From contig JAOUJW010000025.1 in NCBI GenBank assembly GCA_029882975.1, forward strand, positions 1 through 64,000: DNA of 64,000 nucleotides, written 5' to 3'. Below are positions 1-64,000 of this stretch, one piece after another. The notes under the pieces are model-generated. The model was not told the DNA's origin. It did not search any database and saw nothing but the letters and a program-made list of their open reading frames with translations. Position numbers and translations under genes: made by a program. Position 1 is the stretch's first letter. The number at the start of each line of letters is the position of its first letter. Origin of the DNA: Gammaproteobacteria bacterium. Its GTDB lineage: Bacteria; Pseudomonadota; Gammaproteobacteria; SZUA-152.

Positions 1-69
1 TGCTAAAGCAGGGAAAAACCAAAATGTCTGCTTTGTGTGCCGCCATGCGTAAGCTCGTTCAGATTTGCT

Positions 70-89
70 TTGGTGTTTTAAAACACCAA
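70..89. repeat. 20-bp perfect palindrome
   Basis: TTGGTGTTTTAAAACACCAA is a perfect inverted repeat with no loop, lying in non-coding DNA. It could be the stem of a transcription terminator, or a dyad operator of a gene outside the window. No clear U-run follows on either strand, so the role is open. Confidence 0.5.
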
Positions 90-154
90 GCTAACTATCA
101 ACCGCAAACCCTCTAGCGGGGGCTTGTGATTGAGTGAGGAAGACGGATACTCTG

Positions 155-182
155 CTCGGCGGGTTACGCAAGCTAACCCGCC
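155..182. repeat. REP-like hairpin, copy 1
   Basis: Nine-base arms GGCGGGTTA and TAACCCGCC enclose the loop CGCAAGC. A related copy lies near 58400 with the same outer and loop bases and with two compensated changes in the stem. Hairpins of this kind (GGCGGGTTA, loop, TAACCCGCC, followed by CTACG) are a familiar intergenic REP-like type in gammaproteobacteria; that is recall, not a search. It sits downstream of the two-gene phosphorelay unit on the minus strand. Confidence 0.55.
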
Positions 183-189
183 CTACGCC

Positions 190-238
190 TGTGGTTGTGG
201 TTGTGGTTGTGGTTGTGGTTATGGTTATGGGGGGGGGG
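190..238. repeat. TGTGGT microsatellite and G10 tract
   Basis: Five perfect TGTGGT hexamers are followed by TATGGT, TATGG and an uninterrupted run of ten G. Regularly spaced GG doublets make a two-tier G-quadruplex possible, and both the hexamer array and the G10 run are prone to slippage. The tract lies 22 bases past the stop of the minus-strand response regulator, so it would be in the 3' untranslated part of that transcript (C-rich in RNA). No gene is visible across it. Confidence 0.8.
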
Positions 239-260
239 AACTGGTGAGATGCGATTGGGT

Positions 261-1388
261 TTATTTGGAGATGACGCGCTTAAGTTCGTCCATGACCATC
301 TGGAATTGTTTGTCCATTTTCAGGCCGGCTTCGTACAGTTCCAAAGCCTTGTCGGCGGCGGTTTGGGTCACGGAAAGTAAGGATTGTTCCTGCTCTTCGG
401 TGAGTCCCAGTGTCATAAAGGAGTCTTCCAGCGAACTCATCATTTGATCCATATTGGAAACGCTTTGTTCTTTGTTTTGCTGTTGTTCGTAGCTGATGAT
501 CTCCAGCGTTTTCTGGGTTTTGTCCACCAAATCGATTATGGCGTTTTGTTGCCACCCCAAACGCTCTTCCACTTCGATGGCTCTGATTCTGGATTCTGCG
601 CCTTCCACTAAAATAGCCATATTGTCTTTGATGCGACCGTATTTGTCCCGGTCTTCTCCTGGCATGTTTTTGATTAGCAAGCTGATATTGGGATAATTGA
701 TTACGGTACGTAAATCAAAATCAAAGATACGATCCTTACTGCGCACCATTTGCATCAGCTCCAACTCCAGCGTACTGGGGGGTTTTCCGTTGGAACACTT
801 AGTGACTTCCCCGTTCTTGGTACTGATATACACTATGCAACTTAAACCGAAGCTGGACATGGAATCGAGCACCAAATCGGCGAGATCAATGATATTTTTG
901 CAGGAAAAACTGGCTTCGAAAAAGTGCAGCACCACACCCAGCTCTCCGGCACTGGTCATGGCTGTCATTGCCGTGCCCATGGCTTCGGTAGCATTTTGTT
1001 TCAGTTGCTCTTTTTCCTGATTTTTATAGATTGCCACTTCTATTTTGCTGCGTAACTCCGCAGCAGAGTAAGGCTTGATTACATAGTCATCGCCGCCTAC
1101 CTCATACCCTTTGAGGCGCTCCTCAACCGAATCTCTGGCAGAGACAAAAGTGACCGGGATATTCCGCGTAAGCTCGCTGTTTTTGATTAACTGACAGGTT
1201 TCATAGCCGTTCATACCCGGCATTTCCACATCGAGTAAAATAATATCGGGGATGTGAGCTGTGAGAAACTGAATACAGTCATCGCCGGAACCGGCGTAGT
1301 CGATTTGAAATTCCTCACCTAATACGGGTTTGATCAACTCGTAATTAAAGGGCTCATCATCTACCACAAGGACTTTCTGTTTTCCCAT
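261..1388 (-). CDS. Response regulator with long non-DNA-binding C-terminal region
   Basis: A cytoplasmic protein of 375 residues. Residues 1-125 are a receiver domain with the acidic pair D10/D11, the phospho-acceptor D53 in LLDVEMPG and the conserved lysine K105 in VIKPYS. The rest has no helix-turn-helix, GGDEF, EAL or HD motif. Residues about 150-270 could be a divergent GAF-like fold, and from about 275 the sequence is helical and coiled-coil-like. It lies 48 bases downstream of the large hybrid kinase and is probably co-transcribed with it, so it is the likely phosphate acceptor from that kinase's HPt domain. The output mechanism cannot be read from the sequence. The family call (receiver protein) is firm. 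Confidence 0.85.
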   Translation of the reverse strand: MGKQKVLVVDDEPFNYELIKPVLGEEFQIDYAGSGDDCIQFLTAHIPDIILLDVEMPGMNGYETCQLIKNSELTRNIPVTFVSARDSVEERLKGYEVGGDDYVIKPYSAAELRSKIEVAIYKNQEKEQLKQNATEAMGTAMTAMTSAGELGVVLHFFEASFSCKNIIDLADLVLDSMSSFGLSCIVYISTKNGEVTKCSNGKPPSTLELELMQMVRSKDRIFDFDLRTVINYPNISLLIKNMPGEDRDKYGRIKDNMAILVEGAESRIRAIEVEERLGWQQNAIIDLVDKTQKTLEIISYEQQQNKEQSVSNMDQMMSSLEDSFMTLGLTEEQEQSLLSVTQTAADKALELYEAGLKMDKQFQMVMDELKRVISK

Positions 1389-1436
1389 ACGAAATGTCTC
1401 CTGCGCATCCTTTCCTTGTGCTCGGTACTTTAAGTC

Positions 1437-4400
1437 CTACATATTCTGGATAAACTGAGCAACCGTTTCCGCTTCATCCTGTAAGGGTGCACGCCAACGG
1501 TTAATTTCATCCATATTCTCCGCTTTCCCCGCTTTCTCCAACTCGATGCATATTTGCGCCAAGCGTTCCGCGCCAATGGACTTGGCCGGACCTTTGAGTT
1601 TGTGGGCCAGCGCCTTTATCTCCACCATGGATTTCGCATCGAAGGCAAGCCTCATGTCGCCGAGAATATCGTTCAGCGAAATCACAAATTTTTGTAACAG
1701 GGAGGCATGGATTGCGGGGTCGTTGCCAACCAATCCTTCCAGCACAGCAATATCCACGGGCAGTTCTGTATCCTTGCGTTTCACCGGATCCAAACCTGTA
1801 CTGTACTGACCGGGATCGCCGGACAAGTATTTTTGTAACACACTGCGTAAGGTGTTCAAACTCACGGGTTTGGCGACAAACTCGCGTACACCGTTGTCGA
1901 AAAACACCTGTTTTTCATTTTCCGCCGGTATGGTTCCTGTCATCATCACCAGTGGCGTACGTTTTTCGGGCCTCTGTCGCTTATACAAGGCTTGAGCCAG
2001 CTCAAACCCATCCATGTGGGGCATTTGCAGATCGGTGATGATCAATCCGTAGTTGGTTTTTTGCAGGGCTGCCAAGGCTTCTTCACCGTTAGCCACACTG
2101 TCCGCTTCAAAATTTAAACTACTAATCATTTCCACGAACATGGTGCGGTTCATTTGTTCGTCTTCTACAACCAGAACGCGGTGCAATTGATCCACAGGTG
2201 TATGCTCAGTGTTATTGTCTGATGCCGCATCTATGCGGCCACTTTGCGGGGGTTTTGTCCCACTATCTTTTTCTAACCACTTATCCAGGGTATGCGCCAA
2301 CTTAGTCAACTCCACCGGTTTCGCTAAAATGTCATCCATACCGCTATTCAAACAAGTTTGAACTTCCTCGGTCAAGGTGTTCGCCGTGAACGCGACGATA
2401 GGTGTATGCCCTTGGCTACCCCGTTCTTCCGCACGAATGGCTTCCGTTAATTGAAAACCATCCATTTCAGGCATGAAACAGTCCACTAGTAACAAATCAT
2501 AGTCTGCGGACCGCCATTTTTCCAAAGCCTTTGTGCCGTTTTCCACGATATCAAAATAGCACCCGAACTTAAGCAGTTGTTGGTGGATCACATCCTGATT
2601 GACTTCCGTGTCTTCCGCCACCAATATGCGCGCCTGGGGGTATTGGTCATATTGGGTGTATTCCCGCTCGAATACCAACTCTTCAACCCCAAGGCACTTG
2701 GCCAGCGCGGATTTGAACGCGGATTGCAGCAAAGGATCACAAACCACCTCCACCACCTCATCGCCAAAATTGGCGTCAGAGCTGGATTTCAGCAGAATAA
2801 CCCGGGTAGTTTCGCCAAGATTTTTCTGTTTTATACAAGACAAGTCCTGTTCTGTATAAACCGTGTCCAAAATAAGCACATCGAACTGCGACAATTCCTG
2901 CTGTGGTACCTCGGCCCCAAGGGCCGTCATGGAAACGCCCCAACTGACCAAATACTTATTGAGTTGGGATACCAATTCCGGGTCGCTGGAGAGTAAGGCA
3001 ACTGTTTTACCTTTAGGCAATTCTTGTTCCACATCTTCGATTATCGTTGTCTTTACGGGTAATTTGACCGTAAACACAGAGCCTTTCCCTTCTTCGCTAC
3101 ACAGTTCCACTTGCCCCCCAAGCAGTTCACAGAGTTTGGCAGTGATAGACAAACCCAAACCCGTACCGCCATAGAGACGGTTGGTGTCGCTTCGGGCCTG
3201 TACGTAAGGATTAAACAGGGTTTCTTGCGCCTCCTTGGATATACCAATGCCGGTATCCTTTACCTTAAAGGCGATGTAATCAGAAGTACCGTTCTTGGCA
3301 GCGATCCATTCAGCGCTAATACTCACCCGGCCCTTACCATTCGCAGAATTGTGCGTAAATTTTATTGCGTTACCACTTAAGTTAAACAAGATTTGTCGCA
3401 AACGTACCGGATCCAATTCCACAAATGCCGGAATCTTGGGGTCTACGTAGATGAAAAACTCCAGTTGTTTCTTCAACACATTGGGGATAAGTGTTTCTGC
3501 TACACTTTCTACGACCTCTGTGACCGATAACGGCAAATATTCCACGTGCAGTTTGCCCGCTTCGATTTTGGAAAAATCCAATATATCATCAAGAATCTGC
3601 AACAAACTGAAGGCCGAAGCACGAATGGTATTCAACAAACGCCTTTGATCGGTTTGCAGTGGTGTATCATTCAATAAATCCACCATACCGACGACCCCAT
3701 TCATAGGAGTACGTAACTCGTGGCTCATGACTGCTAAAAAGTTATTTTGTTTGGGGTGATCCGAACGGTTTGGCTCGTCAACCACGGTAATGTCGTGCAC
3801 TAAGGATATAATGCCATAGACGCTGCTGTCCGTTTTTAGGGGATGATGAAACCATTGGCAGCGAACGGTCCGGCCAAATTCGTTTAGATGTTCGGTGATA
3901 TCGCTAAATCCCACCCCACTTTGCAACTTGTCTAACCACTGTTGCTTGATGGCGGCAGATTTTTGTTTTGGCCATATCAGATCGATAAGATCCTCAGATA
4001 GGATTTGATTGTGTTCAAACCCGAAAATTCTTTCAACAGCGCTATTGCACTGCACGATGTTAAGATGCGTATTCCATTCCACGACTCCCATTGGAGAACT
4101 GTTCACAAAATCCTGCCACTTGTGGTTAAGAGATTGAACCGTTACCGATTCCTCGCTGAGGCTGCGAGTCTTTTGGCGTAGCCGTGATCGCAGCTCTGAG
4201 CTAAACACATCTTCACAAACGCAAATCAGCGGTTTGAGGCTGCGGACCATGGTTTCATTGTAACCCTGTTCACGATTAGCCAGACAGATCAGGCCCAGCA
4301 CATGCCCATCCAGCAACAAGGGAATTCCCAAAAACGATTCCAGCGACGGCTGAAACACCGGTAGGACTTCCAAGCCATTGGCTATTGTCACTAATCCGGA

Positions 4401-4712
4401 ATGTACGGTGGACATCAGCAGCGACCGCTTGTAAAAATCCAACTCGGCTCGCTGACCGGATTGCTGCCACGAAGAAGGGGGTTGATTGGGAACCAGCGCT
4501 CGTAAATTTAAATGCGGGTCTAAAGAAGCATTATTCACTTCGCTGATAAAACCGCAGTGACTGCCAGTTTCGTTGATAAGCAAAGACAAAATATCGCAAA
4601 ACAATCGGGTAGCATCACCATTGCGAATATATTCTCTTTGCAAATCATAAGCGGATTCCAGCACTGACGGTTTTCCCGTCGGGGAATCCATTCTTGGTTC
4701 AAGCATTGCCAT
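1437..4712 (-). CDS. Hybrid sensor kinase, GAF-PAS-HisKA-HATPase-REC-REC-HPt
   Basis: A soluble phosphorelay kinase of 1091 residues with no membrane segment. The order is a GAF-like domain (about 25-185), a PAS domain (about 200-315), HisKA with H331 in MSHELRTPMNG, and an HATPase with the N box NAIKF, DTGIGI and GGTGLGLS. A degenerate receiver-like segment follows (about 568-680). Then come two good receivers with acceptors D744 (LLVDCFMPEMDG) and D894 (IITDLQMPHMDG), and finally an HPt domain with H1037 in AHKLKGPAKSIGA. The layout is BarA-like, but the sensor part is cytosolic. It is the first gene of a two-gene unit with the response regulator downstream. The signal is unknown. Confidence 0.92.
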   Translation of the reverse strand: MAMLEPRMDSPTGKPSVLESAYDLQREYIRNGDATRLFCDILSLLINETGSHCGFISEVNNASLDPHLNLRALVPNQPPSSWQQSGQRAELDFYKRSLLMSTVHSGLVTIANGLEVLPVFQPSLESFLGIPLLLDGHVLGLICLANREQGYNETMVRSLKPLICVCEDVFSSELRSRLRQKTRSLSEESVTVQSLNHKWQDFVNSSPMGVVEWNTHLNIVQCNSAVERIFGFEHNQILSEDLIDLIWPKQKSAAIKQQWLDKLQSGVGFSDITEHLNEFGRTVRCQWFHHPLKTDSSVYGIISLVHDITVVDEPNRSDHPKQNNFLAVMSHELRTPMNGVVGMVDLLNDTPLQTDQRRLLNTIRASAFSLLQILDDILDFSKIEAGKLHVEYLPLSVTEVVESVAETLIPNVLKKQLEFFIYVDPKIPAFVELDPVRLRQILFNLSGNAIKFTHNSANGKGRVSISAEWIAAKNGTSDYIAFKVKDTGIGISKEAQETLFNPYVQARSDTNRLYGGTGLGLSITAKLCELLGGQVELCSEEGKGSVFTVKLPVKTTIIEDVEQELPKGKTVALLSSDPELVSQLNKYLVSWGVSMTALGAEVPQQELSQFDVLILDTVYTEQDLSCIKQKNLGETTRVILLKSSSDANFGDEVVEVVCDPLLQSAFKSALAKCLGVEELVFEREYTQYDQYPQARILVAEDTEVNQDVIHQQLLKFGCYFDIVENGTKALEKWRSADYDLLLVDCFMPEMDGFQLTEAIRAEERGSQGHTPIVAFTANTLTEEVQTCLNSGMDDILAKPVELTKLAHTLDKWLEKDSGTKPPQSGRIDAASDNNTEHTPVDQLHRVLVVEDEQMNRTMFVEMISSLNFEADSVANGEEALAALQKTNYGLIITDLQMPHMDGFELAQALYKRQRPEKRTPLVMMTGTIPAENEKQVFFDNGVREFVAKPVSLNTLRSVLQKYLSGDPGQYSTGLDPVKRKDTELPVDIAVLEGLVGNDPAIHASLLQKFVISLNDILGDMRLAFDAKSMVEIKALAHKLKGPAKSIGAERLAQICIELEKAGKAENMDEINRWRAPLQDEAETVAQFIQNM

Positions 4713-4931
4713 ACTGTGTCCTATGCCAAGGTAATTGGCGCAGACGACCTCGCATTATTTCCGGCCACGATTCCATTCAACATATCGATCCCTTTTACAC
4801 CATTCGATGCTGATCCCGCATCGACATTATCTATTCGCCAGATGTCACTGTTTTCTTTAGTGCTATGCCATAGATGTGACACACAATTAAAGTTTCATAC
4901 ACACAATATTTGTCCCACATTGGATTTCACA

Positions 4932-4960
4932 TTGTTGTGAGCATCGAAACTGGTTACAAT
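4932..4960 (+). promoter_or_regulatory. Candidate sigma-70 promoter for the cupin gene
   Basis: TTGTTG and TACAAT are separated by 17 bases. The -10 box ends 25 bases before the cupin start codon, which allows a short leader. The motif match is the only evidence. The 273-base gap (4713-4985) between the divergent kinase and cupin genes holds no other clear element. Confidence 0.5.
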
Positions 4961-4985
4961 CCGGCTTTTATGCGGGAAATTCCAC

Positions 4986-5258
4986 ATGGATATCACAATT
5001 GAACACAATGTCTCACCGGCCAAACTGGATGCCATGGAAGTGGATGCCTGGCCCATCTGGACCAAAGAAATCTCTACATTTGACTGGACGTATGACCAAA
5101 CTGAGGTTTGTTACATCCTTGAGGGAGAGGTTGTAGTGACTCCCGAACAAGGCGAACCGGTCACCATCCGTGAGGGCGATCTGGTCAACTTTCCGGCGGG
5201 CATGTCCTGTGTGTGGGAAGTAAAATCGCCAATACGCAAACACTATCTATTCAAATAG
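4986..5258 (+). CDS. Small cupin (DUF861-type) protein
   Basis: This 90-residue single-domain protein matches the cupin_3/DUF861 pattern. It has WPIWTKEISTFDW, then the turn ILEGEVVVTPE, then REGDLVNFPAGMSCVW, and ends in RKHYLF. These small beta-barrels are related to ureidoglycolate-hydrolase-type cupins, but most members have no proven activity. The His-rich first cupin motif is not complete, so metal binding cannot be assumed. The next gene starts 20 bases downstream on the same strand, suggesting co-transcription. No signal peptide is present. Confidence 0.8.
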   Translation: MDITIEHNVSPAKLDAMEVDAWPIWTKEISTFDWTYDQTEVCYILEGEVVVTPEQGEPVTIREGDLVNFPAGMSCVWEVKSPIRKHYLFK

Positions 5259-5278
5259 GTTGAACAAAAACCGCTGCC

Positions 5279-5923
5279 ATGACGCCATCCGACCCCATAC
5301 CGGTAGAAATCAAACTGCACCAAAAGCGCAAAACTCTGGAACTGGTATTTGATAACGGCGAACAGTTTGAATTGCCGTGCGAGTACTTGCGCGTATTTTC
5401 CACATCCGCTGAAGTGGAAGCCGCTCAGCAACGCGGACAAGTGATAACCGGAAAAGAGCAGGTCAATATCAACAAAATTGAACCCGTGGGAAACTATGCC
5501 GTCAATTTGCATTTTGATGATGGCCACAGCACCGGAATCTACGCTTGGACGACACTGTATTCCCTCGCCCGCAACTACGAAAGCAATTGGCAGGACTATC
5601 TCAAACGCCGTAGTCAAGCCGGGTTTGGCCTTTACAGCGTCCCCAAAGAACCGGCCTCGAACAGCAGTAACCATAAAAGCCTGACTTTGCTGTATTTTAT
5701 TTCACTGGCCAAACGGGTGGGTCAGGATTCGGAGCAACTCGAGGTCCCTGCCACCATTGAGACGGTCGCACAGTTGTTGCAATGGTTACGACAACGAGGG
5801 ACTATCTGGGAACAACATTTCAAAGAACAAAAGCTGAATATAACTGTTAACAAGCAGTTCGCTAAAGAGGATAGCCCCGTTGCAGACGGTGATGAAATTG
5901 CTTTTGTGCCTAAAGGGATTTGA
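5279..5923 (+). CDS. DUF971 protein fused to a ubiquitin-like (MoaD/ThiS-type) domain
   Basis: Residues about 8-90 form a DUF971 domain, the fold found at the N-terminus of gamma-butyrobetaine hydroxylase and near the Fe-S scaffold family ApbC/HCF101. Recognisable parts are the start PVEIKLHQKRKTLELVFD, the segment LPCEYLRVFS and GIYAWTTLY. After a linker, residues about 134-214 look like a MoaD/ThiS ubiquitin-like domain, with FISLAKRVG at its start and VADGDEIAFVPKGI at its end. The normal C-terminal Gly-Gly, which accepts sulfur or is adenylated, is absent; the protein ends in KGI. A sulfur-carrier role is therefore doubtful, and a binding or adaptor role in Fe-S or sulfur chemistry is only inference. 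It follows the cupin gene by 20 bases. Confidence 0.75.
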   Translation: MTPSDPIPVEIKLHQKRKTLELVFDNGEQFELPCEYLRVFSTSAEVEAAQQRGQVITGKEQVNINKIEPVGNYAVNLHFDDGHSTGIYAWTTLYSLARNYESNWQDYLKRRSQAGFGLYSVPKEPASNSSNHKSLTLLYFISLAKRVGQDSEQLEVPATIETVAQLLQWLRQRGTIWEQHFKEQKLNITVNKQFAKEDSPVADGDEIAFVPKGI

Positions 5924-5970
5924 AAAAGAAACCCTGGGGCGACATAAGGAACCACCTTACGGCCGAATGC

Positions 5971-6294
5971 TCAGTCAGCGCCGTCATCCAGGCCTTGTTC
6001 ATGGGTTTTAATAATGAGATTCAGTAAATGCTTAAAAGGCAGCAGGCGTTCGTCAGTCTTTTTCACGATATGAGCGAAAGACAAAGGCTCACCTCCGAAC
6101 TCATAGTCACCGGATTGCAAGGATTGGAGTAAACTTTTTACGCCCCGTTCCAATTCGCTCAAAAAGATTGAGGCATCACCCATGTATTCCTCATCGTACT
6201 CAATGGATGCTCTGAGATCGAAAATCTCGTCTAAGGCGGCGTTAACCAGTTCAATGTATTCTTGAATGGATCGGGCAGATTTAGGTACGTACAT
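5971..6294 (-). CDS. Small conserved hypothetical protein
   Basis: This is a soluble acidic protein of 107 residues, probably all helical, with no signal peptide or membrane segment. I recognise no domain. It starts MYVPKSARSIQEYIELVNAA and contains the acidic stretch EYDEEYMGDASIF. It is convergent with the DUF971 fusion gene and lies 76 bases downstream of greB on the same strand. Its codon use looks like that of its neighbours, which supports a real gene, but no function can be given. Confidence 0.65.
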   Translation of the reverse strand: MYVPKSARSIQEYIELVNAALDEIFDLRASIEYDEEYMGDASIFLSELERGVKSLLQSLQSGDYEFGGEPLSFAHIVKKTDERLLPFKHLLNLIIKTHEQGLDDGAD

Positions 6295-6377
6295 AGTAAT
6301 TCCTGTTTTCCAAAAGGCTGTGTTTTATTTCATCGACTAAAATGTGTTCTAATCGGGTCCAGTTACGATTTCGCCGA

Positions 6378-6875
6378 CTAGTCGTATTCTATTCTGGTGA
6401 TGATGTATTCTCGATCCCCTTTGGGCGTAGCCACCATCACATCGGCATCCAGCGTTTTTCCCATTAAGGCCTTGCCCATCGGCGAATCCATACTGATCAA
6501 ATTGTTCTTATAATCGAATTCGTCCGGTCCTACAAGGCGATAACGGGCTTCCTCACCCAAATCATCTTCCAGGGTAACCCAGGCACCGAAGAATACCCGG
6601 TTCAAGTCCGAAGGTTTTTGACTCACCACTGTCATGTTTTCCAACCGTTTTCGCAAAAACCGCACACGGGAATCAATTTCCCTTAGTTGCTTTTTGCGAT
6701 AGATGTATTCGGCGTTTTCGGAGCGGTCGCCCTCCGCAGCCGCAGCACTCAAAGCCTGGGTTACCTCAGGGCGTTTTTTTTTCCATAAAAAGTCCAATTC
6801 ATCCGAAAGACGTTTCATGCCTTCCGGGGTAATATACTTGGAACCGGGTTTTTGTGGTGGTCTATACCTACCCAT
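6378..6875 (-). CDS. greB: Transcript cleavage/elongation factor GreB
   Basis: GreB enters the secondary channel of backtracked RNA polymerase and stimulates cleavage of the 3' RNA end. The 165-residue length fits GreB. The N-terminal coiled coil carries the acidic tip motif GDRSENAEY, with the Asp and Glu needed for cleavage. The C-terminal FKBP-like domain is seen in VTLEDDLGEEARYRLVG and MDSPMGKALMGK. The basic N-terminal patch (RYRPPQKPGSKYITPEGM) favours GreB over GreA. A two-TM protein gene lies just upstream on the same strand. Confidence 0.93.
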   Translation of the reverse strand: MGRYRPPQKPGSKYITPEGMKRLSDELDFLWKKKRPEVTQALSAAAAEGDRSENAEYIYRKKQLREIDSRVRFLRKRLENMTVVSQKPSDLNRVFFGAWVTLEDDLGEEARYRLVGPDEFDYKNNLISMDSPMGKALMGKTLDADVMVATPKGDREYIITRIEYD

Positions 6876-6889
6876 GACTCTGTCTGTTT

Positions 6890-7141
6890 TTACGAACCCG
6901 TTTTTTGTGAACCGTTTTCTTTCCAGTAACGTTCACTCAATTTACAATCCATCAAAGCCATAGCGCACACAAGAACAATGGGGACCAATACCATTAAATG
7001 CGTAGCTTCCAAATCCCTGGCATTAAAATAAACAAAAGCGGAACACCCGGCTAACACGGCATAAATACCTAAACGCATAGGGACCAACCATTTTTCCGGT
7101 AAGGCCGGTCTTTTTGTATCGTTGCTATTGGATTGTTTCAT
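6890..7141 (-). CDS. Small two-TM membrane protein
   Basis: The 83-residue product has two hydrophobic segments, about residues 25-42 (IYAVLAGCSAFVYFN) and 50-66 (LMVLVPIVLVCAMALM), with a short loop between them and charged ends. I recognise no family. It lies between batD and greB on the same strand, 14 bases before greB, and may share a transcript with it. The gene has a normal start and a protein-like composition, so it is probably real. Confidence 0.6.
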   Translation of the reverse strand: MKQSNSNDTKRPALPEKWLVPMRLGIYAVLAGCSAFVYFNARDLEATHLMVLVPIVLVCAMALMDCKLSERYWKENGSQKTGS

Positions 7142-7196
7142 GCATCGTTGCCTTCTGTACGCCGCCTTTTAACTCGGGTTTCTACCTTTCTGCGCT

Positions 7197-8963
7197 TCAT
7201 GCACGATTCCCATTATTCACGGAAATATGCAGAGGCAGTATAACATTTTTTTCCTGACCCCCTTGGTTTGGCTGCATGGACGGTTTGAACCGTTTGATTG
7301 CCGCCAACAAGGCCTCGCTCTGCCAAGAGCCGGATTCTTCACTATAGATGGATTGATTCAACAAGCGAATTTGTTGCGCCACTTCACCACCTCCGCCATC
7401 GCTGCCATCACTCAATTTCGCCAGTTCACCCAGACTGGTGGGTGGATTATCCGGAAACAGGGATTTACCCAAAGATAACAAGGCATTCTTCGCTGCGAGC
7501 GCGTCATTGGCCCGACAGGCTTTGTCCAGTTCGCGCATAGCGGTATGGTTTACTTTGAAACCCGCGGCCGGAGGAATGCTCGCGCGAGTCTCGACTACCG
7601 GAGCCGGCTTTCGATACCACAATAACACTATTGTCATAATCCAACCCAGGGTACTCCCGATAGCCAACCAACGCCACCAGCCGGCATCAGCCGACGGTGC
7701 GGTAGTACTGGAAGTGGATTGAGGGGTAGGAGCCTGACCCAATTCAGCGATACCAGAGCCGGCAGCGGGTTCCATGGCGGGTGCTGGGCGCACCAAAACC
7801 GTGCGAGCCGGTACCACTGCCGTTTCCAAGCGATCTTCGCGGGTGTTCCACCAGGGAATTTCTATTGCTTCCAAACGAAACTCGCCTTCACGTGTGGGAA
7901 TAAATGCGGTTTTTTCCTGACGAATACCAATGATACCCTCAGTGCTTTTATTATCTTGTAATGATGGTTTATCAGGATACAACTTCATGGTCTTTGGCAT
8001 ATCGGTTTGCAGCTGTGGAAGTTGCGCCGAGGTCAAACCTCCGGCCACGATGGTCAGGGTACGCGTAACCGGGGTTCCCACCGAAAACTGCGGCGGGTCG
8101 TCCGGCCACTCTTCCTTTATCTGAATTTTCTCTGCCGGAAGCCAGGGTTTGTTTTTCAAGGCCGGCAATGCGGGTTTGGGTTTGACGCTGATATTGATGG
8201 GATCAGTATTCAATACCTTAGTTCGCAACGCACGTCGATTGTCCACGTATTGTGCGGTAAATTGCGTGCCATCAATGACCAAAGTGCCGCTTTTTTGAGG
8301 AAAAATAGCATAGCGTTTTTCAAATATTTTATAACGTCTTCCTTTGATACGTTTTTCATAACTGGCGTCTGTGTCAAATTTTTCAATAATAGCTTCACCG
8401 GCGCTGATATTGGGCTCAGGCAAGGCCAGTTTCATTAGATTGATTGCTGAGTAAATGCGAACGGTATACAACAATTGTGACTGTACATAGAGATTTTTTG
8501 TATTGGTTTCTGCCTCAATATACAAAGCACTGGTTCCCTTTTCTCCATTGGATTTAACAGACTTTTTAATGGTAATACGTTTTTGGGGGCTCTTGTCACT
8601 GCCAAAACGTATACTGGGAATCACCAAGTTACCGGCGCGTTTTGCCATCAACATTAATGACCAGGTACTTTCCCGGCTGACTCGACCATTGATGATACGC
8701 ATGCTGCTACTGTTGCTTTGATTGACGATGTGAAAATCTTTGTTCAAGGGGCTGAAGTCAGGATCATCATCCACATTGGAGTCGCTGGAAAATTCCAAAT
8801 AAAAGGATTCATCCTGGGAAATCGTAGCGCGATCCACACTCACGGATATAGCGGCATAAGCTGTGCCGGTAACTGTAGCGGCAAAATACATTACAAAAAT
8901 ATAAAATACAGCCGGCCAAAGCCTCGCGAACAAACCCTGTATTGAACCTTGCATAGTTACCAT
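7197..8963 (-). CDS. batD: BatD-like periplasmic/membrane protein
   Basis: BatD proteins are large membrane-anchored periplasmic proteins of Bat (aerotolerance) operons; their biochemical role is not settled. This one has 588 residues: a signal peptide or anchor around 14-37, beta-rich periplasmic repeats typical of BatD (VDRATISQDESFYLEF; RTLTIVAGGLTSAQLPQL), a transmembrane helix near 430-455 and a cytosolic tail. It is the last gene of the six-gene operon and overlaps batB/C by 7 bases, which supports translational coupling. It probably works with the VWA proteins at the inner membrane. The family call is firm; 'oxygen tolerance' is only a historical label. Confidence 0.88.
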   Translation of the reverse strand: MVTMQGSIQGLFARLWPAVFYIFVMYFAATVTGTAYAAISVSVDRATISQDESFYLEFSSDSNVDDDPDFSPLNKDFHIVNQSNSSSMRIINGRVSRESTWSLMLMAKRAGNLVIPSIRFGSDKSPQKRITIKKSVKSNGEKGTSALYIEAETNTKNLYVQSQLLYTVRIYSAINLMKLALPEPNISAGEAIIEKFDTDASYEKRIKGRRYKIFEKRYAIFPQKSGTLVIDGTQFTAQYVDNRRALRTKVLNTDPINISVKPKPALPALKNKPWLPAEKIQIKEEWPDDPPQFSVGTPVTRTLTIVAGGLTSAQLPQLQTDMPKTMKLYPDKPSLQDNKSTEGIIGIRQEKTAFIPTREGEFRLEAIEIPWWNTREDRLETAVVPARTVLVRPAPAMEPAAGSGIAELGQAPTPQSTSSTTAPSADAGWWRWLAIGSTLGWIMTIVLLWYRKPAPVVETRASIPPAAGFKVNHTAMRELDKACRANDALAAKNALLSLGKSLFPDNPPTSLGELAKLSDGSDGGGGEVAQQIRLLNQSIYSEESGSWQSEALLAAIKRFKPSMQPNQGGQEKNVILPLHISVNNGNRA

Positions 8964-10894
8964 GGTTTTGAGCCATCCCCCTGTGAACGACTGCGTTGGG
9001 ATTGATATAAAAATTTACGACGCAATAATCCGCCCGGATCATCGGGTATCCGCCGCAACCACTGCTGTGTAGCCTGAGCGGTTTCCGTCATAGTTGCAGT
9101 AGCCGCTTGTTCTGACGTGTTCTCATTCTTGTTTTCATCGCCCTTGTCGCCCTGCTTCTCATCCGCTAACAGGGCCTGCTGATCGCCTTTTTCATCTTTC
9201 TGATGTTTGTCTTTGCCATCCCGGCTCGCCATGTTTTGTTGTTGCGATGGATCGCCGTCTTTAGCTGCGTCCCGCTGCGCCTGTTCGCGAATGTCTTGAT
9301 CATCGGCGGGATTGTCCTTACTACCGGATTGAGCGTGGTCCTGCTGTTGTGAGCCCGAACCGCCTTTCTGCTCACTTTGTTGTTGCTCTCCTTGCTGCTG
9401 CCCCTGCTGCCCGTTTTGCTCGCCGGATTGCTGTTGTGATTGGTTTTGTTCTTGCTTTTGATTTTGGTTTTGTTGCTGCTTTTCTTGCTCCTGATTCTGC
9501 TGATTGGGATCTTTTTTCAGATATTGCTCCAATAACTGTTTATTGTAGTGCGCATCCTGGTGTGACGAGTTTTTCTTTAACACTTGATCGTAGGCCGCTA
9601 CCGCTTCCTCATACTTCCCCAGCCTCGCCAGTGCATTACCTTTATTGTAAATCGCCTCCACGCTGTCCACACCGTCCAATAATTGTAAAGCTTTATTATA
9701 ATTACCAGCCTTATAGTGAGCAGCGGCTCGCCATGGCATTGAATCAAACAACTTGGCAGCTTTTCCATATTCCTCCGCTTGATACAATTTCATGGCTTGT
9801 TGATCTTTGCTGATCCACAATTGTTGCCATTCAAACGCATGACCGGTATTCGGTAAAGGTGCAATCGCCAACACGAGTATCGCGATCCAACCGCGTCGAA
9901 ATGCCAATGCCGCCAACGGCAGTAACAACAACGCAATCCACGGACCCTCTTCCTGCCAACGGTCTGCTTTGATCTGGTTTTTGTTTTGCTCTACCCTATT
10001 TGCACTGTGACGTGACTGCTCTAAGGGTTGCAATAGATAATCAATATCACGGTCGGTGGTCACAAAACGACTGTAACGCCCACCGGCTTTGACTGCCAAA
10101 TCCTGCAGCGGTGCTTCATCCAGTTTTGCCACCACAATTTCTCCGTTGGCATCTTTGAGATAGGAACGACCCTTTTGGGCAATGGGGGCTCCTGTTTCTG
10201 TGCCAATGGCTAATACCGACAAACTGTGACCTTTAAAGCGAACTGCCGCTGCCATGTCGGATACATTCGCATCGCCCACACCATCCGTGATTAACAAAAT
10301 CATCCCTTGTTGAGCCCCGGCCTGCTTGAGTAGTTCTATAGATTTCTCCACGGCCTTGGCAGGTTCACTGCCCTGAGTCGGCATGATTTCCGTGTTTAAA
10401 CTTGTGACCAATGCGGCGATGGTTTTGCTGTCATCGGTTAAGGGACTAACCACAAAAGACTCTTGCGCATATACCACCAATGCAGTCTGGCCTTCACGGC
10501 TGCGCCCCAGCATATCCAAAATTTTAAGTTTGGCCCGCTCTATCCGACTGGGCTTGATATCGCTGGCGTCCATAGAGGCCGATAAATCCAGCGCAATGAC
10601 CAAAGATGATTGAGTTCGATACAGAGGTTGTGGCAACTCCTTCCATACCGGGCCTGCCAAGGCAATGATCACCAACAAGCCGGTCAACGCCGCCAGATAA
10701 GCCGGAAATCGGGAGTGCCCGCTTGAGGCTCCTACCAAAATATACGGCAATAAACGCTGATCGCATACCGCGCTCCAACTGTGACTGAACAATTTATGTT
10801 TCCAACTGACCCAGGTCAGCAATCCCAAAGGCAATAAGGCCAATAACCACCAGGGTCTTAAAAAATGAAAGTTCTGCACCAGTTCCATCGTCAA
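8957..10894 (-). CDS. BatB/BatC fusion: membrane VWA and TPR protein
   Basis: The protein has 645 residues. Two membrane helices lie at about 14-30 and 62-83. A VWA domain follows with an intact MIDAS start DLSASMDASD, then further hydrophobic helices near 310-345. Next come TPR repeats (YNKGNALARLGKYEEAVAAY). The tail, about 465-600, is very rich in Gln, Asn and Gly with QQQ and QNQ runs, and ends in basic residues. The first half equals BatB and the TPR half equals BatC, so this is a fusion. VWA proteins of this type are thought to work with MoxR AAA ATPases in metal insertion or complex maturation. It lies 3 bases downstream of batA and overlaps batD by 7. Confidence 0.88.
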   Translation of the reverse strand: MTMELVQNFHFLRPWWLLALLPLGLLTWVSWKHKLFSHSWSAVCDQRLLPYILVGASSGHSRFPAYLAALTGLLVIIALAGPVWKELPQPLYRTQSSLVIALDLSASMDASDIKPSRIERAKLKILDMLGRSREGQTALVVYAQESFVVSPLTDDSKTIAALVTSLNTEIMPTQGSEPAKAVEKSIELLKQAGAQQGMILLITDGVGDANVSDMAAAVRFKGHSLSVLAIGTETGAPIAQKGRSYLKDANGEIVVAKLDEAPLQDLAVKAGGRYSRFVTTDRDIDYLLQPLEQSRHSANRVEQNKNQIKADRWQEEGPWIALLLLPLAALAFRRGWIAILVLAIAPLPNTGHAFEWQQLWISKDQQAMKLYQAEEYGKAAKLFDSMPWRAAAHYKAGNYNKALQLLDGVDSVEAIYNKGNALARLGKYEEAVAAYDQVLKKNSSHQDAHYNKQLLEQYLKKDPNQQNQEQEKQQQNQNQKQEQNQSQQQSGEQNGQQGQQQGEQQQSEQKGGSGSQQQDHAQSGSKDNPADDQDIREQAQRDAAKDGDPSQQQNMASRDGKDKHQKDEKGDQQALLADEKQGDKGDENKNENTSEQAATATMTETAQATQQWLRRIPDDPGGLLRRKFLYQSQRSRSQGDGSKPW

Positions 10895-10897
10895 ACC

Positions 10898-11914
10898 TCA
10901 CTGCCAACGCCGTAACACAACCAGCGTGGCTAAAGACAACGCCAAGCCCAACGGCCAGTGAAATAAGGCGGTCGTAGGCCGAAACGACTGGGTTTCCTGG
11001 ATAATGGGCTCCAGTTTGTCCAAGGCATCGTATATCTGTGCCAGCTCGGTGGTATCGCGGGCTCGAAAATACCGTCCTCCCGTTTGCTGTGCAATTGTTT
11101 GCAGGGTGGTTTCATCCAGGTCCAAAGAAGGGTTAACCCGACGCCCCCCAAAGAAGGACGGTTGGATCATCTCATCCGCCCCGATGCCCACGGTGTAAAT
11201 TTTCAGCCCTACCGTGGCAGCCAGCTCTGCCGCTTTTACCGGTTCAACTTCCCCGGCGGTGTTGGCGCCATCGGTAAGCAAGATCAGTACTTTATCATTG
11301 AGGTTCTGCTGCCCCAAAGTCTCACCACTGATTTTGGAAGCATCGTGCGAACTGCGCAATCGCTTCACGGCTAAACCGATAGCATCACCAATAGCGGTTT
11401 CCTTACCGGCCAATCCGATTACCGATTCATACAACAAGGTTTTTACCGTTTCCCGATCAAACGTCAGTGGTGCTTGTAAATAAGCATTGCGTCCAAACAA
11501 AATCAAGCCCAGGCGATCACCCACGCGTCGGTCGATAAACTCCCCCGCGACCGCTTTGGTAGCCACCAATCGGTTGACACTTTGGTTCTCCAGAAAAAAA
11601 TCTTCGGTTTCCATGGACCCGGAAAGATCCACTGCCAGTAACAAATCACGACCACTAACGGGCAATTCCAGCGCATCACCCAACCACTGCGGTCGGGCGG
11701 CGGCACAAACAAACAGAATCCATGCCAGAGATATTAACCACAGGTTCAGACGTTGCGTTTCAAAGCCCAGGCCATGGGACTTTATCCCTTCAAACTCGTT
11801 AACAAAGGGCACTCGCAAAGCCGCCTCCTGTGAGTGCGCAGGAGATACGAACAGACGTACCAATATGGGCAATGGTAAAAAGGCTAACACCCAAAGCCAC
11901 TCAAACTGAAACAC
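10898..11914 (-). CDS. batA: BatA-like membrane VWA protein
   Basis: A 338-residue inner-membrane protein with hydrophobic segments near the N-terminus (WVLAFLPLPILVRLF and LISLAWILFVCAA) and at the C-terminus (LGLALSLATLVVL). Between them is a VWA domain with a complete MIDAS motif DLSGSMETED and a later LLTDGANTAGE. This is the BatA arrangement. It overlaps the DUF4381 gene by 14 bases and precedes batB/C by 3. Together with MoxR and DUF58 it forms the usual MoxR-DUF58-VWA set, whose substrate in this organism is unknown. Confidence 0.9.
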   Translation of the reverse strand: MFQFEWLWVLAFLPLPILVRLFVSPAHSQEAALRVPFVNEFEGIKSHGLGFETQRLNLWLISLAWILFVCAAARPQWLGDALELPVSGRDLLLAVDLSGSMETEDFFLENQSVNRLVATKAVAGEFIDRRVGDRLGLILFGRNAYLQAPLTFDRETVKTLLYESVIGLAGKETAIGDAIGLAVKRLRSSHDASKISGETLGQQNLNDKVLILLTDGANTAGEVEPVKAAELAATVGLKIYTVGIGADEMIQPSFFGGRRVNPSLDLDETTLQTIAQQTGGRYFRARDTTELAQIYDALDKLEPIIQETQSFRPTTALFHWPLGLALSLATLVVLRRWQ

Positions 11915-12527
11915 GAACGCCCTCCTCGCTACTTACCTGGCTTTTTAACCGTTCCAAGTTTTTATCCAGGGCGTTAGGCATGGACAATGAGGCCACCCAC
12001 TCTACTGCCAAACGATGCAGCCCATCCACGTCAATGGTTGCGTTGGTATTGGCGTTGGTAATGGTATTGGTGTTAGCGGCAGTGTGGGTAGTCACGTTAT
12101 TATGTGGTGCATAAGGGACGGTAATCAGCAAGCGTCCCACGCCCTGGCTGAACTTCAGTCCGCTACGGTTATAGTGCGGCACCAGGCCTTGGTCCAAAAA
12201 CGCCAGCCAGGAATCTCCGGTTAAGCCGGCCACTTTGGGGCCACCATAGCGGGAAACACTAATGCGACGCAATAATACAGACAACTCCCGCACAAAACGC
12301 GTCGCGTCCCGGTGGTGTCGATATGCCGCATAGGTATCATCCACTTCGCGCGACGCGGCCTTTTGCACATGCCTATGCTTGTGTTTATGCATATAGAACA
12401 AAAGGAGCAACAAAATAACAGCGACAAAAGCCAACAATAGCCACCAACCCATAGCCACCGGCCACCAGCCAATAGCATCGGGAACGTGTATATCACGCAA
12501 GGGCAACTCCGCCGCGTTAGGATGCAT
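11901..12527 (-). CDS. DUF4381 membrane protein
   Basis: The 208-residue product has one strong membrane helix at about 21-46 (WWLLLAFVAVILLLLLFYMH), followed by a His/Lys-rich juxtamembrane stretch and a cytosolic domain. The start LRDIHVPDAIGWWPVAMGWW and the later RRISVSRYGG and GLTGDSWLAFLD are typical of DUF4381, a regular member of MoxR/Bat operons. Residues about 150-170 hold a low-complexity Asn/Thr insertion encoded by an imperfect DNA repeat near 12035-12090. It overlaps both neighbours (DUF58 by 11 bases, batA by 14). The molecular function is unknown. Confidence 0.85.
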   Translation of the reverse strand: MHPNAAELPLRDIHVPDAIGWWPVAMGWWLLLAFVAVILLLLLFYMHKHKHRHVQKAASREVDDTYAAYRHHRDATRFVRELSVLLRRISVSRYGGPKVAGLTGDSWLAFLDQGLVPHYNRSGLKFSQGVGRLLITVPYAPHNNVTTHTAANTNTITNANTNATIDVDGLHRLAVEWVASLSMPNALDKNLERLKSQVSSEEGVRVSV

Positions 12528-13551
12528 GAAGCTTCACCCCCATCTCCCGTTGCAGAGTATCCACTACCGGATCGGTAGTGGATAAAGTCATAAAGTGGAT
12601 GCGATGACGTTTACACAAGTGAACCAGATATTGGGTATTGCTCTGAAATCGGTCTTTATAAGCTTGGCGCTGACTTTGTGAACGCGTATCAATAGCCATG
12701 GTATTGATATTGTCACTCACACGATAATAGCCTGAGGGCGGTAAATCGGTTTCCATAGGATCATACAACAACAACATTACCACATCATTGTGACGCGATA
12801 ACTGGTACAAATGTGACTCTGACTTTTGATCCAGTTGCCGAAAGTCACCGATTAAAAACACCAAACTGCCCGGCTTGGCCAAACGGCGCATGCGCGCTAA
12901 TGACTGTTGCATGCTACTGCCTTGAGTCCCACTGTTTTGCTCGTCGCCAAAATCCACAAACTCCCGCAACTCTTGCACTCGTTTGCTGTGCTGTGAGATT
13001 TTTTGTAACAAATGCAATACAGCCAGTTTTCCACGTTGGGGCCGAATCTCCGTATGTTGCCCCTCATTAAACAACAGTCCCCCGAGACGATCGCCCTGGT
13101 GCGCCGCACTCCAAGCCAACAGTGCGGCCGCTCTGGCAGCCTGCACCGATTTGAATTGGCCTTGCGTTCCAAAAAACATTGAACTGCGAAAATCCATCCA
13201 CAAGAACACGGTACGCTCGCGCTCTTCGCGAAATAATTTGGTGTGGGGTTTGCCGGTCCTGGCCGTAACCCGCCAATCCATGGTGCGCACATCGTCTCCG
13301 GCTTGATACAGGCGCAACTCATCGAATTCCATGCCTCGACCTTTAAACGGAGAATAATAGGTACCGCTTTGTAAGGATCGTACCCTGGCTGTAGACAATG
13401 GTAAGGATTCAGCAGCGTGACGCAATGCAATAAGGTTTTTGGTCTCGATATAAATCAAACCGTTGGCGTTGGGATCCAACAACACGTCCGTGGTCTCGGC
13501 CACCGGCTCGGACTCGGTTAAGACGCCATGTTTAAACCACTTGTGAATCAT
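12517..13551 (-). CDS. DUF58 domain protein (MoxR partner)
   Basis: DUF58 proteins are VWA-like partners of MoxR ATPases. This one has 344 residues. The signature is clear: GRGMEFDELRLYQAGDDVR, then TMDWRVTARTGKPHTKLF, then ERERTVFLWMDFRSSM, the degenerate MIDAS-like segment with RSS. No membrane helix is seen. The start ATG overlaps the moxR stop (ATGA), so the two are translationally coupled. It probably acts as a cytosolic adaptor between MoxR and the membrane VWA proteins. Confidence 0.9.
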   Translation of the reverse strand: MIHKWFKHGVLTESEPVAETTDVLLDPNANGLIYIETKNLIALRHAAESLPLSTARVRSLQSGTYYSPFKGRGMEFDELRLYQAGDDVRTMDWRVTARTGKPHTKLFREERERTVFLWMDFRSSMFFGTQGQFKSVQAARAAALLAWSAAHQGDRLGGLLFNEGQHTEIRPQRGKLAVLHLLQKISQHSKRVQELREFVDFGDEQNSGTQGSSMQQSLARMRRLAKPGSLVFLIGDFRQLDQKSESHLYQLSRHNDVVMLLLYDPMETDLPPSGYYRVSDNINTMAIDTRSQSQRQAYKDRFQSNTQYLVHLCKRHRIHFMTLSTTDPVVDTLQREMGVKLHAS

Positions 13552-14540
13552 GGCACCGCAATTCGGTCTATGAGCTCCTTGATCAACCGATCCGGCGTAA
13601 TTCCTTCTGCTTCGGCCTCATAACTGAGAACTATGCGGTGACGCATAACATCATACGCCATGACTTGAATGTCCTCAGGATCCACATAATCCCGTCCTGC
13701 CAACCAGGCATGGGCCCGAGCACATCGATCCAGTGCAATACTGGCCCTGGGACTGGCACCAAACTGAACCCACTGCCCCAAATCTTCTCCATAGGGTCCG
13801 GGATTACGCGTGGTTAATACCAGTTCCAACAGGTATTGCTCCAAATTGGCGGCCATGAATACGTCAAGCACTTCCTTGCGCGCTTGAAACAAATCCGCTT
13901 GAGTGAGAAAAGGCTTGGTTTCCATGGCACTTGCCCCTGCTCCACCACCGGGTTTTGACAGGTCCTGCACGGCCTCTTTTCGCGCAATAGCCAATATGGA
14001 TTTTTCCGATTCCGGATCGGGATAATCCACAGTAACGTGCATTAAAAACCTATCCAGTTGGGCTTCCGGTAAGGGGTATGTGCCTTCTTGCTCGATAGGA
14101 TTTTGGGTGGCCATGACCAGAAACAGATTCTCCAGTGGATAGGTGGCTGTCCCTACGGTAATTTGACGTTCTGCCATCGCCTCCAACAAAGCCGACTGCA
14201 CCTTTGCCGGCGCCCGGTTAATTTCATCTGCTAAAATCAGATTGTGAAACAAAGGCCCTTTTTGGAACGAAAATGAACCGTTTTGGGGCCGAAAAATCTC
14301 GGTGCCGGTTAAGTCGGCGGGCAGTAAATCGGGAGTAAACTGGATTCTTTGAAAATCCCCCTCCACTCCGTCACTCAACACTTTGATTGCACGGGTTTTC
14401 GCCAAACCTGGAGCACCCTCCACCAACAAATGCCCATCGCATAACAAGGCGATTAATAACCGGTCCACCAATAATTGCTGTCCGATAATTTGCTGACTGA
14501 CGAACTTTTTTAATAATGATACTGACTGTTTCGTGGACAT
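13548..14540 (-). CDS. MoxR-family AAA+ ATPase
   Basis: MoxR ATPases act as chaperone-like machines with VWA partners. I place the start at 14540 (MSTKQSVSLL, 330 residues), where an AAGGGTG ribosome-binding site precedes ATG; the open frame runs further upstream but with unlikely sequence. Walker A is GAPGLAKT and Walker B is LILADEIN. PIEQEGTYPLPEAQLDRF is the MoxR signature and the sensor region is present. It is the first gene of the operon that runs through batD. The 183 bases upstream, to bolA, should contain the operon promoter; I could not pick one with confidence. Confidence 0.92.
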   Translation of the reverse strand: MSTKQSVSLLKKFVSQQIIGQQLLVDRLLIALLCDGHLLVEGAPGLAKTRAIKVLSDGVEGDFQRIQFTPDLLPADLTGTEIFRPQNGSFSFQKGPLFHNLILADEINRAPAKVQSALLEAMAERQITVGTATYPLENLFLVMATQNPIEQEGTYPLPEAQLDRFLMHVTVDYPDPESEKSILAIARKEAVQDLSKPGGGAGASAMETKPFLTQADLFQARKEVLDVFMAANLEQYLLELVLTTRNPGPYGEDLGQWVQFGASPRASIALDRCARAHAWLAGRDYVDPEDIQVMAYDVMRHRIVLSYEAEAEGITPDRLIKELIDRIAVP

Positions 14541-14723
14541 GATCACCCTTAATTGTGTTCTTAGTAGAATAATCACTGCCGGCACTGCCGGTCTCTGATT
14601 ATATATGGACAGAATTTCCGAAAAAAGTTCTCCGAAATTTAGAGACTTCGGGTGCGCTGTAAAGGCGCTCGTCACTCTGCCATTTTAAACTGTTAAATAT
14701 CAATAAGATACTCCGTTGACGAT

Positions 14724-15044
14724 TTAGGATTGGGACTTAGAACCACCCAAACACGGCGGGGACATAGGTACGTGCTCATTCCTATCGTACCATTCCTGCT
14801 CAGTGAAGGTGTGTAATGCCAGAGCATGGATGCGATGCTGTAACTCATGGGCAAGTATTTGGTTAATTTTACGATGCCTATTGACCAAGTTCAGGCCATC
14901 AAAATCGGTTGCAACCAAAACCAACTTAAAATGAGATTCGGAGCCGGGAGGCACGTTGTGGTTATTGCTTTCGTTGATCACTTCAAGATGCTTCAAATCC
15001 AACGCTGCGGTCAGTTTGGTTTCAATATCAGATTGCACACTCAT
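14724..15044 (-). CDS. bolA: BolA-family protein
   Basis: This is a 106-residue BolA protein. It has the BolA core NHNVPPGSESHFKLVLV, the conserved RHRKINQILAHEL and HALALHTFTEQEW, and a SPPCLGG tail like that of E. coli BolA. BolA proteins pair with monothiol glutaredoxins and act in Fe-S handling, and E. coli BolA also affects morphology and biofilm genes. The conserved invariant His is in HALALH. It stands alone between the moxR operon and a 509-base gap. Confidence 0.92.
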   Translation of the reverse strand: MSVQSDIETKLTAALDLKHLEVINESNNHNVPPGSESHFKLVLVATDFDGLNLVNRHRKINQILAHELQHRIHALALHTFTEQEWYDRNEHVPMSPPCLGGSKSQS

Positions 15045-15133
15045 AATTGTTTCTCTTTACAGTATCATCACGTACGGGGACCGGTCTGGGCAGATACGCA
15101 GTTCTGGCCGCCAAAGCCCTTAGTCTCACCGAA

Positions 15134-15190
15134 GTTCCCCGTCGCCAAGGTTCCCACAGGTTCCCCTGTCGCTAAGGTTCGGTAGTTCCC
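15134..15190. repeat. Imperfect 26-bp tandem repeat, about 2.2 copies
   Basis: The unit at 15134-15159 and the unit at 15160-15184 both read GTTCCCC, then GTCGC(C/T)AAGGTTC. A third GTTCCC follows. It lies in the non-coding region between bolA and the DUF2934 gene. The function is unknown. Confidence 0.6.
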
Positions 15191-15354
15191 TAGTCTTAAA
15201 ATCGGGTATTTTCGGGCATTAGAGTACCATTGATTGGCGCAGCTACAAAGTCACCATCTGGTAAGAACTTTGCATAGTGTCAACCGCTGCCAAGCCGAAG
15301 CCGTTTTACAGCAGCGTGATTATGCCGAAGCGTAATTTTGCTTGAGAACTGGAA

Positions 15355-15382
15355 TTGATTTCGCGACACGATGGACTATATA
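15355..15382 (+). promoter_or_regulatory. Candidate sigma-70 promoter upstream of the DUF2934 gene
   Basis: TTGATT and TATATA are 16 bases apart, followed by an A/T-rich then G-containing start region. This would give a leader of about 165 bases before the start codon at 15554. The motif match is the only support. Confidence 0.35.
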
Positions 15383-15553
15383 TAGGTAGAGTAGCGCCGT
15401 TATCTTCAGAGCGCCTTTGACCAATGCCAGTTGTTGTTGTCCAGAGCCGTCTTTTCTAATAAAAATTCCAAACAAAGCTCACAAGCCAGCAGATTTCACC
15501 GGCATGTTTCTCACCCATATGAAAAAATCGTGTCTAAAAATAGAGAGGATATA

Positions 15554-15847
15554 ATGGAAAACAGCGAAACCGCCCAAAAACCAACCATAACTAAAAAGCG
15601 TTCCAAAAAAACCCTGACAGAATCCGGTAAAACCGCTGTCAAAGCGGCTGCCAAAACCCCTGCAAAAACGGCGTCTAAGGCAAAAAAAGCCACTTCCATC
15701 CTGTTTACGGATGAGGCTCGTCGTGAAATGATAGCGACCGCAGCTTACTTTCGAGCTCAACAACGGGGATTTCAGGGTGGCAGTCCTGTTGATGATTGGT
15801 TGGTGGCGGAAACGGAAATCGATTCTCAAATTCGAGCCCGCCAATGA
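15554..15847 (+). CDS. DUF2934 protein with Lys/Ala-rich N-terminal tail
   Basis: I place the start at ATG 15554 (MENSETAQ), preceded by GAGAGG, giving 97 residues; the frame is open further upstream but without a better start. The first 55 residues are rich in Lys, Ala and Thr (KKRSKKTLTESGKTAVKAAA), like histone-H1-type or nucleoid-associated tails. The C-terminal 40 residues form a DUF2934 domain: RREMIATAAYFRAQQRGF, then GSPVDDWLVAETEI. DUF2934 proteins are small and uncharacterised. The basic tail suggests nucleic acid binding, but that is inference. Confidence 0.8.
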   Translation: MENSETAQKPTITKKRSKKTLTESGKTAVKAAAKTPAKTASKAKKATSILFTDEARREMIATAAYFRAQQRGFQGGSPVDDWLVAETEIDSQIRARQ

Positions 15848-15900
15848 AACTATGACGACTGCTTATAAACTAAGCAGTCGTTTCGTTCCGGATTGCAGTA

Positions 15901-16260
15901 CTAGCAGCTTGACACACTCAAGCTGCCTAACAGCGCGCCGAAGGTATTCCAAAACATGTCGCGCCAACTAAAAAGAGTTTTTCTCACATCCCGGTCGTAC
16001 AATTCCTTTGCAGTACCTGCCGATAAAGTTACTACCAAACCCACAGCCAGTGGCGCACACTTACTTGAGGAATGGCGATCCGCTTCCAGCGCGGCAATCC
16101 TCGCTATGGCAGCAGATGCCAGTGCATGATAGACCTTATCCTGCCCAACCCAGGGGTCCGACATAGGGTGCGGTGCAGGTTGTGATGTTGTTTTGGCGAC
16201 CGTGGCACATCCCGGCAGCCCAAGTAGCGATAGTAATATAATCAGAATTTTAAACTGCAT
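15901..16260 (-). CDS. Small outer-membrane-type lipoprotein (YfiM/DUF2279-like)
   Basis: I choose the ATG at 16260 (MQFKILIILL), preceded by AAAGG, because it gives a standard lipoprotein signal peptide with the lipobox LLGLPGC. The product has 119 residues. After the lipid-anchored Cys comes a Ser/Pro linker, then QDKVYHALASAAIA and LSAGTAKELYD, then KTLFSWRDMFWNTFGALLG. The pattern DK-H, GKE/AKE and D-WN-G resembles the YfiM family of small lipoproteins, though this match is from memory. The role is unknown. It is convergent with the DUF2934 gene. Confidence 0.7.
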   Translation of the reverse strand: MQFKILIILLSLLGLPGCATVAKTTSQPAPHPMSDPWVGQDKVYHALASAAIARIAALEADRHSSSKCAPLAVGLVVTLSAGTAKELYDRDVRKTLFSWRDMFWNTFGALLGSLSVSSC

Positions 16261-16424
16261 GCATAAACCTTTAGTGACGATACCTGCCTTATAACCCCTG
16301 GATAGAGCAGGCACTCGACACGAAGCGAATCCGAGGTTCCCCAACTATAGCAGCCTGGAGCAGGCCTGCCTACAACTGCTCCTGCCTCGCCACGACAATG
16401 AACCCATTAAGCGGCTTTTTATGC

Positions 16425-16463
16425 ATGGCTATTCATAATGGCTATTCATAATGGCTATTCATA
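16425..16463. repeat. Three perfect 13-bp tandem repeats
   Basis: ATGGCTATTCATA occurs three times head to tail at 16425, 16438 and 16451. The last copy overlaps the stop codon and final codon of the minus-strand PhzF gene. It is a likely slippage-generated array in the 3' region. No function is seen. Confidence 0.9.
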
Positions 16464-17232
16464 AAAGTACCGTTCCGACCATATAGGTCACTGCACGCCC
16501 CAGCAAAGTAACCCTGTCCCCCTTTAATTCACATTGCAGATACCCACCACGCTGGGATAACTGTCTTGCGGTAAATTTCTGACGCTGCAACCGGTTTGCC
16601 CACCAAGGCGTCAAAGCACAATGCAGCGACCCCGTCACCGGGTCCTCCTCAATACCGTGGCGCGGTGCAAAAAAGCGACTGACGAAATCCACATCATCTC
16701 CAGGTGCCGTCACACCAATACCACGTACATCCAACTGCGCCAACAATGCAAAGTTGGGGCGCAACTGCAGAATCTCATCAGCCGATGCATACACCGCGAT
16801 ATAGTCTTCTCCCAACAAAACCTCTGCAGGCTCCGCACCCAATGCCCGCACCAGTGCTGCGGGAACCTTGCACGGTTCTAAAGCCAGGGCGGGAAAATCC
16901 ATCAGTAACCCTGCTGATGTTTGTTTTACCGCCAGATCACCACTAAGTGTGTGGAATATAATTTCCGGTTTTTTATAAGCCAACTCCTGGAACAATACAT
17001 GAGCAGAAGCCAGCGTCGCATGCCCGCACAACGTCACCTCAGCTTTAGGCGTAAACCAGCGCAAATGAAAACCGGATTCACCCGGCACAAAAAATGCCGT
17101 TTCAGACAAATTGTTCTCAGCAGCAATTGCCTGTAGTAGAGAATCATCTAACCACGACTCCAGGGGACAAATGGCGGCCGGATTCCCTTGAAACGGTTTG
17201 GAGCTAAACGCATCGACCTGAAAAATCTTCAT
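16459..17232 (-). CDS. PhzF-family isomerase/epimerase
   Basis: This 257-residue protein belongs to the PhzF superfamily. It starts MKIFQVDAFSSKPFQGNPAA and carries the catalytic Glu in NNLSETAFF. GHATLASAHVLF and EEDPVTGSLHCAL follow at the expected places. Family members isomerise small hydroxyanthranilate- or amino-acid-like substrates by acid-base catalysis, but the substrate cannot be told here, and no phenazine genes are nearby. It is a single gene on the minus strand. Confidence 0.88.
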   Translation of the reverse strand: MKIFQVDAFSSKPFQGNPAAICPLESWLDDSLLQAIAAENNLSETAFFVPGESGFHLRWFTPKAEVTLCGHATLASAHVLFQELAYKKPEIIFHTLSGDLAVKQTSAGLLMDFPALALEPCKVPAALVRALGAEPAEVLLGEDYIAVYASADEILQLRPNFALLAQLDVRGIGVTAPGDDVDFVSRFFAPRHGIEEDPVTGSLHCALTPWWANRLQRQKFTARQLSQRGGYLQCELKGDRVTLLGRAVTYMVGTVLL

Positions 17233-17299
17233 ATCCTTTCCCTACTCAGTAAAAACACAAACAACGATTACCGCAGTTAAGTGGTATTACCCAGCCTCA

Positions 17300-17480
17300 T
17301 AAGCGACTAGCCAATGAACTGGATCCCATCAGCCTAACCGGCAAAGAAACTCAGTGGATCGTATATTTCTTAGATGCAATGACCGATCCACGGGCCATCA
17401 ACCTGCGTGAGACAGATTGTCTCTTGCTGACCAGGCCAATCCAAAGTATGGGAACCCTTAATGGGTTCCCTTACTTTTTT
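17300..17480 (+). ncRNA. Possible small RNA ending in a terminator
   Basis: The interval between phzF and argC has no coding signal but several perfect hairpins on the plus strand: GTGGATCG/CGATCCAC (17354-17361 with 17384-17391), GAGACA-GAT-TGTCTC (17409-17423) and the terminator at 17443-17480. This is the layout of a stand-alone small RNA. I could not identify a clear promoter, so the 5' end is arbitrary. It would overlap the argC 3' end only slightly, if at all. A decayed gene is an alternative. Confidence 0.3.
17443..17480 (+). terminator. Rho-independent terminator
   Basis: GGGAACCC and GGGTTCCC flank the loop TTAAT. The stem extends outward through AAAGTA/TACTTT with one mismatch, and a T6 tract follows on the plus strand. 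On the minus strand it lies just past the argC stop, but the U-run on that side is poor, so the main direction looks like plus. No plus-strand gene is known upstream, which supports a small transcript there. Confidence 0.65.
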
Positions 17481-17482
17481 AA

Positions 17483-18544
17483 CTATCCAGGATGCAAAGC
17501 CCGGCTTCTGAGCCCGGACGCTCGATCCAAACCAAACATTATATTCATGTTCTCCACTCCTACTTGAGCCCCACCCTTACCCAGGCTGTCGAGCACGCTA
17601 AACAACACCACGCGATTTCGCCGCTCGTCCACATCCAGACCGATGTAACAGTAGTTACTGCCATTAACGGCACTGACCCAGGGGTAAGGCTTGTATTGCC
17701 AACTGACGCCGGTTTCAAAGGGGCGATCAAAGACTTTGATAAATTCATGCTCCTCAAAATATTCCCGGTACCGTTGCAGCAAAGCCGTTCGGGATACAGT
17801 TTTCAAGGGAAACACGTGACAAATATTGAGAATCCCTCGCACCAGGGGCGCATACACCGGGGTAAAATGTACGCTGACAGGATTGTTGCCGTTCAATAGA
17901 GACAGCTCCTGTTCCATCTCGTAGCTGTGGCGGTGGTCCACCACATTGTAGGGCACCAGATTGTTGCCGATTTCCGGATGGTGCGCCGCCTGAGATAATT
18001 CGGCGCCTACCCCTGCGGTGCCGGATATTCCCGTTACCAGCAATCTTTGCGTATCAACCAAACCGGCCTGTACTACTGGCGCGAGAGCCAAAATAGCGGC
18101 AGAAGCAAAACAACCGGGATTGGCCACTAAACGAGTGTTGGCAATTTCATCATGGTGCAATTCATTGATTCCATAAACCGCGTGCTGTACTAAAGGCCAT
18201 TGTGCATGAGTTTGGGCATAAACCCGCTCCCACACCTTACAGTCACTTAACCTAAATGCTGCGCCTAAATCAATGACGCGACAGCCCAGACTGTTAAAGC
18301 GTGCGGCTTGCTCTATGGAAGCACCGGTAGGCAAAGCCAGAAACACCACATCACAAGCCTCGGCATCGTCAGGATGAATCAGCTTTAATCCTGACTCATA
18401 TAAATTGGGGTGGTACTCCTCAATACGTTCGCCGTTTCGACTGGCGGCCCAGGCAATCTCCACTTGCGGATGGTTCAGCAAGACCCGTAATACTTCACCT
18501 CCCATGTAACCGCCGGCGCCCATCACACCGACTGAAATGCTCAT
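17483..18544 (-). CDS. argC: N-acetyl-gamma-glutamyl-phosphate reductase
   Basis: ArgC reduces N-acetylglutamyl phosphate to the semialdehyde with NADPH in arginine synthesis; relatives (LysY) act on LysW-bound substrates. The start at 18544 gives 353 residues beginning MSISVGVMGAGGYMGGE, a Rossmann GxGxxG. The catalytic Cys is in VANPGCFASA and the later HRHSYEME and HFTPVYAPLVRGI are typical. The ATG overlaps the stop of the upstream aminotransferase gene (ATGA), so the two are coupled. No other arg genes are near. Pairing with a class IV aminotransferase and a MocR regulator is unusual, so a substrate other than N-acetylglutamyl phosphate is possible. Confidence 0.88.
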   Translation of the reverse strand: MSISVGVMGAGGYMGGEVLRVLLNHPQVEIAWAASRNGERIEEYHPNLYESGLKLIHPDDAEACDVVFLALPTGASIEQAARFNSLGCRVIDLGAAFRLSDCKVWERVYAQTHAQWPLVQHAVYGINELHHDEIANTRLVANPGCFASAAILALAPVVQAGLVDTQRLLVTGISGTAGVGAELSQAAHHPEIGNNLVPYNVVDHRHSYEMEQELSLLNGNNPVSVHFTPVYAPLVRGILNICHVFPLKTVSRTALLQRYREYFEEHEFIKVFDRPFETGVSWQYKPYPWVSAVNGSNYCYIGLDVDERRNRVVLFSVLDSLGKGGAQVGVENMNIMFGLDRASGLRSRALHPG

Positions 18545-19416
18545 TTTGATCCTCCAGTATGAACGGTCTCGTGGTAAACATGGGCCAAATACGCTTGTTG
18601 AAGTTGAAGATATACCGGCCCCGGACAATGCGCCAAAGTGCGACCGTCGATCATCCTTACCGGTAGCAACTCCGCTCCCGTGCCACACAAAAAGCACTCA
18701 TCCGCGGTGTACAAGTCAAACGCTGTTAAGCCCTGTTCCAATACCGGCCACTTTCCATCGGCCAGCTCCATTAGTGTCTGTCGTGTAATTCCCTGCAAAG
18801 CGCCGTCACTGACCGGTGGCGTCAGCACGGTTCGGTTTTTTACGATAAAAACATTTTCCGAACTCGCTTCTGCCACACGCCCGGCATGATTGAGCAAAAT
18901 AGCCTCATGGGCACCGGCTGCCTTCGCTTCCAGACGGGCCATTATATGATTAAGATAATTTAGGGACTTAATCCGCGAATCCAGGCTGTCATTGGGCACG
19001 CGTCGTACCGACGCTGTAATTACGGATAAGCCATCACGCAGAGCGGCATCATCCACCAGCTTGATTTTGTCGGCAATCACAAAGACGGTTGGCTTGCAAC
19101 AAAGGTGCGGGTCCAAACCCAAGGGGCCTTCGCCACGAGTTACCACCAGACGAATATAACCATCCGCAAATTCACACGCTTCGGTAACCTCCAACAGAAC
19201 CTGATGCAGGTGTTCCACACCATAAGGAATGGCCAGGGATATACCCGCAGCAGAATCAAACAGGCGTTGCAAATGTTCTTGTGCGCGAAAAATCCGCCCA
19301 CCATAAAATCGTAAGCCTTCAAACACACCATCACCGTACAATAAGCCATGATCAAACACCGACACTCGCGCCTGTTCCGGTGCGCACATCTCACCGTTGA
19401 TCCAACATATGCTCAT
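18541..19416 (-). CDS. Class IV PLP aminotransferase (branched-chain or D-amino acid type)
   Basis: A fold-type IV PLP enzyme of 291 residues. It starts MSICWINGEMCAPEQARVSV and has FDHGLLYGDGVFEGLRFY. The PLP lysine is in RIKSLNYLNHIMARLEA, followed by EAILLNHAGRVAEASSENVF. Members include branched-chain aminotransferase (IlvE), D-amino acid transaminase and aminodeoxychorismate lyase; the sequence alone does not settle which. The length and the SLNYLNH motif fit the IlvE-like group best. It is the first gene of a two-gene unit with argC and is divergent from the MocR gene 121 bases away, its likely regulator. Confidence 0.85.
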   Translation of the reverse strand: MSICWINGEMCAPEQARVSVFDHGLLYGDGVFEGLRFYGGRIFRAQEHLQRLFDSAAGISLAIPYGVEHLHQVLLEVTEACEFADGYIRLVVTRGEGPLGLDPHLCCKPTVFVIADKIKLVDDAALRDGLSVITASVRRVPNDSLDSRIKSLNYLNHIMARLEAKAAGAHEAILLNHAGRVAEASSENVFIVKNRTVLTPPVSDGALQGITRQTLMELADGKWPVLEQGLTAFDLYTADECFLCGTGAELLPVRMIDGRTLAHCPGPVYLQLQQAYLAHVYHETVHTGGSK

Positions 19417-19483
19417 AAAACCTTTCTCCTTACTTGACCTTTATCTCAATGATGTTCGGTGTAAGGTATATCAGCTTTACAAA

Positions 19484-19525
19484 CCAGAACAGATACAGTT
19501 ATATTGATTTTATACCAGTACAGAT
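19484..19525. promoter_or_regulatory. Direct repeats in the aminotransferase/MocR divergent region
   Basis: CCAGAACAGAT (19484-19494) and CCAGTACAGAT (19515-19525) are direct repeats with one mismatch, 31 bases apart start to start. They lie between the divergent genes and close to the start codon at 19538. MocR regulators such as GabR bind spaced direct repeats containing ACCA-type cores, so these are good operator candidates for self-regulation and for control of the argC unit. Confidence 0.5.
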
Positions 19526-19537
19526 TAGGAGCACGCC

Positions 19538-20953
19538 ATGCGTGAGGAGTTTTTGTATCAGCGCCTCGCTGATGACTTAATTAAAGCGATCCGCCGAGGT
19601 GTGTACGCCCCCAAGGAAAAACTGCCTTCCATCAGAAGTTTGTGCAAACAATATAAGGTGAGCATGGCGACAGTATTGGAAGCCTTGAATCGCTTGGAAG
19701 AAAGCGGTCTGGCGCAGGCCAAACCCCGTTCCGGTTATTTCGTAACGGCTGTTGCCACTGCAGAAGAGCCCGCGGTAAGTCGTCCGGCGAAAAAAGCATT
19801 ACCGGTCAGTGTGGGGCAACTGGCAATGGAACTGGTACAGGAAGCTCGTTCGGATAGGTTAATTAAATTGGGAGCGGCCGTACCGGGACCCGACATGCTG
19901 CCCGGCAGACTCTTGGCGCGCAGCAGCGCTGCGGTTATCCGGCAATCGCCGGACAGTGCCATCTATTATGAAAACGCGCGGGGCAATACCGCCTTGCGTC
20001 GATACATTGCTCGATTAATGGGTCTGGCCGGGTGCAAAACCTCGCCCGATGACATCATTATTACCAATGGTTGCCTGGAAGCCTTAAACCTGGCCTTGCG
20101 TGCTGTCGCCAAGCGGGGCGACACCATTGCCATTGAATCACCGACCTACTTTGGCATCCTGCAAGTGATCGAGACCTTGGGCATGAAAGCGCTGGAAATT
20201 CCCACCCATCCCGGTACAGGAATAGAACTGGCCGCCTTGCAATTGGCACTGGAGAAACACAAAATTGCCGCCTGCGTACTCATGCCGACGTTTTCCAACC
20301 CATTGGGTTCGTGCATGCCGGAATCTCATAAACAAACGCTGGTGCGTACACTGATCCAGAATAACATTCCTTTAATTGAAGACGACATATACGGCGGACT
20401 CAGTTTTAGTTCGCCCCGCCCCAAAGCGGCCAAAGCCTTTGACCATGAGGGTCAGGTCATTTATTGCTCCTCCTTTTCAAAAACCATTGCTCCGGGATTT
20501 CGTGTCGGCTGGATGATACCCGGTCAGTTTATGGAATCCGTTGCCTATGCTAAGTTTCTGGATAATATCAGCACCTCCACCCTGCCCCAATTGACACTGG
20601 CGGAGTTTCTCAGCAAAGGCCGCTACAGCCGATATCTACAGCAAAGCGCTGCCACGTATCAGTTTCGCGTCCAGCAGTTACGTCACTGGATCAGTGAATA
20701 TTTTCCGGTCCACACTCGCATCAGTAATCCCCAAGGCGGGTTTGTATTATGGATAGAGCTTCCGCAAAGCGTGGATTGTATGGAATTATACCGACGCGCT
20801 ATGAATCGCAAAATCAGCATCAGCCCCGGTATTATTTTCAGCGCCCAATCCCGTTACCGACATCATATTCGAATGAGCTGCGGCTTTGTGGAAGGCGAAA
20901 CAGCGCGAAAGGCGGTTAAGGTTTTGGGGCAGATTGCGCACGAGTTAGTGTGA
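19538..20953 (+). CDS. MocR-family transcription regulator (GntR-aminotransferase fusion)
   Basis: A winged-helix GntR domain occupies residues 1-70 (LADDLIKAIRRGVYAPKEKL, then LPSIRSLCKQYKVSMATVLE). It is joined to a fold-type I aminotransferase domain of about 370 residues. The PLP lysine is in SSFSKTIAPGFRVGW, and the aspartate-type motif is in IEDDIYGGLSF. The 471 residues fit the family. MocR proteins use PLP or an aminated ligand to control nearby genes; here the divergent aminotransferase-argC unit is the obvious target. A leader with GATTAGGAG precedes the ATG. Confidence 0.92.
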   Translation: MREEFLYQRLADDLIKAIRRGVYAPKEKLPSIRSLCKQYKVSMATVLEALNRLEESGLAQAKPRSGYFVTAVATAEEPAVSRPAKKALPVSVGQLAMELVQEARSDRLIKLGAAVPGPDMLPGRLLARSSAAVIRQSPDSAIYYENARGNTALRRYIARLMGLAGCKTSPDDIIITNGCLEALNLALRAVAKRGDTIAIESPTYFGILQVIETLGMKALEIPTHPGTGIELAALQLALEKHKIAACVLMPTFSNPLGSCMPESHKQTLVRTLIQNNIPLIEDDIYGGLSFSSPRPKAAKAFDHEGQVIYCSSFSKTIAPGFRVGWMIPGQFMESVAYAKFLDNISTSTLPQLTLAEFLSKGRYSRYLQQSAATYQFRVQQLRHWISEYFPVHTRISNPQGGFVLWIELPQSVDCMELYRRAMNRKISISPGIIFSAQSRYRHHIRMSCGFVEGETARKAVKVLGQIAHELV

Positions 20954-21142
20954 GCGATAAACGCTTGTGCGCGACAAACGTTGGTGGTCGAACCATGCGC
21001 CACGAAGCAGACGATACTGATTCAAACAAACACAATATTGTCGTTCCCCAGCTTGCGAGTCTGTAAATTTTTTGCTTTACTGAACAAACGCAAAGAGCGC
21101 ATTACAAATATAAATAATCATAATTATAGATCGGGGGTCATC

Positions 21143-22045
21143 ATGCCAAACAATGGTGTTAACGCGCTGTATTCAAAATATGCATACCGAGCCATCTGTT
21201 TGATCTGGTTGTTTATTTTCATTGTGATTTCCGGTTGTGAGGCCGATTTGGGTTCCGACACTTCTTTCTCTGCATCAAACAAACCGTTTGCCTGGGAAAT
21301 GCAAGGCCTCATAGATTGCGGAGGCATCTCTAATCGTCGCTGCTACTTCCAAGTGGTTAACGAAGCCGCAAGCCGCAATTCTACGCCCCTGCACGAGCAA
21401 TCCTATGACGGTTCCGTAGTCGAAACCCATAGAATTCTTGTTCCACTGGAATCTTTCAGTTTCTGGAATCGTTTTGATGTCTTCACTTTTGTAGATGAAA
21501 ACGATAATACTTCCTATGACAACGGTGAGCCGCAAACCCTGGTGTGTAACCTGCAACGAAGCAGCGGCCATTCCATTACTCTGGAATACTTTCAAGGATC
21601 AACCTTCAGCCGGGCGAATCCGGGAAACTGCAACACGCAAACGGCTGTTTCTCCCTGGTTACAAGATATCACCCTGTCCACATCGGCGGCCGCCTCCGGC
21701 ACCAACATCTCAATTGTTGCGACAACGGCAACGGGTAGTAGCTCCCAAATAAATACCTTTGAGATTCGACTGTTAGCGGCAGGTTTTTCTATCCCTTCAC
21801 AGACACTCAGACTCAATCGCGAGGGCAACAGCGACACCTGGACAAGCAACCTCAATGTCAATCTGACCCCCGACAATTATCTGTTACTCATTGATATTGA
21901 CACTGGTTCGCGGTATTTGGAGTATGTCACATCCCGTGCCGCCAGCCGTTCCCGCTATCGATATGTCTTATCCGCGGGAGCCAATGGCAATCCAATCCAG
22001 GAAGGTGACACCGATATCAATACTTTGTACCTGAACATCCCATGA
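21143..22045 (+). CDS. Lipoprotein of unknown function
   Basis: I place the start at ATG 21143, preceded by GGGGGTC, giving 300 residues. A signal peptide (AICLIWLFIFIVISGC) ends in a lipobox with Cys about residue 32. The mature protein is rich in Ser, Thr and Asn and beta-prone, with several Cys (CGGISNRRCYF; LVCNLQ; GNCNTQ), and has the look of a secreted Ig-like or jelly-roll protein. DVFTFVDENDNTSYDNGEP resembles a calcium-type Asp-rich loop. I recognise no family. It is convergent with the exosortase operon, 28 bases away, and is not clearly part of it. Confidence 0.7.
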   Translation: MPNNGVNALYSKYAYRAICLIWLFIFIVISGCEADLGSDTSFSASNKPFAWEMQGLIDCGGISNRRCYFQVVNEAASRNSTPLHEQSYDGSVVETHRILVPLESFSFWNRFDVFTFVDENDNTSYDNGEPQTLVCNLQRSSGHSITLEYFQGSTFSRANPGNCNTQTAVSPWLQDITLSTSAAASGTNISIVATTATGSSSQINTFEIRLLAAGFSIPSQTLRLNREGNSDTWTSNLNVNLTPDNYLLLIDIDTGSRYLEYVTSRAASRSRYRYVLSAGANGNPIQEGDTDINTLYLNIP

Positions 22046-22073
22046 CAATCCGTGGGCACAGGGTATCATATAG

Positions 22074-22589
22074 TTAGCTATCAATATGAGTCGCCACCGT
22101 GACACTCCACCAAGGACCGTGGGATTGCGCCAATAATGCATCCCAGTACCAGGCGGAAACATCGGTCCACTGCCTGCCCTGCGCGTCACTAATGCGCTCT
22201 CTCACCAACAAGCTGTGATCTTTGGCTTGGGCTTGAAACTGACCCCAACGTTGCCCGGTCTGGTCCACATACAGATCTTCCGGTTTAACCGTATACCCCA
22301 ACCCCTTAAAACAATCCGCTGCCGAGTGAAATTTTCGAGATTCAGTCTTCACCCAACGCATAATGATTTCCCGCCTACCGTCAGTAAAACGCGCCACTTT
22401 ACCGGGAAAGGAAGCGTAAAAGACTGTTTCCTTTGCGGACAATGGCAACCTTTGTAACGCCTCGCCTTCAAACTGTTGCGGCCAACCGGGAAAATCCGCT
22501 GTAGCATGCGGCTCGCCGGATTGGGATAGCGGAATCAGCGGTAGCATCGCGGCTAACAAACACATGAGCAAATAGATTCGTGTCACCAT
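22074..22589 (-). CDS. EpsI-like exosortase-associated protein
   Basis: The 171-residue protein has an N-terminal signal or anchor (YLLMCLLAAMLPLIPL) and a periplasmic domain. The motif SRKFHSAADCFKGLGY closely follows the pattern (T/S)R.LH.AADC.R.LGY seen in EpsI-type proteins that accompany exosortases, or in their C-terminal fusions. The Cys and His in that motif are intact. It overlaps the exosortase gene by 7 bases and ends the operon. EpsI-type proteins are thought to assist exosortase-linked processing, but the mechanism is unknown. Confidence 0.75.
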   Translation of the reverse strand: MVTRIYLLMCLLAAMLPLIPLSQSGEPHATADFPGWPQQFEGEALQRLPLSAKETVFYASFPGKVARFTDGRREIIMRWVKTESRKFHSAADCFKGLGYTVKPEDLYVDQTGQRWGQFQAQAKDHSLLVRERISDAQGRQWTDVSAWYWDALLAQSHGPWWSVTVATHIDS

Positions 22590-23440
22590 GCCATTCCCCT
22601 GTGGCGATTGTGCGCCATTTGATTAAGAAACTTATTTGCCAATAATAAACCCAAAGCAACCAGCACAAACACGGCCATGCCTATGCCCTCATGCATCCAG
22701 TCCTGCGCGGGGACCAGTCCGGACTCGGTATAGAACAAGGCGGTTGTGCGCAGCACGTTTCCGACTAACACTAAAACCAGTGAAACCGACAGCAACAGCA
22801 GGGTTCGTTTGGCGTTCAGTTCGAAAAAGCAAGCCAGGGTAAAAACCATGTACAAACTCACCCACAATAGTTTAATACCGCTACAAGGTGCATCGATAGA
22901 AATATTGTGCATCCCCCATTGCAAAACAGTACCGTCTCGCACCACCACCAAACCGTTCATGGACAACAAGGTTGAACTTATTTCCCCCACTATAACCCGC
23001 AAGGGATACCCTAAATAGAATTGCAAAGAAGCTACTGCGGGTAAAGCAAGTCCCAACAAACAGAACAAGGGTAAATGCAGTTCCTTGCCATACCAATGTC
23101 GGCTCAACAAATTGGCAATCATCAGCATCGCGAGTGCCGCTCGAAAAATGGGCGGAAAGAACAACAGGCTGACCATGTACAGCAACATCAACAGGGCCGG
23201 TATCAGCAGATCGAGTGACGCCGACGGGCAAGCACGGGACTCCGTTAAAACCGCCGGCCTCAGCCATAAAAGCGCCACCGCTGTACCCAGAGGCAACACA
23301 CTCCAGGGTTCACCACCTTGGGAAAACATCCGCAACAACATCCAGTGCCAGACGGGATACAGACTCAACACGGTCACACTCAACACAATGCTGAAACGAT
23401 ACGGCTGAAGCCGCCCAAGCAGATCTGTCCCTGTGTTCAT
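22583..23440 (-). CDS. Exosortase (EpsH/Xrt family)
   Basis: An integral membrane cysteine transpeptidase-like enzyme that processes proteins with a C-terminal PEP-CTERM-type signal. The start at 23440 (MNTGTDLLGR) gives 285 residues; the ATG overlaps the upstream stop (ATGA). The catalytic triad pattern is complete: Cys186 in DAPCSGIK, Arg231 in GNVLRTTAL and His250 in DWMHEGIGM. FYLGYPLRVIVGEIS and MNGLVVVRDGTVL are the usual exosortase segments. About eight membrane helices are predicted by eye. It is sandwiched between its probable substrate gene and the EpsI-like gene, so it is likely dedicated to that one target. Confidence 0.9.
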   Translation of the reverse strand: MNTGTDLLGRLQPYRFSIVLSVTVLSLYPVWHWMLLRMFSQGGEPWSVLPLGTAVALLWLRPAVLTESRACPSASLDLLIPALLMLLYMVSLLFFPPIFRAALAMLMIANLLSRHWYGKELHLPLFCLLGLALPAVASLQFYLGYPLRVIVGEISSTLLSMNGLVVVRDGTVLQWGMHNISIDAPCSGIKLLWVSLYMVFTLACFFELNAKRTLLLLSVSLVLVLVGNVLRTTALFYTESGLVPAQDWMHEGIGMAVFVLVALGLLLANKFLNQMAHNRHRGMAW

Positions 23441-25818
23441 ACGGCTGCCCCGTAAAATCCTGATTCGAAGCGGAAGCGTTTTCTGATAGCGACAACCAAG
23501 AACAACAGTGCAATAACAATCATGGCCCATTCTTCCGGCTCGGGAATGGTAGGAACACTACCCGGCGGTACCGCTTGCAGACCCGCACGGTCATATTGCT
23601 GTTGGTTTTCCAACACCACCGCACCGCTAACAGGAGTTACCAATTGATACTTCGCCGCCTGCGCCACCATCGCTTGGTGCCGGTCCTTAACATCCATCAT
23701 CATTCCCATAATTTGATCTTTGGCCCACAGTCGTACAATATGTCCCGTTCGCAATGTGGGCTTCCCTTGACCCGAATACATTTCTCTGTGAAGCAAAAAG
23801 TGGGGGGTGCTGCCCGCCGCTTGGGAAAAAAAGCGCCGTAAATCCTGCCCCACGCTGGAGAAACGGGCAACCCGTCGCACCAAAGGCGTTTTCTCCAGCT
23901 TTTCCATCACCCGATTCGGTCCGGAACTGACAGCAAAGTCAAACAACACGGGCGCATTGTTAAAGCGAGCATAATGATGTAACACATAATCAGCCGAACG
24001 TAACTCTACCGGCACGGGAGCATGAATCCACAACACTGCCGCTTGGGGTAGCTGCCTGGCCAAGGTCAACCCTTGCTCCAAAGCCGGAACATTGTCCATC
24101 CCTCCTTCAAATTCCACTCGTTCCAAGTCTTCGGTCAACAAGCGTAAGCCATCTGCACTTTGGGCCATAGGTAATTCCTGTACCTGATCGCCCGCCAAAA
24201 AAGTATGCAGCTTGATGTCCCCGTCGATAGCATTAATCGCCTGCACTATAGTCTCCAAATGATCTTGCATACCCTGTGATCCATCCAGCACCAAAACCAA
24301 ATTCTTAAACAGCTGATCCCGGCTCACCACGGTTTGTTGAATTCTCTTACCACGCCACTGATCAACAACAGTTCTTGGCTTGCCTCTATCCACACGGATG
24401 CTGTTTTGCGGATCCGAAAGTTCCAGATCACTGAGCTGCCAAATTGCGCGCTCTTTAGTTAAGTCTTTGGAAGGCAGGACTTTCTGCCCCAGGTGCAATG
24501 GTGTTTTGGATTCCAACCAGACATCGTGTTTATGGTCTTCACGAACACTGAAATTGGATTCAATAAAGTGAGGCAGACGTAACAATGCAGTGGTTTGATC
24601 ACGGACAGACAACGGTACGCTGATTCCGATTCGGGCCTTCATTTCACCTTGTGGCGGCACGGGAAACATTTGCATCAATACCGTGTCAGGCGCACTGGTG
24701 GTCACCAGCAGCGGATCACGCCGCGTCTGCACCACATCTCGATAGGCTTTACGAACTTTGGCTTTACCGGCAAAAGCCGCTTCCCGTTCCTCTCCTTCAA
24801 CCCACAAAGTGACCCGAGACACAACCGCATCGGGCGGTAACAAAATATTGCCTCGCATTTCCGCTTGTCGATAGCTTTGGTTTTTAAACACCAAAGTCCA
24901 TTCCAAATATGCCACATCAGCCTCAGCGGCTATGCTTCCATCCAAAATGGAACTGTGTAAAAACAACTGTTCCACTTTACCACTGACATTTTGATTACCC
25001 TGGTTACGCCACTCATCCCGATCAATCCAACGCGTGCTGCGCGTCTGCGTTAAGGGTTGAGCGTTAAAAGCTTTACCGGTAACCCGATAGTAAATACCTT
25101 GAGCTTGCTCCGGAGGTATGTGTGGCATAAAAAAGGAGCCGATATCACTACGACGTTTACGATAGTAGCAATGGTCCAGAATCCACTGTTCATCGCCTAT
25201 CACTCGCAACATAGTCAAACCCCGGTTTTGCACCGATAGCTTTTCGGACATCACCATACTCATTCCTATCTGAGTTAAAGCCGGTGGCAGGTTGATGATA
25301 GTCACGATAACCAACGCCGCCAAAATTCCCCGCCCCGGCGTTGGCAACAGTACGGAAACCTGTCGGGCTTGTTTGCGCAGGCGAACATACAAACGTACGG
25401 CAGCTATCAGGGAAAACAATGGCGCTAATAAAAATAGGCCGAAAAACACCACTATCCCCATTACCCCTAAAGGCAACAAAGGCAAATACATAAGGCTGTA
25501 GAAAGCTGCAAACCCTATGGCCAGGCCATTGACATGAACCACCCATACCGGAAAACGATGTTGATAGATACACCACAACGTCACCAGGTTGGCTAATGGG
25601 ACCCAAGCCACCATAAGTACATGCAAGGGTGTGGGAATAGGATCAAAAAACATATCAGCACTGGCGTGGCTAAATAATTCATAAGCCAGAGTAGCCAGAG
25701 GCAATAACACGCCCATGAACACCATTGTGGTGATGGATACAAATCCCAGGGCTTTCGCCCGAGAACGCTTACTTAAGGGGCTGTCGTTGTCGCTTGCCGG
25801 TGTGATGGAATCACTCAT
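23437..25818 (-). CDS. Membrane VIT/VWA protein with C-terminal PEP sorting signal
   Basis: The protein has 793 residues. About five membrane helices lie in residues 24-186. A VIT domain follows (about 295-410; GEEREAAFAGKAKVRKAY and VLMQMFPVPPQGEMKARIGI), then a VWA-like domain from about 505. Its metal site reads DGSQG (512-516) instead of DxSxS, so metal binding may be altered. The C-terminus is a clear sorting signal: PEPEEWAM at about 759-766, a hydrophobic helix (IVIALLFLVVAI) and the basic cluster RKRFRF. It is the first gene of the operon with the exosortase, so it is the probable single substrate. It resembles multi-TM PEP-CTERM proteins (TIGR02921-like, from memory). The function is unknown. 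Confidence 0.88.
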   Translation of the reverse strand: MSDSITPASDNDSPLSKRSRAKALGFVSITTMVFMGVLLPLATLAYELFSHASADMFFDPIPTPLHVLMVAWVPLANLVTLWCIYQHRFPVWVVHVNGLAIGFAAFYSLMYLPLLPLGVMGIVVFFGLFLLAPLFSLIAAVRLYVRLRKQARQVSVLLPTPGRGILAALVIVTIINLPPALTQIGMSMVMSEKLSVQNRGLTMLRVIGDEQWILDHCYYRKRRSDIGSFFMPHIPPEQAQGIYYRVTGKAFNAQPLTQTRSTRWIDRDEWRNQGNQNVSGKVEQLFLHSSILDGSIAAEADVAYLEWTLVFKNQSYRQAEMRGNILLPPDAVVSRVTLWVEGEEREAAFAGKAKVRKAYRDVVQTRRDPLLVTTSAPDTVLMQMFPVPPQGEMKARIGISVPLSVRDQTTALLRLPHFIESNFSVREDHKHDVWLESKTPLHLGQKVLPSKDLTKERAIWQLSDLELSDPQNSIRVDRGKPRTVVDQWRGKRIQQTVVSRDQLFKNLVLVLDGSQGMQDHLETIVQAINAIDGDIKLHTFLAGDQVQELPMAQSADGLRLLTEDLERVEFEGGMDNVPALEQGLTLARQLPQAAVLWIHAPVPVELRSADYVLHHYARFNNAPVLFDFAVSSGPNRVMEKLEKTPLVRRVARFSSVGQDLRRFFSQAAGSTPHFLLHREMYSGQGKPTLRTGHIVRLWAKDQIMGMMMDVKDRHQAMVAQAAKYQLVTPVSGAVVLENQQQYDRAGLQAVPPGSVPTIPEPEEWAMIVIALLFLVVAIRKRFRFESGFYGAAV

Positions 25819-25969
25819 AAATCATCTCCTCTAAGTCTGTAAACTCATTTTCGGACAAGCGTATGCAGACACCGTGGCGTCCATGTGACAACTTGATGGA
25901 ATGTTGGTGCAGATTTTGTGCAAGCTCTGGCTTTATGCCACGATCCGGTCTAAGCTATTGTAAACATTT

Positions 25970-25999
25970 GTTATATAACAATTGTATATGTTGTATAAC
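25970..25999. promoter_or_regulatory. Direct repeats in the divergent exosortase/two-component region
   Basis: GTTATATAAC (25970-25979) and GTTGTATAAC (25990-25999) are near-identical 10-mers exactly 20 bases apart, two helical turns, with ATTGTATA between them. OmpR-type regulators commonly bind direct repeats on one DNA face. The site lies 40 bases before the response regulator start and about 150 bases before the VIT/VWA start, so it could control both. Confidence 0.5.
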
Positions 26000-26038
26000 C
26001 GTCCATAACCACTATTTAGAGTCATAGTCCGATTGACC

Positions 26039-26743
26039 ATGCAACGAATCCTAGTAGTTGATGATGATGCTCATATCCGCCAAGTGCTGCATTTCGCTCT
26101 GGAAAAAGCCGGTTATGAGGTAGTAGAAGCGGAAAACGGCCGGCAGGCGTTACAGCAATTTGAAGAAAAAGCCCCGCAGCTGTTGGTACTGGATATCATG
26201 ATGCCGGAAATGGACGGTACGGATGTCTGTCGGGAAATTCGCAAATCATCCAATGTTCCCATTGTCTTTCTGTCATCCCGAGATGAAGAAATCGATCGCA
26301 TATTAGGTCTGGAACTGGGTGGCGATGATTACATTACCAAACCCTTCAGCCCTCGGGAGCTGGTGGCGCGGGTGAAAGCGGTACTGCGTCGAACCACGGC
26401 AATACAACAAACCAGTGCCGGCCAACGCAATGGCACCCAAAGCCGTAGCACCCTGTCCCACGGCAAATTAAGCCTGAACGAACTGGAATTTAAAGCCTAC
26501 TGGGATAAAGAGGAAATCGTACTCACCGTCACCGAATTTGGTTTATTGAAAACCCTTTTAAGCCAACCGGGCCGAGTTTTCAGCCGCGAACAACTCATGA
26601 ACAGTGCTTATGACTTTAATAATGTGGTCAGTGACCGTACCATCGACAGCCATATGCGTCGGGTGCGAGCCAAACTCAGTGCACTGGGCGCCAGCCCCAT
26701 AGAAACGGTGCACGGCGTGGGATACAAACTGGGTGACGCTTAA
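26039..26743 (+). CDS. OmpR-family response regulator
   Basis: The ATG at 26039 gives 234 residues (MQRILVVDDDAHIRQ); a TTG two codons upstream is an alternative, and no strong ribosome-binding site decides it. The receiver has the phospho-acceptor in LLVLDIMMPEMDG and the conserved Lys in YITKPFSPRE. A winged-helix domain follows, with LTVTEFGLLKTLLSQPGRVF, SREQLMNSAY and HGVGYKLG. The kinase gene starts 50 bases downstream. It is divergent from the exosortase operon, with shared direct repeats between them, so that operon is the likely target. Confidence 0.92.
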   Translation: MQRILVVDDDAHIRQVLHFALEKAGYEVVEAENGRQALQQFEEKAPQLLVLDIMMPEMDGTDVCREIRKSSNVPIVFLSSRDEEIDRILGLELGGDDYITKPFSPRELVARVKAVLRRTTAIQQTSAGQRNGTQSRSTLSHGKLSLNELEFKAYWDKEEIVLTVTEFGLLKTLLSQPGRVFSREQLMNSAYDFNNVVSDRTIDSHMRRVRAKLSALGASPIETVHGVGYKLGDA

Positions 26744-26793
26744 GTGCACTTAAGCCGGCCACGAGTGTATTCACGAACTGCATAAAGAAAAGC

Positions 26794-28416
26794 ATGCGCC
26801 GTCCTCGACTACACACATTGTTATTCCTGGTGAATCTGGCCATTTTGGTGTTGCCTTTAAGCGGCATAGCACTGTTGCGTGTTTATGAAAGTGTGCTGGT
26901 ACGTCAAACTGAAAGCGAACTGATTGCCCAAGGTGTGTTTGTAAAGGAGATTTTTAAAAACGCCCTGCTACGCCAGGGTTTGTCACCGCAACAAATACAG
27001 CAATACAGCCTACCAATGGAATCGCAGACACAAACCACTGAACAATCAACAATACAAGTCACTGAACCGGCCAGCCGATGGAAACCCCGGGCCGCCAAGC
27101 TGGATTTATCCAAAGACACCATATTGGGAAAGCCCAGTGACCCTTTACCCGCCACGCACACCCCACACCGGAGTATCAGCGAAGCCGGAGCGCAGACCAT
27201 GGCTATTATGCGCAATGCTCAAATCACCACCTTGGCCGCAATGCGTCTGGTGGACAGTCGAGGTACTGTCATCGCCTCTACCAATCAAAGTCTGCAACAA
27301 TCCTTAATGCACTGGCCGGAAGTATCCCGCGCCTTGCAAGGACAACATGTCTCCTTAATGCGCCGACGCATATCCGATGAACCGGTACCGCCGCTGCAAT
27401 CTATCAGCCGTGGCGCCGGCGTACGCGTATTTGTCGCCATGCCGGTATTGCATGATGATCGCATTTACGGGGCCGTGGTATTGTCGCGCACCCCTGCCAA
27501 TATCATGCAGGCCTTACACGGCAAACGCTACGAACTGGCTTATGCCGCACTGTTAATCGTGGGTGTGGTCCTGTTCATAACGTTGGTCACATCCCTCACC
27601 ATCAGCAATCCGGTTAGAGCCGTTATCGCCCAAACCCAGCGAGCCGTACGCGGAGAAAAAGGCGCGGTCACACCCCTGGAGAGTCCTTATACCCATGAGG
27701 TGGCTGAGTTATCACAAGCGGTGGCTCATATGGCTTTAACCCTGGAGCAAAGAGCCGATTACATCCGAGATTTTGCCGCCCATGTTTCCCATGAATTCAA
27801 AACGCCCTTAACCGCCATTAAAGGAGCGGTGGAATTATTACAGGACCACAGCGAGGCCATGACTGCGGAGGAAAAAAACCGCTTTTTACAAAACCTCAAC
27901 AACGACGCCTCACGTCTGGAAAATCTGGTGCAAAAACTGCTGGAACTGGCCAAAGCCGATACCATGGTGCTGGGACAAGAACGTACCCTGATCACCCCCG
28001 TGTTGCAATCCTTGCAGGAAACTTATCGTCATGCCGGATTGCCTGTAGAGCTACAGTTCAGCGGCGACTCCCTGGCGGTTAATATGGACGAAGCGACACT
28101 AAGCTCGGTGTTTACCAATTTGCTGGAAAATACACGCCAGCACGGTGGTCACCAGGCAAAAGTCCACATCGTCGTAAAACGAAGTCAGGAGAATGTCAGT
28201 ATTGTGTACCAGGACAATGGCACAGGAATTTCCAGTGCCAATGCCAAAAAAATATTCCAACCCTTTTTTACAACTGCCAGAAACAACGGTGGCACAGGCC
28301 TGGGACTGGCTGTGGTGCAATCCATCCTCAAGGCCCACAATGGGCAGATTCGCTTAACCCCCAGCCAACAAGGGGTTCGATTTGAACTGGAGCTGGCTCC
28401 GGCCCCATCGACTTAA
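26794..28416 (+). CDS. Membrane sensor histidine kinase
   Basis: The 540-residue kinase has one membrane helix at about 8-29 and a second at about 248-270. They enclose a periplasmic sensor of about 215 residues with low-complexity Gln/Thr/Pro stretches. A HAMP-like linker follows, then HisKA with H333 in HVSHEFKTPLTAIKG. The HATPase has NLLENTRQHGG, DNGTGIS and GGTGLGLA. It pairs with the OmpR-type regulator 50 bases upstream. By position it senses the state of the VIT/VWA-exosortase system or an envelope signal; this is inference. The architecture is general (CreC-like) and the signal is unknown. Confidence 0.9.
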   Translation: MRRPRLHTLLFLVNLAILVLPLSGIALLRVYESVLVRQTESELIAQGVFVKEIFKNALLRQGLSPQQIQQYSLPMESQTQTTEQSTIQVTEPASRWKPRAAKLDLSKDTILGKPSDPLPATHTPHRSISEAGAQTMAIMRNAQITTLAAMRLVDSRGTVIASTNQSLQQSLMHWPEVSRALQGQHVSLMRRRISDEPVPPLQSISRGAGVRVFVAMPVLHDDRIYGAVVLSRTPANIMQALHGKRYELAYAALLIVGVVLFITLVTSLTISNPVRAVIAQTQRAVRGEKGAVTPLESPYTHEVAELSQAVAHMALTLEQRADYIRDFAAHVSHEFKTPLTAIKGAVELLQDHSEAMTAEEKNRFLQNLNNDASRLENLVQKLLELAKADTMVLGQERTLITPVLQSLQETYRHAGLPVELQFSGDSLAVNMDEATLSSVFTNLLENTRQHGGHQAKVHIVVKRSQENVSIVYQDNGTGISSANAKKIFQPFFTTARNNGGTGLGLAVVQSILKAHNGQIRLTPSQQGVRFELELAPAPST

Positions 28417-28468
28417 TTGTTGTCATCAATAGCAGGATTTCCAGAACATAAACCGCTATGATAACGGC

Positions 28469-31400
28469 ATGAGTCTGGAACTTTTTCATCCCGCGGTCGC
28501 CGCCTGGTTCAACAAAAGCTTCGCTGCTCCGACACGGGTGCAACTCCAGTCCTGGCCGACCATCGCCCAACAACACCCCACTTTGATCGCCGCACCTACG
28601 GGTTCAGGCAAAACCCTGGCGGCGTTTTTAGCCAGTATCAATGAGTTAGTGGTCCAGGGCGTGGAACGGGGTTTACCCGAGCACACCCAGATACTGTATG
28701 TGTCGCCGCTGAAAGCCTTGTCCAACGACATTCAAAAGAATTTACAACAGCCTATCAACGGCATTCGGGATTCTTTGCTGGAGCACGGTCTGGCGGATGT
28801 GGAAATCAAAGCCTGGGTTCGTACCGGCGATACACCGCAAGCGGAACGGGTTCGCATGCGTAAGAATCCGCCCCACATTTTGGTGAGCACCCCCGAATCC
28901 TTGTACATTCTGCTCAGTTCGGACTCCGGTCGGGAAATGCTCAAATCGATCAAGACTGTGATTGTCGATGAGATTCATGCCTTGGCAGGCAGCAAACGCG
29001 GTTCCCATTTGTTGCTGTCCCTGCAACGTCTGGACGCTTTGTGCCAAAACAACAACCGCCCGGCCCCGGTGCGCATTGGTTTGTCGGCAACCCAAAAACC
29101 CATAGAACGCATGGCCCAGTATCTCAACGGCTCGGATCAACCCTGCACTATTGTGGACACAGGCCACAGCCGTGCTCGCGATTTGCAAATTGAAGTAACC
29201 GCCTCACCGCTGGAAGCGGTCATGGCCAATGAAACCTGGGAGGAAATCTACAGTCGTTTGCAGGAACTGGTGCAGCAACACCGCACCACTTTGATCTTTG
29301 TAAATACACGCCGACTGGCGGAACGAGCGGCACGACACTTAGCGGAGCGCATCGGTGAGGAACATGTCACGGCCCACCACGGCAGTCTGGCGCGGGAACA
29401 CCGTTTACAAGCGGAGCAACGGCTTAAAAACGGCCAACTCAAAGCTCTGGTGGCCACCGCATCCCTGGAACTGGGCATCGACATCGGTGATGTGGACCTG
29501 GTGTGCCAATTGGGCTCGCCTCGCTCCATCGCCGCCTTCTTGCAGCGCGTAGGTCGTTCCGGCCATGCAGTGGGCGCCACACCCAAAGGCCGCTTATTTC
29601 CCCTAAGCCGGGACGATTTGATTGAATGCTCGGCCATGTTGGATGCCATTGGCAAAGGGGAGCTGGACCAGATACTGATCCCGCATCAACCCTTGGACGT
29701 CCTGGCGCAACACATTGTAGCGGAAGTGGCGTGTGCAGAATGGGACGAACTACAGCTATATGATCGCTTGCGCCAAGCCTGGACATATCGCGATTTGTCA
29801 CAACAGGAGTTTAGCGATGTGGTACAAATGCTGGCGGACGGCTACACCACCAAACGCGGCCGCCGAGGTGCCTACTTACACCGCGATGGCATTAACGGCA
29901 AGCTGCGCCCGCGTCGCGGCGCCCGCTTAACCGCTCTCACTAACGGCGGTGCGATTCCGGATCAGTTTGACTACGATGTCATGCTGCAACCGGAAGGTTG
30001 TTTCATTGGCAGTTTGAATGAGGACTTCGCTTTTGAAAGCCTGCCCGGCGATATTTTCCAATTGGGCAATACCTCTTATCGCATCTTGAAAATTGAATCG
30101 GGACGGGTTTATGTGGAAGATGCCCACGGCCAGCCCCCCAATATTCCTTTTTGGTTTGGCGAAGCACCGGGACGCACCGATGAATTGTCGCAAGCCGTGG
30201 CCCGACTGAACACGGAGTTTGCCCGGCAACTGGACTTAAACGGTCTGGAGGGCAGCACTCAATGGCTGCAACAACAACTGCACCTGCCCGCTTTTATAGC
30301 CGAACAAATCAGTCACTATCTGGCCACCGCCAAAGCGGCCCTGGGGGTGTTACCGTCCATGGATACCGTCATCTTCGAACGGTTTTTCGATGATGTGGGT
30401 GATATGCATTTTGTTATTCATGCGCCTTTTGGCTCGCGCATCAATCGAGCCTGGGGTTTGTCGCTGCGCAAACGGTTTTGTCGCAAGTTCAACTTTGAGC
30501 TGCAAGCCGCTGCCAACGAGAATAATATCGTTCTGTCCCTGGGTCCGACCCACAGCTTTCCCCTGGAGGAAGTGGCCAACTACCTCAATGCCAACACCGT
30601 ACGGCATTTGTTAGTTCAAGCCTTATTGGATGCCCCTATGTTCGGCACCCGCTGGCGCTGGAATGCCAATATTTCTCTGGCAGTACCACGCAATCGCAAC
30701 GGTAAAAAAGTACCGGCGCAGTTTCAACGCAGTGATGCCGAAGACCTGGTCGCCGTGATTTTTCCGGACCAGCTGGCTTGTTTCGAGAACATCAGCGGCG
30801 AACGGGAAGTGCCGGAACATCCGCTGGTCCAACAAACGATAGGCGATTGCCTGCATGAAACCATGGATATCGAAGGTCTGGAACAAGTGTTGCAGCGCTT
30901 GACCAGTGGCGCCATTAACGTGGTCTGCCGTGACCTGCCCACCCCTTCCCCGTTGGCGGCGGAAATTATTAACGCCAAGGCTTATGCGTTTCTGGACGAC
31001 GCTCCGGCAGAAGAGCGCCGTACCCTGGCTATACGCCAACGACAACTGGATCCGCAAAGTGCGCAGGATATTGGCCGCTTAAGTCCGGAGGCCATTGCCC
31101 GCGTGCGTCAGGAAGCCTGGCCCGAAGTCTATAACGCCGATGAGTTGCACGATGCCTTGAGCATTCTGGGCTTTGTCACCGATGCGGAAATGCAAAAATC
31201 CGCCGCTTGGAACCAATATCTCGAAGCATTAACACAACAACAGCGTTGCGCCCCATTGCTAACCGGCAATGGCAAAACCCTATGGTGTGCCACCGAGCGT
31301 CTGCCAAACTTGCTGCTGTTGCACCCGCAGGGCAGCATTTCAGAGACAATCAAAAACCTGTTGGCACAGTGGCCAACGGGGATCGATGCCGACACCGCAC

Positions 31401-32824
31401 TGGTCGACATGATCCGCAGCCGTCTGGAGGGTCTGGGCCCCGTCAGCGCAACGCAACTGGCACAAGCCATTGACTTGAACCTTAATGCGGTACAAACCGC
31501 TTTACTGGCACTGGAGCAGGAAGGCTTTGCCATTCAAGGTTATTTCGAGTCGTCCCAGGACGAATTGCAATGGTGCGACCGCGGTCTGCTGGCACGAATT
31601 CACCGCTACACCCTCAAAAGCCTGCGCCGTGAAGTACAAGCCGTCAGCCCGGCGGTGTTTATGCGCTTTCTGTTTTATTGGCACCACTTAGTGGACCCTG
31701 GTGAAGGCAAGCAGGCCCTCATAGGTATCCTGGATCAACTGGAAGGTTATGCGGTTCCGGCAGCCGCCTGGGAAAGCGAAGTGCTACCGGCTCGACTGGA
31801 ATTTTATTTACCGGAATGGCTGGACTCCCTTTGCAACAGCGGCCACTTTGCCTGGTTACGCGCCGGGTGTTCAAAAAAATCCCGGAAATCTTCACCGGTA
31901 AAAATGACTCCGGTTTATTTACTGCCCAGAGAAACGGAAGAACTCTGGGGCAAAAAGGCCACGGATGAAACCGACGATCAAGCACTGAGTGAATACGGTG
32001 CTCAGGTGCTGCGACTCTTAAATCAAAATGGCGCCAGTTTTTTTGCCGACTTAGTCAAACTCAGCGGCCTGTTGCGCACTCAAGTCGAAACGGCTTTGGG
32101 AGAATTGGTAAACCGGGGCCTGGTGACCTCGGATAACTTTGCCGGACTACGGGCTCTAATAACCCCCAGCTCCCGCAAGCCGGCTTTTCGCAGCCGCAGT
32201 CGTTCCGGGCGTAACCGTCAATACGGCGTGGACGAAGCCGGTCGCTGGTCCTTAATCCAAAGACAAACACCAAGCTTGGAATCTCAAAGTCGATTACAAC
32301 AGTTGGAGGACTGGCAACACATAGCCTGGACCTTGCTGATGCGCTATGGCGTGGTGTTTCGAAAACTATTGGATAATGAAACGGACTTGCCCCCGTGGCG
32401 GGATTTACTGTATATGTTCCGACGTATGGAAGCACGCGGCGAAATTCGCGGCGGTCGTTTTGTGAGTGGATTTGCCGGAGAACAATTTGCTTTGCCCGAT
32501 GCGGTGCAACAACTGCGCTCACTAAACCGGGACCAACAAAGCACGAAAGACCCGGCGGCAACATCTGTGCCCAATGAACTGGTGACCCTAAGCGCCGTAG
32601 ATCCCTTAAATCTCACCGGCATCATCACCCCGGGTAAACGTGTACCGGCGCAACTGAAAAACCGCATTCTCTATCGCAACGGCGTGCCGTTGGCGCTGTA
32701 TGTAGGCGGTAATGTGGAATTTCTGGATGAGGTGGACACACCCAACCAATGGGACTTGCGCAATCGGCTGATTCGCAAACATAACCCGGCTTATGTAAAG
32801 CCACCGGGGGATGTTCCCAGCTAA
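28469..32824 (+). CDS. lhr: Lhr-type ATP-dependent helicase (long form)
   Basis: This is a superfamily 2 helicase of 1451 residues, the size of the long bacterial Lhr. Motifs in order are Walker A APTGSGKTLAAF, PLKALSNDIQ, Walker B VIVDEIHALAGS, the SATQ motif III, TLIFVNTRRLAERAARHLA, and motif VI QRVGRSGHA. The Lhr core winged helix and beta barrel follow, and a long C-terminal region of Lhr-C type runs to the end. Lhr moves 3' to 5' on single-stranded DNA and unwinds DNA/RNA hybrids, with links to repair. It lies 52 bases downstream of the kinase gene on the same strand, but is probably an independent function. Confidence 0.95.
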   Translation: MSLELFHPAVAAWFNKSFAAPTRVQLQSWPTIAQQHPTLIAAPTGSGKTLAAFLASINELVVQGVERGLPEHTQILYVSPLKALSNDIQKNLQQPINGIRDSLLEHGLADVEIKAWVRTGDTPQAERVRMRKNPPHILVSTPESLYILLSSDSGREMLKSIKTVIVDEIHALAGSKRGSHLLLSLQRLDALCQNNNRPAPVRIGLSATQKPIERMAQYLNGSDQPCTIVDTGHSRARDLQIEVTASPLEAVMANETWEEIYSRLQELVQQHRTTLIFVNTRRLAERAARHLAERIGEEHVTAHHGSLAREHRLQAEQRLKNGQLKALVATASLELGIDIGDVDLVCQLGSPRSIAAFLQRVGRSGHAVGATPKGRLFPLSRDDLIECSAMLDAIGKGELDQILIPHQPLDVLAQHIVAEVACAEWDELQLYDRLRQAWTYRDLSQQEFSDVVQMLADGYTTKRGRRGAYLHRDGINGKLRPRRGARLTALTNGGAIPDQFDYDVMLQPEGCFIGSLNEDFAFESLPGDIFQLGNTSYRILKIESGRVYVEDAHGQPPNIPFWFGEAPGRTDELSQAVARLNTEFARQLDLNGLEGSTQWLQQQLHLPAFIAEQISHYLATAKAALGVLPSMDTVIFERFFDDVGDMHFVIHAPFGSRINRAWGLSLRKRFCRKFNFELQAAANENNIVLSLGPTHSFPLEEVANYLNANTVRHLLVQALLDAPMFGTRWRWNANISLAVPRNRNGKKVPAQFQRSDAEDLVAVIFPDQLACFENISGEREVPEHPLVQQTIGDCLHETMDIEGLEQVLQRLTSGAINVVCRDLPTPSPLAAEIINAKAYAFLDDAPAEERRTLAIRQRQLDPQSAQDIGRLSPEAIARVRQEAWPEVYNADELHDALSILGFVTDAEMQKSAAWNQYLEALTQQQRCAPLLTGNGKTLWCATERLPNLLLLHPQGSISETIKNLLAQWPTGIDADTALVDMIRSRLEGLGPVSATQLAQAIDLNLNAVQTALLALEQEGFAIQGYFESSQDELQWCDRGLLARIHRYTLKSLRREVQAVSPAVFMRFLFYWHHLVDPGEGKQALIGILDQLEGYAVPAAAWESEVLPARLEFYLPEWLDSLCNSGHFAWLRAGCSKKSRKSSPVKMTPVYLLPRETEELWGKKATDETDDQALSEYGAQVLRLLNQNGASFFADLVKLSGLLRTQVETALGELVNRGLVTSDNFAGLRALITPSSRKPAFRSRSRSGRNRQYGVDEAGRWSLIQRQTPSLESQSRLQQLEDWQHIAWTLLMRYGVVFRKLLDNETDLPPWRDLLYMFRRMEARGEIRGGRFVSGFAGEQFALPDAVQQLRSLNRDQQSTKDPAATSVPNELVTLSAVDPLNLTGIITPGKRVPAQLKNRILYRNGVPLALYVGGNVEFLDEVDTPNQWDLRNRLIRKHNPAYVKPPGDVPS

Positions 32825-32836
32825 TCGTTTTTAACC

Positions 32837-33343
32837 TCAGTCAGCAAATTCCAGACGTTCTTCAAATTTGGCCCGGGCTTTTTTGGCGCAATCTTCGTCT
32901 ATATCACCACCCGGCGCGCCACTGACGCCAATTGCGCCGATGTTGTAACCACCTGCCGAAATCGGCAAAGCACCGGCAAGCATAATAACACCGTCTACAT
33001 GGTTTAACTCCGGACGGATATCTCCCCGGTTTTTCCTGAACTCGCCACTACCGATCCCCGCCATGACAGTCGCATTGGCTTTTTCTTCGGCTATCTGCAG
33101 GGTAAAACGTGGCGCAAGATCATCGCGCAATGCCGCCCGCACCAAACCATTTCGATCCACGACCACAGCGCTGACTTGATAGCCTTTCTTACGGCAAATC
33201 ATAACGGCTTCATTGGCGATATCACGCGCCAGTTCCATTCCAATAGTTTTAACGGCCACGACATCACCGGCAAACGCATTGCCTGCCAGCAGGGGTATAA
33301 ACATCGACACCCCGATTGATACTTTGAAAAGTACACGTTTCAT
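32837..33343 (-). CDS. Secreted GlcG/HbpS-family protein
   Basis: The 168-residue protein has a signal peptide cut after about NAFA (residue 25), followed by a GlcG/HbpS (DUF336) domain. The family signature is seen in GYQVSAVVVDRNGLVRAALR and in GALPISAGGYNIGAIGVSGAPGGDIDE. HbpS binds haem and degraded haem products in Streptomyces; most relatives, including GlcG, have no proven role. The ribosome-binding site AAGGAG sits within a repeated GGAGAAAGT tract. It is convergent with lhr. Confidence 0.88.
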   Translation of the reverse strand: MKRVLFKVSIGVSMFIPLLAGNAFAGDVVAVKTIGMELARDIANEAVMICRKKGYQVSAVVVDRNGLVRAALRDDLAPRFTLQIAEEKANATVMAGIGSGEFRKNRGDIRPELNHVDGVIMLAGALPISAGGYNIGAIGVSGAPGGDIDEDCAKKARAKFEERLEFAD

Positions 33344-33458
33344 TGCTCGACTCCTTCCACTTTCTCCACTTTCTCCACTCGCAACGGGCTCGTTTTACGC
33401 AACGAATCCGGCGCTACGTTCGGGAACGGAAAAGGGACAGAAAAACCAGGCCCACAGG

Positions 33459-33662
33459 CTATTTCACGCTTTTAACACCCTGTTTATATCCCGTCTCGTA
33501 AGCTTTGTTGAGTAACACGCAATAATGTTCGGCGTTATTACGGTCCATACACTGGATTATAGCCTGTTGCTTAGCGTCCACAACGGTAGCGCGACCGTTT
33601 CCCCCCACCTCAACGCGATAGAATTTTTCGTCCAAGAAATGACTCCTGTCATCAACAATCAT
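33459..33662 (-). CDS. Small hypothetical protein downstream of a sensor kinase
   Basis: I choose the ATG at 33662 (MIVDDRSHFLDEKFYRVEV), preceded by AGGAATCCGG, which gives 67 residues and a 16-base gap after the kinase stop; the open frame runs further upstream but would overlap the kinase. No domain, signal peptide or membrane helix is seen. Two Cys occur (IQCMDR and HYCVLL). The close spacing suggests co-transcription with the kinase. The function is unknown. Confidence 0.55.
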   Translation of the reverse strand: MIVDDRSHFLDEKFYRVEVGGNGRATVVDAKQQAIIQCMDRNNAEHYCVLLNKAYETGYKQGVKSVK

Positions 33663-33678
33663 TTTTCCGGATTCCTGT

Positions 33679-35115
33679 TTACTGGCGGGACCGGCGTTCG
33701 TTCTGGTCGCCTTCCTTAACAACCGGTAACGGTAACCTGACATTAAACACGCTACCTTGGCCTTTTACACTGGAAACGTTGATTTCCCCATGCATGCTTT
33801 CACACAGCTTCTTGCACACGGCCAAACCCAACCCCGTGCCTTCGTATTTTCGCGTCAGAGAAGAATCCATTTGGCTAAACGGCAAGAATAGGTTTTTCAG
33901 GTATTCCTGGTCAATGCCAATACCGTCATCACCTACACTCACAGTCACCCAGTGTTGATCCTCATCTGTTTCATCGAAAATATCAATAGTGATTTTTCCA
34001 TTGTGGGTAAATTTATTGGCATTGTTCAGTAGATGCACCAGCATTTGTTTGAATCGGGATATATCCACCTGCACGTAATCATGCGTATGATGAAATTGCA
34101 CCAGCAGTTTATTACTATTTTTGTACACTTCCACTTCAAATCCCAGCCTCAACTCTTCTATTAAGGCCATCAATGAATAGGGTACACGGTTGTCGGATTC
34201 ATTGCTGGAGGACAGGCTGAGGATATTATTGACGATTTCCAACAGACGGCGCCCGGAGGCCTCAATTTTATTCAAATCTTCCAGTAGCTGATCGTTGACT
34301 TGGTTATTGAGATCCTCACGGGCCAATTCGCTATAGCCAATAATTGCATGCAATGGTGTTTTCAACTCGTGAGTCATATTGGACAAGAACTCATCCTTCA
34401 TTTTGTCTAAACTTTTAAGCTGATCGTTTTTGCGGCGCACCATCGTATAGGAATCAAACAGATTAGTCCGCATGGTTTCCAGATTCTTCGCCAAACGTCC
34501 CACTTCGTCTTCCTGGTCCATCGTGATGGGGTTAGCCAGTACGCCTTTGCCTAAGGCTTCTGCCACATCCCCTAGTTTTTTCAAAGGATCGGTAACCACT
34601 GTTTTTACCAAAAAAACAATCATCACGGAAAAAACAATGAATAGGACAACAAAACCCATGGCAATGTCATAAATGCGTTCTGAGACGGCCAAATCCATTT
34701 GCCGGGGTGATAAACCCAAAACCACGGAACCCAGCTTTCTCACACGAGTAGGCTCTTTGAGAATGTCGCGTTCATAGACAAAGGGTACCACGTCAGTTTT
34801 GTCTTCCAGAGCCGAAGAAGACACCAAGTTGTTGTCTGCATCTAACACGTACACGAAGATAATGTCCTCATTACCTCTGATTAGATTATCCGTGTAGGTT
34901 TTTATGGTGACGTAGTCTTGAACCACCATGGGAGCAGCACAAAAACTGGCGGTTGCCTGGCTTAAACCGGCCCCCAAAGTATCCAACTGACGTCGTAAAA
35001 TTTTTCGATCATCCTGTACATAGTAACTCCCCAGCAGTACGACAATAATCGCCATGGCCGGGAATGCGGTGAGTATAAACTTAATGCCAATATTGGCTTT
35101 TTTCCAAACTTTCAT
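33679..35115 (-). CDS. Membrane sensor histidine kinase with HAMP domain
   Basis: This has 478 residues. The first membrane helix lies at about 9-28, then a periplasmic sensor of about 125 residues (QATASFCAAPMVVQDY; IIFVYVLDADNNLVS, PAS/CHASE-like), a second helix (IAMGFVVLFIVFSVMIVFLV) and a HAMP domain (VTDPLKKLGDVAEALGKG). HisKA has the His in MTHELKTPLHAIIGYSELA, and the HATPase has NNANKFTHNG, GDDGIGID and GTGLGLAV. No response regulator is adjacent, so it is an orphan kinase that may feed one of the phosphorelays in this window. The 67-residue gene follows it. Confidence 0.9.
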   Translation of the reverse strand: MKVWKKANIGIKFILTAFPAMAIIVVLLGSYYVQDDRKILRRQLDTLGAGLSQATASFCAAPMVVQDYVTIKTYTDNLIRGNEDIIFVYVLDADNNLVSSSALEDKTDVVPFVYERDILKEPTRVRKLGSVVLGLSPRQMDLAVSERIYDIAMGFVVLFIVFSVMIVFLVKTVVTDPLKKLGDVAEALGKGVLANPITMDQEDEVGRLAKNLETMRTNLFDSYTMVRRKNDQLKSLDKMKDEFLSNMTHELKTPLHAIIGYSELAREDLNNQVNDQLLEDLNKIEASGRRLLEIVNNILSLSSSNESDNRVPYSLMALIEELRLGFEVEVYKNSNKLLVQFHHTHDYVQVDISRFKQMLVHLLNNANKFTHNGKITIDIFDETDEDQHWVTVSVGDDGIGIDQEYLKNLFLPFSQMDSSLTRKYEGTGLGLAVCKKLCESMHGEINVSSVKGQGSVFNVRLPLPVVKEGDQNERRSRQ

Positions 35116-35219
35116 GCAATTTAATTGGAAACTTTGTCCGAAACCTGCCCGAACTAAGAGAATCTCTATCCCTATGTTTTGCGAAATATTTTCAAAAATT
35201 CTTGTAGAAAACTATAGAC

Positions 35220-35234
35220 TATTAGCGGCTAATA
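35220..35234. promoter_or_regulatory. 15-bp dyad between divergent kinase and DUF3025 genes
   Basis: TATTAGC and GCTAATA flank a single central G, a perfect 7-bp inverted repeat. A second TATTAG occurs a few bases further on. It lies about 105 bases upstream of the kinase gene and about 75 bases before the DUF3025 start, so it may be an operator. Sequence symmetry is the only evidence. Confidence 0.35.
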
Positions 35235-35310
35235 CTGGCAAAGTATTAGTTAATCTTTTATTGTAAAACAAGAACATACATACCTACGTGATGATAAGAG
35301 CAATATAGCT

Positions 35311-36153
35311 ATGGCCAAATGGATTCGTTCACCCTGGAACCCCCGTTTTATGGAACAATCACCCCTGCTGTTCCATCCCCTGTCCGTCGCTGCTACCAAT
35401 TTTGTCCGCCATGACCAATGGCCGGACCTGGACGACTACAATGCATTAATAAATCTATGCGATCCGGTAGTACGATCTGAAATAGGGGTTCCCATTAGCT
35501 TTGTTGAGCAGGACGGACCTCCTGCCAGCTGGCAAAAAGAGTACGAGCCCCGGATCTTTCTCGATGGAGAAGTGCAAACGCGATGCGAAAACTGGCATGA
35601 TTTCTTTCAGGTTCTGGTGTGGTACAGCATGCCAAAAACCAAATCCACCTTAAACGCGTTACATTTTGAATCCATTGAACGACGCAAAGCCGATGACCCA
35701 AATAACAAAACCCGCAGTAGCATTGAAAATGCACTGACTCAGTTCGATGAGTGCGGCGCTATAGTCACCAGTTCCGATCCCTCGTTGCTGGACATGATAG
35801 AAAACTTTGACTGGAAAACCCTGTTTTGGGAGCACCGAGAATCAACCCAACAACGATTACGTTGTTTCTGCTTTGGTCATGCCATTTACGAGAAAGCCCT
35901 TAACCCCTATCCCGGTTTGACCGCGCACAGTATTTTATTGCCTACTGCAGAGTCCTTTAACCGTAAACCACTACAGCAACAATTGAAGTACCTGGACGCA
36001 GCTATCAGTAAAAAACTGGCAACCCTGGAAATTCAAACTCCCCGAGATTTTGCTCCGTTTCCTTTACTGGGTATGCCTGGCTGGGTTTCGGAAAATCAAC
36101 AGGAAAGTTATTACGACAATACGGATTACTTCAGACCGGGGCGGCGTTCCTGA
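35311..36153 (+). CDS. DUF3025 domain protein
   Basis: The 280-residue soluble protein matches the DUF3025 pattern of proteobacteria: WPDLDDYNALI near the N-terminus, RTRCENWHDFFQVLVWYSMPKTK-like text (here starting TRCENWHDFF), FDECGAIV and FGHAIYEKAL. No activity is known for this family. Its stop overlaps the thpR start by one base (TGATG), so the two are translationally coupled, which hints at a link to RNA processing. That link is inference only. Confidence 0.85.
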   Translation: MAKWIRSPWNPRFMEQSPLLFHPLSVAATNFVRHDQWPDLDDYNALINLCDPVVRSEIGVPISFVEQDGPPASWQKEYEPRIFLDGEVQTRCENWHDFFQVLVWYSMPKTKSTLNALHFESIERRKADDPNNKTRSSIENALTQFDECGAIVTSSDPSLLDMIENFDWKTLFWEHRESTQQRLRCFCFGHAIYEKALNPYPGLTAHSILLPTAESFNRKPLQQQLKYLDAAISKKLATLEIQTPRDFAPFPLLGMPGWVSENQQESYYDNTDYFRPGRRS

Positions 36154-36737
36154 TGCCAAGCTCAGAGGTCCGACACCGTACCTTTATAGGCATCCCGGTG
36201 AACCGAGCCCTTTGTGAGTTTTTTCAGCAATTCCAACAGCAACAACAGCAAAGCCCCTGGTATCCCCAGGCCCGTTGGGTAGCGTTGCCCAAGCTGCATG
36301 TGACCCTGCGCTTCCTCGGCAATATCACGGAATCGCAACTGCAGCAAATAAAAAACGGTATTTCCTGCTTATCAACCGCCCCCTTTAAAATACAGTGCTC
36401 CACACCCAAACCCTTCCCCAATGTAAAACGGCCTCGTATGCTGGCCTCTTTTGTCCACAAAAATGCGGAACTGGAACAACTGGCACTCTGGGCGGAAACC
36501 CTGGCGCTGGAGACCGGGCTGGCAGGGGAAAAACGCCCCTATTTGGGGCACATTACGGTGGCGCGATTGCGTCACCCGGTTTCGGATCTTCAAGCATTGA
36601 TCCGAAACACGGACAGCTGTCCTTTGCCCGTAGAGCGCGTTGTACTGTACCAGAGTCACCATGGCAATAATCCGGATATCGGCAAAAGCCTTCACACGGG
36701 GTATGAGGCCTTGGCAGAGCAACAATTAAACGCTTAA
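36153..36737 (+). CDS. thpR: RNA 2',3'-cyclic phosphodiesterase (2H family)
   Basis: This is a 2H-family phosphoesterase of 194 residues, of the ThpR/LigT group, which opens 2',3'-cyclic phosphates and joins 2'-5' linked tRNA halves in vitro. Both HxTx motifs are present: KLHVTLRFLG and GHITVARLRH. The start RTFIGIPVNRALCEFF is typical. It follows DUF3025 with a one-base stop/start overlap. A terminator-bounded small transcript begins just downstream. Confidence 0.9.
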   Translation: MPSSEVRHRTFIGIPVNRALCEFFQQFQQQQQQSPWYPQARWVALPKLHVTLRFLGNITESQLQQIKNGISCLSTAPFKIQCSTPKPFPNVKRPRMLASFVHKNAELEQLALWAETLALETGLAGEKRPYLGHITVARLRHPVSDLQALIRNTDSCPLPVERVVLYQSHHGNNPDIGKSLHTGYEALAEQQLNA

Positions 36738-36755
36738 CATTTTGCTCGGGTAAGC

Positions 36756-36783
36756 TTGAATTGTTTGATTTTTAAACTATTCT
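36756..36783 (+). promoter_or_regulatory. Candidate promoter of the small transcript
   Basis: TTGAAT and TATTCT are separated by 16 bases, starting 18 bases after the thpR stop. It would start transcription near 36790, about 75 bases before the 14-codon ORF. Motif match only. Confidence 0.45.
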
Positions 36784-36864
36784 TTTATGAAGGCGTTGTT
36801 CCATAGACATACCAGGGGTGTTTGTGGGGCGTTGTGTTAACACCCTGATAAAGGAGGTGATCAC

Positions 36865-36909
36865 ATGTCTAATGACAGTATGTGTGCTGCTTCCGGAGCT
36901 ACTTGTTAA
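36865..36909 (+). CDS. 14-residue peptide with Cys at its end
   Basis: ATG at 36865 is preceded, at a 7-base spacing, by AGGAGG within a 12-base exact anti-Shine-Dalgarno match. That is far stronger than at any other start in the window. The peptide is MSNDSMCAASGATC, with two Cys (residues 7 and 14), followed by TAA. It is too short for a normal gene call. It could be a leader peptide, a small regulatory peptide or a very short precursor of a modified product. There is no modification enzyme next to it. Evidence is the ribosome-binding site and the bounded transcript only. Confidence 0.45.
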   Translation: MSNDSMCAASGATC

Positions 36910-36980
36910 CGCCCAGGTTCGCCTGGAAGCTCCACTACGTCTCGGGTACTGCTATAGAACCCGTAAGATGTCGCGAAAGA

Positions 36981-37016
36981 AAAGCGGATGGTGTCACCAC
37001 CATCCGCTTTTTCTTT
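36981..37016. terminator. Strong bidirectional rho-independent terminator
   Basis: Thirteen-base arms AAAGCGGATGGTG and CACCATCCGCTTT enclose the loop TCAC, with T5-C-T3 after it on the plus strand. On the minus strand the same stem is followed by TTTTCTTT, so it can also end the convergent GAF/HDAC transcript, whose last stop is at 37042. Confidence 0.9.
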
Positions 37017-37041
37017 ACGCATTTTGAAAGATGCGTTGCGA

Positions 37042-37629
37042 CTATGTTCGCAGTTTATTCTCTAACATTTTGATTTTCTTACCCATATCCTCTGAGATGC
37101 GAACCATTTGCTGACGTATGAATACGTTTTCCACATGCATTTGGATGTGAAAAGCCACCTTGCGCAGTGTTTCCTTGTCCTCGTCGCTGTAATGACCGGC
37201 ATCGATTTTGTTCAATACTTGGATTGCCCCTGTCACTTTGTCCTTGGTCACGCCTTTGATGGGTACGCAAAGTGAATCCCGACTCACAAAGCCGGTCGTG
37301 ACATCCACCGTATCATGGGCACCCACCGTATTTTCCAGATCGTACTCTTCCGCCATATTACCGCTGGATACCACCTGCCCCACAATGGAGTTCCACTTGG
37401 GTACGGTTATCTGTCGTTGTTTCACGCCGGTACCGCATTGTAGCCAGAGATTATCCTCTACCGGATCTAATACAAAAATACTGCACCGTTCCACGTTGAG
37501 AACTTTGGGTACCAGTTCCACAAAAAATTCAATCAGTTTCTGATTGCTGACTTTCTCCCAAGCGCTATCTATAACTTGTTGTTTTTTCTTTAATTCATGC
37601 AGTTTTTGTTGAAGAACCTGTTTTTCCAT
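37042..37629 (-). CDS. GAF domain protein with flanking coiled coils
   Basis: The start at 37629 (MEKQVLQQKLHELKKKQQV), with AAGGA upstream, gives 195 residues; the frame continues upstream into the HDAC gene without a good start. An N-terminal coiled coil (1-25), a GAF domain (about 28-165; NVERCSIFVLDPVEDNLW, GAHDTVDVTTGF, SLCVPIKG, GAIQVLNK) and a C-terminal coiled coil are seen. GAF domains bind small ligands or cyclic nucleotides. No output domain is attached, so it may regulate a partner. It lies 14 bases downstream of the HDAC-family gene and probably shares its transcript. Confidence 0.85.
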   Translation of the reverse strand: MEKQVLQQKLHELKKKQQVIDSAWEKVSNQKLIEFFVELVPKVLNVERCSIFVLDPVEDNLWLQCGTGVKQRQITVPKWNSIVGQVVSSGNMAEEYDLENTVGAHDTVDVTTGFVSRDSLCVPIKGVTKDKVTGAIQVLNKIDAGHYSDEDKETLRKVAFHIQMHVENVFIRQQMVRISEDMGKKIKMLENKLRT

Positions 37630-37643
37630 TACCGTCGAATTCC

Positions 37644-38651
37644 TTACACATCGTGGGATTCCAGAAGCTCTGACAGTACCGCACACCACGCGGCTGCCAA
37701 ATTGTCGCGGTTGTAGCCTCCCCCACCCATAGCCAATATACGACCGCTGGCGTATACATCGGCAATTTTGCATAAACGTTTAGCCGCATAGTTGTGGGCT
37801 TGTTCTGATAACTGCAAATGAGTGATAGGATCACCACCCAAGCTGTCGGCACCACACTGTAACAATATGAACTCAGGCCGAGCCCGCTCCAAAAAGGCTT
37901 CCGCTTGCGGCCAACGCGCCAAAAATTGCTCATCCGTGGCTCCGGGTGCCAGGCAGATATTCAACTTACTTCCCTGCGCAAGGCCTTCACCGGTTTCATA
38001 CTCAAATCCGGTCCCCGGATACAAGTAATTACCATCCTCGTGAAAATCCACAAAACACAGATCCGGATCTTCAACAAAACTGTAAAACACGCCATCGCCA
38101 TGGTGGGCATCTATATCCACATAAGCCACACGTTTTACACCGTAACATTGACGCAGTACTTCAATGGCAATGCCACAATCATTGAATACACAAAAGCCGG
38201 ATGCACTGTTTCTACGCGCATGGTGTAATCCCGCAATGGGAACAAAACCTCGGTTAAACTCACCCGTCATAATGCGGTTCACCGCGTCAACCACACAACC
38301 CACGACTGTCATAGCCGATTCGTAAATTCCTCGTCGTGCCGGGGTATCACCCTGGTCCAGATATCCCACGCCCAGCTTGGACATCGACCGGACTTTTTGC
38401 ACATACTCCTTGGTATGAAATAATTCTACGGTTGACTCATCGCCGCTCAGGGGTTCCAAAAGTGAAATCTCCGGATGTTGAAGCAGTCCCTGTTGTTGTG
38501 CCTTTTGCATAAAGGCATCATGCCGATCCGGGCCGAATGGATGCCCCTCTCCGAATCCGTAGTCCGCCAAAGCTTTGCCTTGATATAAACAAGTATGCGC
38601 CACCGATTTCTCCCGATTAGCTGGAATCGCATTCATTTTAGTATACAACAT
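37644..38651 (-). CDS. Histone deacetylase superfamily (AcuC/AphA-like) amidohydrolase
   Basis: A zinc-dependent deacetylase of 335 residues. Active-site segments are in order: GLHHARRNSASGFCVFND (two His of the charge relay), DIDAHHGDGVFYSF (metal-binding Asp and His), YLYPGTGFEYETG, LLQCGADSLGGDP (metal-binding Asp) and GGGGYNRDNLA. Bacterial members act on acetylpolyamines or acetylated proteins such as acetyl-CoA synthetase (AcuC). The start is uncertain between 38651 and 38636; neither has a clear ribosome-binding site. The GAF gene follows closely, which could couple its activity to a ligand. Confidence 0.9.
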   Translation of the reverse strand: MLYTKMNAIPANREKSVAHTCLYQGKALADYGFGEGHPFGPDRHDAFMQKAQQQGLLQHPEISLLEPLSGDESTVELFHTKEYVQKVRSMSKLGVGYLDQGDTPARRGIYESAMTVVGCVVDAVNRIMTGEFNRGFVPIAGLHHARRNSASGFCVFNDCGIAIEVLRQCYGVKRVAYVDIDAHHGDGVFYSFVEDPDLCFVDFHEDGNYLYPGTGFEYETGEGLAQGSKLNICLAPGATDEQFLARWPQAEAFLERARPEFILLQCGADSLGGDPITHLQLSEQAHNYAAKRLCKIADVYASGRILAMGGGGYNRDNLAAAWCAVLSELLESHDV

Positions 38652-38737
38652 TGAAAACGGGTTAGGCTGAGCCGGAACGGTTTATGTATTCAACCAAGCA
38701 GACATAAATCGCGATGCCATGGGCAAGTGGTGGTTTG

Positions 38738-39103
38738 CTATGGAATTTTTTTGTAGGTGGAATAGTTACCTGTTCTGGATGAAAAGGCATAAAGCGCTGA
38801 CTTGTTGTTTTTGTATGTCAGGGTAATGGGAATGGCTTGGCCATACAACTCGTAGACAATACGTACTTCCCCCGGCTCCACCTGATAGGTGCCACGTACC
38901 CGGTTTTGTTTGTCGTTGGTGAAGGAAACCACAGAGCCGGTTTCGGTAAACTCTATCCAGTCTTTATCGCTACCGTCCGGATCGTGAAACAGCTCCCAAG
39001 TTCCCACAATCCATTTTTCAGCTGCATGAGCTTGTGATACATAAGTTTGGAAACCCAGTAACATCAAAATTAAAAACCATCTGCAAGAAGAAGCCGGTTT
39101 CAT
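38738..39103 (-). CDS. Small secreted protein, lipocalin-like composition
   Basis: The 121-residue protein has a signal peptide cut after about AHA (residue 27). The mature part is beta-rich and begins with VGTWELFHDPDGSDKDWIEF; it also has GTYQVEPGEVRIVYE. This resembles small lipocalin-like or DUF-type periplasmic proteins in which GTW opens the barrel, but I cannot assign a family. It lies on the same strand as the next hypothetical gene, with a 99-base gap. No function is claimed. Confidence 0.65.
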   Translation of the reverse strand: MKPASSCRWFLILMLLGFQTYVSQAHAAEKWIVGTWELFHDPDGSDKDWIEFTETGSVVSFTNDKQNRVRGTYQVEPGEVRIVYELYGQAIPITLTYKNNKSALYAFSSRTGNYSTYKKIP

Positions 39104-39202
39104 GATTATCCTCCCGTAATGAGTTAATCAATTTGCAATCACATTGCACGATCAGTACCAGCTACTTCCATTTTGCACCCAACGGTTCGGGCAAAAGCTC
39201 TC

Positions 39203-39859
39203 TTACTTAAATACGGGTTTTTCTACCCGAATCACTCCCTCTGCATCGCTCACAACCACAGAACGCGGCTCATCATAAGCCACTCCCGTCTGCAGTACCT
39301 CCCTAAACACTATTTTTCCACCGTTTTTCTCCGGGGTTTCAAAGCTATTAAACGAAAAATATGCGCGATCATACAGGTTTTTATGAATCCAAACGAAACT
39401 TCCTGTTTCCAGATCCAACTTTGCCACCAACCCAATTGCGGTTTGGTACAAAAATCCAGCATCAATCAAACCACTGGCAGTGTTAAAACCTTCCAGATGC
39501 GTCTCCCACTTGGGACTCAGTGATTGACCGTCAAGACGTACGACATAGCTGGCCGAACTTTCCCCGTCTTCAGTTTCATAAACCAAGATAATGTCATCAC
39601 CGTAACTGCCATAGTACAACACGGATATGACATCCCGACCGGGAACGTTGAGTGAAAACCGGGTGGTTTGACCATCTGACCTTACACCTTTGCCGTTGGT
39701 TTGGATACGAAAGGATTTCCCCTTTAACGTAAATACACAAGGTTCGGATTCAGATTCTTGCAACGAACCGCACTTGGCGGATGTCGTAGTGTTTGGCTTG
39801 GCCCATACGGGTAAGGCCAACAAGCACAAACATAGAGCTAAATTCAGTCGAATAAACAT
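39203..39859 (-). CDS. Secreted hypothetical protein with PQQ/WD-like repeats
   Basis: I place the start at ATG 39859 (MFIRLNLALCLCLLALPVWA), preceded by GGTGGG, giving 218 residues with a classical signal peptide. The mature part has repeated beta-strand text such as DDIILVYETEDGESSASYVV and AKLDLETGSFVWIHK, which suggests a few blades of a PQQ-like propeller, too short for a whole one. Two Cys near the mature N-terminus may form a disulfide (KCGSLQESESEPCVF). I do not recognise the protein. Confidence 0.65.
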   Translation of the reverse strand: MFIRLNLALCLCLLALPVWAKPNTTTSAKCGSLQESESEPCVFTLKGKSFRIQTNGKGVRSDGQTTRFSLNVPGRDVISVLYYGSYGDDIILVYETEDGESSASYVVRLDGQSLSPKWETHLEGFNTASGLIDAGFLYQTAIGLVAKLDLETGSFVWIHKNLYDRAYFSFNSFETPEKNGGKIVFREVLQTGVAYDEPRSVVVSDAEGVIRVEKPVFK

Positions 39860-40118
39860 ATGACCCACCATTTCCACAGCGTAGCTGTAGTACCTTTTAT
39901 AATAAATTCAGTAGGGTATGGAAACTCATACAGACAAAACCATAAACACTATATCGTCTCAGCCCCAGCTTGTTTAAGCGATTTCACAGAATAGATTCTC
40001 ATTTTGGGATACTTGCATCGACTGACCAATCCCCGCATACTGGAACCGGGTATCAAAACCGAGACAAGGTTGTATCCTGTTAATTTCATTATCTATTTTT
40101 GTAGCTGTTGGTCCTGTC

Positions 40119-41384
40119 ATGTTGCGGTATTTGTGCCAAGAATTTTTCAAACAATGCAAGCGGTTGGATAAAACTCCAAGCAAAATTGTAGAAAAATATG
40201 ACTGTAATGCAAACCTTTTTTTATTTTTGATGGTTTTGCTACTCAGTGCCTGCAGTGCCCAACCGCTGCTACCAAGCCCAGATCTGAATATCACCCAACC
40301 CGACTATCAAGCTCAATTACTGTTGCGGGAATCCCATATGCGTGCCAGCTACAACCGCTTGCTGTATGGTCTGGATGAACCCTCCGAACACGGCCTGCAT
40401 CCGGAGTTTTTACTGCAAATCGTTGCCCGTCAACTTTCGGGACTGCAACATACACAGGCCAATCTGAGCAAAAGTGTAGCGGATTTTAACACCTTTATTG
40501 CAACTCGCTTGCAAGCCACGCAACAGTTGAAGGTAGCTCCGAAACTGAAGCACGCCATTACGGTCCATCTGCAACGGGCGGATATCAACCAAGTGATACG
40601 GCTATTGGAAACCAACACCAAGTTCGTTCCCGCAGCAAGTAGAGCTGCTATAGACCATGAATTGGGTTGGTATTATTTGAATACGTTCGAATATATCACT
40701 TCATTCTCCTATTTTCAGTCTGCCTTGGAAAAGCTGCCACACTCGCAACAACCCTCCCCCTTGGAAACTCCTCACCGTTACCAACAAGCCTTACAGCATG
40801 CAGCGACGCGATTTATTGAGCCTATTAAAAACAGTGAAATCTATATGGGAGATTTATCCAACACCCACACCAACGAAGAAATCCAATTTATAACATCCGT
40901 ATTAACACAGATAGGACACCACTATTTTGAAAAAGCAGATTATGCTAACGCTTTAAACTATTTTACCCGATCCCTGAATATTAAAATCAAAACCGTGGGA
41001 CTGAACAATCCAAGTTATATAGACACTTGGCTGGACAAAGGTATAGCATTACTCAGGCAACAACAACTACAGCAAGCGAGCGACATAGCCGAGCACGCCG
41101 TATCCGGCATTGATGAACACCCGGTTACATTGAAACTAAAAACGGCGCGGTTCATTGCAGACCTGGGTAGAAAATGGTTAGAACAAAACTGTCCGGAAAA
41201 ATCCCACTATTTCAGCACACAGGCACTGACTTTACTGAAACCGTTGACCAAATACCAACACGAACTGAACTTTCTGGAACACTTGGGAAGCACCTATTTT
41301 GCTACGGGACAATATGTTAAGGCCTTACGAGTCTATGATGCAGCACTCGGCCTTGTTCCTGGAACCGGCCACAACCTCTACTAA
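40119..41384 (+). CDS. Lipoprotein with TPR-like repeats
   Basis: The 421-residue product carries an unusual long, basic n-region before a hydrophobic core (LFLFLMVLLLSAC) whose lipobox Cys is at about residue 45. The only better-placed Met is too close to the Cys to work, so I keep the start at 40119. The mature part is helical with TPR-type text (GHHYFEKADYANALNYFTRS, then LGSTYFATGQYVKALRVYDA). TPR proteins mediate protein contacts; no partner is evident. Codon use and length support a real gene. A T-rich run near 40219 would be a place to check for a sequencing or natural frameshift. Confidence 0.7.
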   Translation: MLRYLCQEFFKQCKRLDKTPSKIVEKYDCNANLFLFLMVLLLSACSAQPLLPSPDLNITQPDYQAQLLLRESHMRASYNRLLYGLDEPSEHGLHPEFLLQIVARQLSGLQHTQANLSKSVADFNTFIATRLQATQQLKVAPKLKHAITVHLQRADINQVIRLLETNTKFVPAASRAAIDHELGWYYLNTFEYITSFSYFQSALEKLPHSQQPSPLETPHRYQQALQHAATRFIEPIKNSEIYMGDLSNTHTNEEIQFITSVLTQIGHHYFEKADYANALNYFTRSLNIKIKTVGLNNPSYIDTWLDKGIALLRQQQLQQASDIAEHAVSGIDEHPVTLKLKTARFIADLGRKWLEQNCPEKSHYFSTQALTLLKPLTKYQHELNFLEHLGSTYFATGQYVKALRVYDAALGLVPGTGHNLY

Positions 41385-41533
41385 ACACGTCATAATTTCT
41401 AAAGACAATCTCATTCTTGCTATTAAACAACTTTCTACATTACTCTGCCATTTCGAAAAGCGCCTATTTTTCCTAGGGTAGTTTCCAGCGCTCCTTTGCA
41501 GTACCATCAATATTTTAATCAGGGAGATACTCA

Positions 41534-41863
41534 GTGAAAATCTGGATTCCCATTGGACTGGTGGTGATTTTGGCTTTTAGTTTGCTCGCCATGCAAACTA
41601 TGCAGGCTCCTAACTATGGTGCCAAATACAACAGCGATGTCATTTTATACTCTACCAGTTGGTGTCCCAACTGCGCCCAAACGAGAGCCTTTCTCAGTGC
41701 CAGTGGAATACCCTACAAAGATTTTGATATAGAACAATCCTCAACGGCCTATCAGGAGCACAAGTCACTGGGCGGTAGAGGCGTACCGGTATTATTGGTA
41801 AAAGGCGTGGTGATTCAGGGTTACAACCCCAAAGCAATTCAGCGCGCTTACTCCGGCTCCTAA
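41534..41863 (+). CDS. Membrane-anchored glutaredoxin-family protein
   Basis: The 109-residue protein has an N-terminal membrane helix (IPIGLVVILAFSLLAMQ, about 4-21) and a glutaredoxin fold. The dithiol site is WCPNC in YSTSWCPNCAQTRAFL, and the cis-Pro loop is GRGVPVLLV. GYNPKAIQRAY matches the glutathione-binding end of the fold. The anchored domain probably faces the periplasm or the membrane surface and reduces disulfides there; the topology is not certain. A GGGAGA ribosome-binding site precedes the ATG. Confidence 0.87.
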   Translation: MKIWIPIGLVVILAFSLLAMQTMQAPNYGAKYNSDVILYSTSWCPNCAQTRAFLSASGIPYKDFDIEQSSTAYQEHKSLGGRGVPVLLVKGVVIQGYNPKAIQRAYSGS

Positions 41864-41931
41864 TGCGAATCAACCGTTTTAATACACCAGGCCAACTATC
41901 AACAACATAGCGCTCCAGCGAGACGGTTGTG

Positions 41932-41973
41932 GTTAGAGATAGTTTCAGTTAGAGATAGTTTCCGTTAGAGATA
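41932..41973. repeat. 16-bp tandem repeat, 2.6 copies
   Basis: GTTAGAGATAGTTTC(A/C) occurs at 41932 and 41948, and its first ten bases recur at 41964. The third copy covers the stop codon of the minus-strand DUF3307 gene. As with the array at 16425, it sits at a gene's 3' end. Confidence 0.85.
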
Positions 41974-42303
41974 AATAACGTAGGCTATTTTGCATAGGAC
42001 ATGCAGAACCTGGTCCAGGTGGAAATTAATCTTTCTTTCGCATTTTAAAAAGTCTATGGAGGCATGAAGAGCAGTTTCTGCCAGACCAAAATACAGGTTA
42101 TATGTTACCAGGTACACCAAAGCACCGTGTATCAGTGCATGCGCTCCCAACCAGTAATACCAAGGAGGAAAATGTCCGCCGGATTCCTCATGCCGTTTAC
42201 TGTGGCGATTTTTTCCCGACACCATAGTTTCATTTTGAAGCACAAAATCGGCAAGGCAATGGGAAGCAAGTAATAAAAACAATATTACGGGTAATTCTGC
42301 CAA
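41965..42303 (-). CDS. DUF3307 membrane protein
   Basis: The 112-residue protein starts MAELPVILFLLLASHCLADF, matching the DUF3307 start with LL..H...DF.LQ. Hydrophobic segments follow: WLGAHALIHGALVYLV, then AETALHASIDFLKC, then DQVLHVLCKIAYVI. DUF3307 proteins are small multi-helix membrane proteins of unknown role, and several conserved His lie within the helices. It is downstream of the phosphorelay operon, 34 bases from the last kinase stop, and could be transcribed with it. Confidence 0.8.
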   Translation of the reverse strand: MAELPVILFLLLASHCLADFVLQNETMVSGKNRHSKRHEESGGHFPPWYYWLGAHALIHGALVYLVTYNLYFGLAETALHASIDFLKCERKINFHLDQVLHVLCKIAYVIYL

Positions 42304-42337
42304 TGTAAATCACCGACTCCGGATTAAAGAAAACCTA

Positions 42338-43987
42338 TCAAACAACATTCAACTCCGTCCGGTGCAATCCGCTATCCGGGATAGCTTCGACTTCTTGTAC
42401 CGGTAGCAAAATCCGCACTGCGCACCCCTTACCCTGTTCTGTCTCCATAACAATGTGTCCACTAAAATCGTGGACAATACTATGGGTGATAGCCAACCCC
42501 AGGCCGGTGCCTTCTCCTTGTTTTTTGGTAGTGTAAAAAGGTTCAAAAATACGTTGTAGCTCATCCGCTTCAATACCCGGTCCGGCGTCCTGAATGACAA
42601 TTTCGGCAAATTCGCCATGCAGTTCATTTAAACAGGAAGTACACAACGCTTGGGTAACCAAGGTCTTTCGAGTGGTCAATGTAATATCTCCCCTGCCGTT
42701 CATGGCATCCTTGGCATTGATGCATATATTCATAATCACCTGGTCCAGTTGAACTGAATTTATATTAACCCACAACGAACCTTCACTGACGTTAATATCC
42801 ATAGCCACAGTTGCCGGTATGGCAGGTTTCAACAAGGTTACCAGGTCCCGGATCGCTTTGTTTACATCTACCAAAGAAGCATTCTCACCCGATTTTCGAC
42901 TAAACGACAACAACTGTGCCACGAGCCCTGCGCCCCGCTGACCTGCGGCTTGAATCTCCACCAGGTTTTTTTCCAGAGCAGGATTCATTGAATCTTGTAT
43001 TTGCAACAAAGCCAAACTGGAAAAACCGTTTATAATCCCTAATATATTGTTAAAATCGTGGGCAATACCTCCGGTTAACTGACCGATCAATTCCAACTTT
43101 TGCCCCTGGCGTAACCGTTGTTCGAACCTCTCCCGTTCCAAGTCCGCCTGATGTTTTTCTGTAAGATCTGCAACAATCGTATAAATCCCTTGTACCATTC
43201 CTTTTTTGTCTATATTAGGAATATACTGTGCCTGAATATAGCGGGTTAATCCATCGGGATACCGGAGTTCCTTTTCACAAAACACTTTTTCACCGGCCAA
43301 CGCTCTACTTAAATGAGGTCTAATTTTCTCGTAGACATCGTCACCCACCAAGTCCCAAACTCTACGGCCAACAATGCGCTCTTTAGATATCTTGTGCCAT
43401 TTTTCATAAGCGTCATTCACATAAATATAACGCAAGTCTTTATCCAACTCGGAGATCAATATCGGCAAGGCATTGTTAATGGCCTCAATCTGATTGTGCA
43501 AATTTTCGGTGGAAATTTTTTCGTTGTTCAGGGCTTCTATTTTTTTATCCAGTTTTCGGGTAAGCACTTCAACGTGCTCTTTGGTATAGTTCCCCCCTTC
43601 CAGCCTGCTGTGCGAATCTGCGCTGGACCTTAAGACTGCTTTGATTTCTGCCAACAACGCTTCGGGCTCGAAGGGCTTCACCAAAAACCGCGAAGCCCCC
43701 AAGGACATAGCTAAGCTCCTGTCTTGCTCTTCGGTATAGGTGGCGGTATAAAACATCACAGGGATATGGGCAGTCGACAAATTGCTTTTAACTCTGCGAC
43801 ACAAACCAAACCCATCCAGTTCCGGCATTAAAATATCGGTAATAATAAGACTTAATGGCATTTCTACAGCTATATCGTAGGCTTGCTCACCATTTTCAAC
43901 ACCAACGACATCAAAACCCATACCAGTAAGGTAATCCTCTAAGAATATCCTAGAGTCTTCTGTATCTTCGGCTATGAGTATTCGCAT
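42338..43987 (-). CDS. Receiver-PAS-histidine kinase
   Basis: The 549 residues divide into a receiver at 1-120 (acceptor in IITDILMPELDG, Lys in FLVKPFEPE), a coiled coil, and a PAS domain at about 165-290 (AINNALPILISELDKDLRYI, YVNDAYEKW). HisKA has the His in GGIAHDFNNILGIINGF. The HATPase has NICINAKDAMNGRG, QDAGPGIE and EGTGLGLAI. The receiver lies in front of the kinase, so it may be an input that receives phosphate from the upstream kinase and gates the second one. It overlaps the preceding single receiver gene by 16 bases and is the last kinase of the operon. Confidence 0.9.
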   Translation of the reverse strand: MRILIAEDTEDSRIFLEDYLTGMGFDVVGVENGEQAYDIAVEMPLSLIITDILMPELDGFGLCRRVKSNLSTAHIPVMFYTATYTEEQDRSLAMSLGASRFLVKPFEPEALLAEIKAVLRSSADSHSRLEGGNYTKEHVEVLTRKLDKKIEALNNEKISTENLHNQIEAINNALPILISELDKDLRYIYVNDAYEKWHKISKERIVGRRVWDLVGDDVYEKIRPHLSRALAGEKVFCEKELRYPDGLTRYIQAQYIPNIDKKGMVQGIYTIVADLTEKHQADLERERFEQRLRQGQKLELIGQLTGGIAHDFNNILGIINGFSSLALLQIQDSMNPALEKNLVEIQAAGQRGAGLVAQLLSFSRKSGENASLVDVNKAIRDLVTLLKPAIPATVAMDINVSEGSLWVNINSVQLDQVIMNICINAKDAMNGRGDITLTTRKTLVTQALCTSCLNELHGEFAEIVIQDAGPGIEADELQRIFEPFYTTKKQGEGTGLGLAITHSIVHDFSGHIVMETEQGKGCAVRILLPVQEVEAIPDSGLHRTELNVV

Positions 43988-44355
43988 TTTAACTCTCTTA
44001 GAATTTTGTGAATCTGACCGACGACGCGGTCTGGGTCTATAGGTTTTTCAATGTATCCGCTGCAGCCTATTTGAAGCAAGCTCTCTCTGTCACCGGCCAT
44101 AGCATAGGACGTCATTGCGATAACCGGTAAACTTTTTCCATCGCGAAACTGTCGAATGGATTTCAAAACTTCGGCTCCATCAATATCCGGTAACTGGATA
44201 TCCAGTATTACCAAATCGGGTCCTGCAGTACGCGCAAGCTCAATACCTTCCTTACCGGTCAGAGCACGTAAAGTTTCATAGCCGCTTGCCTCCAAAATGA
44301 AGGTTATGAGCTCCATATTATTATCGTTGTCTTCAATTATCAGTACTTTTTCCAT
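43972..44355 (-). CDS. Single-domain response regulator (second copy)
   Basis: A CheY/DivK-like receiver of 127 residues with no output domain. It has IIEDNDNNMELI, the acceptor in LVILDIQLPDIDG and the Lys in GYIEKPIDPDRV. It is a close relative of the receiver encoded 43 bases upstream; shared text includes NNMELITF, LLDIQLPD-type text and GYIEKPIDP. The two probably arose by tandem duplication. As a diffusible receiver it can shuttle phosphate between the two kinases of the operon. Confidence 0.9.
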   Translation of the reverse strand: MEKVLIIEDNDNNMELITFILEASGYETLRALTGKEGIELARTAGPDLVILDIQLPDIDGAEVLKSIRQFRDGKSLPVIAMTSYAMAGDRESLLQIGCSGYIEKPIDPDRVVGQIHKILRELKCEYS

Positions 44356-44397
44356 TGAGTATCCTGACTGACTTTCCGGCTATACCTGACTACACAC

Positions 44398-44772
44398 CTA
44401 TGCTACGCAATTCTCTACAATTCGGTTAATTTCGCCAATCACGCTGGCAGGGTCTATTGGTTTTTCAATGTAACCGGCACATCCCGAAGCGATTAAACGC
44501 ACACTGTCTCCCGTCAAGGCGTAAGAGCTAACCGCTATAATCGGAATTGACAAGCCTTTTTCCATATTTCGAATCCTCCTTAGCACCTCAATTCCGTCCA
44601 TATCCGGCAGTTGAATATCCAACAATATAAAGTCCGGGTCGGCTGTTTTAAATATCTCGATACCTTCAGCACCTAAAGTCGCGGGAATGACAGAGAACCC
44701 GTTTGCTTTTAGCAAAAAAGTGATTAACTCCATATTGTTTGAATTATCTTCGATGACCAGCGCGGTTTTCAT
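44398..44772 (-). CDS. Single-domain response regulator (first copy)
   Basis: A receiver of 124 residues: VIEDNSNNMELITF at the acidic start, the acceptor in FILLDIQLPDMDG, and the Lys in GYIEKPIDPASV. No output domain is attached. It lies 18 bases after the GAF kinase gene and before its own paralogue. DivK-like receivers of this kind act as phosphate shuttles or as allosteric regulators of kinases. Confidence 0.9.
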   Translation of the reverse strand: MKTALVIEDNSNNMELITFLLKANGFSVIPATLGAEGIEIFKTADPDFILLDIQLPDMDGIEVLRRIRNMEKGLSIPIIAVSSYALTGDSVRLIASGCAGYIEKPIDPASVIGEINRIVENCVA

Positions 44773-44790
44773 AGGCTACTCTATACCCCA

Positions 44791-46719
44791 TTATTGTTTT
44801 GAAAAATACACTTTTGGAAGAAGCAAACGAAAAGTGCTGCCATGCCCGGGTACACTTTCAACTTCGATACTTCCTTTTAATAAATCAATCACGAGTTTTT
44901 TGGTTAGATATAGCCCAAGACCTGCTCCGCCCGCTTTAACTTTCAAGTGCGATGAAAGCCGTTCAAATGCTTGAAAGCAGTTTTTCATCTGATCGTTTTC
45001 AATACCTATTCCGGTATCGATAATCTGAACTTCCACGGCTTCTTCAGACTCCTGCACTTCGATCGTTATACCACCCGCCTCTGTATACTTAACCGCGTTT
45101 GAGACCAAGTGCCGCAAACACTGTGTTACTCGCTTACGATCCGTGTGCATTTCTATTTTTGTTACACCCTTGACCGCCAAGGTCAATCCTTTTTTATTCA
45201 CAAGGCCGGTAAACTCATCTTTAACTTCGTCAATTGCCGAGCTCAGAGAAAAACTACTGGGAAAAACATCCAGTCGATGACCTTCAATTTTTGCGATATC
45301 AATCACGTTTACGATGAGTTCCAGCAGGTGCTTCGCTGAACCGTATACCCGCTTGAGTTGATCGCTTTGTTTTTCGTTTAATTCGCCCGACATCCCCTGC
45401 AATACAATTCCGGTAAATCCGATAATGGAGTTCAATGGTGTACGAAGCTCATGAGACATAGAGGCGATAAACAGGGACTTCAATTTGTCCAAGTCTTTGA
45501 GTTTTTCATTAGCCTCGCGTAATGTTTTGGTCCTGTTTTCAATTTTCTTTTCCAGCTCATTATTGATGCTTTTCATTTCCAGAAACATGTAATCGCGCTC
45601 GGACCGGGAACGTAATGCGTCAAGTCCATAGGCCAAATCGGCTGCAACGCTCCGCAACAACTCCAACTCATCGTGTTCAATGGACATACCGAGATTGGCG
45701 CTTATATTTAAAGCTCCAACCACTTTATCACCGACATTCAGGGGCAAGGATACCGTCGCATTGAAGCCACCCACTTCCGCATCCTCCCAACACGGCAGGC
45801 ATGACGCTTTGTTTGGAATATTCCCGTTAACCACAGGGGCGCTGGATTCGAGAGCATTGTTGATCGTCGAGCAACCGTAAGGTGTATCCATACAGTTCAA
45901 ACCCACCGACTCGGAACGATCAGAAAGACCTGCCTGGCCTAGTACTTTGAGTTTTTTTGTATCGCCTTGTTCAATGACACCAACCCAAACTCTGGAATAG
46001 CGTTTATAGGTAACCAACACATCACACATGGCTTGCGCCAACTCAGCTTCCGACTTGGCAGATAGTAAAGCTTCATTTCCAGCGTTAATAGTCATTAAGG
46101 AACGGTTGATAATGAAATGTACCTGTTCAAGTTCCTTTCTTTTTAGTTTTTCAAACTTCAAACTGGCATTGAGCTTTTCCAAGTAGTTATTGTTATCTTT
46201 GAGAATTTTATGCAGCTTTTGCGTGCGACTGCGTAAATGAGTTATTTCCCGGTTGTCACTTATGCAGGAGTTGCGAAAAGTTTTCAGTCGAATAATTTTT
46301 TGTCGAAAAATGGACTTGGGCGTACCGGCATCAAAACAATCAATAAAACCACCACGAAACAGAGCGGTTTGCTTCTCTTCATCCAGGGTCTCTACAAGTG
46401 CAATGGCGGGAATTTGATCGATGTTGCAACAACCTGCCAAATATTGCAGACATTCGATATTTTTGTCTGTCCCGGTTTCGTTGATCGCAATCACATCCAC
46501 GGTATCCCGGTCCAATATACGTTGCGCAGATTCTACATCTTGAGCATAAACCACCAACAGTTCATGATGTTGCTCAATCTTCGTAATGGGACTCAATTGC
46601 GAAATTTGCCGACCTATACACAACACCAACGGAATGTTTTCCAACCCGCTTTCCCGGTTCTTTTCTGATGCTGATTGAGCGTTTTCCGCAAAATCTATTA
46701 CGTCAGTCTGTTCAACCAT
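44791..46719 (-). CDS. Cytosolic GAF sensor kinase with receiver-like N-terminus
   Basis: This has 642 residues and no membrane helix. Residues about 30-150 look like a receiver-type fold without the phospho-acceptor motif (VDVIAINETGTDKN where D would be), so it is probably a pseudo-receiver. A coiled coil follows, then a GAF domain (about 215-385; VWVGVIEQGDTKKLKVLG, PYGCSTINNALES, GALNISANLG) with a Cys pair in ASCLPCWED. HisKA has the His in ASMSHELRTPLNSIIG, and the HATPase has SNAVKYTEAGG, DTGIGIE and GAGLGLYL. It is the first gene of the four-gene phosphorelay. Confidence 0.9.
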   Translation of the reverse strand: MVEQTDVIDFAENAQSASEKNRESGLENIPLVLCIGRQISQLSPITKIEQHHELLVVYAQDVESAQRILDRDTVDVIAINETGTDKNIECLQYLAGCCNIDQIPAIALVETLDEEKQTALFRGGFIDCFDAGTPKSIFRQKIIRLKTFRNSCISDNREITHLRSRTQKLHKILKDNNNYLEKLNASLKFEKLKRKELEQVHFIINRSLMTINAGNEALLSAKSEAELAQAMCDVLVTYKRYSRVWVGVIEQGDTKKLKVLGQAGLSDRSESVGLNCMDTPYGCSTINNALESSAPVVNGNIPNKASCLPCWEDAEVGGFNATVSLPLNVGDKVVGALNISANLGMSIEHDELELLRSVAADLAYGLDALRSRSERDYMFLEMKSINNELEKKIENRTKTLREANEKLKDLDKLKSLFIASMSHELRTPLNSIIGFTGIVLQGMSGELNEKQSDQLKRVYGSAKHLLELIVNVIDIAKIEGHRLDVFPSSFSLSSAIDEVKDEFTGLVNKKGLTLAVKGVTKIEMHTDRKRVTQCLRHLVSNAVKYTEAGGITIEVQESEEAVEVQIIDTGIGIENDQMKNCFQAFERLSSHLKVKAGGAGLGLYLTKKLVIDLLKGSIEVESVPGHGSTFRLLLPKVYFSKQ

Positions 46720-46922
46720 TACCAGAACGTCCTTGCTGCCGCGACAGTTTAAACAAATTTCAAAATAGACCTGTTGCGATTGGAGCTAACCAATGCAACG
46801 TGCTTAGACTACCTAGCTGATAATACAGCGCGTACAACAAACCCGCACAGCTCCTTGGCTCCCCGAAAGCCACTGCTGCGATGCGCACTAATTGAGCAAA
46901 TTTCCCCTTAATTATAGTCTAC

Positions 46923-46948
46923 TATTCATACCCTGGCATCTATGAATA
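46923..46948. repeat. Hairpin in the gap upstream of the phosphorelay operon
   Basis: TATTCATA and TATGAATA flank a 10-base loop. The 258-base gap (46720-46977) between the kinase start and the phospholipase-like gene stop otherwise shows only A/T-rich promoter-like DNA. The hairpin lies just past the stop of the minus-strand phospholipase-like gene but has no U-run. Confidence 0.45.
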
Positions 46949-46977
46949 AGCATCACCACCCTATGTTCAAGAATTAC

Positions 46978-48057
46978 TCAGTCAAACTGGGGTACTTGTT
47001 TCTCTAAACGCTGACGGATTTTGGTGTGTAAATAGAACAACAACTTTTGAGTCGCTGTTATCGCTGCCATATGTCTTCGCGACGAAAATTCATCATATTG
47101 AGATTTGGTTACTTTGCATTCGGTTTCTTTACAAAATTGTAAAATCGGTGACGGTCCATCATCCGGGTCACAACGGTCTTTCATTTGAGTCAAACCAAAA
47201 CGATTCCCAAACAGCCCATAGTCCTTAAACTTCTCCTTTTCCCGTTGATGGCACTGATGGTGTTCACTCCAAAACAATGACCAGGTGAACACTTGCTGAG
47301 TTTTACCCACAATCACACTTAAACTTTCCTTTTCAGCCGCCACCAAGGTCTGCCGGGCCGTTTCCGCCAGTAGCGTTTCCAATTGAGCTCCCTCCTGCAA
47401 CACCGCTTTGCAAATGCTGTCTCTGTTCTGTTCAAATACACCAGAGGCCGTTGCCGGTTTAAATGAATAGGATTGGAATCGATCACGTTGCCCGGACCAG
47501 TGATAGATGGGAATTACATTAGCGGGGACAGTAACATCCTGGACATAATGACTTAATCGCCCCATGGTTTCGTACAGTTTCTTAAACTCAAACTCCTGTA
47601 GGAAGGGATTTTTTAACATACGGTCCGCGGCATCCAGTAACTCGTAGAACCGGGTGTTTAACGAAATTTGCGCGCCAGACTCGCTCAAGCCCAGATCACC
47701 CTTGGGGCTGTAGAAATGCCATTGCCGACCTCGATTGGGATTATGCAGAATACTGTCTTCCAATTTGGAATATTGGACAAATAGATCCCGGTACTTCACC
47801 GACCAGGCGTCGCTGGGGTTGCATTGTTGGTACTGCCGCAGCGCTTCTGCACTAAGTTGAGAATGTAGATTGGGTTCGTAGGCCAACGCCTTGCCGGTGG
47901 ACAGCCAACAGACAGCGAACGTGACCACAATGACGAGAACAGAAGACCGTCTAACGCTGAACGATCCTATTCTGAACAATCCTATTGAGAACGACTCGAT
48001 ACGAAGAGTACGACCGGTTTGGAATATACCGACACTCTGTAAAAATAAGTTAACCAA
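46978..48057 (-). CDS. Secreted zinc phospholipase C / P1-nuclease-like protein
   Basis: The protein has 359 residues as drawn, but the start is uncertain: the drawn start is TTG, and there is no internal Met before the signal sequence (RRSSVLVIVVTFAVCWLSTGKALA). The mature part begins YEPNLHSQL. The domain shows the metal-ligand pattern of the zinc-PLC/P1 nuclease fold: H65, E100/D101 in LEDSILHNP, H114 in WHFYSP, and H170 and D174 in SHYVQDVTVP. Six residues after D174, where the fold normally has His, there is Asn (PANV), with a His at 186. The site may be altered or shifted. Substrate unknown. Confidence 0.65.
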   Translation of the reverse strand: MVNLFLQSVGIFQTGRTLRIESFSIGLFRIGSFSVRRSSVLVIVVTFAVCWLSTGKALAYEPNLHSQLSAEALRQYQQCNPSDAWSVKYRDLFVQYSKLEDSILHNPNRGRQWHFYSPKGDLGLSESGAQISLNTRFYELLDAADRMLKNPFLQEFEFKKLYETMGRLSHYVQDVTVPANVIPIYHWSGQRDRFQSYSFKPATASGVFEQNRDSICKAVLQEGAQLETLLAETARQTLVAAEKESLSVIVGKTQQVFTWSLFWSEHHQCHQREKEKFKDYGLFGNRFGLTQMKDRCDPDDGPSPILQFCKETECKVTKSQYDEFSSRRHMAAITATQKLLFYLHTKIRQRLEKQVPQFD

Positions 48058-48142
48058 AACGAACCCATTCCGCTACTAAATACGGAATTATGCACGGGCA
48101 TCTGCCCACAATCAAATCTACCAAGCCGTAAAAACCGGAAAA

Positions 48143-48943
48143 CTAGGTGTGCAAATCAATCACCAAACCATCCGCAATCCAGGATTTTAGACAAGACGCC
48201 GCCCGCAGGGCCACGGTATCTGCTTCACCTCCGGGTTGGGTCATCAAAAATTCACACAGCTGTGAAAAATCTTTTCCTTTCAGAGCCATAGGTAACAACA
48301 GAGCTTCATCTGCTTCCAAGGTACGAAATCCGGTGCGTAAGTCCCGGCGCCAGACCAGACACTGCTGTTTTGCTCCTGTATGTGCCGTTTCAGGTAGCAG
48401 TTGCTCAGCGCGCATGGCTTGCCAAATCGGAAGTATGTTCCACTCGTACTCACAGAGCGTAACCGAGGAATGAAATTGCAGCACCAATCCCGGCCATTTC
48501 TCCGGCGCTAAACCGGCCATGTGCTCCAGATTGATTGGCTCGGCGGCGGCGGCGTTAAATGCATCCACCAACGCCCATTCAAATGCCGCTATTTCATACA
48601 GGTAAGGTTGCTGGCAATAGGGGTTGGTCCTCTTTAAGAAGGACGCCATCTTTTTGCCAAACCAACGCAGAAAGGTGTTGATGGAAGGATGGGCCTGAAT
48701 ATAGTCCCGGCCCAACTCGTAAAACTGTTGCTCACCTAACAGGGCTGATAAGGCTTCGAAATCCGCCGCCAAGGCCTCCACCAGACGCGCAACATAAGCA
48801 TGAGCGTAAATATTTAAACGAAATCCTTGAGTCAGTACACCCTGCTTACTGATGTGCTCTCTAATACCGGGGTTTCCTTGCATTAAATATTGCTTAAAAA
48901 CCTGTTGGAGCTGCTCCAGGGAAATCGATTGCGATTGACTCAT
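48143..48943 (-). CDS. DUF2063 protein, bufferin partner (BufC/HvfC-like)
   Basis: This 266-residue protein has the DUF2063 N-terminal domain: LQQVFKQYLMQGNP, GFRLNIYAHAYVARLVEALA, DFEALSALLGEQQFYELGRDY and HPSINTFLRWFG. Proteins of this type (HvfC, related to MbnC of methanobactin synthesis) form a complex with the DUF692 oxidase and deliver the precursor peptide. The start overlaps the DUF692 stop (ATGA), so they are coupled. It is the last gene of the bufferin operon. Confidence 0.9.
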   Translation of the reverse strand: MSQSQSISLEQLQQVFKQYLMQGNPGIREHISKQGVLTQGFRLNIYAHAYVARLVEALAADFEALSALLGEQQFYELGRDYIQAHPSINTFLRWFGKKMASFLKRTNPYCQQPYLYEIAAFEWALVDAFNAAAAEPINLEHMAGLAPEKWPGLVLQFHSSVTLCEYEWNILPIWQAMRAEQLLPETAHTGAKQQCLVWRRDLRTGFRTLEADEALLLPMALKGKDFSQLCEFLMTQPGGEADTVALRAASCLKSWIADGLVIDLHT

Positions 48944-49776
48944 GCCGCTTGCCCCAAAACTAAAGCGCCTACTCGACGAGCCTGCTCTAATTCCTGCATC
49001 AATTCCTCGAACGGAGGCATACGATCATCGCGTTCGATCATGGTGGATACTGCCCCAAACCGCTGCAAAGCCTGCTCGTACAAATGCCAGACCGGGTCAG
49101 ACACTTTGTGATCATGAGTATCAATAACATAGTCACCGTAGTCGCTGTGGCCTGCCAAATGTATTTGTCTCACCCGTTCCACCGGCATGTGATTGATATA
49201 ATCCATCGGATTGAAGCTGTGATTACGGGCGCTCACATACACATTATTGATGTCCAATAACATCAAGCAATCCGCACGTTCAACCACAGCGCAATAAAAC
49301 TCCCATTCCGACATGTGCGAATGCTCATAGCTGACATAGCTGGACACATTTTCCAGTAAAATACGACACCCCAAATAATCCTGTACCTGCAGCACCCGCT
49401 GCGCCACGTGATCAATCGCTTCCTCTGTATACGGGAGTGGCATTAAGTCATGCAGATTGTGACCACCATAGCCGGTCCAGCACAAATGGTCTGATATCCA
49501 CTTCGGTTGCGCGCGCTGTGCCAGTGTTTTTAACTGTTGGAGATAATCCCAATTTAACGGATCCACGCTGCCAATGGACAAAGAGACCCCGTGCATAACC
49601 ACAGGATAATCGCGGCGTACGGCATCCAGATAGTGTAGTGGTTTACCACCATCGACCATGTAGTTTTCACTCAATATCTCAAACCAATCAACCTGCGGAC
49701 GCTCCTGCAAAATCGTATCGTAATACTCGGACCGCAAGCCCAAACCGTAGCCTAAATAGTCTGTCTCATTGTTCAT
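48940..49776 (-). CDS. DUF692 multinuclear iron oxidase (BufB/HvfB, MbnB-like)
   Basis: MNIO enzymes use a two- or three-iron centre to convert Cys residues of a precursor peptide into oxazolone/thioamide or thiooxazole groups that bind copper. The 278 residues carry the expected metal ligands on a TIM barrel: H62 in VMHGVSLSIG, the SDHLCW and NLHDLMPLPY region (96-116), E142 in LLENVSSY, D175 in LLDINNVYVSARNH, H206 and H210 in QIHLAGHSD, H221 in DTHDHKVSDPVW, and E248 in MIERDDRMP. It lies downstream of the bufferin precursor gene, with GGAGAG before the ATG. Confidence 0.95.
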   Translation of the reverse strand: MNNETDYLGYGLGLRSEYYDTILQERPQVDWFEILSENYMVDGGKPLHYLDAVRRDYPVVMHGVSLSIGSVDPLNWDYLQQLKTLAQRAQPKWISDHLCWTGYGGHNLHDLMPLPYTEEAIDHVAQRVLQVQDYLGCRILLENVSSYVSYEHSHMSEWEFYCAVVERADCLMLLDINNVYVSARNHSFNPMDYINHMPVERVRQIHLAGHSDYGDYVIDTHDHKVSDPVWHLYEQALQRFGAVSTMIERDDRMPPFEELMQELEQARRVGALVLGQAA

Positions 49777-49885
49777 GACTGCTTACTCTCCAACACCCGC
49801 TTCTCTTGCTTAACTATTGAACTGATTAACCAAAGGGGCGAATTCTATTAAGGAAAACGCCCATTTAGTCTAGGCTTTGGGTTTT

Positions 49886-50140
49886 CTATTTTCCGACTTT
49901 ACCGCCTACTTTGTCGCAAGCTTCCTTGGAAATACTGACAAAACCCTGTCCTTTGCAGGCAGACTGACCTTTACAGGCATTGGTTGCACTCTTGCAATCA
50001 TTATTGCCTTTGCACTTATTTACACCATAGCAATGTACCTTGGCATCAGATTCTCCTGCCATGGACGCCATGGGCGCCACGCTAAACAAACCCGCTGCTG
50101 CAACGGCTAAAGCCACGCCTGTGTTTTTATGTACACTCAT
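49886..50140 (-). CDS. Bufferin-type precursor (Cys-rich periplasmic peptide)
   Basis: I place the start at 50140 (MSVHKNTGVALAVA), preceded by GGAGGAAATT, giving 84 residues. A signal peptide ends near SMA (28). The mature peptide has six Cys at about 37, 43, 49, 56, 62 and 75: HCYGVNKCKG, NDCKSATNACKGQS, ACKGQGF and KEAC. The CYGVNK and ACKGQ text matches bufferin precursors (BufA1/DUF2282 or BufA2 group; closer to BufA2, from memory). These peptides are modified by DUF692 enzymes and buffer copper in the periplasm. The gene leads the operon; a weak hairpin lies in the 109-base gap before the DUF692 gene and may set gene dosage. Confidence 0.9.
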   Translation of the reverse strand: MSVHKNTGVALAVAAAGLFSVAPMASMAGESDAKVHCYGVNKCKGNNDCKSATNACKGQSACKGQGFVSISKEACDKVGGKVGK

Positions 50141-50347
50141 AATTTCCTCCGGTTTTGGATTACACACCAGGACCGGACCACCCGGCTGGTGCAAAAGTTT
50201 TATTTAACAAGCCATTTATCGCAGAATTATCACACCAGACAATTTGAGGGGGATTATCGACAACTGCTGTGATCTGCGAATTCAGCGCTCGCACAACTCA
50301 GACGCAGCAAGAGGAACTTTGTTACGAAGGAAATGAGATATGGAGTA

Positions 50348-52060
50348 TTATGCGGAGAATTTAAGCTCGGTCCGCTCCAGACGGTGGGGCTCGTCAACGC
50401 TAACCCCTTGAGCGTAATCTACCCCAATATCCTTTAATTTCAACAAGGTGGAATCGGTGTCCACCGTTTTCGCGATGGTACGCAAACCTGCAATATGCCC
50501 GATTTCATTAATGGCTTCCACTATGGCGCAATCCATAGGATCTTCCACCATATGACCGACAAAAGAACCATCGATTTTAATAAAATCCACAGGAACGGAT
50601 TTTAAATAGGAAAACGAACTTAGGCCGGAACCAAAATCATTCAGTGCCACCTGACAACCGCATTTTCTGATTTCACGAATAAATTCCGATGCAAATCCAT
50701 ACTGCGCCAAGGCCGCTGTCTCATTGATTTCAAAGCAAATCGTTTCATAAGGTACCGCGTAGCGTTGTAACTGATCTTTTACGTATTGTAAAAAACTATC
50801 ACTCAATGACGATCCGGAGACACTGAGAAAATAAACTCCCAATTGATCTCGACTTTGTACTGACTTCATGCGCTCGTTTAGGTATTCCGCTGCAGCGCGA
50901 ACAAACCAGCGATCAATTTTGGGCATGAGATTATAGTGCTCTGCCGCCGGAATATATGTATCCGCATCCAGGATGTTACCGTCGTCGTCTTCCAGTCGAA
51001 TCAAGAATTCTTTGTGCGGTTTACCACCGCTGACGTTGTTAACCGGTACAATAGCCTGCTCATAGAGGCGAAACCGGTTTTCATCCAGGGCCTGATTGAG
51101 ACGCGTCACCCAAAGCATCTCTCCCTCGCGACGGTTCAAATCATCATCTTGATGGGAATAAACTCGAATGCGATTGCCTCCAGACTCCTTAGCGGCGTAA
51201 CAAGCCAGATCCACACCCCGCATAATTTCATCTATGCCGGTGCTTTCGGCACTAACTTCCATAAACCCAATACTGGCACTAATCCGATATGGCTTTTCCT
51301 GCCATTGAAACCGAAATTCATCGATGGCATCCAAGACGCTTTCAGCAATTCGTAACGCCGGCTCACTATTACAATTTTCCAGTAAAATGCCAAATTCATC
51401 TCCACCCAAGCGCGCCAAGGTGTCGCTGTCACGAACCTGTTCTCTGAGTGTCCTGGAAATCTGTTTCAGAAAAATATCCCCGGCCACGTGACCGCAGGTA
51501 TCGTTGATAACGCGAAACTGATCCAGATCCAGATAGAGTAAACCGTTGGACTGACCGCTGTGCCAACTGGTTTCCAACACTTGTTGCAACCTCTTTTCAA
51601 ACTGATGTCGATTGTTAAGACCGGTCAAGGCGTCATGATACGCCATGTGGGTAATGGTGTTCTCAGCTTTTTTCTTGGCAAAACGGACGCTGGCATCCTG
51701 CAACTCACGCTCTATGGCCGGGGCCAAGCGAGCCAGGTTGGCCTTCATAATATAATCCTGAGCACCGGCTTTCATCGTTGCAATCGCCATTTCCTCGGGA
51801 ATAATGCCGGAAACAATGATGACAGGAATATCCAGATTCAATTCACTAAGACAATCCAGTACCGTTTTTGAATTGAGACAAGGCATGCTGTGATCGGTGA
51901 TAATTAGGTCCCACGCATATTGCTCCAGCATGGATTTCAAGTTTTCCGGGGTATCCACCCGTTCAAAATACGGCGAATATCCGTCTTTTCTAAGCTGACG
52001 AATAATCAGCAGCGCGTCGCTTTCCGAATCTTCCACTAACAGTATTCGCAGAGCCATCAC
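50348..52060 (-). CDS. Receiver-GGDEF-degenerate EAL protein
   Basis: The 570 residues are a receiver (acceptor in LIITDHSMPCLNSK), a GGDEF domain and an EAL-type domain. The cyclase site is intact (LARLGGDEFGILLEN) and the inhibitory RxxD lies five residues before it (RDSD), so it should make cyclic-di-GMP under product control. The EAL half has lost key residues: EFLIRL replaces EALLRW, LNDFGSG replaces DDFG(T/S)G, and IAKTVDT replaces IAEGVET-type text. Phosphodiesterase activity is therefore unlikely. A receptor or autoregulatory role for that half is inference. No adjacent kinase is present, but orphan kinases lie nearby. Confidence 0.9.
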   Translation of the reverse strand: MMALRILLVEDSESDALLIIRQLRKDGYSPYFERVDTPENLKSMLEQYAWDLIITDHSMPCLNSKTVLDCLSELNLDIPVIIVSGIIPEEMAIATMKAGAQDYIMKANLARLAPAIERELQDASVRFAKKKAENTITHMAYHDALTGLNNRHQFEKRLQQVLETSWHSGQSNGLLYLDLDQFRVINDTCGHVAGDIFLKQISRTLREQVRDSDTLARLGGDEFGILLENCNSEPALRIAESVLDAIDEFRFQWQEKPYRISASIGFMEVSAESTGIDEIMRGVDLACYAAKESGGNRIRVYSHQDDDLNRREGEMLWVTRLNQALDENRFRLYEQAIVPVNNVSGGKPHKEFLIRLEDDDGNILDADTYIPAAEHYNLMPKIDRWFVRAAAEYLNERMKSVQSRDQLGVYFLSVSGSSLSDSFLQYVKDQLQRYAVPYETICFEINETAALAQYGFASEFIREIRKCGCQVALNDFGSGLSSFSYLKSVPVDFIKIDGSFVGHMVEDPMDCAIVEAINEIGHIAGLRTIAKTVDTDSTLLKLKDIGVDYAQGVSVDEPHRLERTELKFSA

Positions 52061-52216
52061 TTGCCCCTCAGGTTTGGATCGCTGTTTTTGTCCACTTACT
52101 CGACTGACGCTACGCTATTACCGGCAACGAGCTATTGCTGAAAGTATAGACAGTTCTTTGATAATAATAGAGCTACGGCGTAAAAAATTTGTTTCCCGTC
52201 CTTGGCGTAGCACGTC

Positions 52217-53461
52217 TCAGCGAGTTTGCACTTTGGCCAAAAAATATCCACCGACAATAAACAAAATCACAATGGACACCATACCCCAACGATGATCTCC
52301 GCTGGCGAGACTGATGAACCCAAGTAACAATGGTCCAATAATTGTGGCTGACTTACCCATCATATTGTAAAAACCAAAATACTCTCCCACCTGAGATGGG
52401 GGGATCAGCGAGGCATACATGGAACGGCTCAAGGACTGCATTCCTCCCTGAACCAAGCCCACAGCCACCGCTAAGGTATAGAACTCCCAGGCCTGTGTCA
52501 TAAAAAAGGCCCAAACGCAGACCAACGAATAACACACCAAACCCAGATACAACCCGTTTTTAGTCCCTATTTGCATCGCCAGATAACCATAAGCGATGGT
52601 CGCCGGAAAACCCACAAATTGGGCAACCAACAAAGCCTTGATTAAGTCGTTTTGATGTAGATTGATAGACAATCCAAAATCCACGGCCATGCGTACCACC
52701 GTGTCCACACCGTCAATGTAAAACCAGTAAGCGAGTAAAAACAAAAACACGTTGCGCCTTTGTCCAATCTGTTTCATAGTGCCCAGCAACTGGCTCCAAC
52801 CCTGACGAATCGCATTGGCCGCCCCTGGATGCACCGTTTTGGGTTCTTTTACCCACAACAGTAATGGCAGCGCAAATACAGCCCACCAAAGTGCCACACT
52901 CAAAAAGGAAAATCGCACCGCTTCGCTCGCATCTTTCAAACCGAATGCAGCCGGATCCAAGGTCATGGCCACATTGAGCGCGAATAAAACACCACCACCC
53001 AAATAGCCCATAGCATATCCCAGCGCGGAAACCAGATCGCGTCGCTCTGCATCCGCCACAAAAATAATCAAGGAATCATAAAAGATGTTGGCACCCATAA
53101 AACCGATAGTGGCACCGCAATAACAAGCAATGGCAAAAGCCCACTGGCCCTGCCCCACCCAAAACAGCAACCCCGTCAACACAATACCTGCAGCGGCAAA
53201 TAACAATAAAAACCGTTTGCGATTACACATCTGATCGGCAATCGCCCCCAAAATCGGGGCTGCAAATACAATCAAAATGCCGGCCACGGCGTTGCCTACA
53301 CCTAAATGAAAAGTACTGGTGGCGGCATCAGCAGAGGAATCCCAGAATTTTTTGAAGAAAATGGGGAAAAAGCCTGCCATGACGGTGGTAGCAAAAGCAG
53401 AATTGGCCCAATCGTACAATGCCCAAGCCCAGGTTTGGCGTGATTGTTTTATCCACCTCAT
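52217..53461 (-). CDS. UMF1/Atg22-type MFS transporter
   Basis: This is a 12-helix major facilitator of 414 residues. The N-terminal signature WALYDWANSAFATTV is that of the UMF1 (Atg22-like) family, and GAIADQMCNRKRFLL is the cytosolic loop between helices 2 and 3. Eukaryotic Atg22 exports amino acids from the vacuole; bacterial substrates are unknown. It is a single gene on the minus strand, divergent from the ABC-class ATPase gene, with about 130 bases between them. Confidence 0.88.
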   Translation of the reverse strand: MRWIKQSRQTWAWALYDWANSAFATTVMAGFFPIFFKKFWDSSADAATSTFHLGVGNAVAGILIVFAAPILGAIADQMCNRKRFLLLFAAAGIVLTGLLFWVGQGQWAFAIACYCGATIGFMGANIFYDSLIIFVADAERRDLVSALGYAMGYLGGGVLFALNVAMTLDPAAFGLKDASEAVRFSFLSVALWWAVFALPLLLWVKEPKTVHPGAANAIRQGWSQLLGTMKQIGQRRNVFLFLLAYWFYIDGVDTVVRMAVDFGLSINLHQNDLIKALLVAQFVGFPATIAYGYLAMQIGTKNGLYLGLVCYSLVCVWAFFMTQAWEFYTLAVAVGLVQGGMQSLSRSMYASLIPPSQVGEYFGFYNMMGKSATIIGPLLLGFISLASGDHRWGMVSIVILFIVGGYFLAKVQTR

Positions 53462-53593
53462 ATTACTTCATAACACCTCGAACACTATGGTTTATCCATT
53501 TTCCAGGCTCGCTTTTTACAGGTCCGCCGCGATCACATAAAATAGCATAGCTTGTTACTACATACTCTGAAAACAACCAACCACCGGTGCATA

Positions 53594-55288
53594 ATGGAAA
53601 AGCTTCGCCAACGGCTACATCAACTGGATGGAAAAAGTTATAAAGCCTTCAAAGATATCCAAGGCCAATATGAATATGACCGATTTTCACTCAGCATCGA
53701 TCATGTTCAGGGAGATCCCTTTGCCGCTCCGTCACGCGTTAGCGTTCAGGTGCCCATGGAGATAGCGGCATTTCCAAAAAATCTCTGGAATAACCCTATC
53801 CGCAAAACCGCACTGGAAGACTTTCTGGGTCGCCGCTTTAGTTCAATCATTCGCAAAGTAGTCAAAGGCCATCGAGGTAGCGGTGGTAGCGGTGAAGTGA
53901 ATGTATCCACCAGCGGTCAACAAATTCTGCAGCGCAATGCCGTGCTTGTAACCGAGTCCTGGGTTGAGGCGCGTATTACAATGGGGCTGCCGGCCAATGG
54001 ACGCCGTGCCGCCGGTCAACAGGCCATTGCCATGTTTATGGATGAACTGCCGCAGCTGGTGCACCAAGCGCTGGTATATGCCCAATTACCATCGCAACAA
54101 GCACTGACCCATATAAATTGCGCTGAAGACCAGGAGTTTTTACGTCACTGGCTGGAACAACAACAATTGGTGGCCTTTGTGGCCGACGGGGCCATACTGC
54201 CACGGCGCAGTGGCGTGGACGATAGTCCCTTAAAAAAGGCTGCTCTGGCCTTTCAAGCACCGCCATCTCTCAGTGTAACGGCACAACTTCCCAATGGCGG
54301 AACCCTTTCGGGCATGGGTATTCCCAAAGGAATCAGTCTCATTGTCGGTGGCGGATTTCATGGTAAATCTACCTTGTTACACGCCCTGGAACGCGGCGTT
54401 TATAACCACATCCCCGGCGACGGTCGGGAACAAGTGGTATGCGATGCGGCAGCGGTGAAAGTTCGAGCCGAGGACGGCCGGGCCGTCTCCTTGGTTAACA
54501 TCAGTCCGTTTATCGATCGCTTGCCTTTTGATCGGGATACACACCGGTTCAGCACCGAAAACGCCAGTGGCAGCACCTCTCAAGCGGCAAACATTATCGA
54601 AGCATTTCAATGCGGCACCCGAGTTCTGCTCATTGACGAGGATACCTCCGCCACCAACTTTATGATTCGCGACGACCGTATGCAAGCCTTGGTGGCCCAA
54701 GACAAAGAACCCATCACTCCACTGTTGTACCGAGTGCGGGAACTGTATGATCAACATGGTGTATCGTCAGTGATTGTAATGGGGGGTTCCGGAGATTATT
54801 TTGATGTCGCCGATACGGTTATTATGATGGATACCTATGCACCCAAAGACGTAACCCAAGCCGCAAAGTCGCTGGCCAGGCCACCCCGGAGCTCAGATTC
54901 CACACTACCTCCATTCCAACGGATATCGCAACGGCGCCCGGGAAAAGCCGTATTGGACCCGTCCCGACGCAACCGTGATGTTAAAATTGATGCCCGCGGG
55001 CTCAGCAACATCAACTACGGTGAACACAACATTGACCTATCCCTGGTAGAACAACTGATTGATCAGGGCCAAACCCGCTGTATAGGCTTGTTGATACACT
55101 ATTATGCCCGCCACTATGCCCAAACAGGAGATCTTATCCAGGGTCTGCAGCAATGCATGGAGGATGTACAATCTAAAGGCCTGGATACAGTCAGCCCTTA
55201 TAAAGTGGGCAATCTGGCCTTGCCACGCCTGCACGAAGTCGCCGCTGCCATTAATCGAATTCGGGAAGGGAACTGGCACAGCTCTTGA
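53594..55288 (+). CDS. ABC-class ATPase of the COG3044 family
   Basis: I choose ATG 53594 (MEKLRQRLHQLDGKSYKAFK), giving 564 residues; an upstream in-frame extension is unlikely. The family start is the segment SYKAFKDIQGQYEYDRF. The nucleotide site has Walker A GGGFHGKSTLLHALERGVY, a signature-like SGSTSQAANI, and Walker B RVLLIDEDTSATNFMIRD. There is no membrane domain. Relatives occur in many bacteria and in trypanosome mitochondria (MRB1590, an RNA-editing factor), which hints at RNA binding, but no bacterial function is established. It is followed by the PDZ gene after 37 bases. Confidence 0.85.
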   Translation: MEKLRQRLHQLDGKSYKAFKDIQGQYEYDRFSLSIDHVQGDPFAAPSRVSVQVPMEIAAFPKNLWNNPIRKTALEDFLGRRFSSIIRKVVKGHRGSGGSGEVNVSTSGQQILQRNAVLVTESWVEARITMGLPANGRRAAGQQAIAMFMDELPQLVHQALVYAQLPSQQALTHINCAEDQEFLRHWLEQQQLVAFVADGAILPRRSGVDDSPLKKAALAFQAPPSLSVTAQLPNGGTLSGMGIPKGISLIVGGGFHGKSTLLHALERGVYNHIPGDGREQVVCDAAAVKVRAEDGRAVSLVNISPFIDRLPFDRDTHRFSTENASGSTSQAANIIEAFQCGTRVLLIDEDTSATNFMIRDDRMQALVAQDKEPITPLLYRVRELYDQHGVSSVIVMGGSGDYFDVADTVIMMDTYAPKDVTQAAKSLARPPRSSDSTLPPFQRISQRRPGKAVLDPSRRNRDVKIDARGLSNINYGEHNIDLSLVEQLIDQGQTRCIGLLIHYYARHYAQTGDLIQGLQQCMEDVQSKGLDTVSPYKVGNLALPRLHEVAAAINRIREGNWHSS

Positions 55289-55325
55289 ACTTTTATGACA
55301 AAGTAACGTCTTAAGCAACAGAGCA

Positions 55326-56195
55326 ATGGTATACCGACACCCCATGAAACCAAAACGATACGTACCCATATTAGCGGCTTTGGCCATCACCGGCATCGGG
55401 ATGGAACTGTGGTTACAGCGCCCTGCCCCTTCGATAGCCGACCAACCCCCGGCTCCCAGTATCATCCAAACTGCGCCTATTAACGCAAACTCCGCCGACT
55501 TGACGCAGCTACGCGCTTTGCTGGACGAAGAAATAAAAACCCGTCAATTGTTGCAACAACGTATCGATTCCTTGGAACGTCGTGTGTCAGACCTGGAACA
55601 ACGCGGCATTGCAAAACCAGGTAAGGATGACAGTAACGAACCGCAATCCAAGACCTACCGCACCCATGACCTACCCAAAGACTTTGTTCGTGGCCCCGGG
55701 TTCAATGCCGACGCTATGTTGGCTGCAGGCATAGCACCGGATCAAGTCAAACGAATTCAACAGATTTACGATGAAGTGGAAATGCAAAAACTGTACTTGC
55801 GAGATCAGGCCGTGCGTGAAGGCTGGATTGGTCAAAGCCGCTACAGTGAGGCACGCAAGGAATTGGATCAACGACTGGATACATTACGTGGCGAAATGAG
55901 CGATAAGGATTATGCCGCCTATCTTTATGCGACCGGCCAAAGCAACCAAGTCGTTGTCGAAAGCACCATGAGTACGTCACCCGCCCAGGATGCAGGCATT
56001 CAGGCGGGTGATACCATTATCCGTTATAACAGTAAACCCATTTACTCCTGGTCTGATTTGCGCAGCGCCAGCACTCAGTGCGCCGCTGACACCAGCATTG
56101 CTGTAGAAGTTAAAAGGGCTGAAACTATACAACACCTTTATATTCCGTGCGGCCCTTTGGGCGTTCGCATTGTCACTCGAAGTGAAAGACCATGA
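55326..56195 (+). CDS. Membrane-anchored PDZ protein with coiled coil
   Basis: The protein has 289 residues, or 283 if the ATG at 55344 is used. A membrane helix lies at about 12-27 (VPILAALAITGIGMEL). A coiled coil follows at about 60-95 (RQLLQQRIDSLERRVSDLEQ), then a helical region and a PDZ domain near 205-289 (SPAQDAGIQAGDTIIRYN, DLRSASTQC). There is no protease domain. It is probably a periplasmic scaffold that binds C-terminal tails. It follows the COG3044 gene and may share its transcript. Confidence 0.8.
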   Translation: MVYRHPMKPKRYVPILAALAITGIGMELWLQRPAPSIADQPPAPSIIQTAPINANSADLTQLRALLDEEIKTRQLLQQRIDSLERRVSDLEQRGIAKPGKDDSNEPQSKTYRTHDLPKDFVRGPGFNADAMLAAGIAPDQVKRIQQIYDEVEMQKLYLRDQAVREGWIGQSRYSEARKELDQRLDTLRGEMSDKDYAAYLYATGQSNQVVVESTMSTSPAQDAGIQAGDTIIRYNSKPIYSWSDLRSASTQCAADTSIAVEVKRAETIQHLYIPCGPLGVRIVTRSERP

Positions 56196-56386
56196 TCTTC
56201 TCTTCACAATCTGACCTTATTCTTAACAGCAGCAACAATGGCCACACCCACCGCCGCTGCTTAACTACCCACTGGGCGGATAATGGGGAACACCGCATAA
56301 GCCCACCTCTTGATTTATTGCCGGCACTTCCATCACAGCGCCTGCAGGTTTAACACACATAAGCGTTTTTTCGGTTTTTATGCTTA

Positions 56387-56547
56387 GGAACCTCTGATTA
56401 ACTCCGTGAATGGCATATATGAGGCCTAAATTGTCAATTGCTTCGTTGAAAAACTTGAAAATATTCCCGATATTCCCTGCGTTTTTCGCCTCGCACTTAC
56501 CAATTTATTCCTCATCTCTGCTCATTCAGCAATTAATCAGAGGTTCC
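56387..56547. mobile_element. 161-bp MITE with 15-bp terminal inverted repeats
   Basis: GGAACCTCTGATTAA at the left end is matched by TTAATCAGAGGTTCC at the right end, a perfect 15-base pair of ends, with weaker similarity continuing inward (TGAATG). The element is flanked by CTTA on both sides (56383-56386 and 56548-56551), the expected 4-base target duplication. No transposase is inside. The ends suggest mobilisation by an IS5-like element; that name is a guess. It sits in the 426-base gap before the NHL gene, 35 bases before the first possible start. The rest of the gap (56196-56386) shows no gene. Confidence 0.8.
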
Positions 56548-56621
56548 CTTAATAAGTTACCGCGGGCAATACAGATAGGTCAATGATCTATACTGTTAAA
56601 GACTCAGATGTGGATTCTATC

Positions 56622-58301
56622 ATGAACCAAAACGTCAAACCGCTTCACGCCGTACTGATTGTCTTTTCAGCCCTAGCCATGATCTCCCTTATTTTTTTTA
56701 CCCGTAGCGAAATGCTCCAGTTGGGCGGCCCCGATCAAATGCAGTTTGATGCCCAAGGCAATCTGTATATTCATATAAGCGGCGACCTGTATAAGCTGGA
56801 CCCGGAGATGAAACTTCTGGCCCGGTTTAATTTGTCACAATTTGACGTTTATGATCTGGTGGGTGATTTTGCCTTTTTCAGCAATGGCGATTTGCTCATT
56901 CGTCGAGGTGAATATAAACCGAAATTCGCAGAAAGCCTGCGACGTTTTATGCGCCAAGCTGATGCAAACCCACCGTTAAATCATTCTCAAACCACCGGCT
57001 TAGTCCGATGCAAACTGGAAAGCAGTAAGTGCAAATTGTTTTCTACTGACGAAGAAAATTCACATTTGGATTTCCATAGTGCTTTTCACATTGCCATGGA
57101 TTGGAGCACCGACACTGTCTATATCAGCGATACCGATCGCCACACTCTGCGCAAATATAGCAGTGATGGTACACCACTGGCAATTAAAGAACATGGGGTG
57201 CGTTATCCCAACCAGATTACACTGCACAAAAACAAATTACTGCTTGCGGACACCAATCACCATGCCATACAAGAGGTGGAAACTGTCAACGAAACCTTCG
57301 GTTCTATTCTCGTAAGTCACAAAGTCAATCACGAAAGTCTGAAACAAGCCCGCTGGCCCTTTGCATTTGCCCAAGTAGGCAATCAATGGTGGGTTAATAA
57401 TATGCAGGGAAATATGCAAAACGGAAGCATCGTCGTATTCAGTGACACCTGGGATTTTGTTAAAGCACTTTCGTTACCTGAGAAAGCCGACCCCATTGAC
57501 ATAGCGGTTCTGGAACAACAGGTTCTGATCAGCGATCTGGCCAACATTCGCATTCATGTCTTGAATCACGCCGGTGAAGTTTTGCCAAATCAATTACCGC
57601 AAACTATTGCCAACAAACTAAGCGCCTTACAGGGGAAGCAAGCGAATCTCCGTATGATGGGCTATGCCACCGTGACCCTGTTTGTAATCATGCTGATGGG
57701 CGGCATCGGCCTGGCTGTGCTCAAGGTCCGACGCACCCCGGAAGAGTTTGCCAGCCACACCGAGTCTATTGATATTGACAACCCGGAAATTCAATGGGTC
57801 CGGCGAAACAAGAAACAAACTCAACTGCTTTGGCTTACCGCTTTGATACCGGTTATCCTGTTACCGTTTATCGGTATTGTGTTTTACAACAAGCCCCCGG
57901 CAGGTATGCAGGGACCGATAATACTTATTGCTGTCGTGTTAGTGGCGTTACCGGTAATTTTTTATTATCACCTCCGAGCCGCCATCGGTACCTTAGATGG
58001 CTTGCTCATTATTAAAAAAACCCCGCGTAACTACGCTGCCGCCAGTGGAAAAAATATCATCTATTCCGATCACTACATTCTTATCGGCAATACCTCCATT
58101 GCTTTCAGACAACAACAGATTTTTTTTCGTTTGGACGACATCGTCAATCAGGTTATGCCCCTGTTGCAAGATGCCACCTATATTAAGCATGAACAAATGC
58201 TGTCTTTATTGTTAAAACGCATGCGTCCGGCTCCGCTTGCCTTGTTATTGATTGGAGCCGCTGTATTGATGGCTTTGGTGTTTAGAAATGTGTATCAGTG
58301 A
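56622..58301 (+). CDS. NHL/beta-propeller protein with membrane segments
   Basis: I choose ATG 56622 (MNQNVKPLHAVLIVFSAL, 559 residues); an in-frame ATG at 56583 is also possible. A membrane anchor lies at about 10-27. A propeller of NHL-type repeats follows: MQFDAQGNLYIHISGDLYKL, YISDTDRHTLRKYSSDG, NKLLLADTNHHAIQEVE. After about residue 350 come more hydrophobic helices (ATVTLFVIMLMGGIGLAVL; TALIPVILLPFIGIVFY; IILIAVVLVALPVIFYY) and a C-terminal one. The propeller is probably periplasmic. No enzyme motif is visible. Confidence 0.75.
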   Translation: MNQNVKPLHAVLIVFSALAMISLIFFTRSEMLQLGGPDQMQFDAQGNLYIHISGDLYKLDPEMKLLARFNLSQFDVYDLVGDFAFFSNGDLLIRRGEYKPKFAESLRRFMRQADANPPLNHSQTTGLVRCKLESSKCKLFSTDEENSHLDFHSAFHIAMDWSTDTVYISDTDRHTLRKYSSDGTPLAIKEHGVRYPNQITLHKNKLLLADTNHHAIQEVETVNETFGSILVSHKVNHESLKQARWPFAFAQVGNQWWVNNMQGNMQNGSIVVFSDTWDFVKALSLPEKADPIDIAVLEQQVLISDLANIRIHVLNHAGEVLPNQLPQTIANKLSALQGKQANLRMMGYATVTLFVIMLMGGIGLAVLKVRRTPEEFASHTESIDIDNPEIQWVRRNKKQTQLLWLTALIPVILLPFIGIVFYNKPPAGMQGPIILIAVVLVALPVIFYYHLRAAIGTLDGLLIIKKTPRNYAAASGKNIIYSDHYILIGNTSIAFRQQQIFFRLDDIVNQVMPLLQDATYIKHEQMLSLLLKRMRPAPLALLLIGAAVLMALVFRNVYQ

Positions 58302-58399
58302 CCCCACCCTTCACATATCGTGTTACGTCGATGAACATTGGTAAATTTACATTTGGAGTTGAGTACAAAATAGTTACATTCAGGAAAGCTGACACACGG

Positions 58400-58427
58400 C
58401 TCGGCGAAATACGCAAGCTATTCCACG
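58400..58427. repeat. REP-like hairpin, copy 2
   Basis: CTCGGCGAAATACGCAAGCTATTCCACG matches copy 1 at 155-182 in the outer bases and the loop TACGCAAGCTA. Its stem differs by two compensated base pairs and one mismatch. It lies in the 173-base gap between the convergent NHL and lpdA genes, a typical REP position. Confidence 0.5.
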
Positions 58428-58474
58428 TACCCTGAGCTTGCATCTGTACGCATACACAAACTCACCCCGCAACT

Positions 58475-59896
58475 CTATATATGTATGGCGCGACCCTCAG
58501 CTGCCATAGCGGCTTCATGCAAAGCTTCTGATAGACTGGGGTGTGCGTGTATGGTGCGAGCCAGGTCTTCGGCGGAGGCAAAGAATTCCATAGCCAAAAC
58601 CGCTTCTCCAATGAGTTCCGATGCACTGGGGCCGAAGATGTGTACACCCAGAATGCGATCGGTTTCCGCATCGGCCAGTACTTTCACCATACCGGTTCCG
58701 CTGCCCATGGCCAAAGAACGACCGCTGGCGGCGAACGGGAAGATACCCGTTTTGTATTTCACACCGCGATCATCCAATTGCTCGGCGCTACGGCCTACCC
58801 AGGCGATTTCGGGTGCCGTGTATATCACCCACGGGACTTTGGTAAAATCAATCTCGGGTGATTGTCCGGCGATGCGCTCTGCCACCACTACGCCTTCTTC
58901 CGATGCTTTATGCGCCAGCATGGGACCTCGCACCACGTCACCGATGGCATAGACACCTTGCAAGTTGGTGCGACACTGTTCATCCACTTCAATAAAACCA
59001 CGCTGATTGATGTGCAAACCAACGGAATCGGCATTGATATTCGCGGAATTGGGGGTACGACCGGTGGCCACTAATAGCTTATCCACTTCCAGTTTATGTT
59101 CCTTGTCTTCCTGATGGTAGTGTACCACTGCCCCAACAGAGGTTTTTTCCACTTTTTTAATTTTTACTCCGAGTTGAATATTCAAGCCCTGGCTTTCCAG
59201 TTCCTTTTTAGCCGCACGAGCGATTTGTCGGTCTACGGATTTCAAAAATTTATTTCCGCGATTTAATATCGTTGTTTTGGCACCAAGACGACTCCACACA
59301 CTACCCAGTTCCAGACCGATAACACCTGCGCCGATAACACCAAAGTTTTTCGGAACTTCTGAAAAACTCAGTGCGCCACTGGAATCAACAATCAAATCAT
59401 CATCAAAAGGGGCCAGAGACGACTCTGTCGGTGTGGAGCCGGTGGCGATAATGATATGGTTGCAATTCAGCTCTGTGACTTCGGACTTGCTGTCGTGATG
59501 AACCACCTCTACGCAACTATTGGAGAGCAAACGTCCATGGCCTTTGATCCAGTCCACTTTATTTTTTGCAAACAAGGTGGATATGCCGGCGGTGAGCGAC
59601 TCGACTATCTGATCCTTGCGCCGCATCATCACATCCAGCTTCAAAGAGTGTTTATTTACTTCAATACCGTGATGTTTAAATTCGTTGAGCATGGAATGGT
59701 AATGATGGGAACTGTCCAGCAGAGCCTTGGAAGGAATGCACCCCACATTGAGGCACACACCTCCTAAGGTGGATTGACCTTGTTCATTTTGCCAGGCATC
59801 CACACAGACGGTTTTCATTCCCAGTTGGGCGCAGCGTATGGCCGCCACATAACCACCTGGACCACCACCAATGACGACTACATCATAGTCAGCCAT
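58475..59896 (-). CDS. lpdA: Dihydrolipoyl dehydrogenase (E3)
   Basis: The flavoprotein reoxidises dihydrolipoyl groups of 2-oxoacid dehydrogenases, passing electrons to NAD+. The 473 residues have the FAD motif VVVIGGGPGGYVAAIRC, the redox disulfide in GGVCLNVGCIPSK, the NAD motif GVIGAGVIGLELGSVW, the second FAD site VYAIGDVVRGPMLAH, and the C-terminal catalytic HAHPSLSEALHEA. It is the third gene after sucA and sucB on the minus strand, 18 bases from sucB, so it serves the 2-oxoglutarate dehydrogenase complex and possibly others. Confidence 0.95.
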   Translation of the reverse strand: MADYDVVVIGGGPGGYVAAIRCAQLGMKTVCVDAWQNEQGQSTLGGVCLNVGCIPSKALLDSSHHYHSMLNEFKHHGIEVNKHSLKLDVMMRRKDQIVESLTAGISTLFAKNKVDWIKGHGRLLSNSCVEVVHHDSKSEVTELNCNHIIIATGSTPTESSLAPFDDDLIVDSSGALSFSEVPKNFGVIGAGVIGLELGSVWSRLGAKTTILNRGNKFLKSVDRQIARAAKKELESQGLNIQLGVKIKKVEKTSVGAVVHYHQEDKEHKLEVDKLLVATGRTPNSANINADSVGLHINQRGFIEVDEQCRTNLQGVYAIGDVVRGPMLAHKASEEGVVVAERIAGQSPEIDFTKVPWVIYTAPEIAWVGRSAEQLDDRGVKYKTGIFPFAASGRSLAMGSGTGMVKVLADAETDRILGVHIFGPSASELIGEAVLAMEFFASAEDLARTIHAHPSLSEALHEAAMAAEGRAIHI

Positions 59897-59914
59897 GACT
59901 ATCTCCCTTATGCG

Positions 59915-61183
59915 TTATATATCCAATAACATGCGGGCCGGATCTTCCAGGGCTTGTTTAATAGCCACAAGAAATAGTACCGCTTCCTTTCCGTCGATTA
60001 TTCTGTGATCGTATGACAGCGCCACATACATCATGGGACGAACCACGATTTCGCCGTTTTCCACCATGGGACGTTGGGTAATATTGTGCATACCCAGAAT
60101 AGCGCTTTGGGGTGGATTCAAAATGGGAGTGGACAACATAGAACCAAACACACCGCCATTGGATATGCTGAACGTGCCACCGGTCAAGTCCTGTATGGTT
60201 AGGCGTCCGTCACGGGCTTTTTCACCAAAACCCGAAATGGCGGCTTCAACATTGGCAAAGCTCATTTGATCCACGTCGCGCAAAATGGGAACCACCAGTC
60301 CACGAGGCGAGCTGACGGCAATGCCGATATCATAAAATCCGTGGTAGATAATCTCGTTTTCCTCTACGGACGCATTGATCACAGGATATTGTTTTAGTGC
60401 CTCAACCGCCGCTTTTACAAAAAAGGACATAAAACCCAGTTTGACGTTATGGCGTTTTAGGAATCGGTCTTTGTACTTGTTACGCAAATCCATGACCGGT
60501 TGCATATTGATTTCATTAAATGTGGTCAGAATAGCAGCCGTGTTCTGCGCCTCTTTTAATCGCTCGGCGATACGGGCACGCAAACGACTCATGGGAACTC
60601 GTCGTTCCGGTCGCAAACCGTCACTCACCGGTTTCATATCCACACCCGGACGTGGCAGGCTTACATCAGGGACTTTACTGGGGGTCAGTGGCACCGGTTC
60701 CGATTCCACTTTCTCTACAGTTTCAAGATATTTGAGCACATCGGATTTGGTTAAGCGGCCGTCTTTACCGGTACCTATAATCTTATTGGGGTCCACATCA
60801 TTTTCCGCCACCAACTTGCGAACGGCCGGACTGAGCTCCTGATCGTATGTGGAAGCAGCCGGAGGAATTTTGGTGACTTCATAAGGTTCTGGAAATACCG
60901 CTGCGGCACCATCATCATTCACCGCCGTTTCCGTCTGAGTTACGCCATCGGTGTCGATAACCGCGATCACTTCATCACTAAGGACATTAGCACCGTCGGG
61001 TTTACGAATCTCCTTCAACACGCCCTGCTTGGGTGAAACCACTTCCAACACCACTTTGTCGGTTTCCAAATCCACCAAGTTTTCTTCCGCATGGACCGCA
61101 TCACCGATTTTCTTATGCCAGTTCATCAACGTCGCTTCGGAAATAGACTCCGCTAAAACAGGTACTTTCACCTCAACCAGCAT
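59915..61183 (-). CDS. sucB: Dihydrolipoamide succinyltransferase (E2 of 2-oxoglutarate dehydrogenase)
   Basis: The 422-residue E2 has one lipoyl domain with the lipoyl Lys in ETDKVVLEV, a linker, an E3-binding domain ([20 protein letters not shown], then [14 protein letters not shown]) and a catalytic domain ending with [15 protein letters not shown]. It transfers succinyl groups from E1 to CoA in the TCA cycle. It lies between sucA (42 bases upstream) and lpdA on the same strand. Confidence 0.95.
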
Positions 61184-61225
61184 TCCTTGTTCTCCTTGCT
61201 TGTATTAACCAGTTGTTTGCTTTGA

Positions 61226-64000
61226 CTAATTGCTCGTTTTGACATTGCTTGTATTGACCATTTGTACCTCACTTAAGCCCAGAGCATCATTGATCAACTC
61301 GTGTAACTGGTCGATGTGTTTTTGATAATAACCCACCGCCGGTGATGCCGATGCAGGTCGAGCCGTCACCTGCAGGGTTTGATTTGGCTTGGTCATTTTC
61401 AACAATAAAGACTGGATGTAATACCAGGCACCTTGATTCTTCGGTTCTTCCTGGCACCAAACAATATCGACGGCGTTGGGATAGTGTTGCAGGCACTGCT
61501 CCAACTCTTGCTGTGGGAATGGATACAAGCGTTCCAAACGCACGATAGCGACCTTATTGATACCCCGCTCACGTCGTGCATCCAACAAATCAAAGTACAC
61601 TTTACCTGAACACAGGACCACTTTATTCACTTGGGCCGCTTGGATCTCGTCGACTTCCGGGATGACCGCTCTAAAGCCACCTTCACAGACATCTTCCAAT
61701 GCGGACACAGAATACTTATGCCTAAGCAAACTCTTGGGTGACATCACCACCAAAGGTTTACGCACATTGCTCAGCATTTGTTGGCGCAAGGCGTGGAAGA
61801 TTTGTGCAGGCACAGTAGGTACGATAACCTGCATATTATCTTCAGCGCACAACTGTAAATAGCGCTCCAATCGAGCCGAGGAATGCTCCGGCCCTTGGCC
61901 GTCAAACCCGTGCGGCAAGAACATAACCAAACCACTCAAGCGACCCCACTTGGATTCACCGGAGCTGATAAACTGATCTATCACCACCTGGGCACCGTTA
62001 GCAAAATCACCGAACTGAGCCTCCCAGATAACCAGAGAGTACGGAGCGGCAGTACTGTAACCGTATTCAAACGCCAGCACCGCTTCCTCAGACAACAAAG
62101 AGTCGATTATGGTAAAGTGCGCCTGCTCTTCAGACAAAAACTGCAATGGGATATAGGCGGATCCGTCTTTTTGGTCGTGCACCACTGCATGGCGATGAAA
62201 AAACGTTCCCCGACCACAGTCCTGACCTGAAATACGCACCGGAAAACCGGATTGAAGCAAAGAGGCGTAAGCCAAGGTTTCTGCAAAACCCCAATCCATG
62301 GGAATTTCACCTTGAGCCATTTGACGTCGACTTTTGAAAATCCGCGATACCTGAGTATGGACCGATATATCTTCCGGCACCTCACACGATTTAAACATCA
62401 AACGACGCACATCTTCTGCAGATAGACTGGTATCCACTTGTTGAAAATCATTGGCTTGTAAGTATGGCTTCCAGTCCACCCAGTAGGGTTTGTCAAAAGT
62501 ACCCGTTATAATATTGGGCGCCACGCATTCACCATGTTCCAGCGCTTCGCGATACTCTTTTTTGATTTGGTCGACCAGGTGCGGATCAACCCCGGACTTT
62601 TGCACCAAAGATTCCGCATACAATTGCGCAACCGGTGGATGAGCCTTGATTTGCTTATACATCATGGGTTGGGTGGCCGACGGTTCATCCGCTTCACTGT
62701 GACCATGACGCCGGTAACATACCATATCCAACACCACATCTTTTTGAAATCGCATTCTAAAATCCAAAGCGAGCTGTGCTGCAAACACCACGGCTTCCGG
62801 ATCATCACCGTTAACATGAAATATGGGTGCCTGTACCATACGCGCCACTTCGGTACAATACACGGTGGAGCGTGCATCCAGCGGATTGCTGGTGGTAAAA
62901 CCGATCTGGTTGTTAACCACAATATGTACCGTTCCCCCGGTGGTGTAACCGCGAGCTTCGGACATTTGGAAGGTTTCCATAACCACACCCTGTCCGGCAA
63001 AAGCAGCATCACCGTGGACCAATATGGGCAAAACCAAAGATCCGCTTAGATCACCCCGGCGATTTTGCCGTGCCCGTGTGGACCCTTCCACCACAGGCCC
63101 GATGATTTCCAAATGTGACGGATTAAAAGACAGAGCCAAATGAACGATACCGCTCTCAGTTTGAATGTCCGAGGAAAAACCCTGATGGTACTTCACATCA
63201 CCGGAACCGCCGTTGCCATTGCTGTGAACTTTTCCTTCAAATTCCATAAACAAGGTATTGGGTGCTTTGCCTAAGATATTGGTCAACACATTGAGACGAC
63301 CCCGATGAGCCATACCCAGCACCACTTCAGTCACTTTGTGCCGACCACCTGCCCTCTGGATTAATTCATCCATCAATGGAATGAGGCTCTCGGCACCCTC
63401 CAGAGAAAAACGTTTCTGCCCCACGTAGCGGGTATGTAAATAGCGCTCAAACTCACCGGCTGCGACTACACGTTCCAATAATCGCTGCTGTTTGGCTTCA
63501 CTGAATTTAGGAGTACTGCATACGCTTTCCAGCCTATGCTGGATCCAACGTTTTTCCTCCGTGTCGGTGATGTGCATATATTCCACGCCGATCTGACCGG
63601 AATATGTCTGTTTCAATATTTCTAAAATTTCACGCAAAGAAGCCTGTCGTGGTCCCATTAAGGAGCCGGTATTAAACACCATATCCAAATCCAAGTCGGA
63701 CAAACTATGGTGCTGTAGCTCCAGCTCAGGCACATGTTCCTTGGCATTCAAGTGCAAAGGGTCGAACTCGGCGTGCTGGTGCCCTCGAAAACGATAAGCA
63801 TTGATTAATTGTAATACGTGGATTTGTTTGGACTCGGCATCAGCACTGAGCATGCGTGCCAACGGAGCCGCCGGTTGACGGGTATCACGATTAATGCGGG
63901 CGAATTCGTCGCGGATCTCCTGATGGTCCACATCCGGTGGAGCTTCGGTGTCCTGGCTTTGCAACTGTTGAAAATACTTTTGCCACTCAGAGCTAACGGA
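61226..64000 (-). CDS. sucA: 2-oxoglutarate dehydrogenase E1, 5' end outside the window
   Basis: The thiamine-diphosphate E1 decarboxylates 2-oxoglutarate and succinylates the lipoyl group of SucB. The reading frame stays open to the window edge, where the text reads SSEWQKYFQQLQ, so the N-terminal part (probably some 10-25 residues of about 940) is missing. Visible motifs are YRFRGHQHAEFDPL, VLGMAHRGRLNVL, HGDAAFAGQGVVMET, VVNNQIGFTTSNP and YRRHGHSEADEPS. It is the first visible gene of the sucA-sucB-lpdA set. Confidence 0.96.
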   Translation of the reverse strand, partial: SVSSEWQKYFQQLQSQDTEAPPDVDHQEIRDEFARINRDTRQPAAPLARMLSADAESKQIHVLQLINAYRFRGHQHAEFDPLHLNAKEHVPELELQHHSLSDLDLDMVFNTGSLMGPRQASLREILEILKQTYSGQIGVEYMHITDTEEKRWIQHRLESVCSTPKFSEAKQQRLLERVVAAGEFERYLHTRYVGQKRFSLEGAESLIPLMDELIQRAGGRHKVTEVVLGMAHRGRLNVLTNILGKAPNTLFMEFEGKVHSNGNGGSGDVKYHQGFSSDIQTESGIVHLALSFNPSHLEIIGPVVEGSTRARQNRRGDLSGSLVLPILVHGDAAFAGQGVVMETFQMSEARGYTTGGTVHIVVNNQIGFTTSNPLDARSTVYCTEVARMVQAPIFHVNGDDPEAVVFAAQLALDFRMRFQKDVVLDMVCYRRHGHSEADEPSATQPMMYKQIKAHPPVAQLYAESLVQKSGVDPHLVDQIKKEYREALEHGECVAPNIITGTFDKPYWVDWKPYLQANDFQQVDTSLSAEDVRRLMFKSCEVPEDISVHTQVSRIFKSRRQMAQGEIPMDWGFAETLAYASLLQSGFPVRISGQDCGRGTFFHRHAVVHDQKDGSAYIPLQFLSEEQAHFTIIDSLLSEEAVLAFEYGYSTAAPYSLVIWEAQFGDFANGAQVVIDQFISSGESKWGRLSGLVMFLPHGFDGQGPEHSSARLERYLQLCAEDNMQVIVPTVPAQIFHALRQQMLSNVRKPLVVMSPKSLLRHKYSVSALEDVCEGGFRAVIPEVDEIQAAQVNKVVLCSGKVYFDLLDARRERGINKVAIVRLERLYPFPQQELEQCLQHYPNAVDIVWCQEEPKNQGAWYYIQSLLLKMTKPNQTLQVTARPASASPAVGYYQKHIDQLHELINDALGLSEVQMVNTSNVKTSN

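Follow-up and report, generated by a model that had tools for sequence, protein, structure and literature searches.

A structured mini-mRNA with an extended Shine-Dalgarno sequence in Gammaproteobacteria, related in kind to the CC2171 RNAs

The 64,000-nucleotide stretch of gammaproteobacterial DNA analyzed here (the window) contains an intergenic gap that, judged by sequence comparison, encodes a real and conserved RNA of ~220 bases that is patchily present across the Gammaproteobacteria. This free-standing mini-mRNA is, on balance, probably a ribosome-docking RNA that is poorly translated and in which the peptide is no more important than the RNA structure. The closest known kind of RNA is the extended-Shine-Dalgarno (SD) mini-mRNA, represented by Bradyrhizobium rreB (Hahn et al., 2017, RNA Biol 14:1353) and by CC2171, a Caulobacter RNA catalogued in Rfam as an sRNA (RF01867). 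The window RNA appears to work like the CC2171 RNAs but is not a member of that family.

A free-standing transcription unit and its relatives

Positions 36790 to 37016 of the window hold up as a free-standing transcription unit on the forward strand, the strand of all of its elements described below. The upstream neighbor on the same strand is a LigT-like phosphoesterase gene and the downstream neighbor is a convergent GAF-domain gene (37042 to 37773), so that the unit stands alone. Every element listed in the initial annotation, including a promoter-like pair, SD sequence, ATG, open reading frame (ORF), UUCG hairpin, and terminator, was found where it had been placed. The 5' end of the RNA is expected near 36790, behind a putative sigma-70-like promoter (36756 to 36783) composed of TTGAAT (36756 to 36761), a 16-nucleotide spacer, and TATTCT (36778 to 36783). 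Two relatives (G132 and G248) carry TTGACG-16-CATAAT at the equivalent position; however, the window pair was not listed by a simple promoter scan of the interval, whose single match equaled the shuffle expectation, and the promoter call, based on position and on the counterpart in the two relatives, is weak and only plausible. The intrinsic terminator (36981 to 37016) has a 13-bp stem in the stem-loop AAAGCGGATGGTG-TCAC-CACCATCCGCTTT (36981 to 37010), followed by a T-rich tail, and may double for the convergent gene at 37042. The folding energy of the interval is -100.8 kcal/mol, compared with -69.2 (SD, 4.7) for shuffles, and much of the resulting z value of -6.7 is contributed by the long terminator and by hairpin P2, described below.

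Pattern and covariance searches identified seven relatives, giving eight members in three bacterial families and supporting the proposal of the initial annotation that a structured RNA with an unusually strong ribosome site is transcribed here. G002 was the sole relative recovered by a nucleotide search of related genomes, whereas G004, G075, and G396 came from patterns requiring the SD, start, and C-terminal codons with loose spacing, and a five-sequence covariance model added G393 (E value, 5e-23), G132 (1.5e-10), and G248 (2.7e-9). Position-matched named contigs are JAKEGK010000140 (G002), JAADGF010000038 (G004), and CALZJE010000033 (G075), the last from an uncultured Ectothiorhodospiraceae metagenome-assembled genome (MAG). 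The RNA was found in 3 of 24 genomes of the family of the window and in 3 of 13 of the family of G075, counts that include many incomplete MAGs; the search of the class (369 genomes) used stricter filters. Neighboring genes differ among the six members checked. In G393 (L034:1501-1860), the RNA gene lies directly upstream of a tRNA-Arg(tcg) gene.

Searches of plasmid and phage nucleotide sequences returned terminator-like matches only, an exact-pattern scan of viral contigs gave no match, and no Rfam family matched the window at its gathering threshold. Sub-threshold matches to Ms_IGR-8 and STnc390 cover mainly the terminator, and one to L20_leader was at chance level. A candidate second copy of 39 nucleotides (G000:C8, L003) lacked the SD, the start, and the fold alike and was attributed to chance, and pattern matches in two genome contigs (L011 and L015) were discarded as out of frame. 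Weak model matches in family f1 (E values, 0.03 to 1), G304, and G235 were dropped because their element sets were incomplete.

The initiation block

The extended SD AAGGAGGTGATC (36851 to 36862; 36851 to 36864 with its spacer) is a perfect 12-nucleotide complement of the anti-SD at the canonical gammaproteobacterial 16S 3' end, against which all complementarity was scored, the assembly having yielded no 16S tail. The ATG is at 36865, with GGAGG seven bases upstream. This match, reported together with its spacing in the initial annotation, exceeds chance: AAGGAGGTGATC occurs once in the 5,184,259 bases of the assembly (both strands), and further matches within the window appear only with two mismatches. 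The SD and the AUG-UCU that follows it are common to all eight members, each of which contains GGAGGUG. The longest continuous anti-SD match among the relatives is 15 nucleotides, and that of G393 is only 7. In folds computed without pseudoknots, the SD region is ~25 to 49% unpaired. Ordinary phage genes may have SDs of equal length, so that SD length by itself does not identify such an RNA. Extended SD-anti-SD helices are established as shaping start selection in Staphylococcus aureus (PMC13009471).

RNA architecture

The members share a fixed order of elements: GCGU; a hairpin (P2) with a CAGGG loop; a linker; CCCUG; 5 to 9 nucleotides; GGAGGUG; AUG-UCU; a second hairpin (P3); and the terminator, which in each relative follows P3. 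The 5' GCGU, the left side of the proposed helix P1 (36793 to 36796), is found in 8 of 8 members and in the window can be extended to GGCGUU (36792 to 36797); its complement is the ACGC at 36909 to 36912. P2 (36798 to 36830) is formed by arms at 36798 to 36808 and 36820 to 36830 around the loop motif at 36813 to 36817, with a stem of ~9 to 12 bp across members. The comparison of relatives by covariance, which the initial annotation had suggested, uncovered further members and also supported this hairpin: among five sequences, 7 of 11 pairs had changed on both sides and 98% of cells were paired. The covariation score was 0.405, compared with 0.255 after shuffling and at most 0.125 after sliding. 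G132 and G248 again use different bases with the pairing kept. The CCCUG complementary to the P2 loop (36843 to 36847), a candidate pseudoknot partner, is invariant in all eight members and in the window lies 5 nucleotides upstream of GGAGG.

P3 (36880 to 36940) pairs ORF codons with the 3' untranslated region in the fold of every member, with the helix starting at about +11 in most. Its apical region contains the stop codon and the ACGC. Support for P3 comes from some two-sided changes and from the refolding of the diverged G132 and G248 sequences with the ACGC kept at +45. All eight members have the ACGC at exactly +45, although the ORF is 14 codons long in six of them and 11 codons long in the other two; RNA geometry best accounts for this fixed position. 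The comparison of members thus directly shows P2, P3, the conserved initiation block, and the constant distance from the start codon to the P3 loop. The GCGU-ACGC and CAGGG-CCCUG pairings are proposed contacts that carry no covariation support because both are invariant. The UUCG hairpin (CCAGG-TTCG-CCTGG, directly 3' of the stop codon) is present in the window sequence, as annotated, but in no other member; in the relatives these bases pair with the ORF as part of P3, and the minimum-energy fold of the window likewise forms P3.

The ORF and its peptide

The ORF (36865 to 36909) encodes the 14-residue peptide MSNDSMCAASGATC. Five other members also have 14 codons (MSNRCIIGAPGGTC, MSHRCIIGFSGGAC, MSNECINGASGGTC, MSNRCMYRTSGGTC, and MSNGCINGASEGAC), and all six of these peptides end in Cys; the remaining two have 11 codons and lack the C-terminal Cys (MSNGCIEVLTG and MSDGCIEVLTG). 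Every peptide begins with MS[N/H/D]. The internal Cys is residue 7 in the window and residue 5 in all seven relatives. The pooled pN/pS for the six 14-mers is ~0.68, and of 13 columns at each codon position, 8, 6, and 8 are variable at positions 1, 2, and 3, respectively. The Cys codons at positions 5 and 14 are within or beside the P3 pairing.

Protein constraint on the ORF is therefore weak at best, and the conservation of the reading frame is below that of the RNA. The initial annotation had offered a metal-binding peptide, a precursor peptide, or a dual-function RNA and had looked to codon-level conservation of the two Cys residues for support of a peptide. That support did not materialize, since the pair is not fixed, and a pN/pS of ~0.7 weakens the Cys-peptide reading further. 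No conserved neighborhood of maturation genes, as would be expected for a precursor of a ribosomally synthesized and modified peptide, recurs near the element among the neighbors of six members, which leaves distant enzymes in play. The dual-function RNA fits best of the three options, with SD, AUG, and RNA folds in 8 of 8 members. Retention of SD and AUG in every member is unneeded for a purely noncoding RNA, and it is very likely that ribosome engagement belongs to the function.

Comparison with known small RNAs

Spot 42/SpfP and SgrS/SgrT are dual-function sRNAs that have a tiny ORF and a terminator and pair with mRNAs through a seed. The window RNA resembles them in being short and structured, with a small ORF and a terminator, but its invariant exposed block matches 16S rRNA instead.

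The resemblance to CC2171 is closer. Like the window RNA, CC2171 RNAs are free-standing and short; they have GAAAGGAGGUGAUCC followed by AUG/GUG-UCU, an ORF of 14 to 31 codons, and a helix that begins near codon 3 and ends shortly before the terminator, as in the window family. The initiation block GAAAGGAGGUGAUCCA-[A/G]UGUCU of the gammaproteobacterial family is also found in CC2171 RNAs; relative to the CC2171 block GAAAGGAGGUGAUC..[A/G]UGUCU, the gammaproteobacterial members are near-identical, the window having UAAAGGAGGUGAUCACAUGUCU. The CC2171-type helix between early codons and the preterminator region is present in the gammaproteobacterial members as well. Among 45 nonredundant alpha- and gammaproteobacterial members, early codons pair better with the 3' region of the same RNA than with one swapped in from another (0 of 2,000 permutations), although GC-rich terminators are a partial confounder and individual ranks are modest. 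The CC2171 covariance model did not match the window up to an E value of 5. Its best match among the relatives was G396 (22.9 bits; E value, 0.0042, in a 281-base stretch), which is below the gathering threshold of 75 bits but full length and anchored on the initiation block. The alphaproteobacterial CC2171 RNAs that were read differ from the gammaproteobacterial family in their short leader, where neither P2 nor a pseudoknot is visible, and their peptides, e.g., (V/M)SHCHQP..., are unrelated. The likeness may reflect either common descent or convergence.

The RF01867 model had matches in 111 of 397 Pseudomonadota genomes at an E value of 0.01. The loci that were read are short ORFs preceded by GAAAGGAGGUGAUCC, usually with a terminator-like hairpin downstream. 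They form a large alphaproteobacterial set of mini-mRNAs (L038 to L067 and L071 to L087) with ORFs of 14 to 31 codons and peptides of the VSHCHQP.., MSSE/D..EQP, KRCHLAGIAR, and MSHGS..GSV types. One gammaproteobacterial contig (G113:C34, L068:308-430) has a CC2171-like mini-mRNA encoding MSSEINMVSVQPLDLGLETTTGFVLS behind GAGAGGAGGTGATCCA. Viral-catalogue contigs L093, L094, L096, L100, L104, and L108 contain mini-mRNAs that are rreB-like (KRCHLAGIAR) or of the VSHCHQ type, some of which, near contig ends, may be the host flank of prophages. In three large viral contigs (L102, L105, and L106), the same extended SD precedes an identical 47-residue ORF (MSEDYDDRAANDL...), and the terminator-like stretch AGGAGGTCATCACGACTCCT comes after it.

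The VSFTKRCHLAGIAR loci matched by the CC2171 model are ones that we take to be rreB. This Bradyrhizobium mRNA is reportedly 165 nucleotides long, with a 17-nucleotide SD, a GUG start, and a 14-residue product, and is said to be bound to 30S and weakly translated. Both rreB and the window RNA are monocistronic mini-mRNAs with a 14-residue product and an exceptionally long SD, of 17 nucleotides before GUG in the former and 12 before AUG in the latter. The initiation block and the helix between codon 3 or 4 and the terminator are likewise common to them. The window RNA and its longest relative (15 nucleotides against the canonical tail) fall short of the at least 16 nucleotides of SD complementarity that marks the rreB/rreR type. 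By inspection, the rreB peptide (KRCHLAGIAR) and the window-family peptides have nothing in common beyond the first two residues, [M/V]S. P2, the P3 geometry, and GCGU/ACGC set the window family further apart from rreB.

Proposed function and alternatives

In the proposed mechanism, the extended SD, the AUG, and two codons lie between two hairpins, both of which have a loop that is complementary to another segment of the RNA. Pairing of the SD with the 16S tail over 11 to 15 nucleotides in most members would anchor the 30S subunit firmly. The base of P3, near +11 on the mRNA entry side, would have to melt before elongation, and melting would also break the GCGU-ACGC contact. With 30S anchored and P3 still to melt, initiation would be slow and most of the RNA would reside on 30S. 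Productive translation would remodel the RNA, probably exposing it to decay. Output would then be set by ribosome engagement, as in mini-mRNAs of the rreB/CC2171 type, and the peptide may be, to some extent or entirely, a by-product. A stronger version, in which a two-pseudoknot scaffold offers a perfect anti-SD match and start codon to parking 30S subunits and senses or titrates free ones, with the tiny ORF as a release step only, is doubtful.

We prefer a model in which ribosomes control the output of the RNA itself to one in which a free peptide has a function. The conserved 14-codon length in 6 of 8 members, together with MSNxC, makes a functional peptide possible, but a gene whose MSNxCxxxxSGGTC product does the work (e.g., as a thiol- or metal-binding micropeptide), with RNA structure tuning translation, is unlikely. 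The shared C-terminal Cys, the MS[N/H/D] start, and Cys5 in 7 of 8 members speak for it; against it, codon position 3 is no more variable than position 1, the Cys codons overlap P3, and two members have an unrelated C terminus on an unchanged RNA scaffold. The 14-codon length may itself be a consequence of the fixed +45 loop (UGACGC), in which the stop codon lies.

A trans-acting base-pairing sRNA with a secondary ORF would suit an intergenic, monocistronic, structured RNA with its own terminator, and CC2171 is catalogued as an sRNA. The most conserved exposed candidate for pairing, however, is the SD-AUG block, complementary to 16S rRNA, and the remaining invariant blocks complement each other, which makes this reading improbable. 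A hairpin and pseudoknot directly before an SD, with a short ORF and terminator, also recall the layout of a riboswitch or attenuator. Such a cis-acting leader is very improbable and largely refuted by the neighborhoods: the window and the members examined have no conserved same-strand gene downstream that it could regulate, the downstream gene of the window is convergent, neighbors vary, and a tRNA gene comes next in G393.

Significance

Extended-SD mini-mRNAs are a puzzling and little-understood group known from the Alphaproteobacteria, and the window family carries this group into the Gammaproteobacteria. It is a set of mini-mRNAs with an elaborate covarying architecture that adds an extra structured half to the alphaproteobacterial types. 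The loci read here also indicate that CC2171, an "sRNA" in Rfam, is a class of coding-type mini-mRNAs present in many alphaproteobacterial genomes. Since peptide and RNA constraints separate in G132 and G248, the family would offer a direct route to the question of whether such mini-mRNAs act through their peptides or through ribosome binding.
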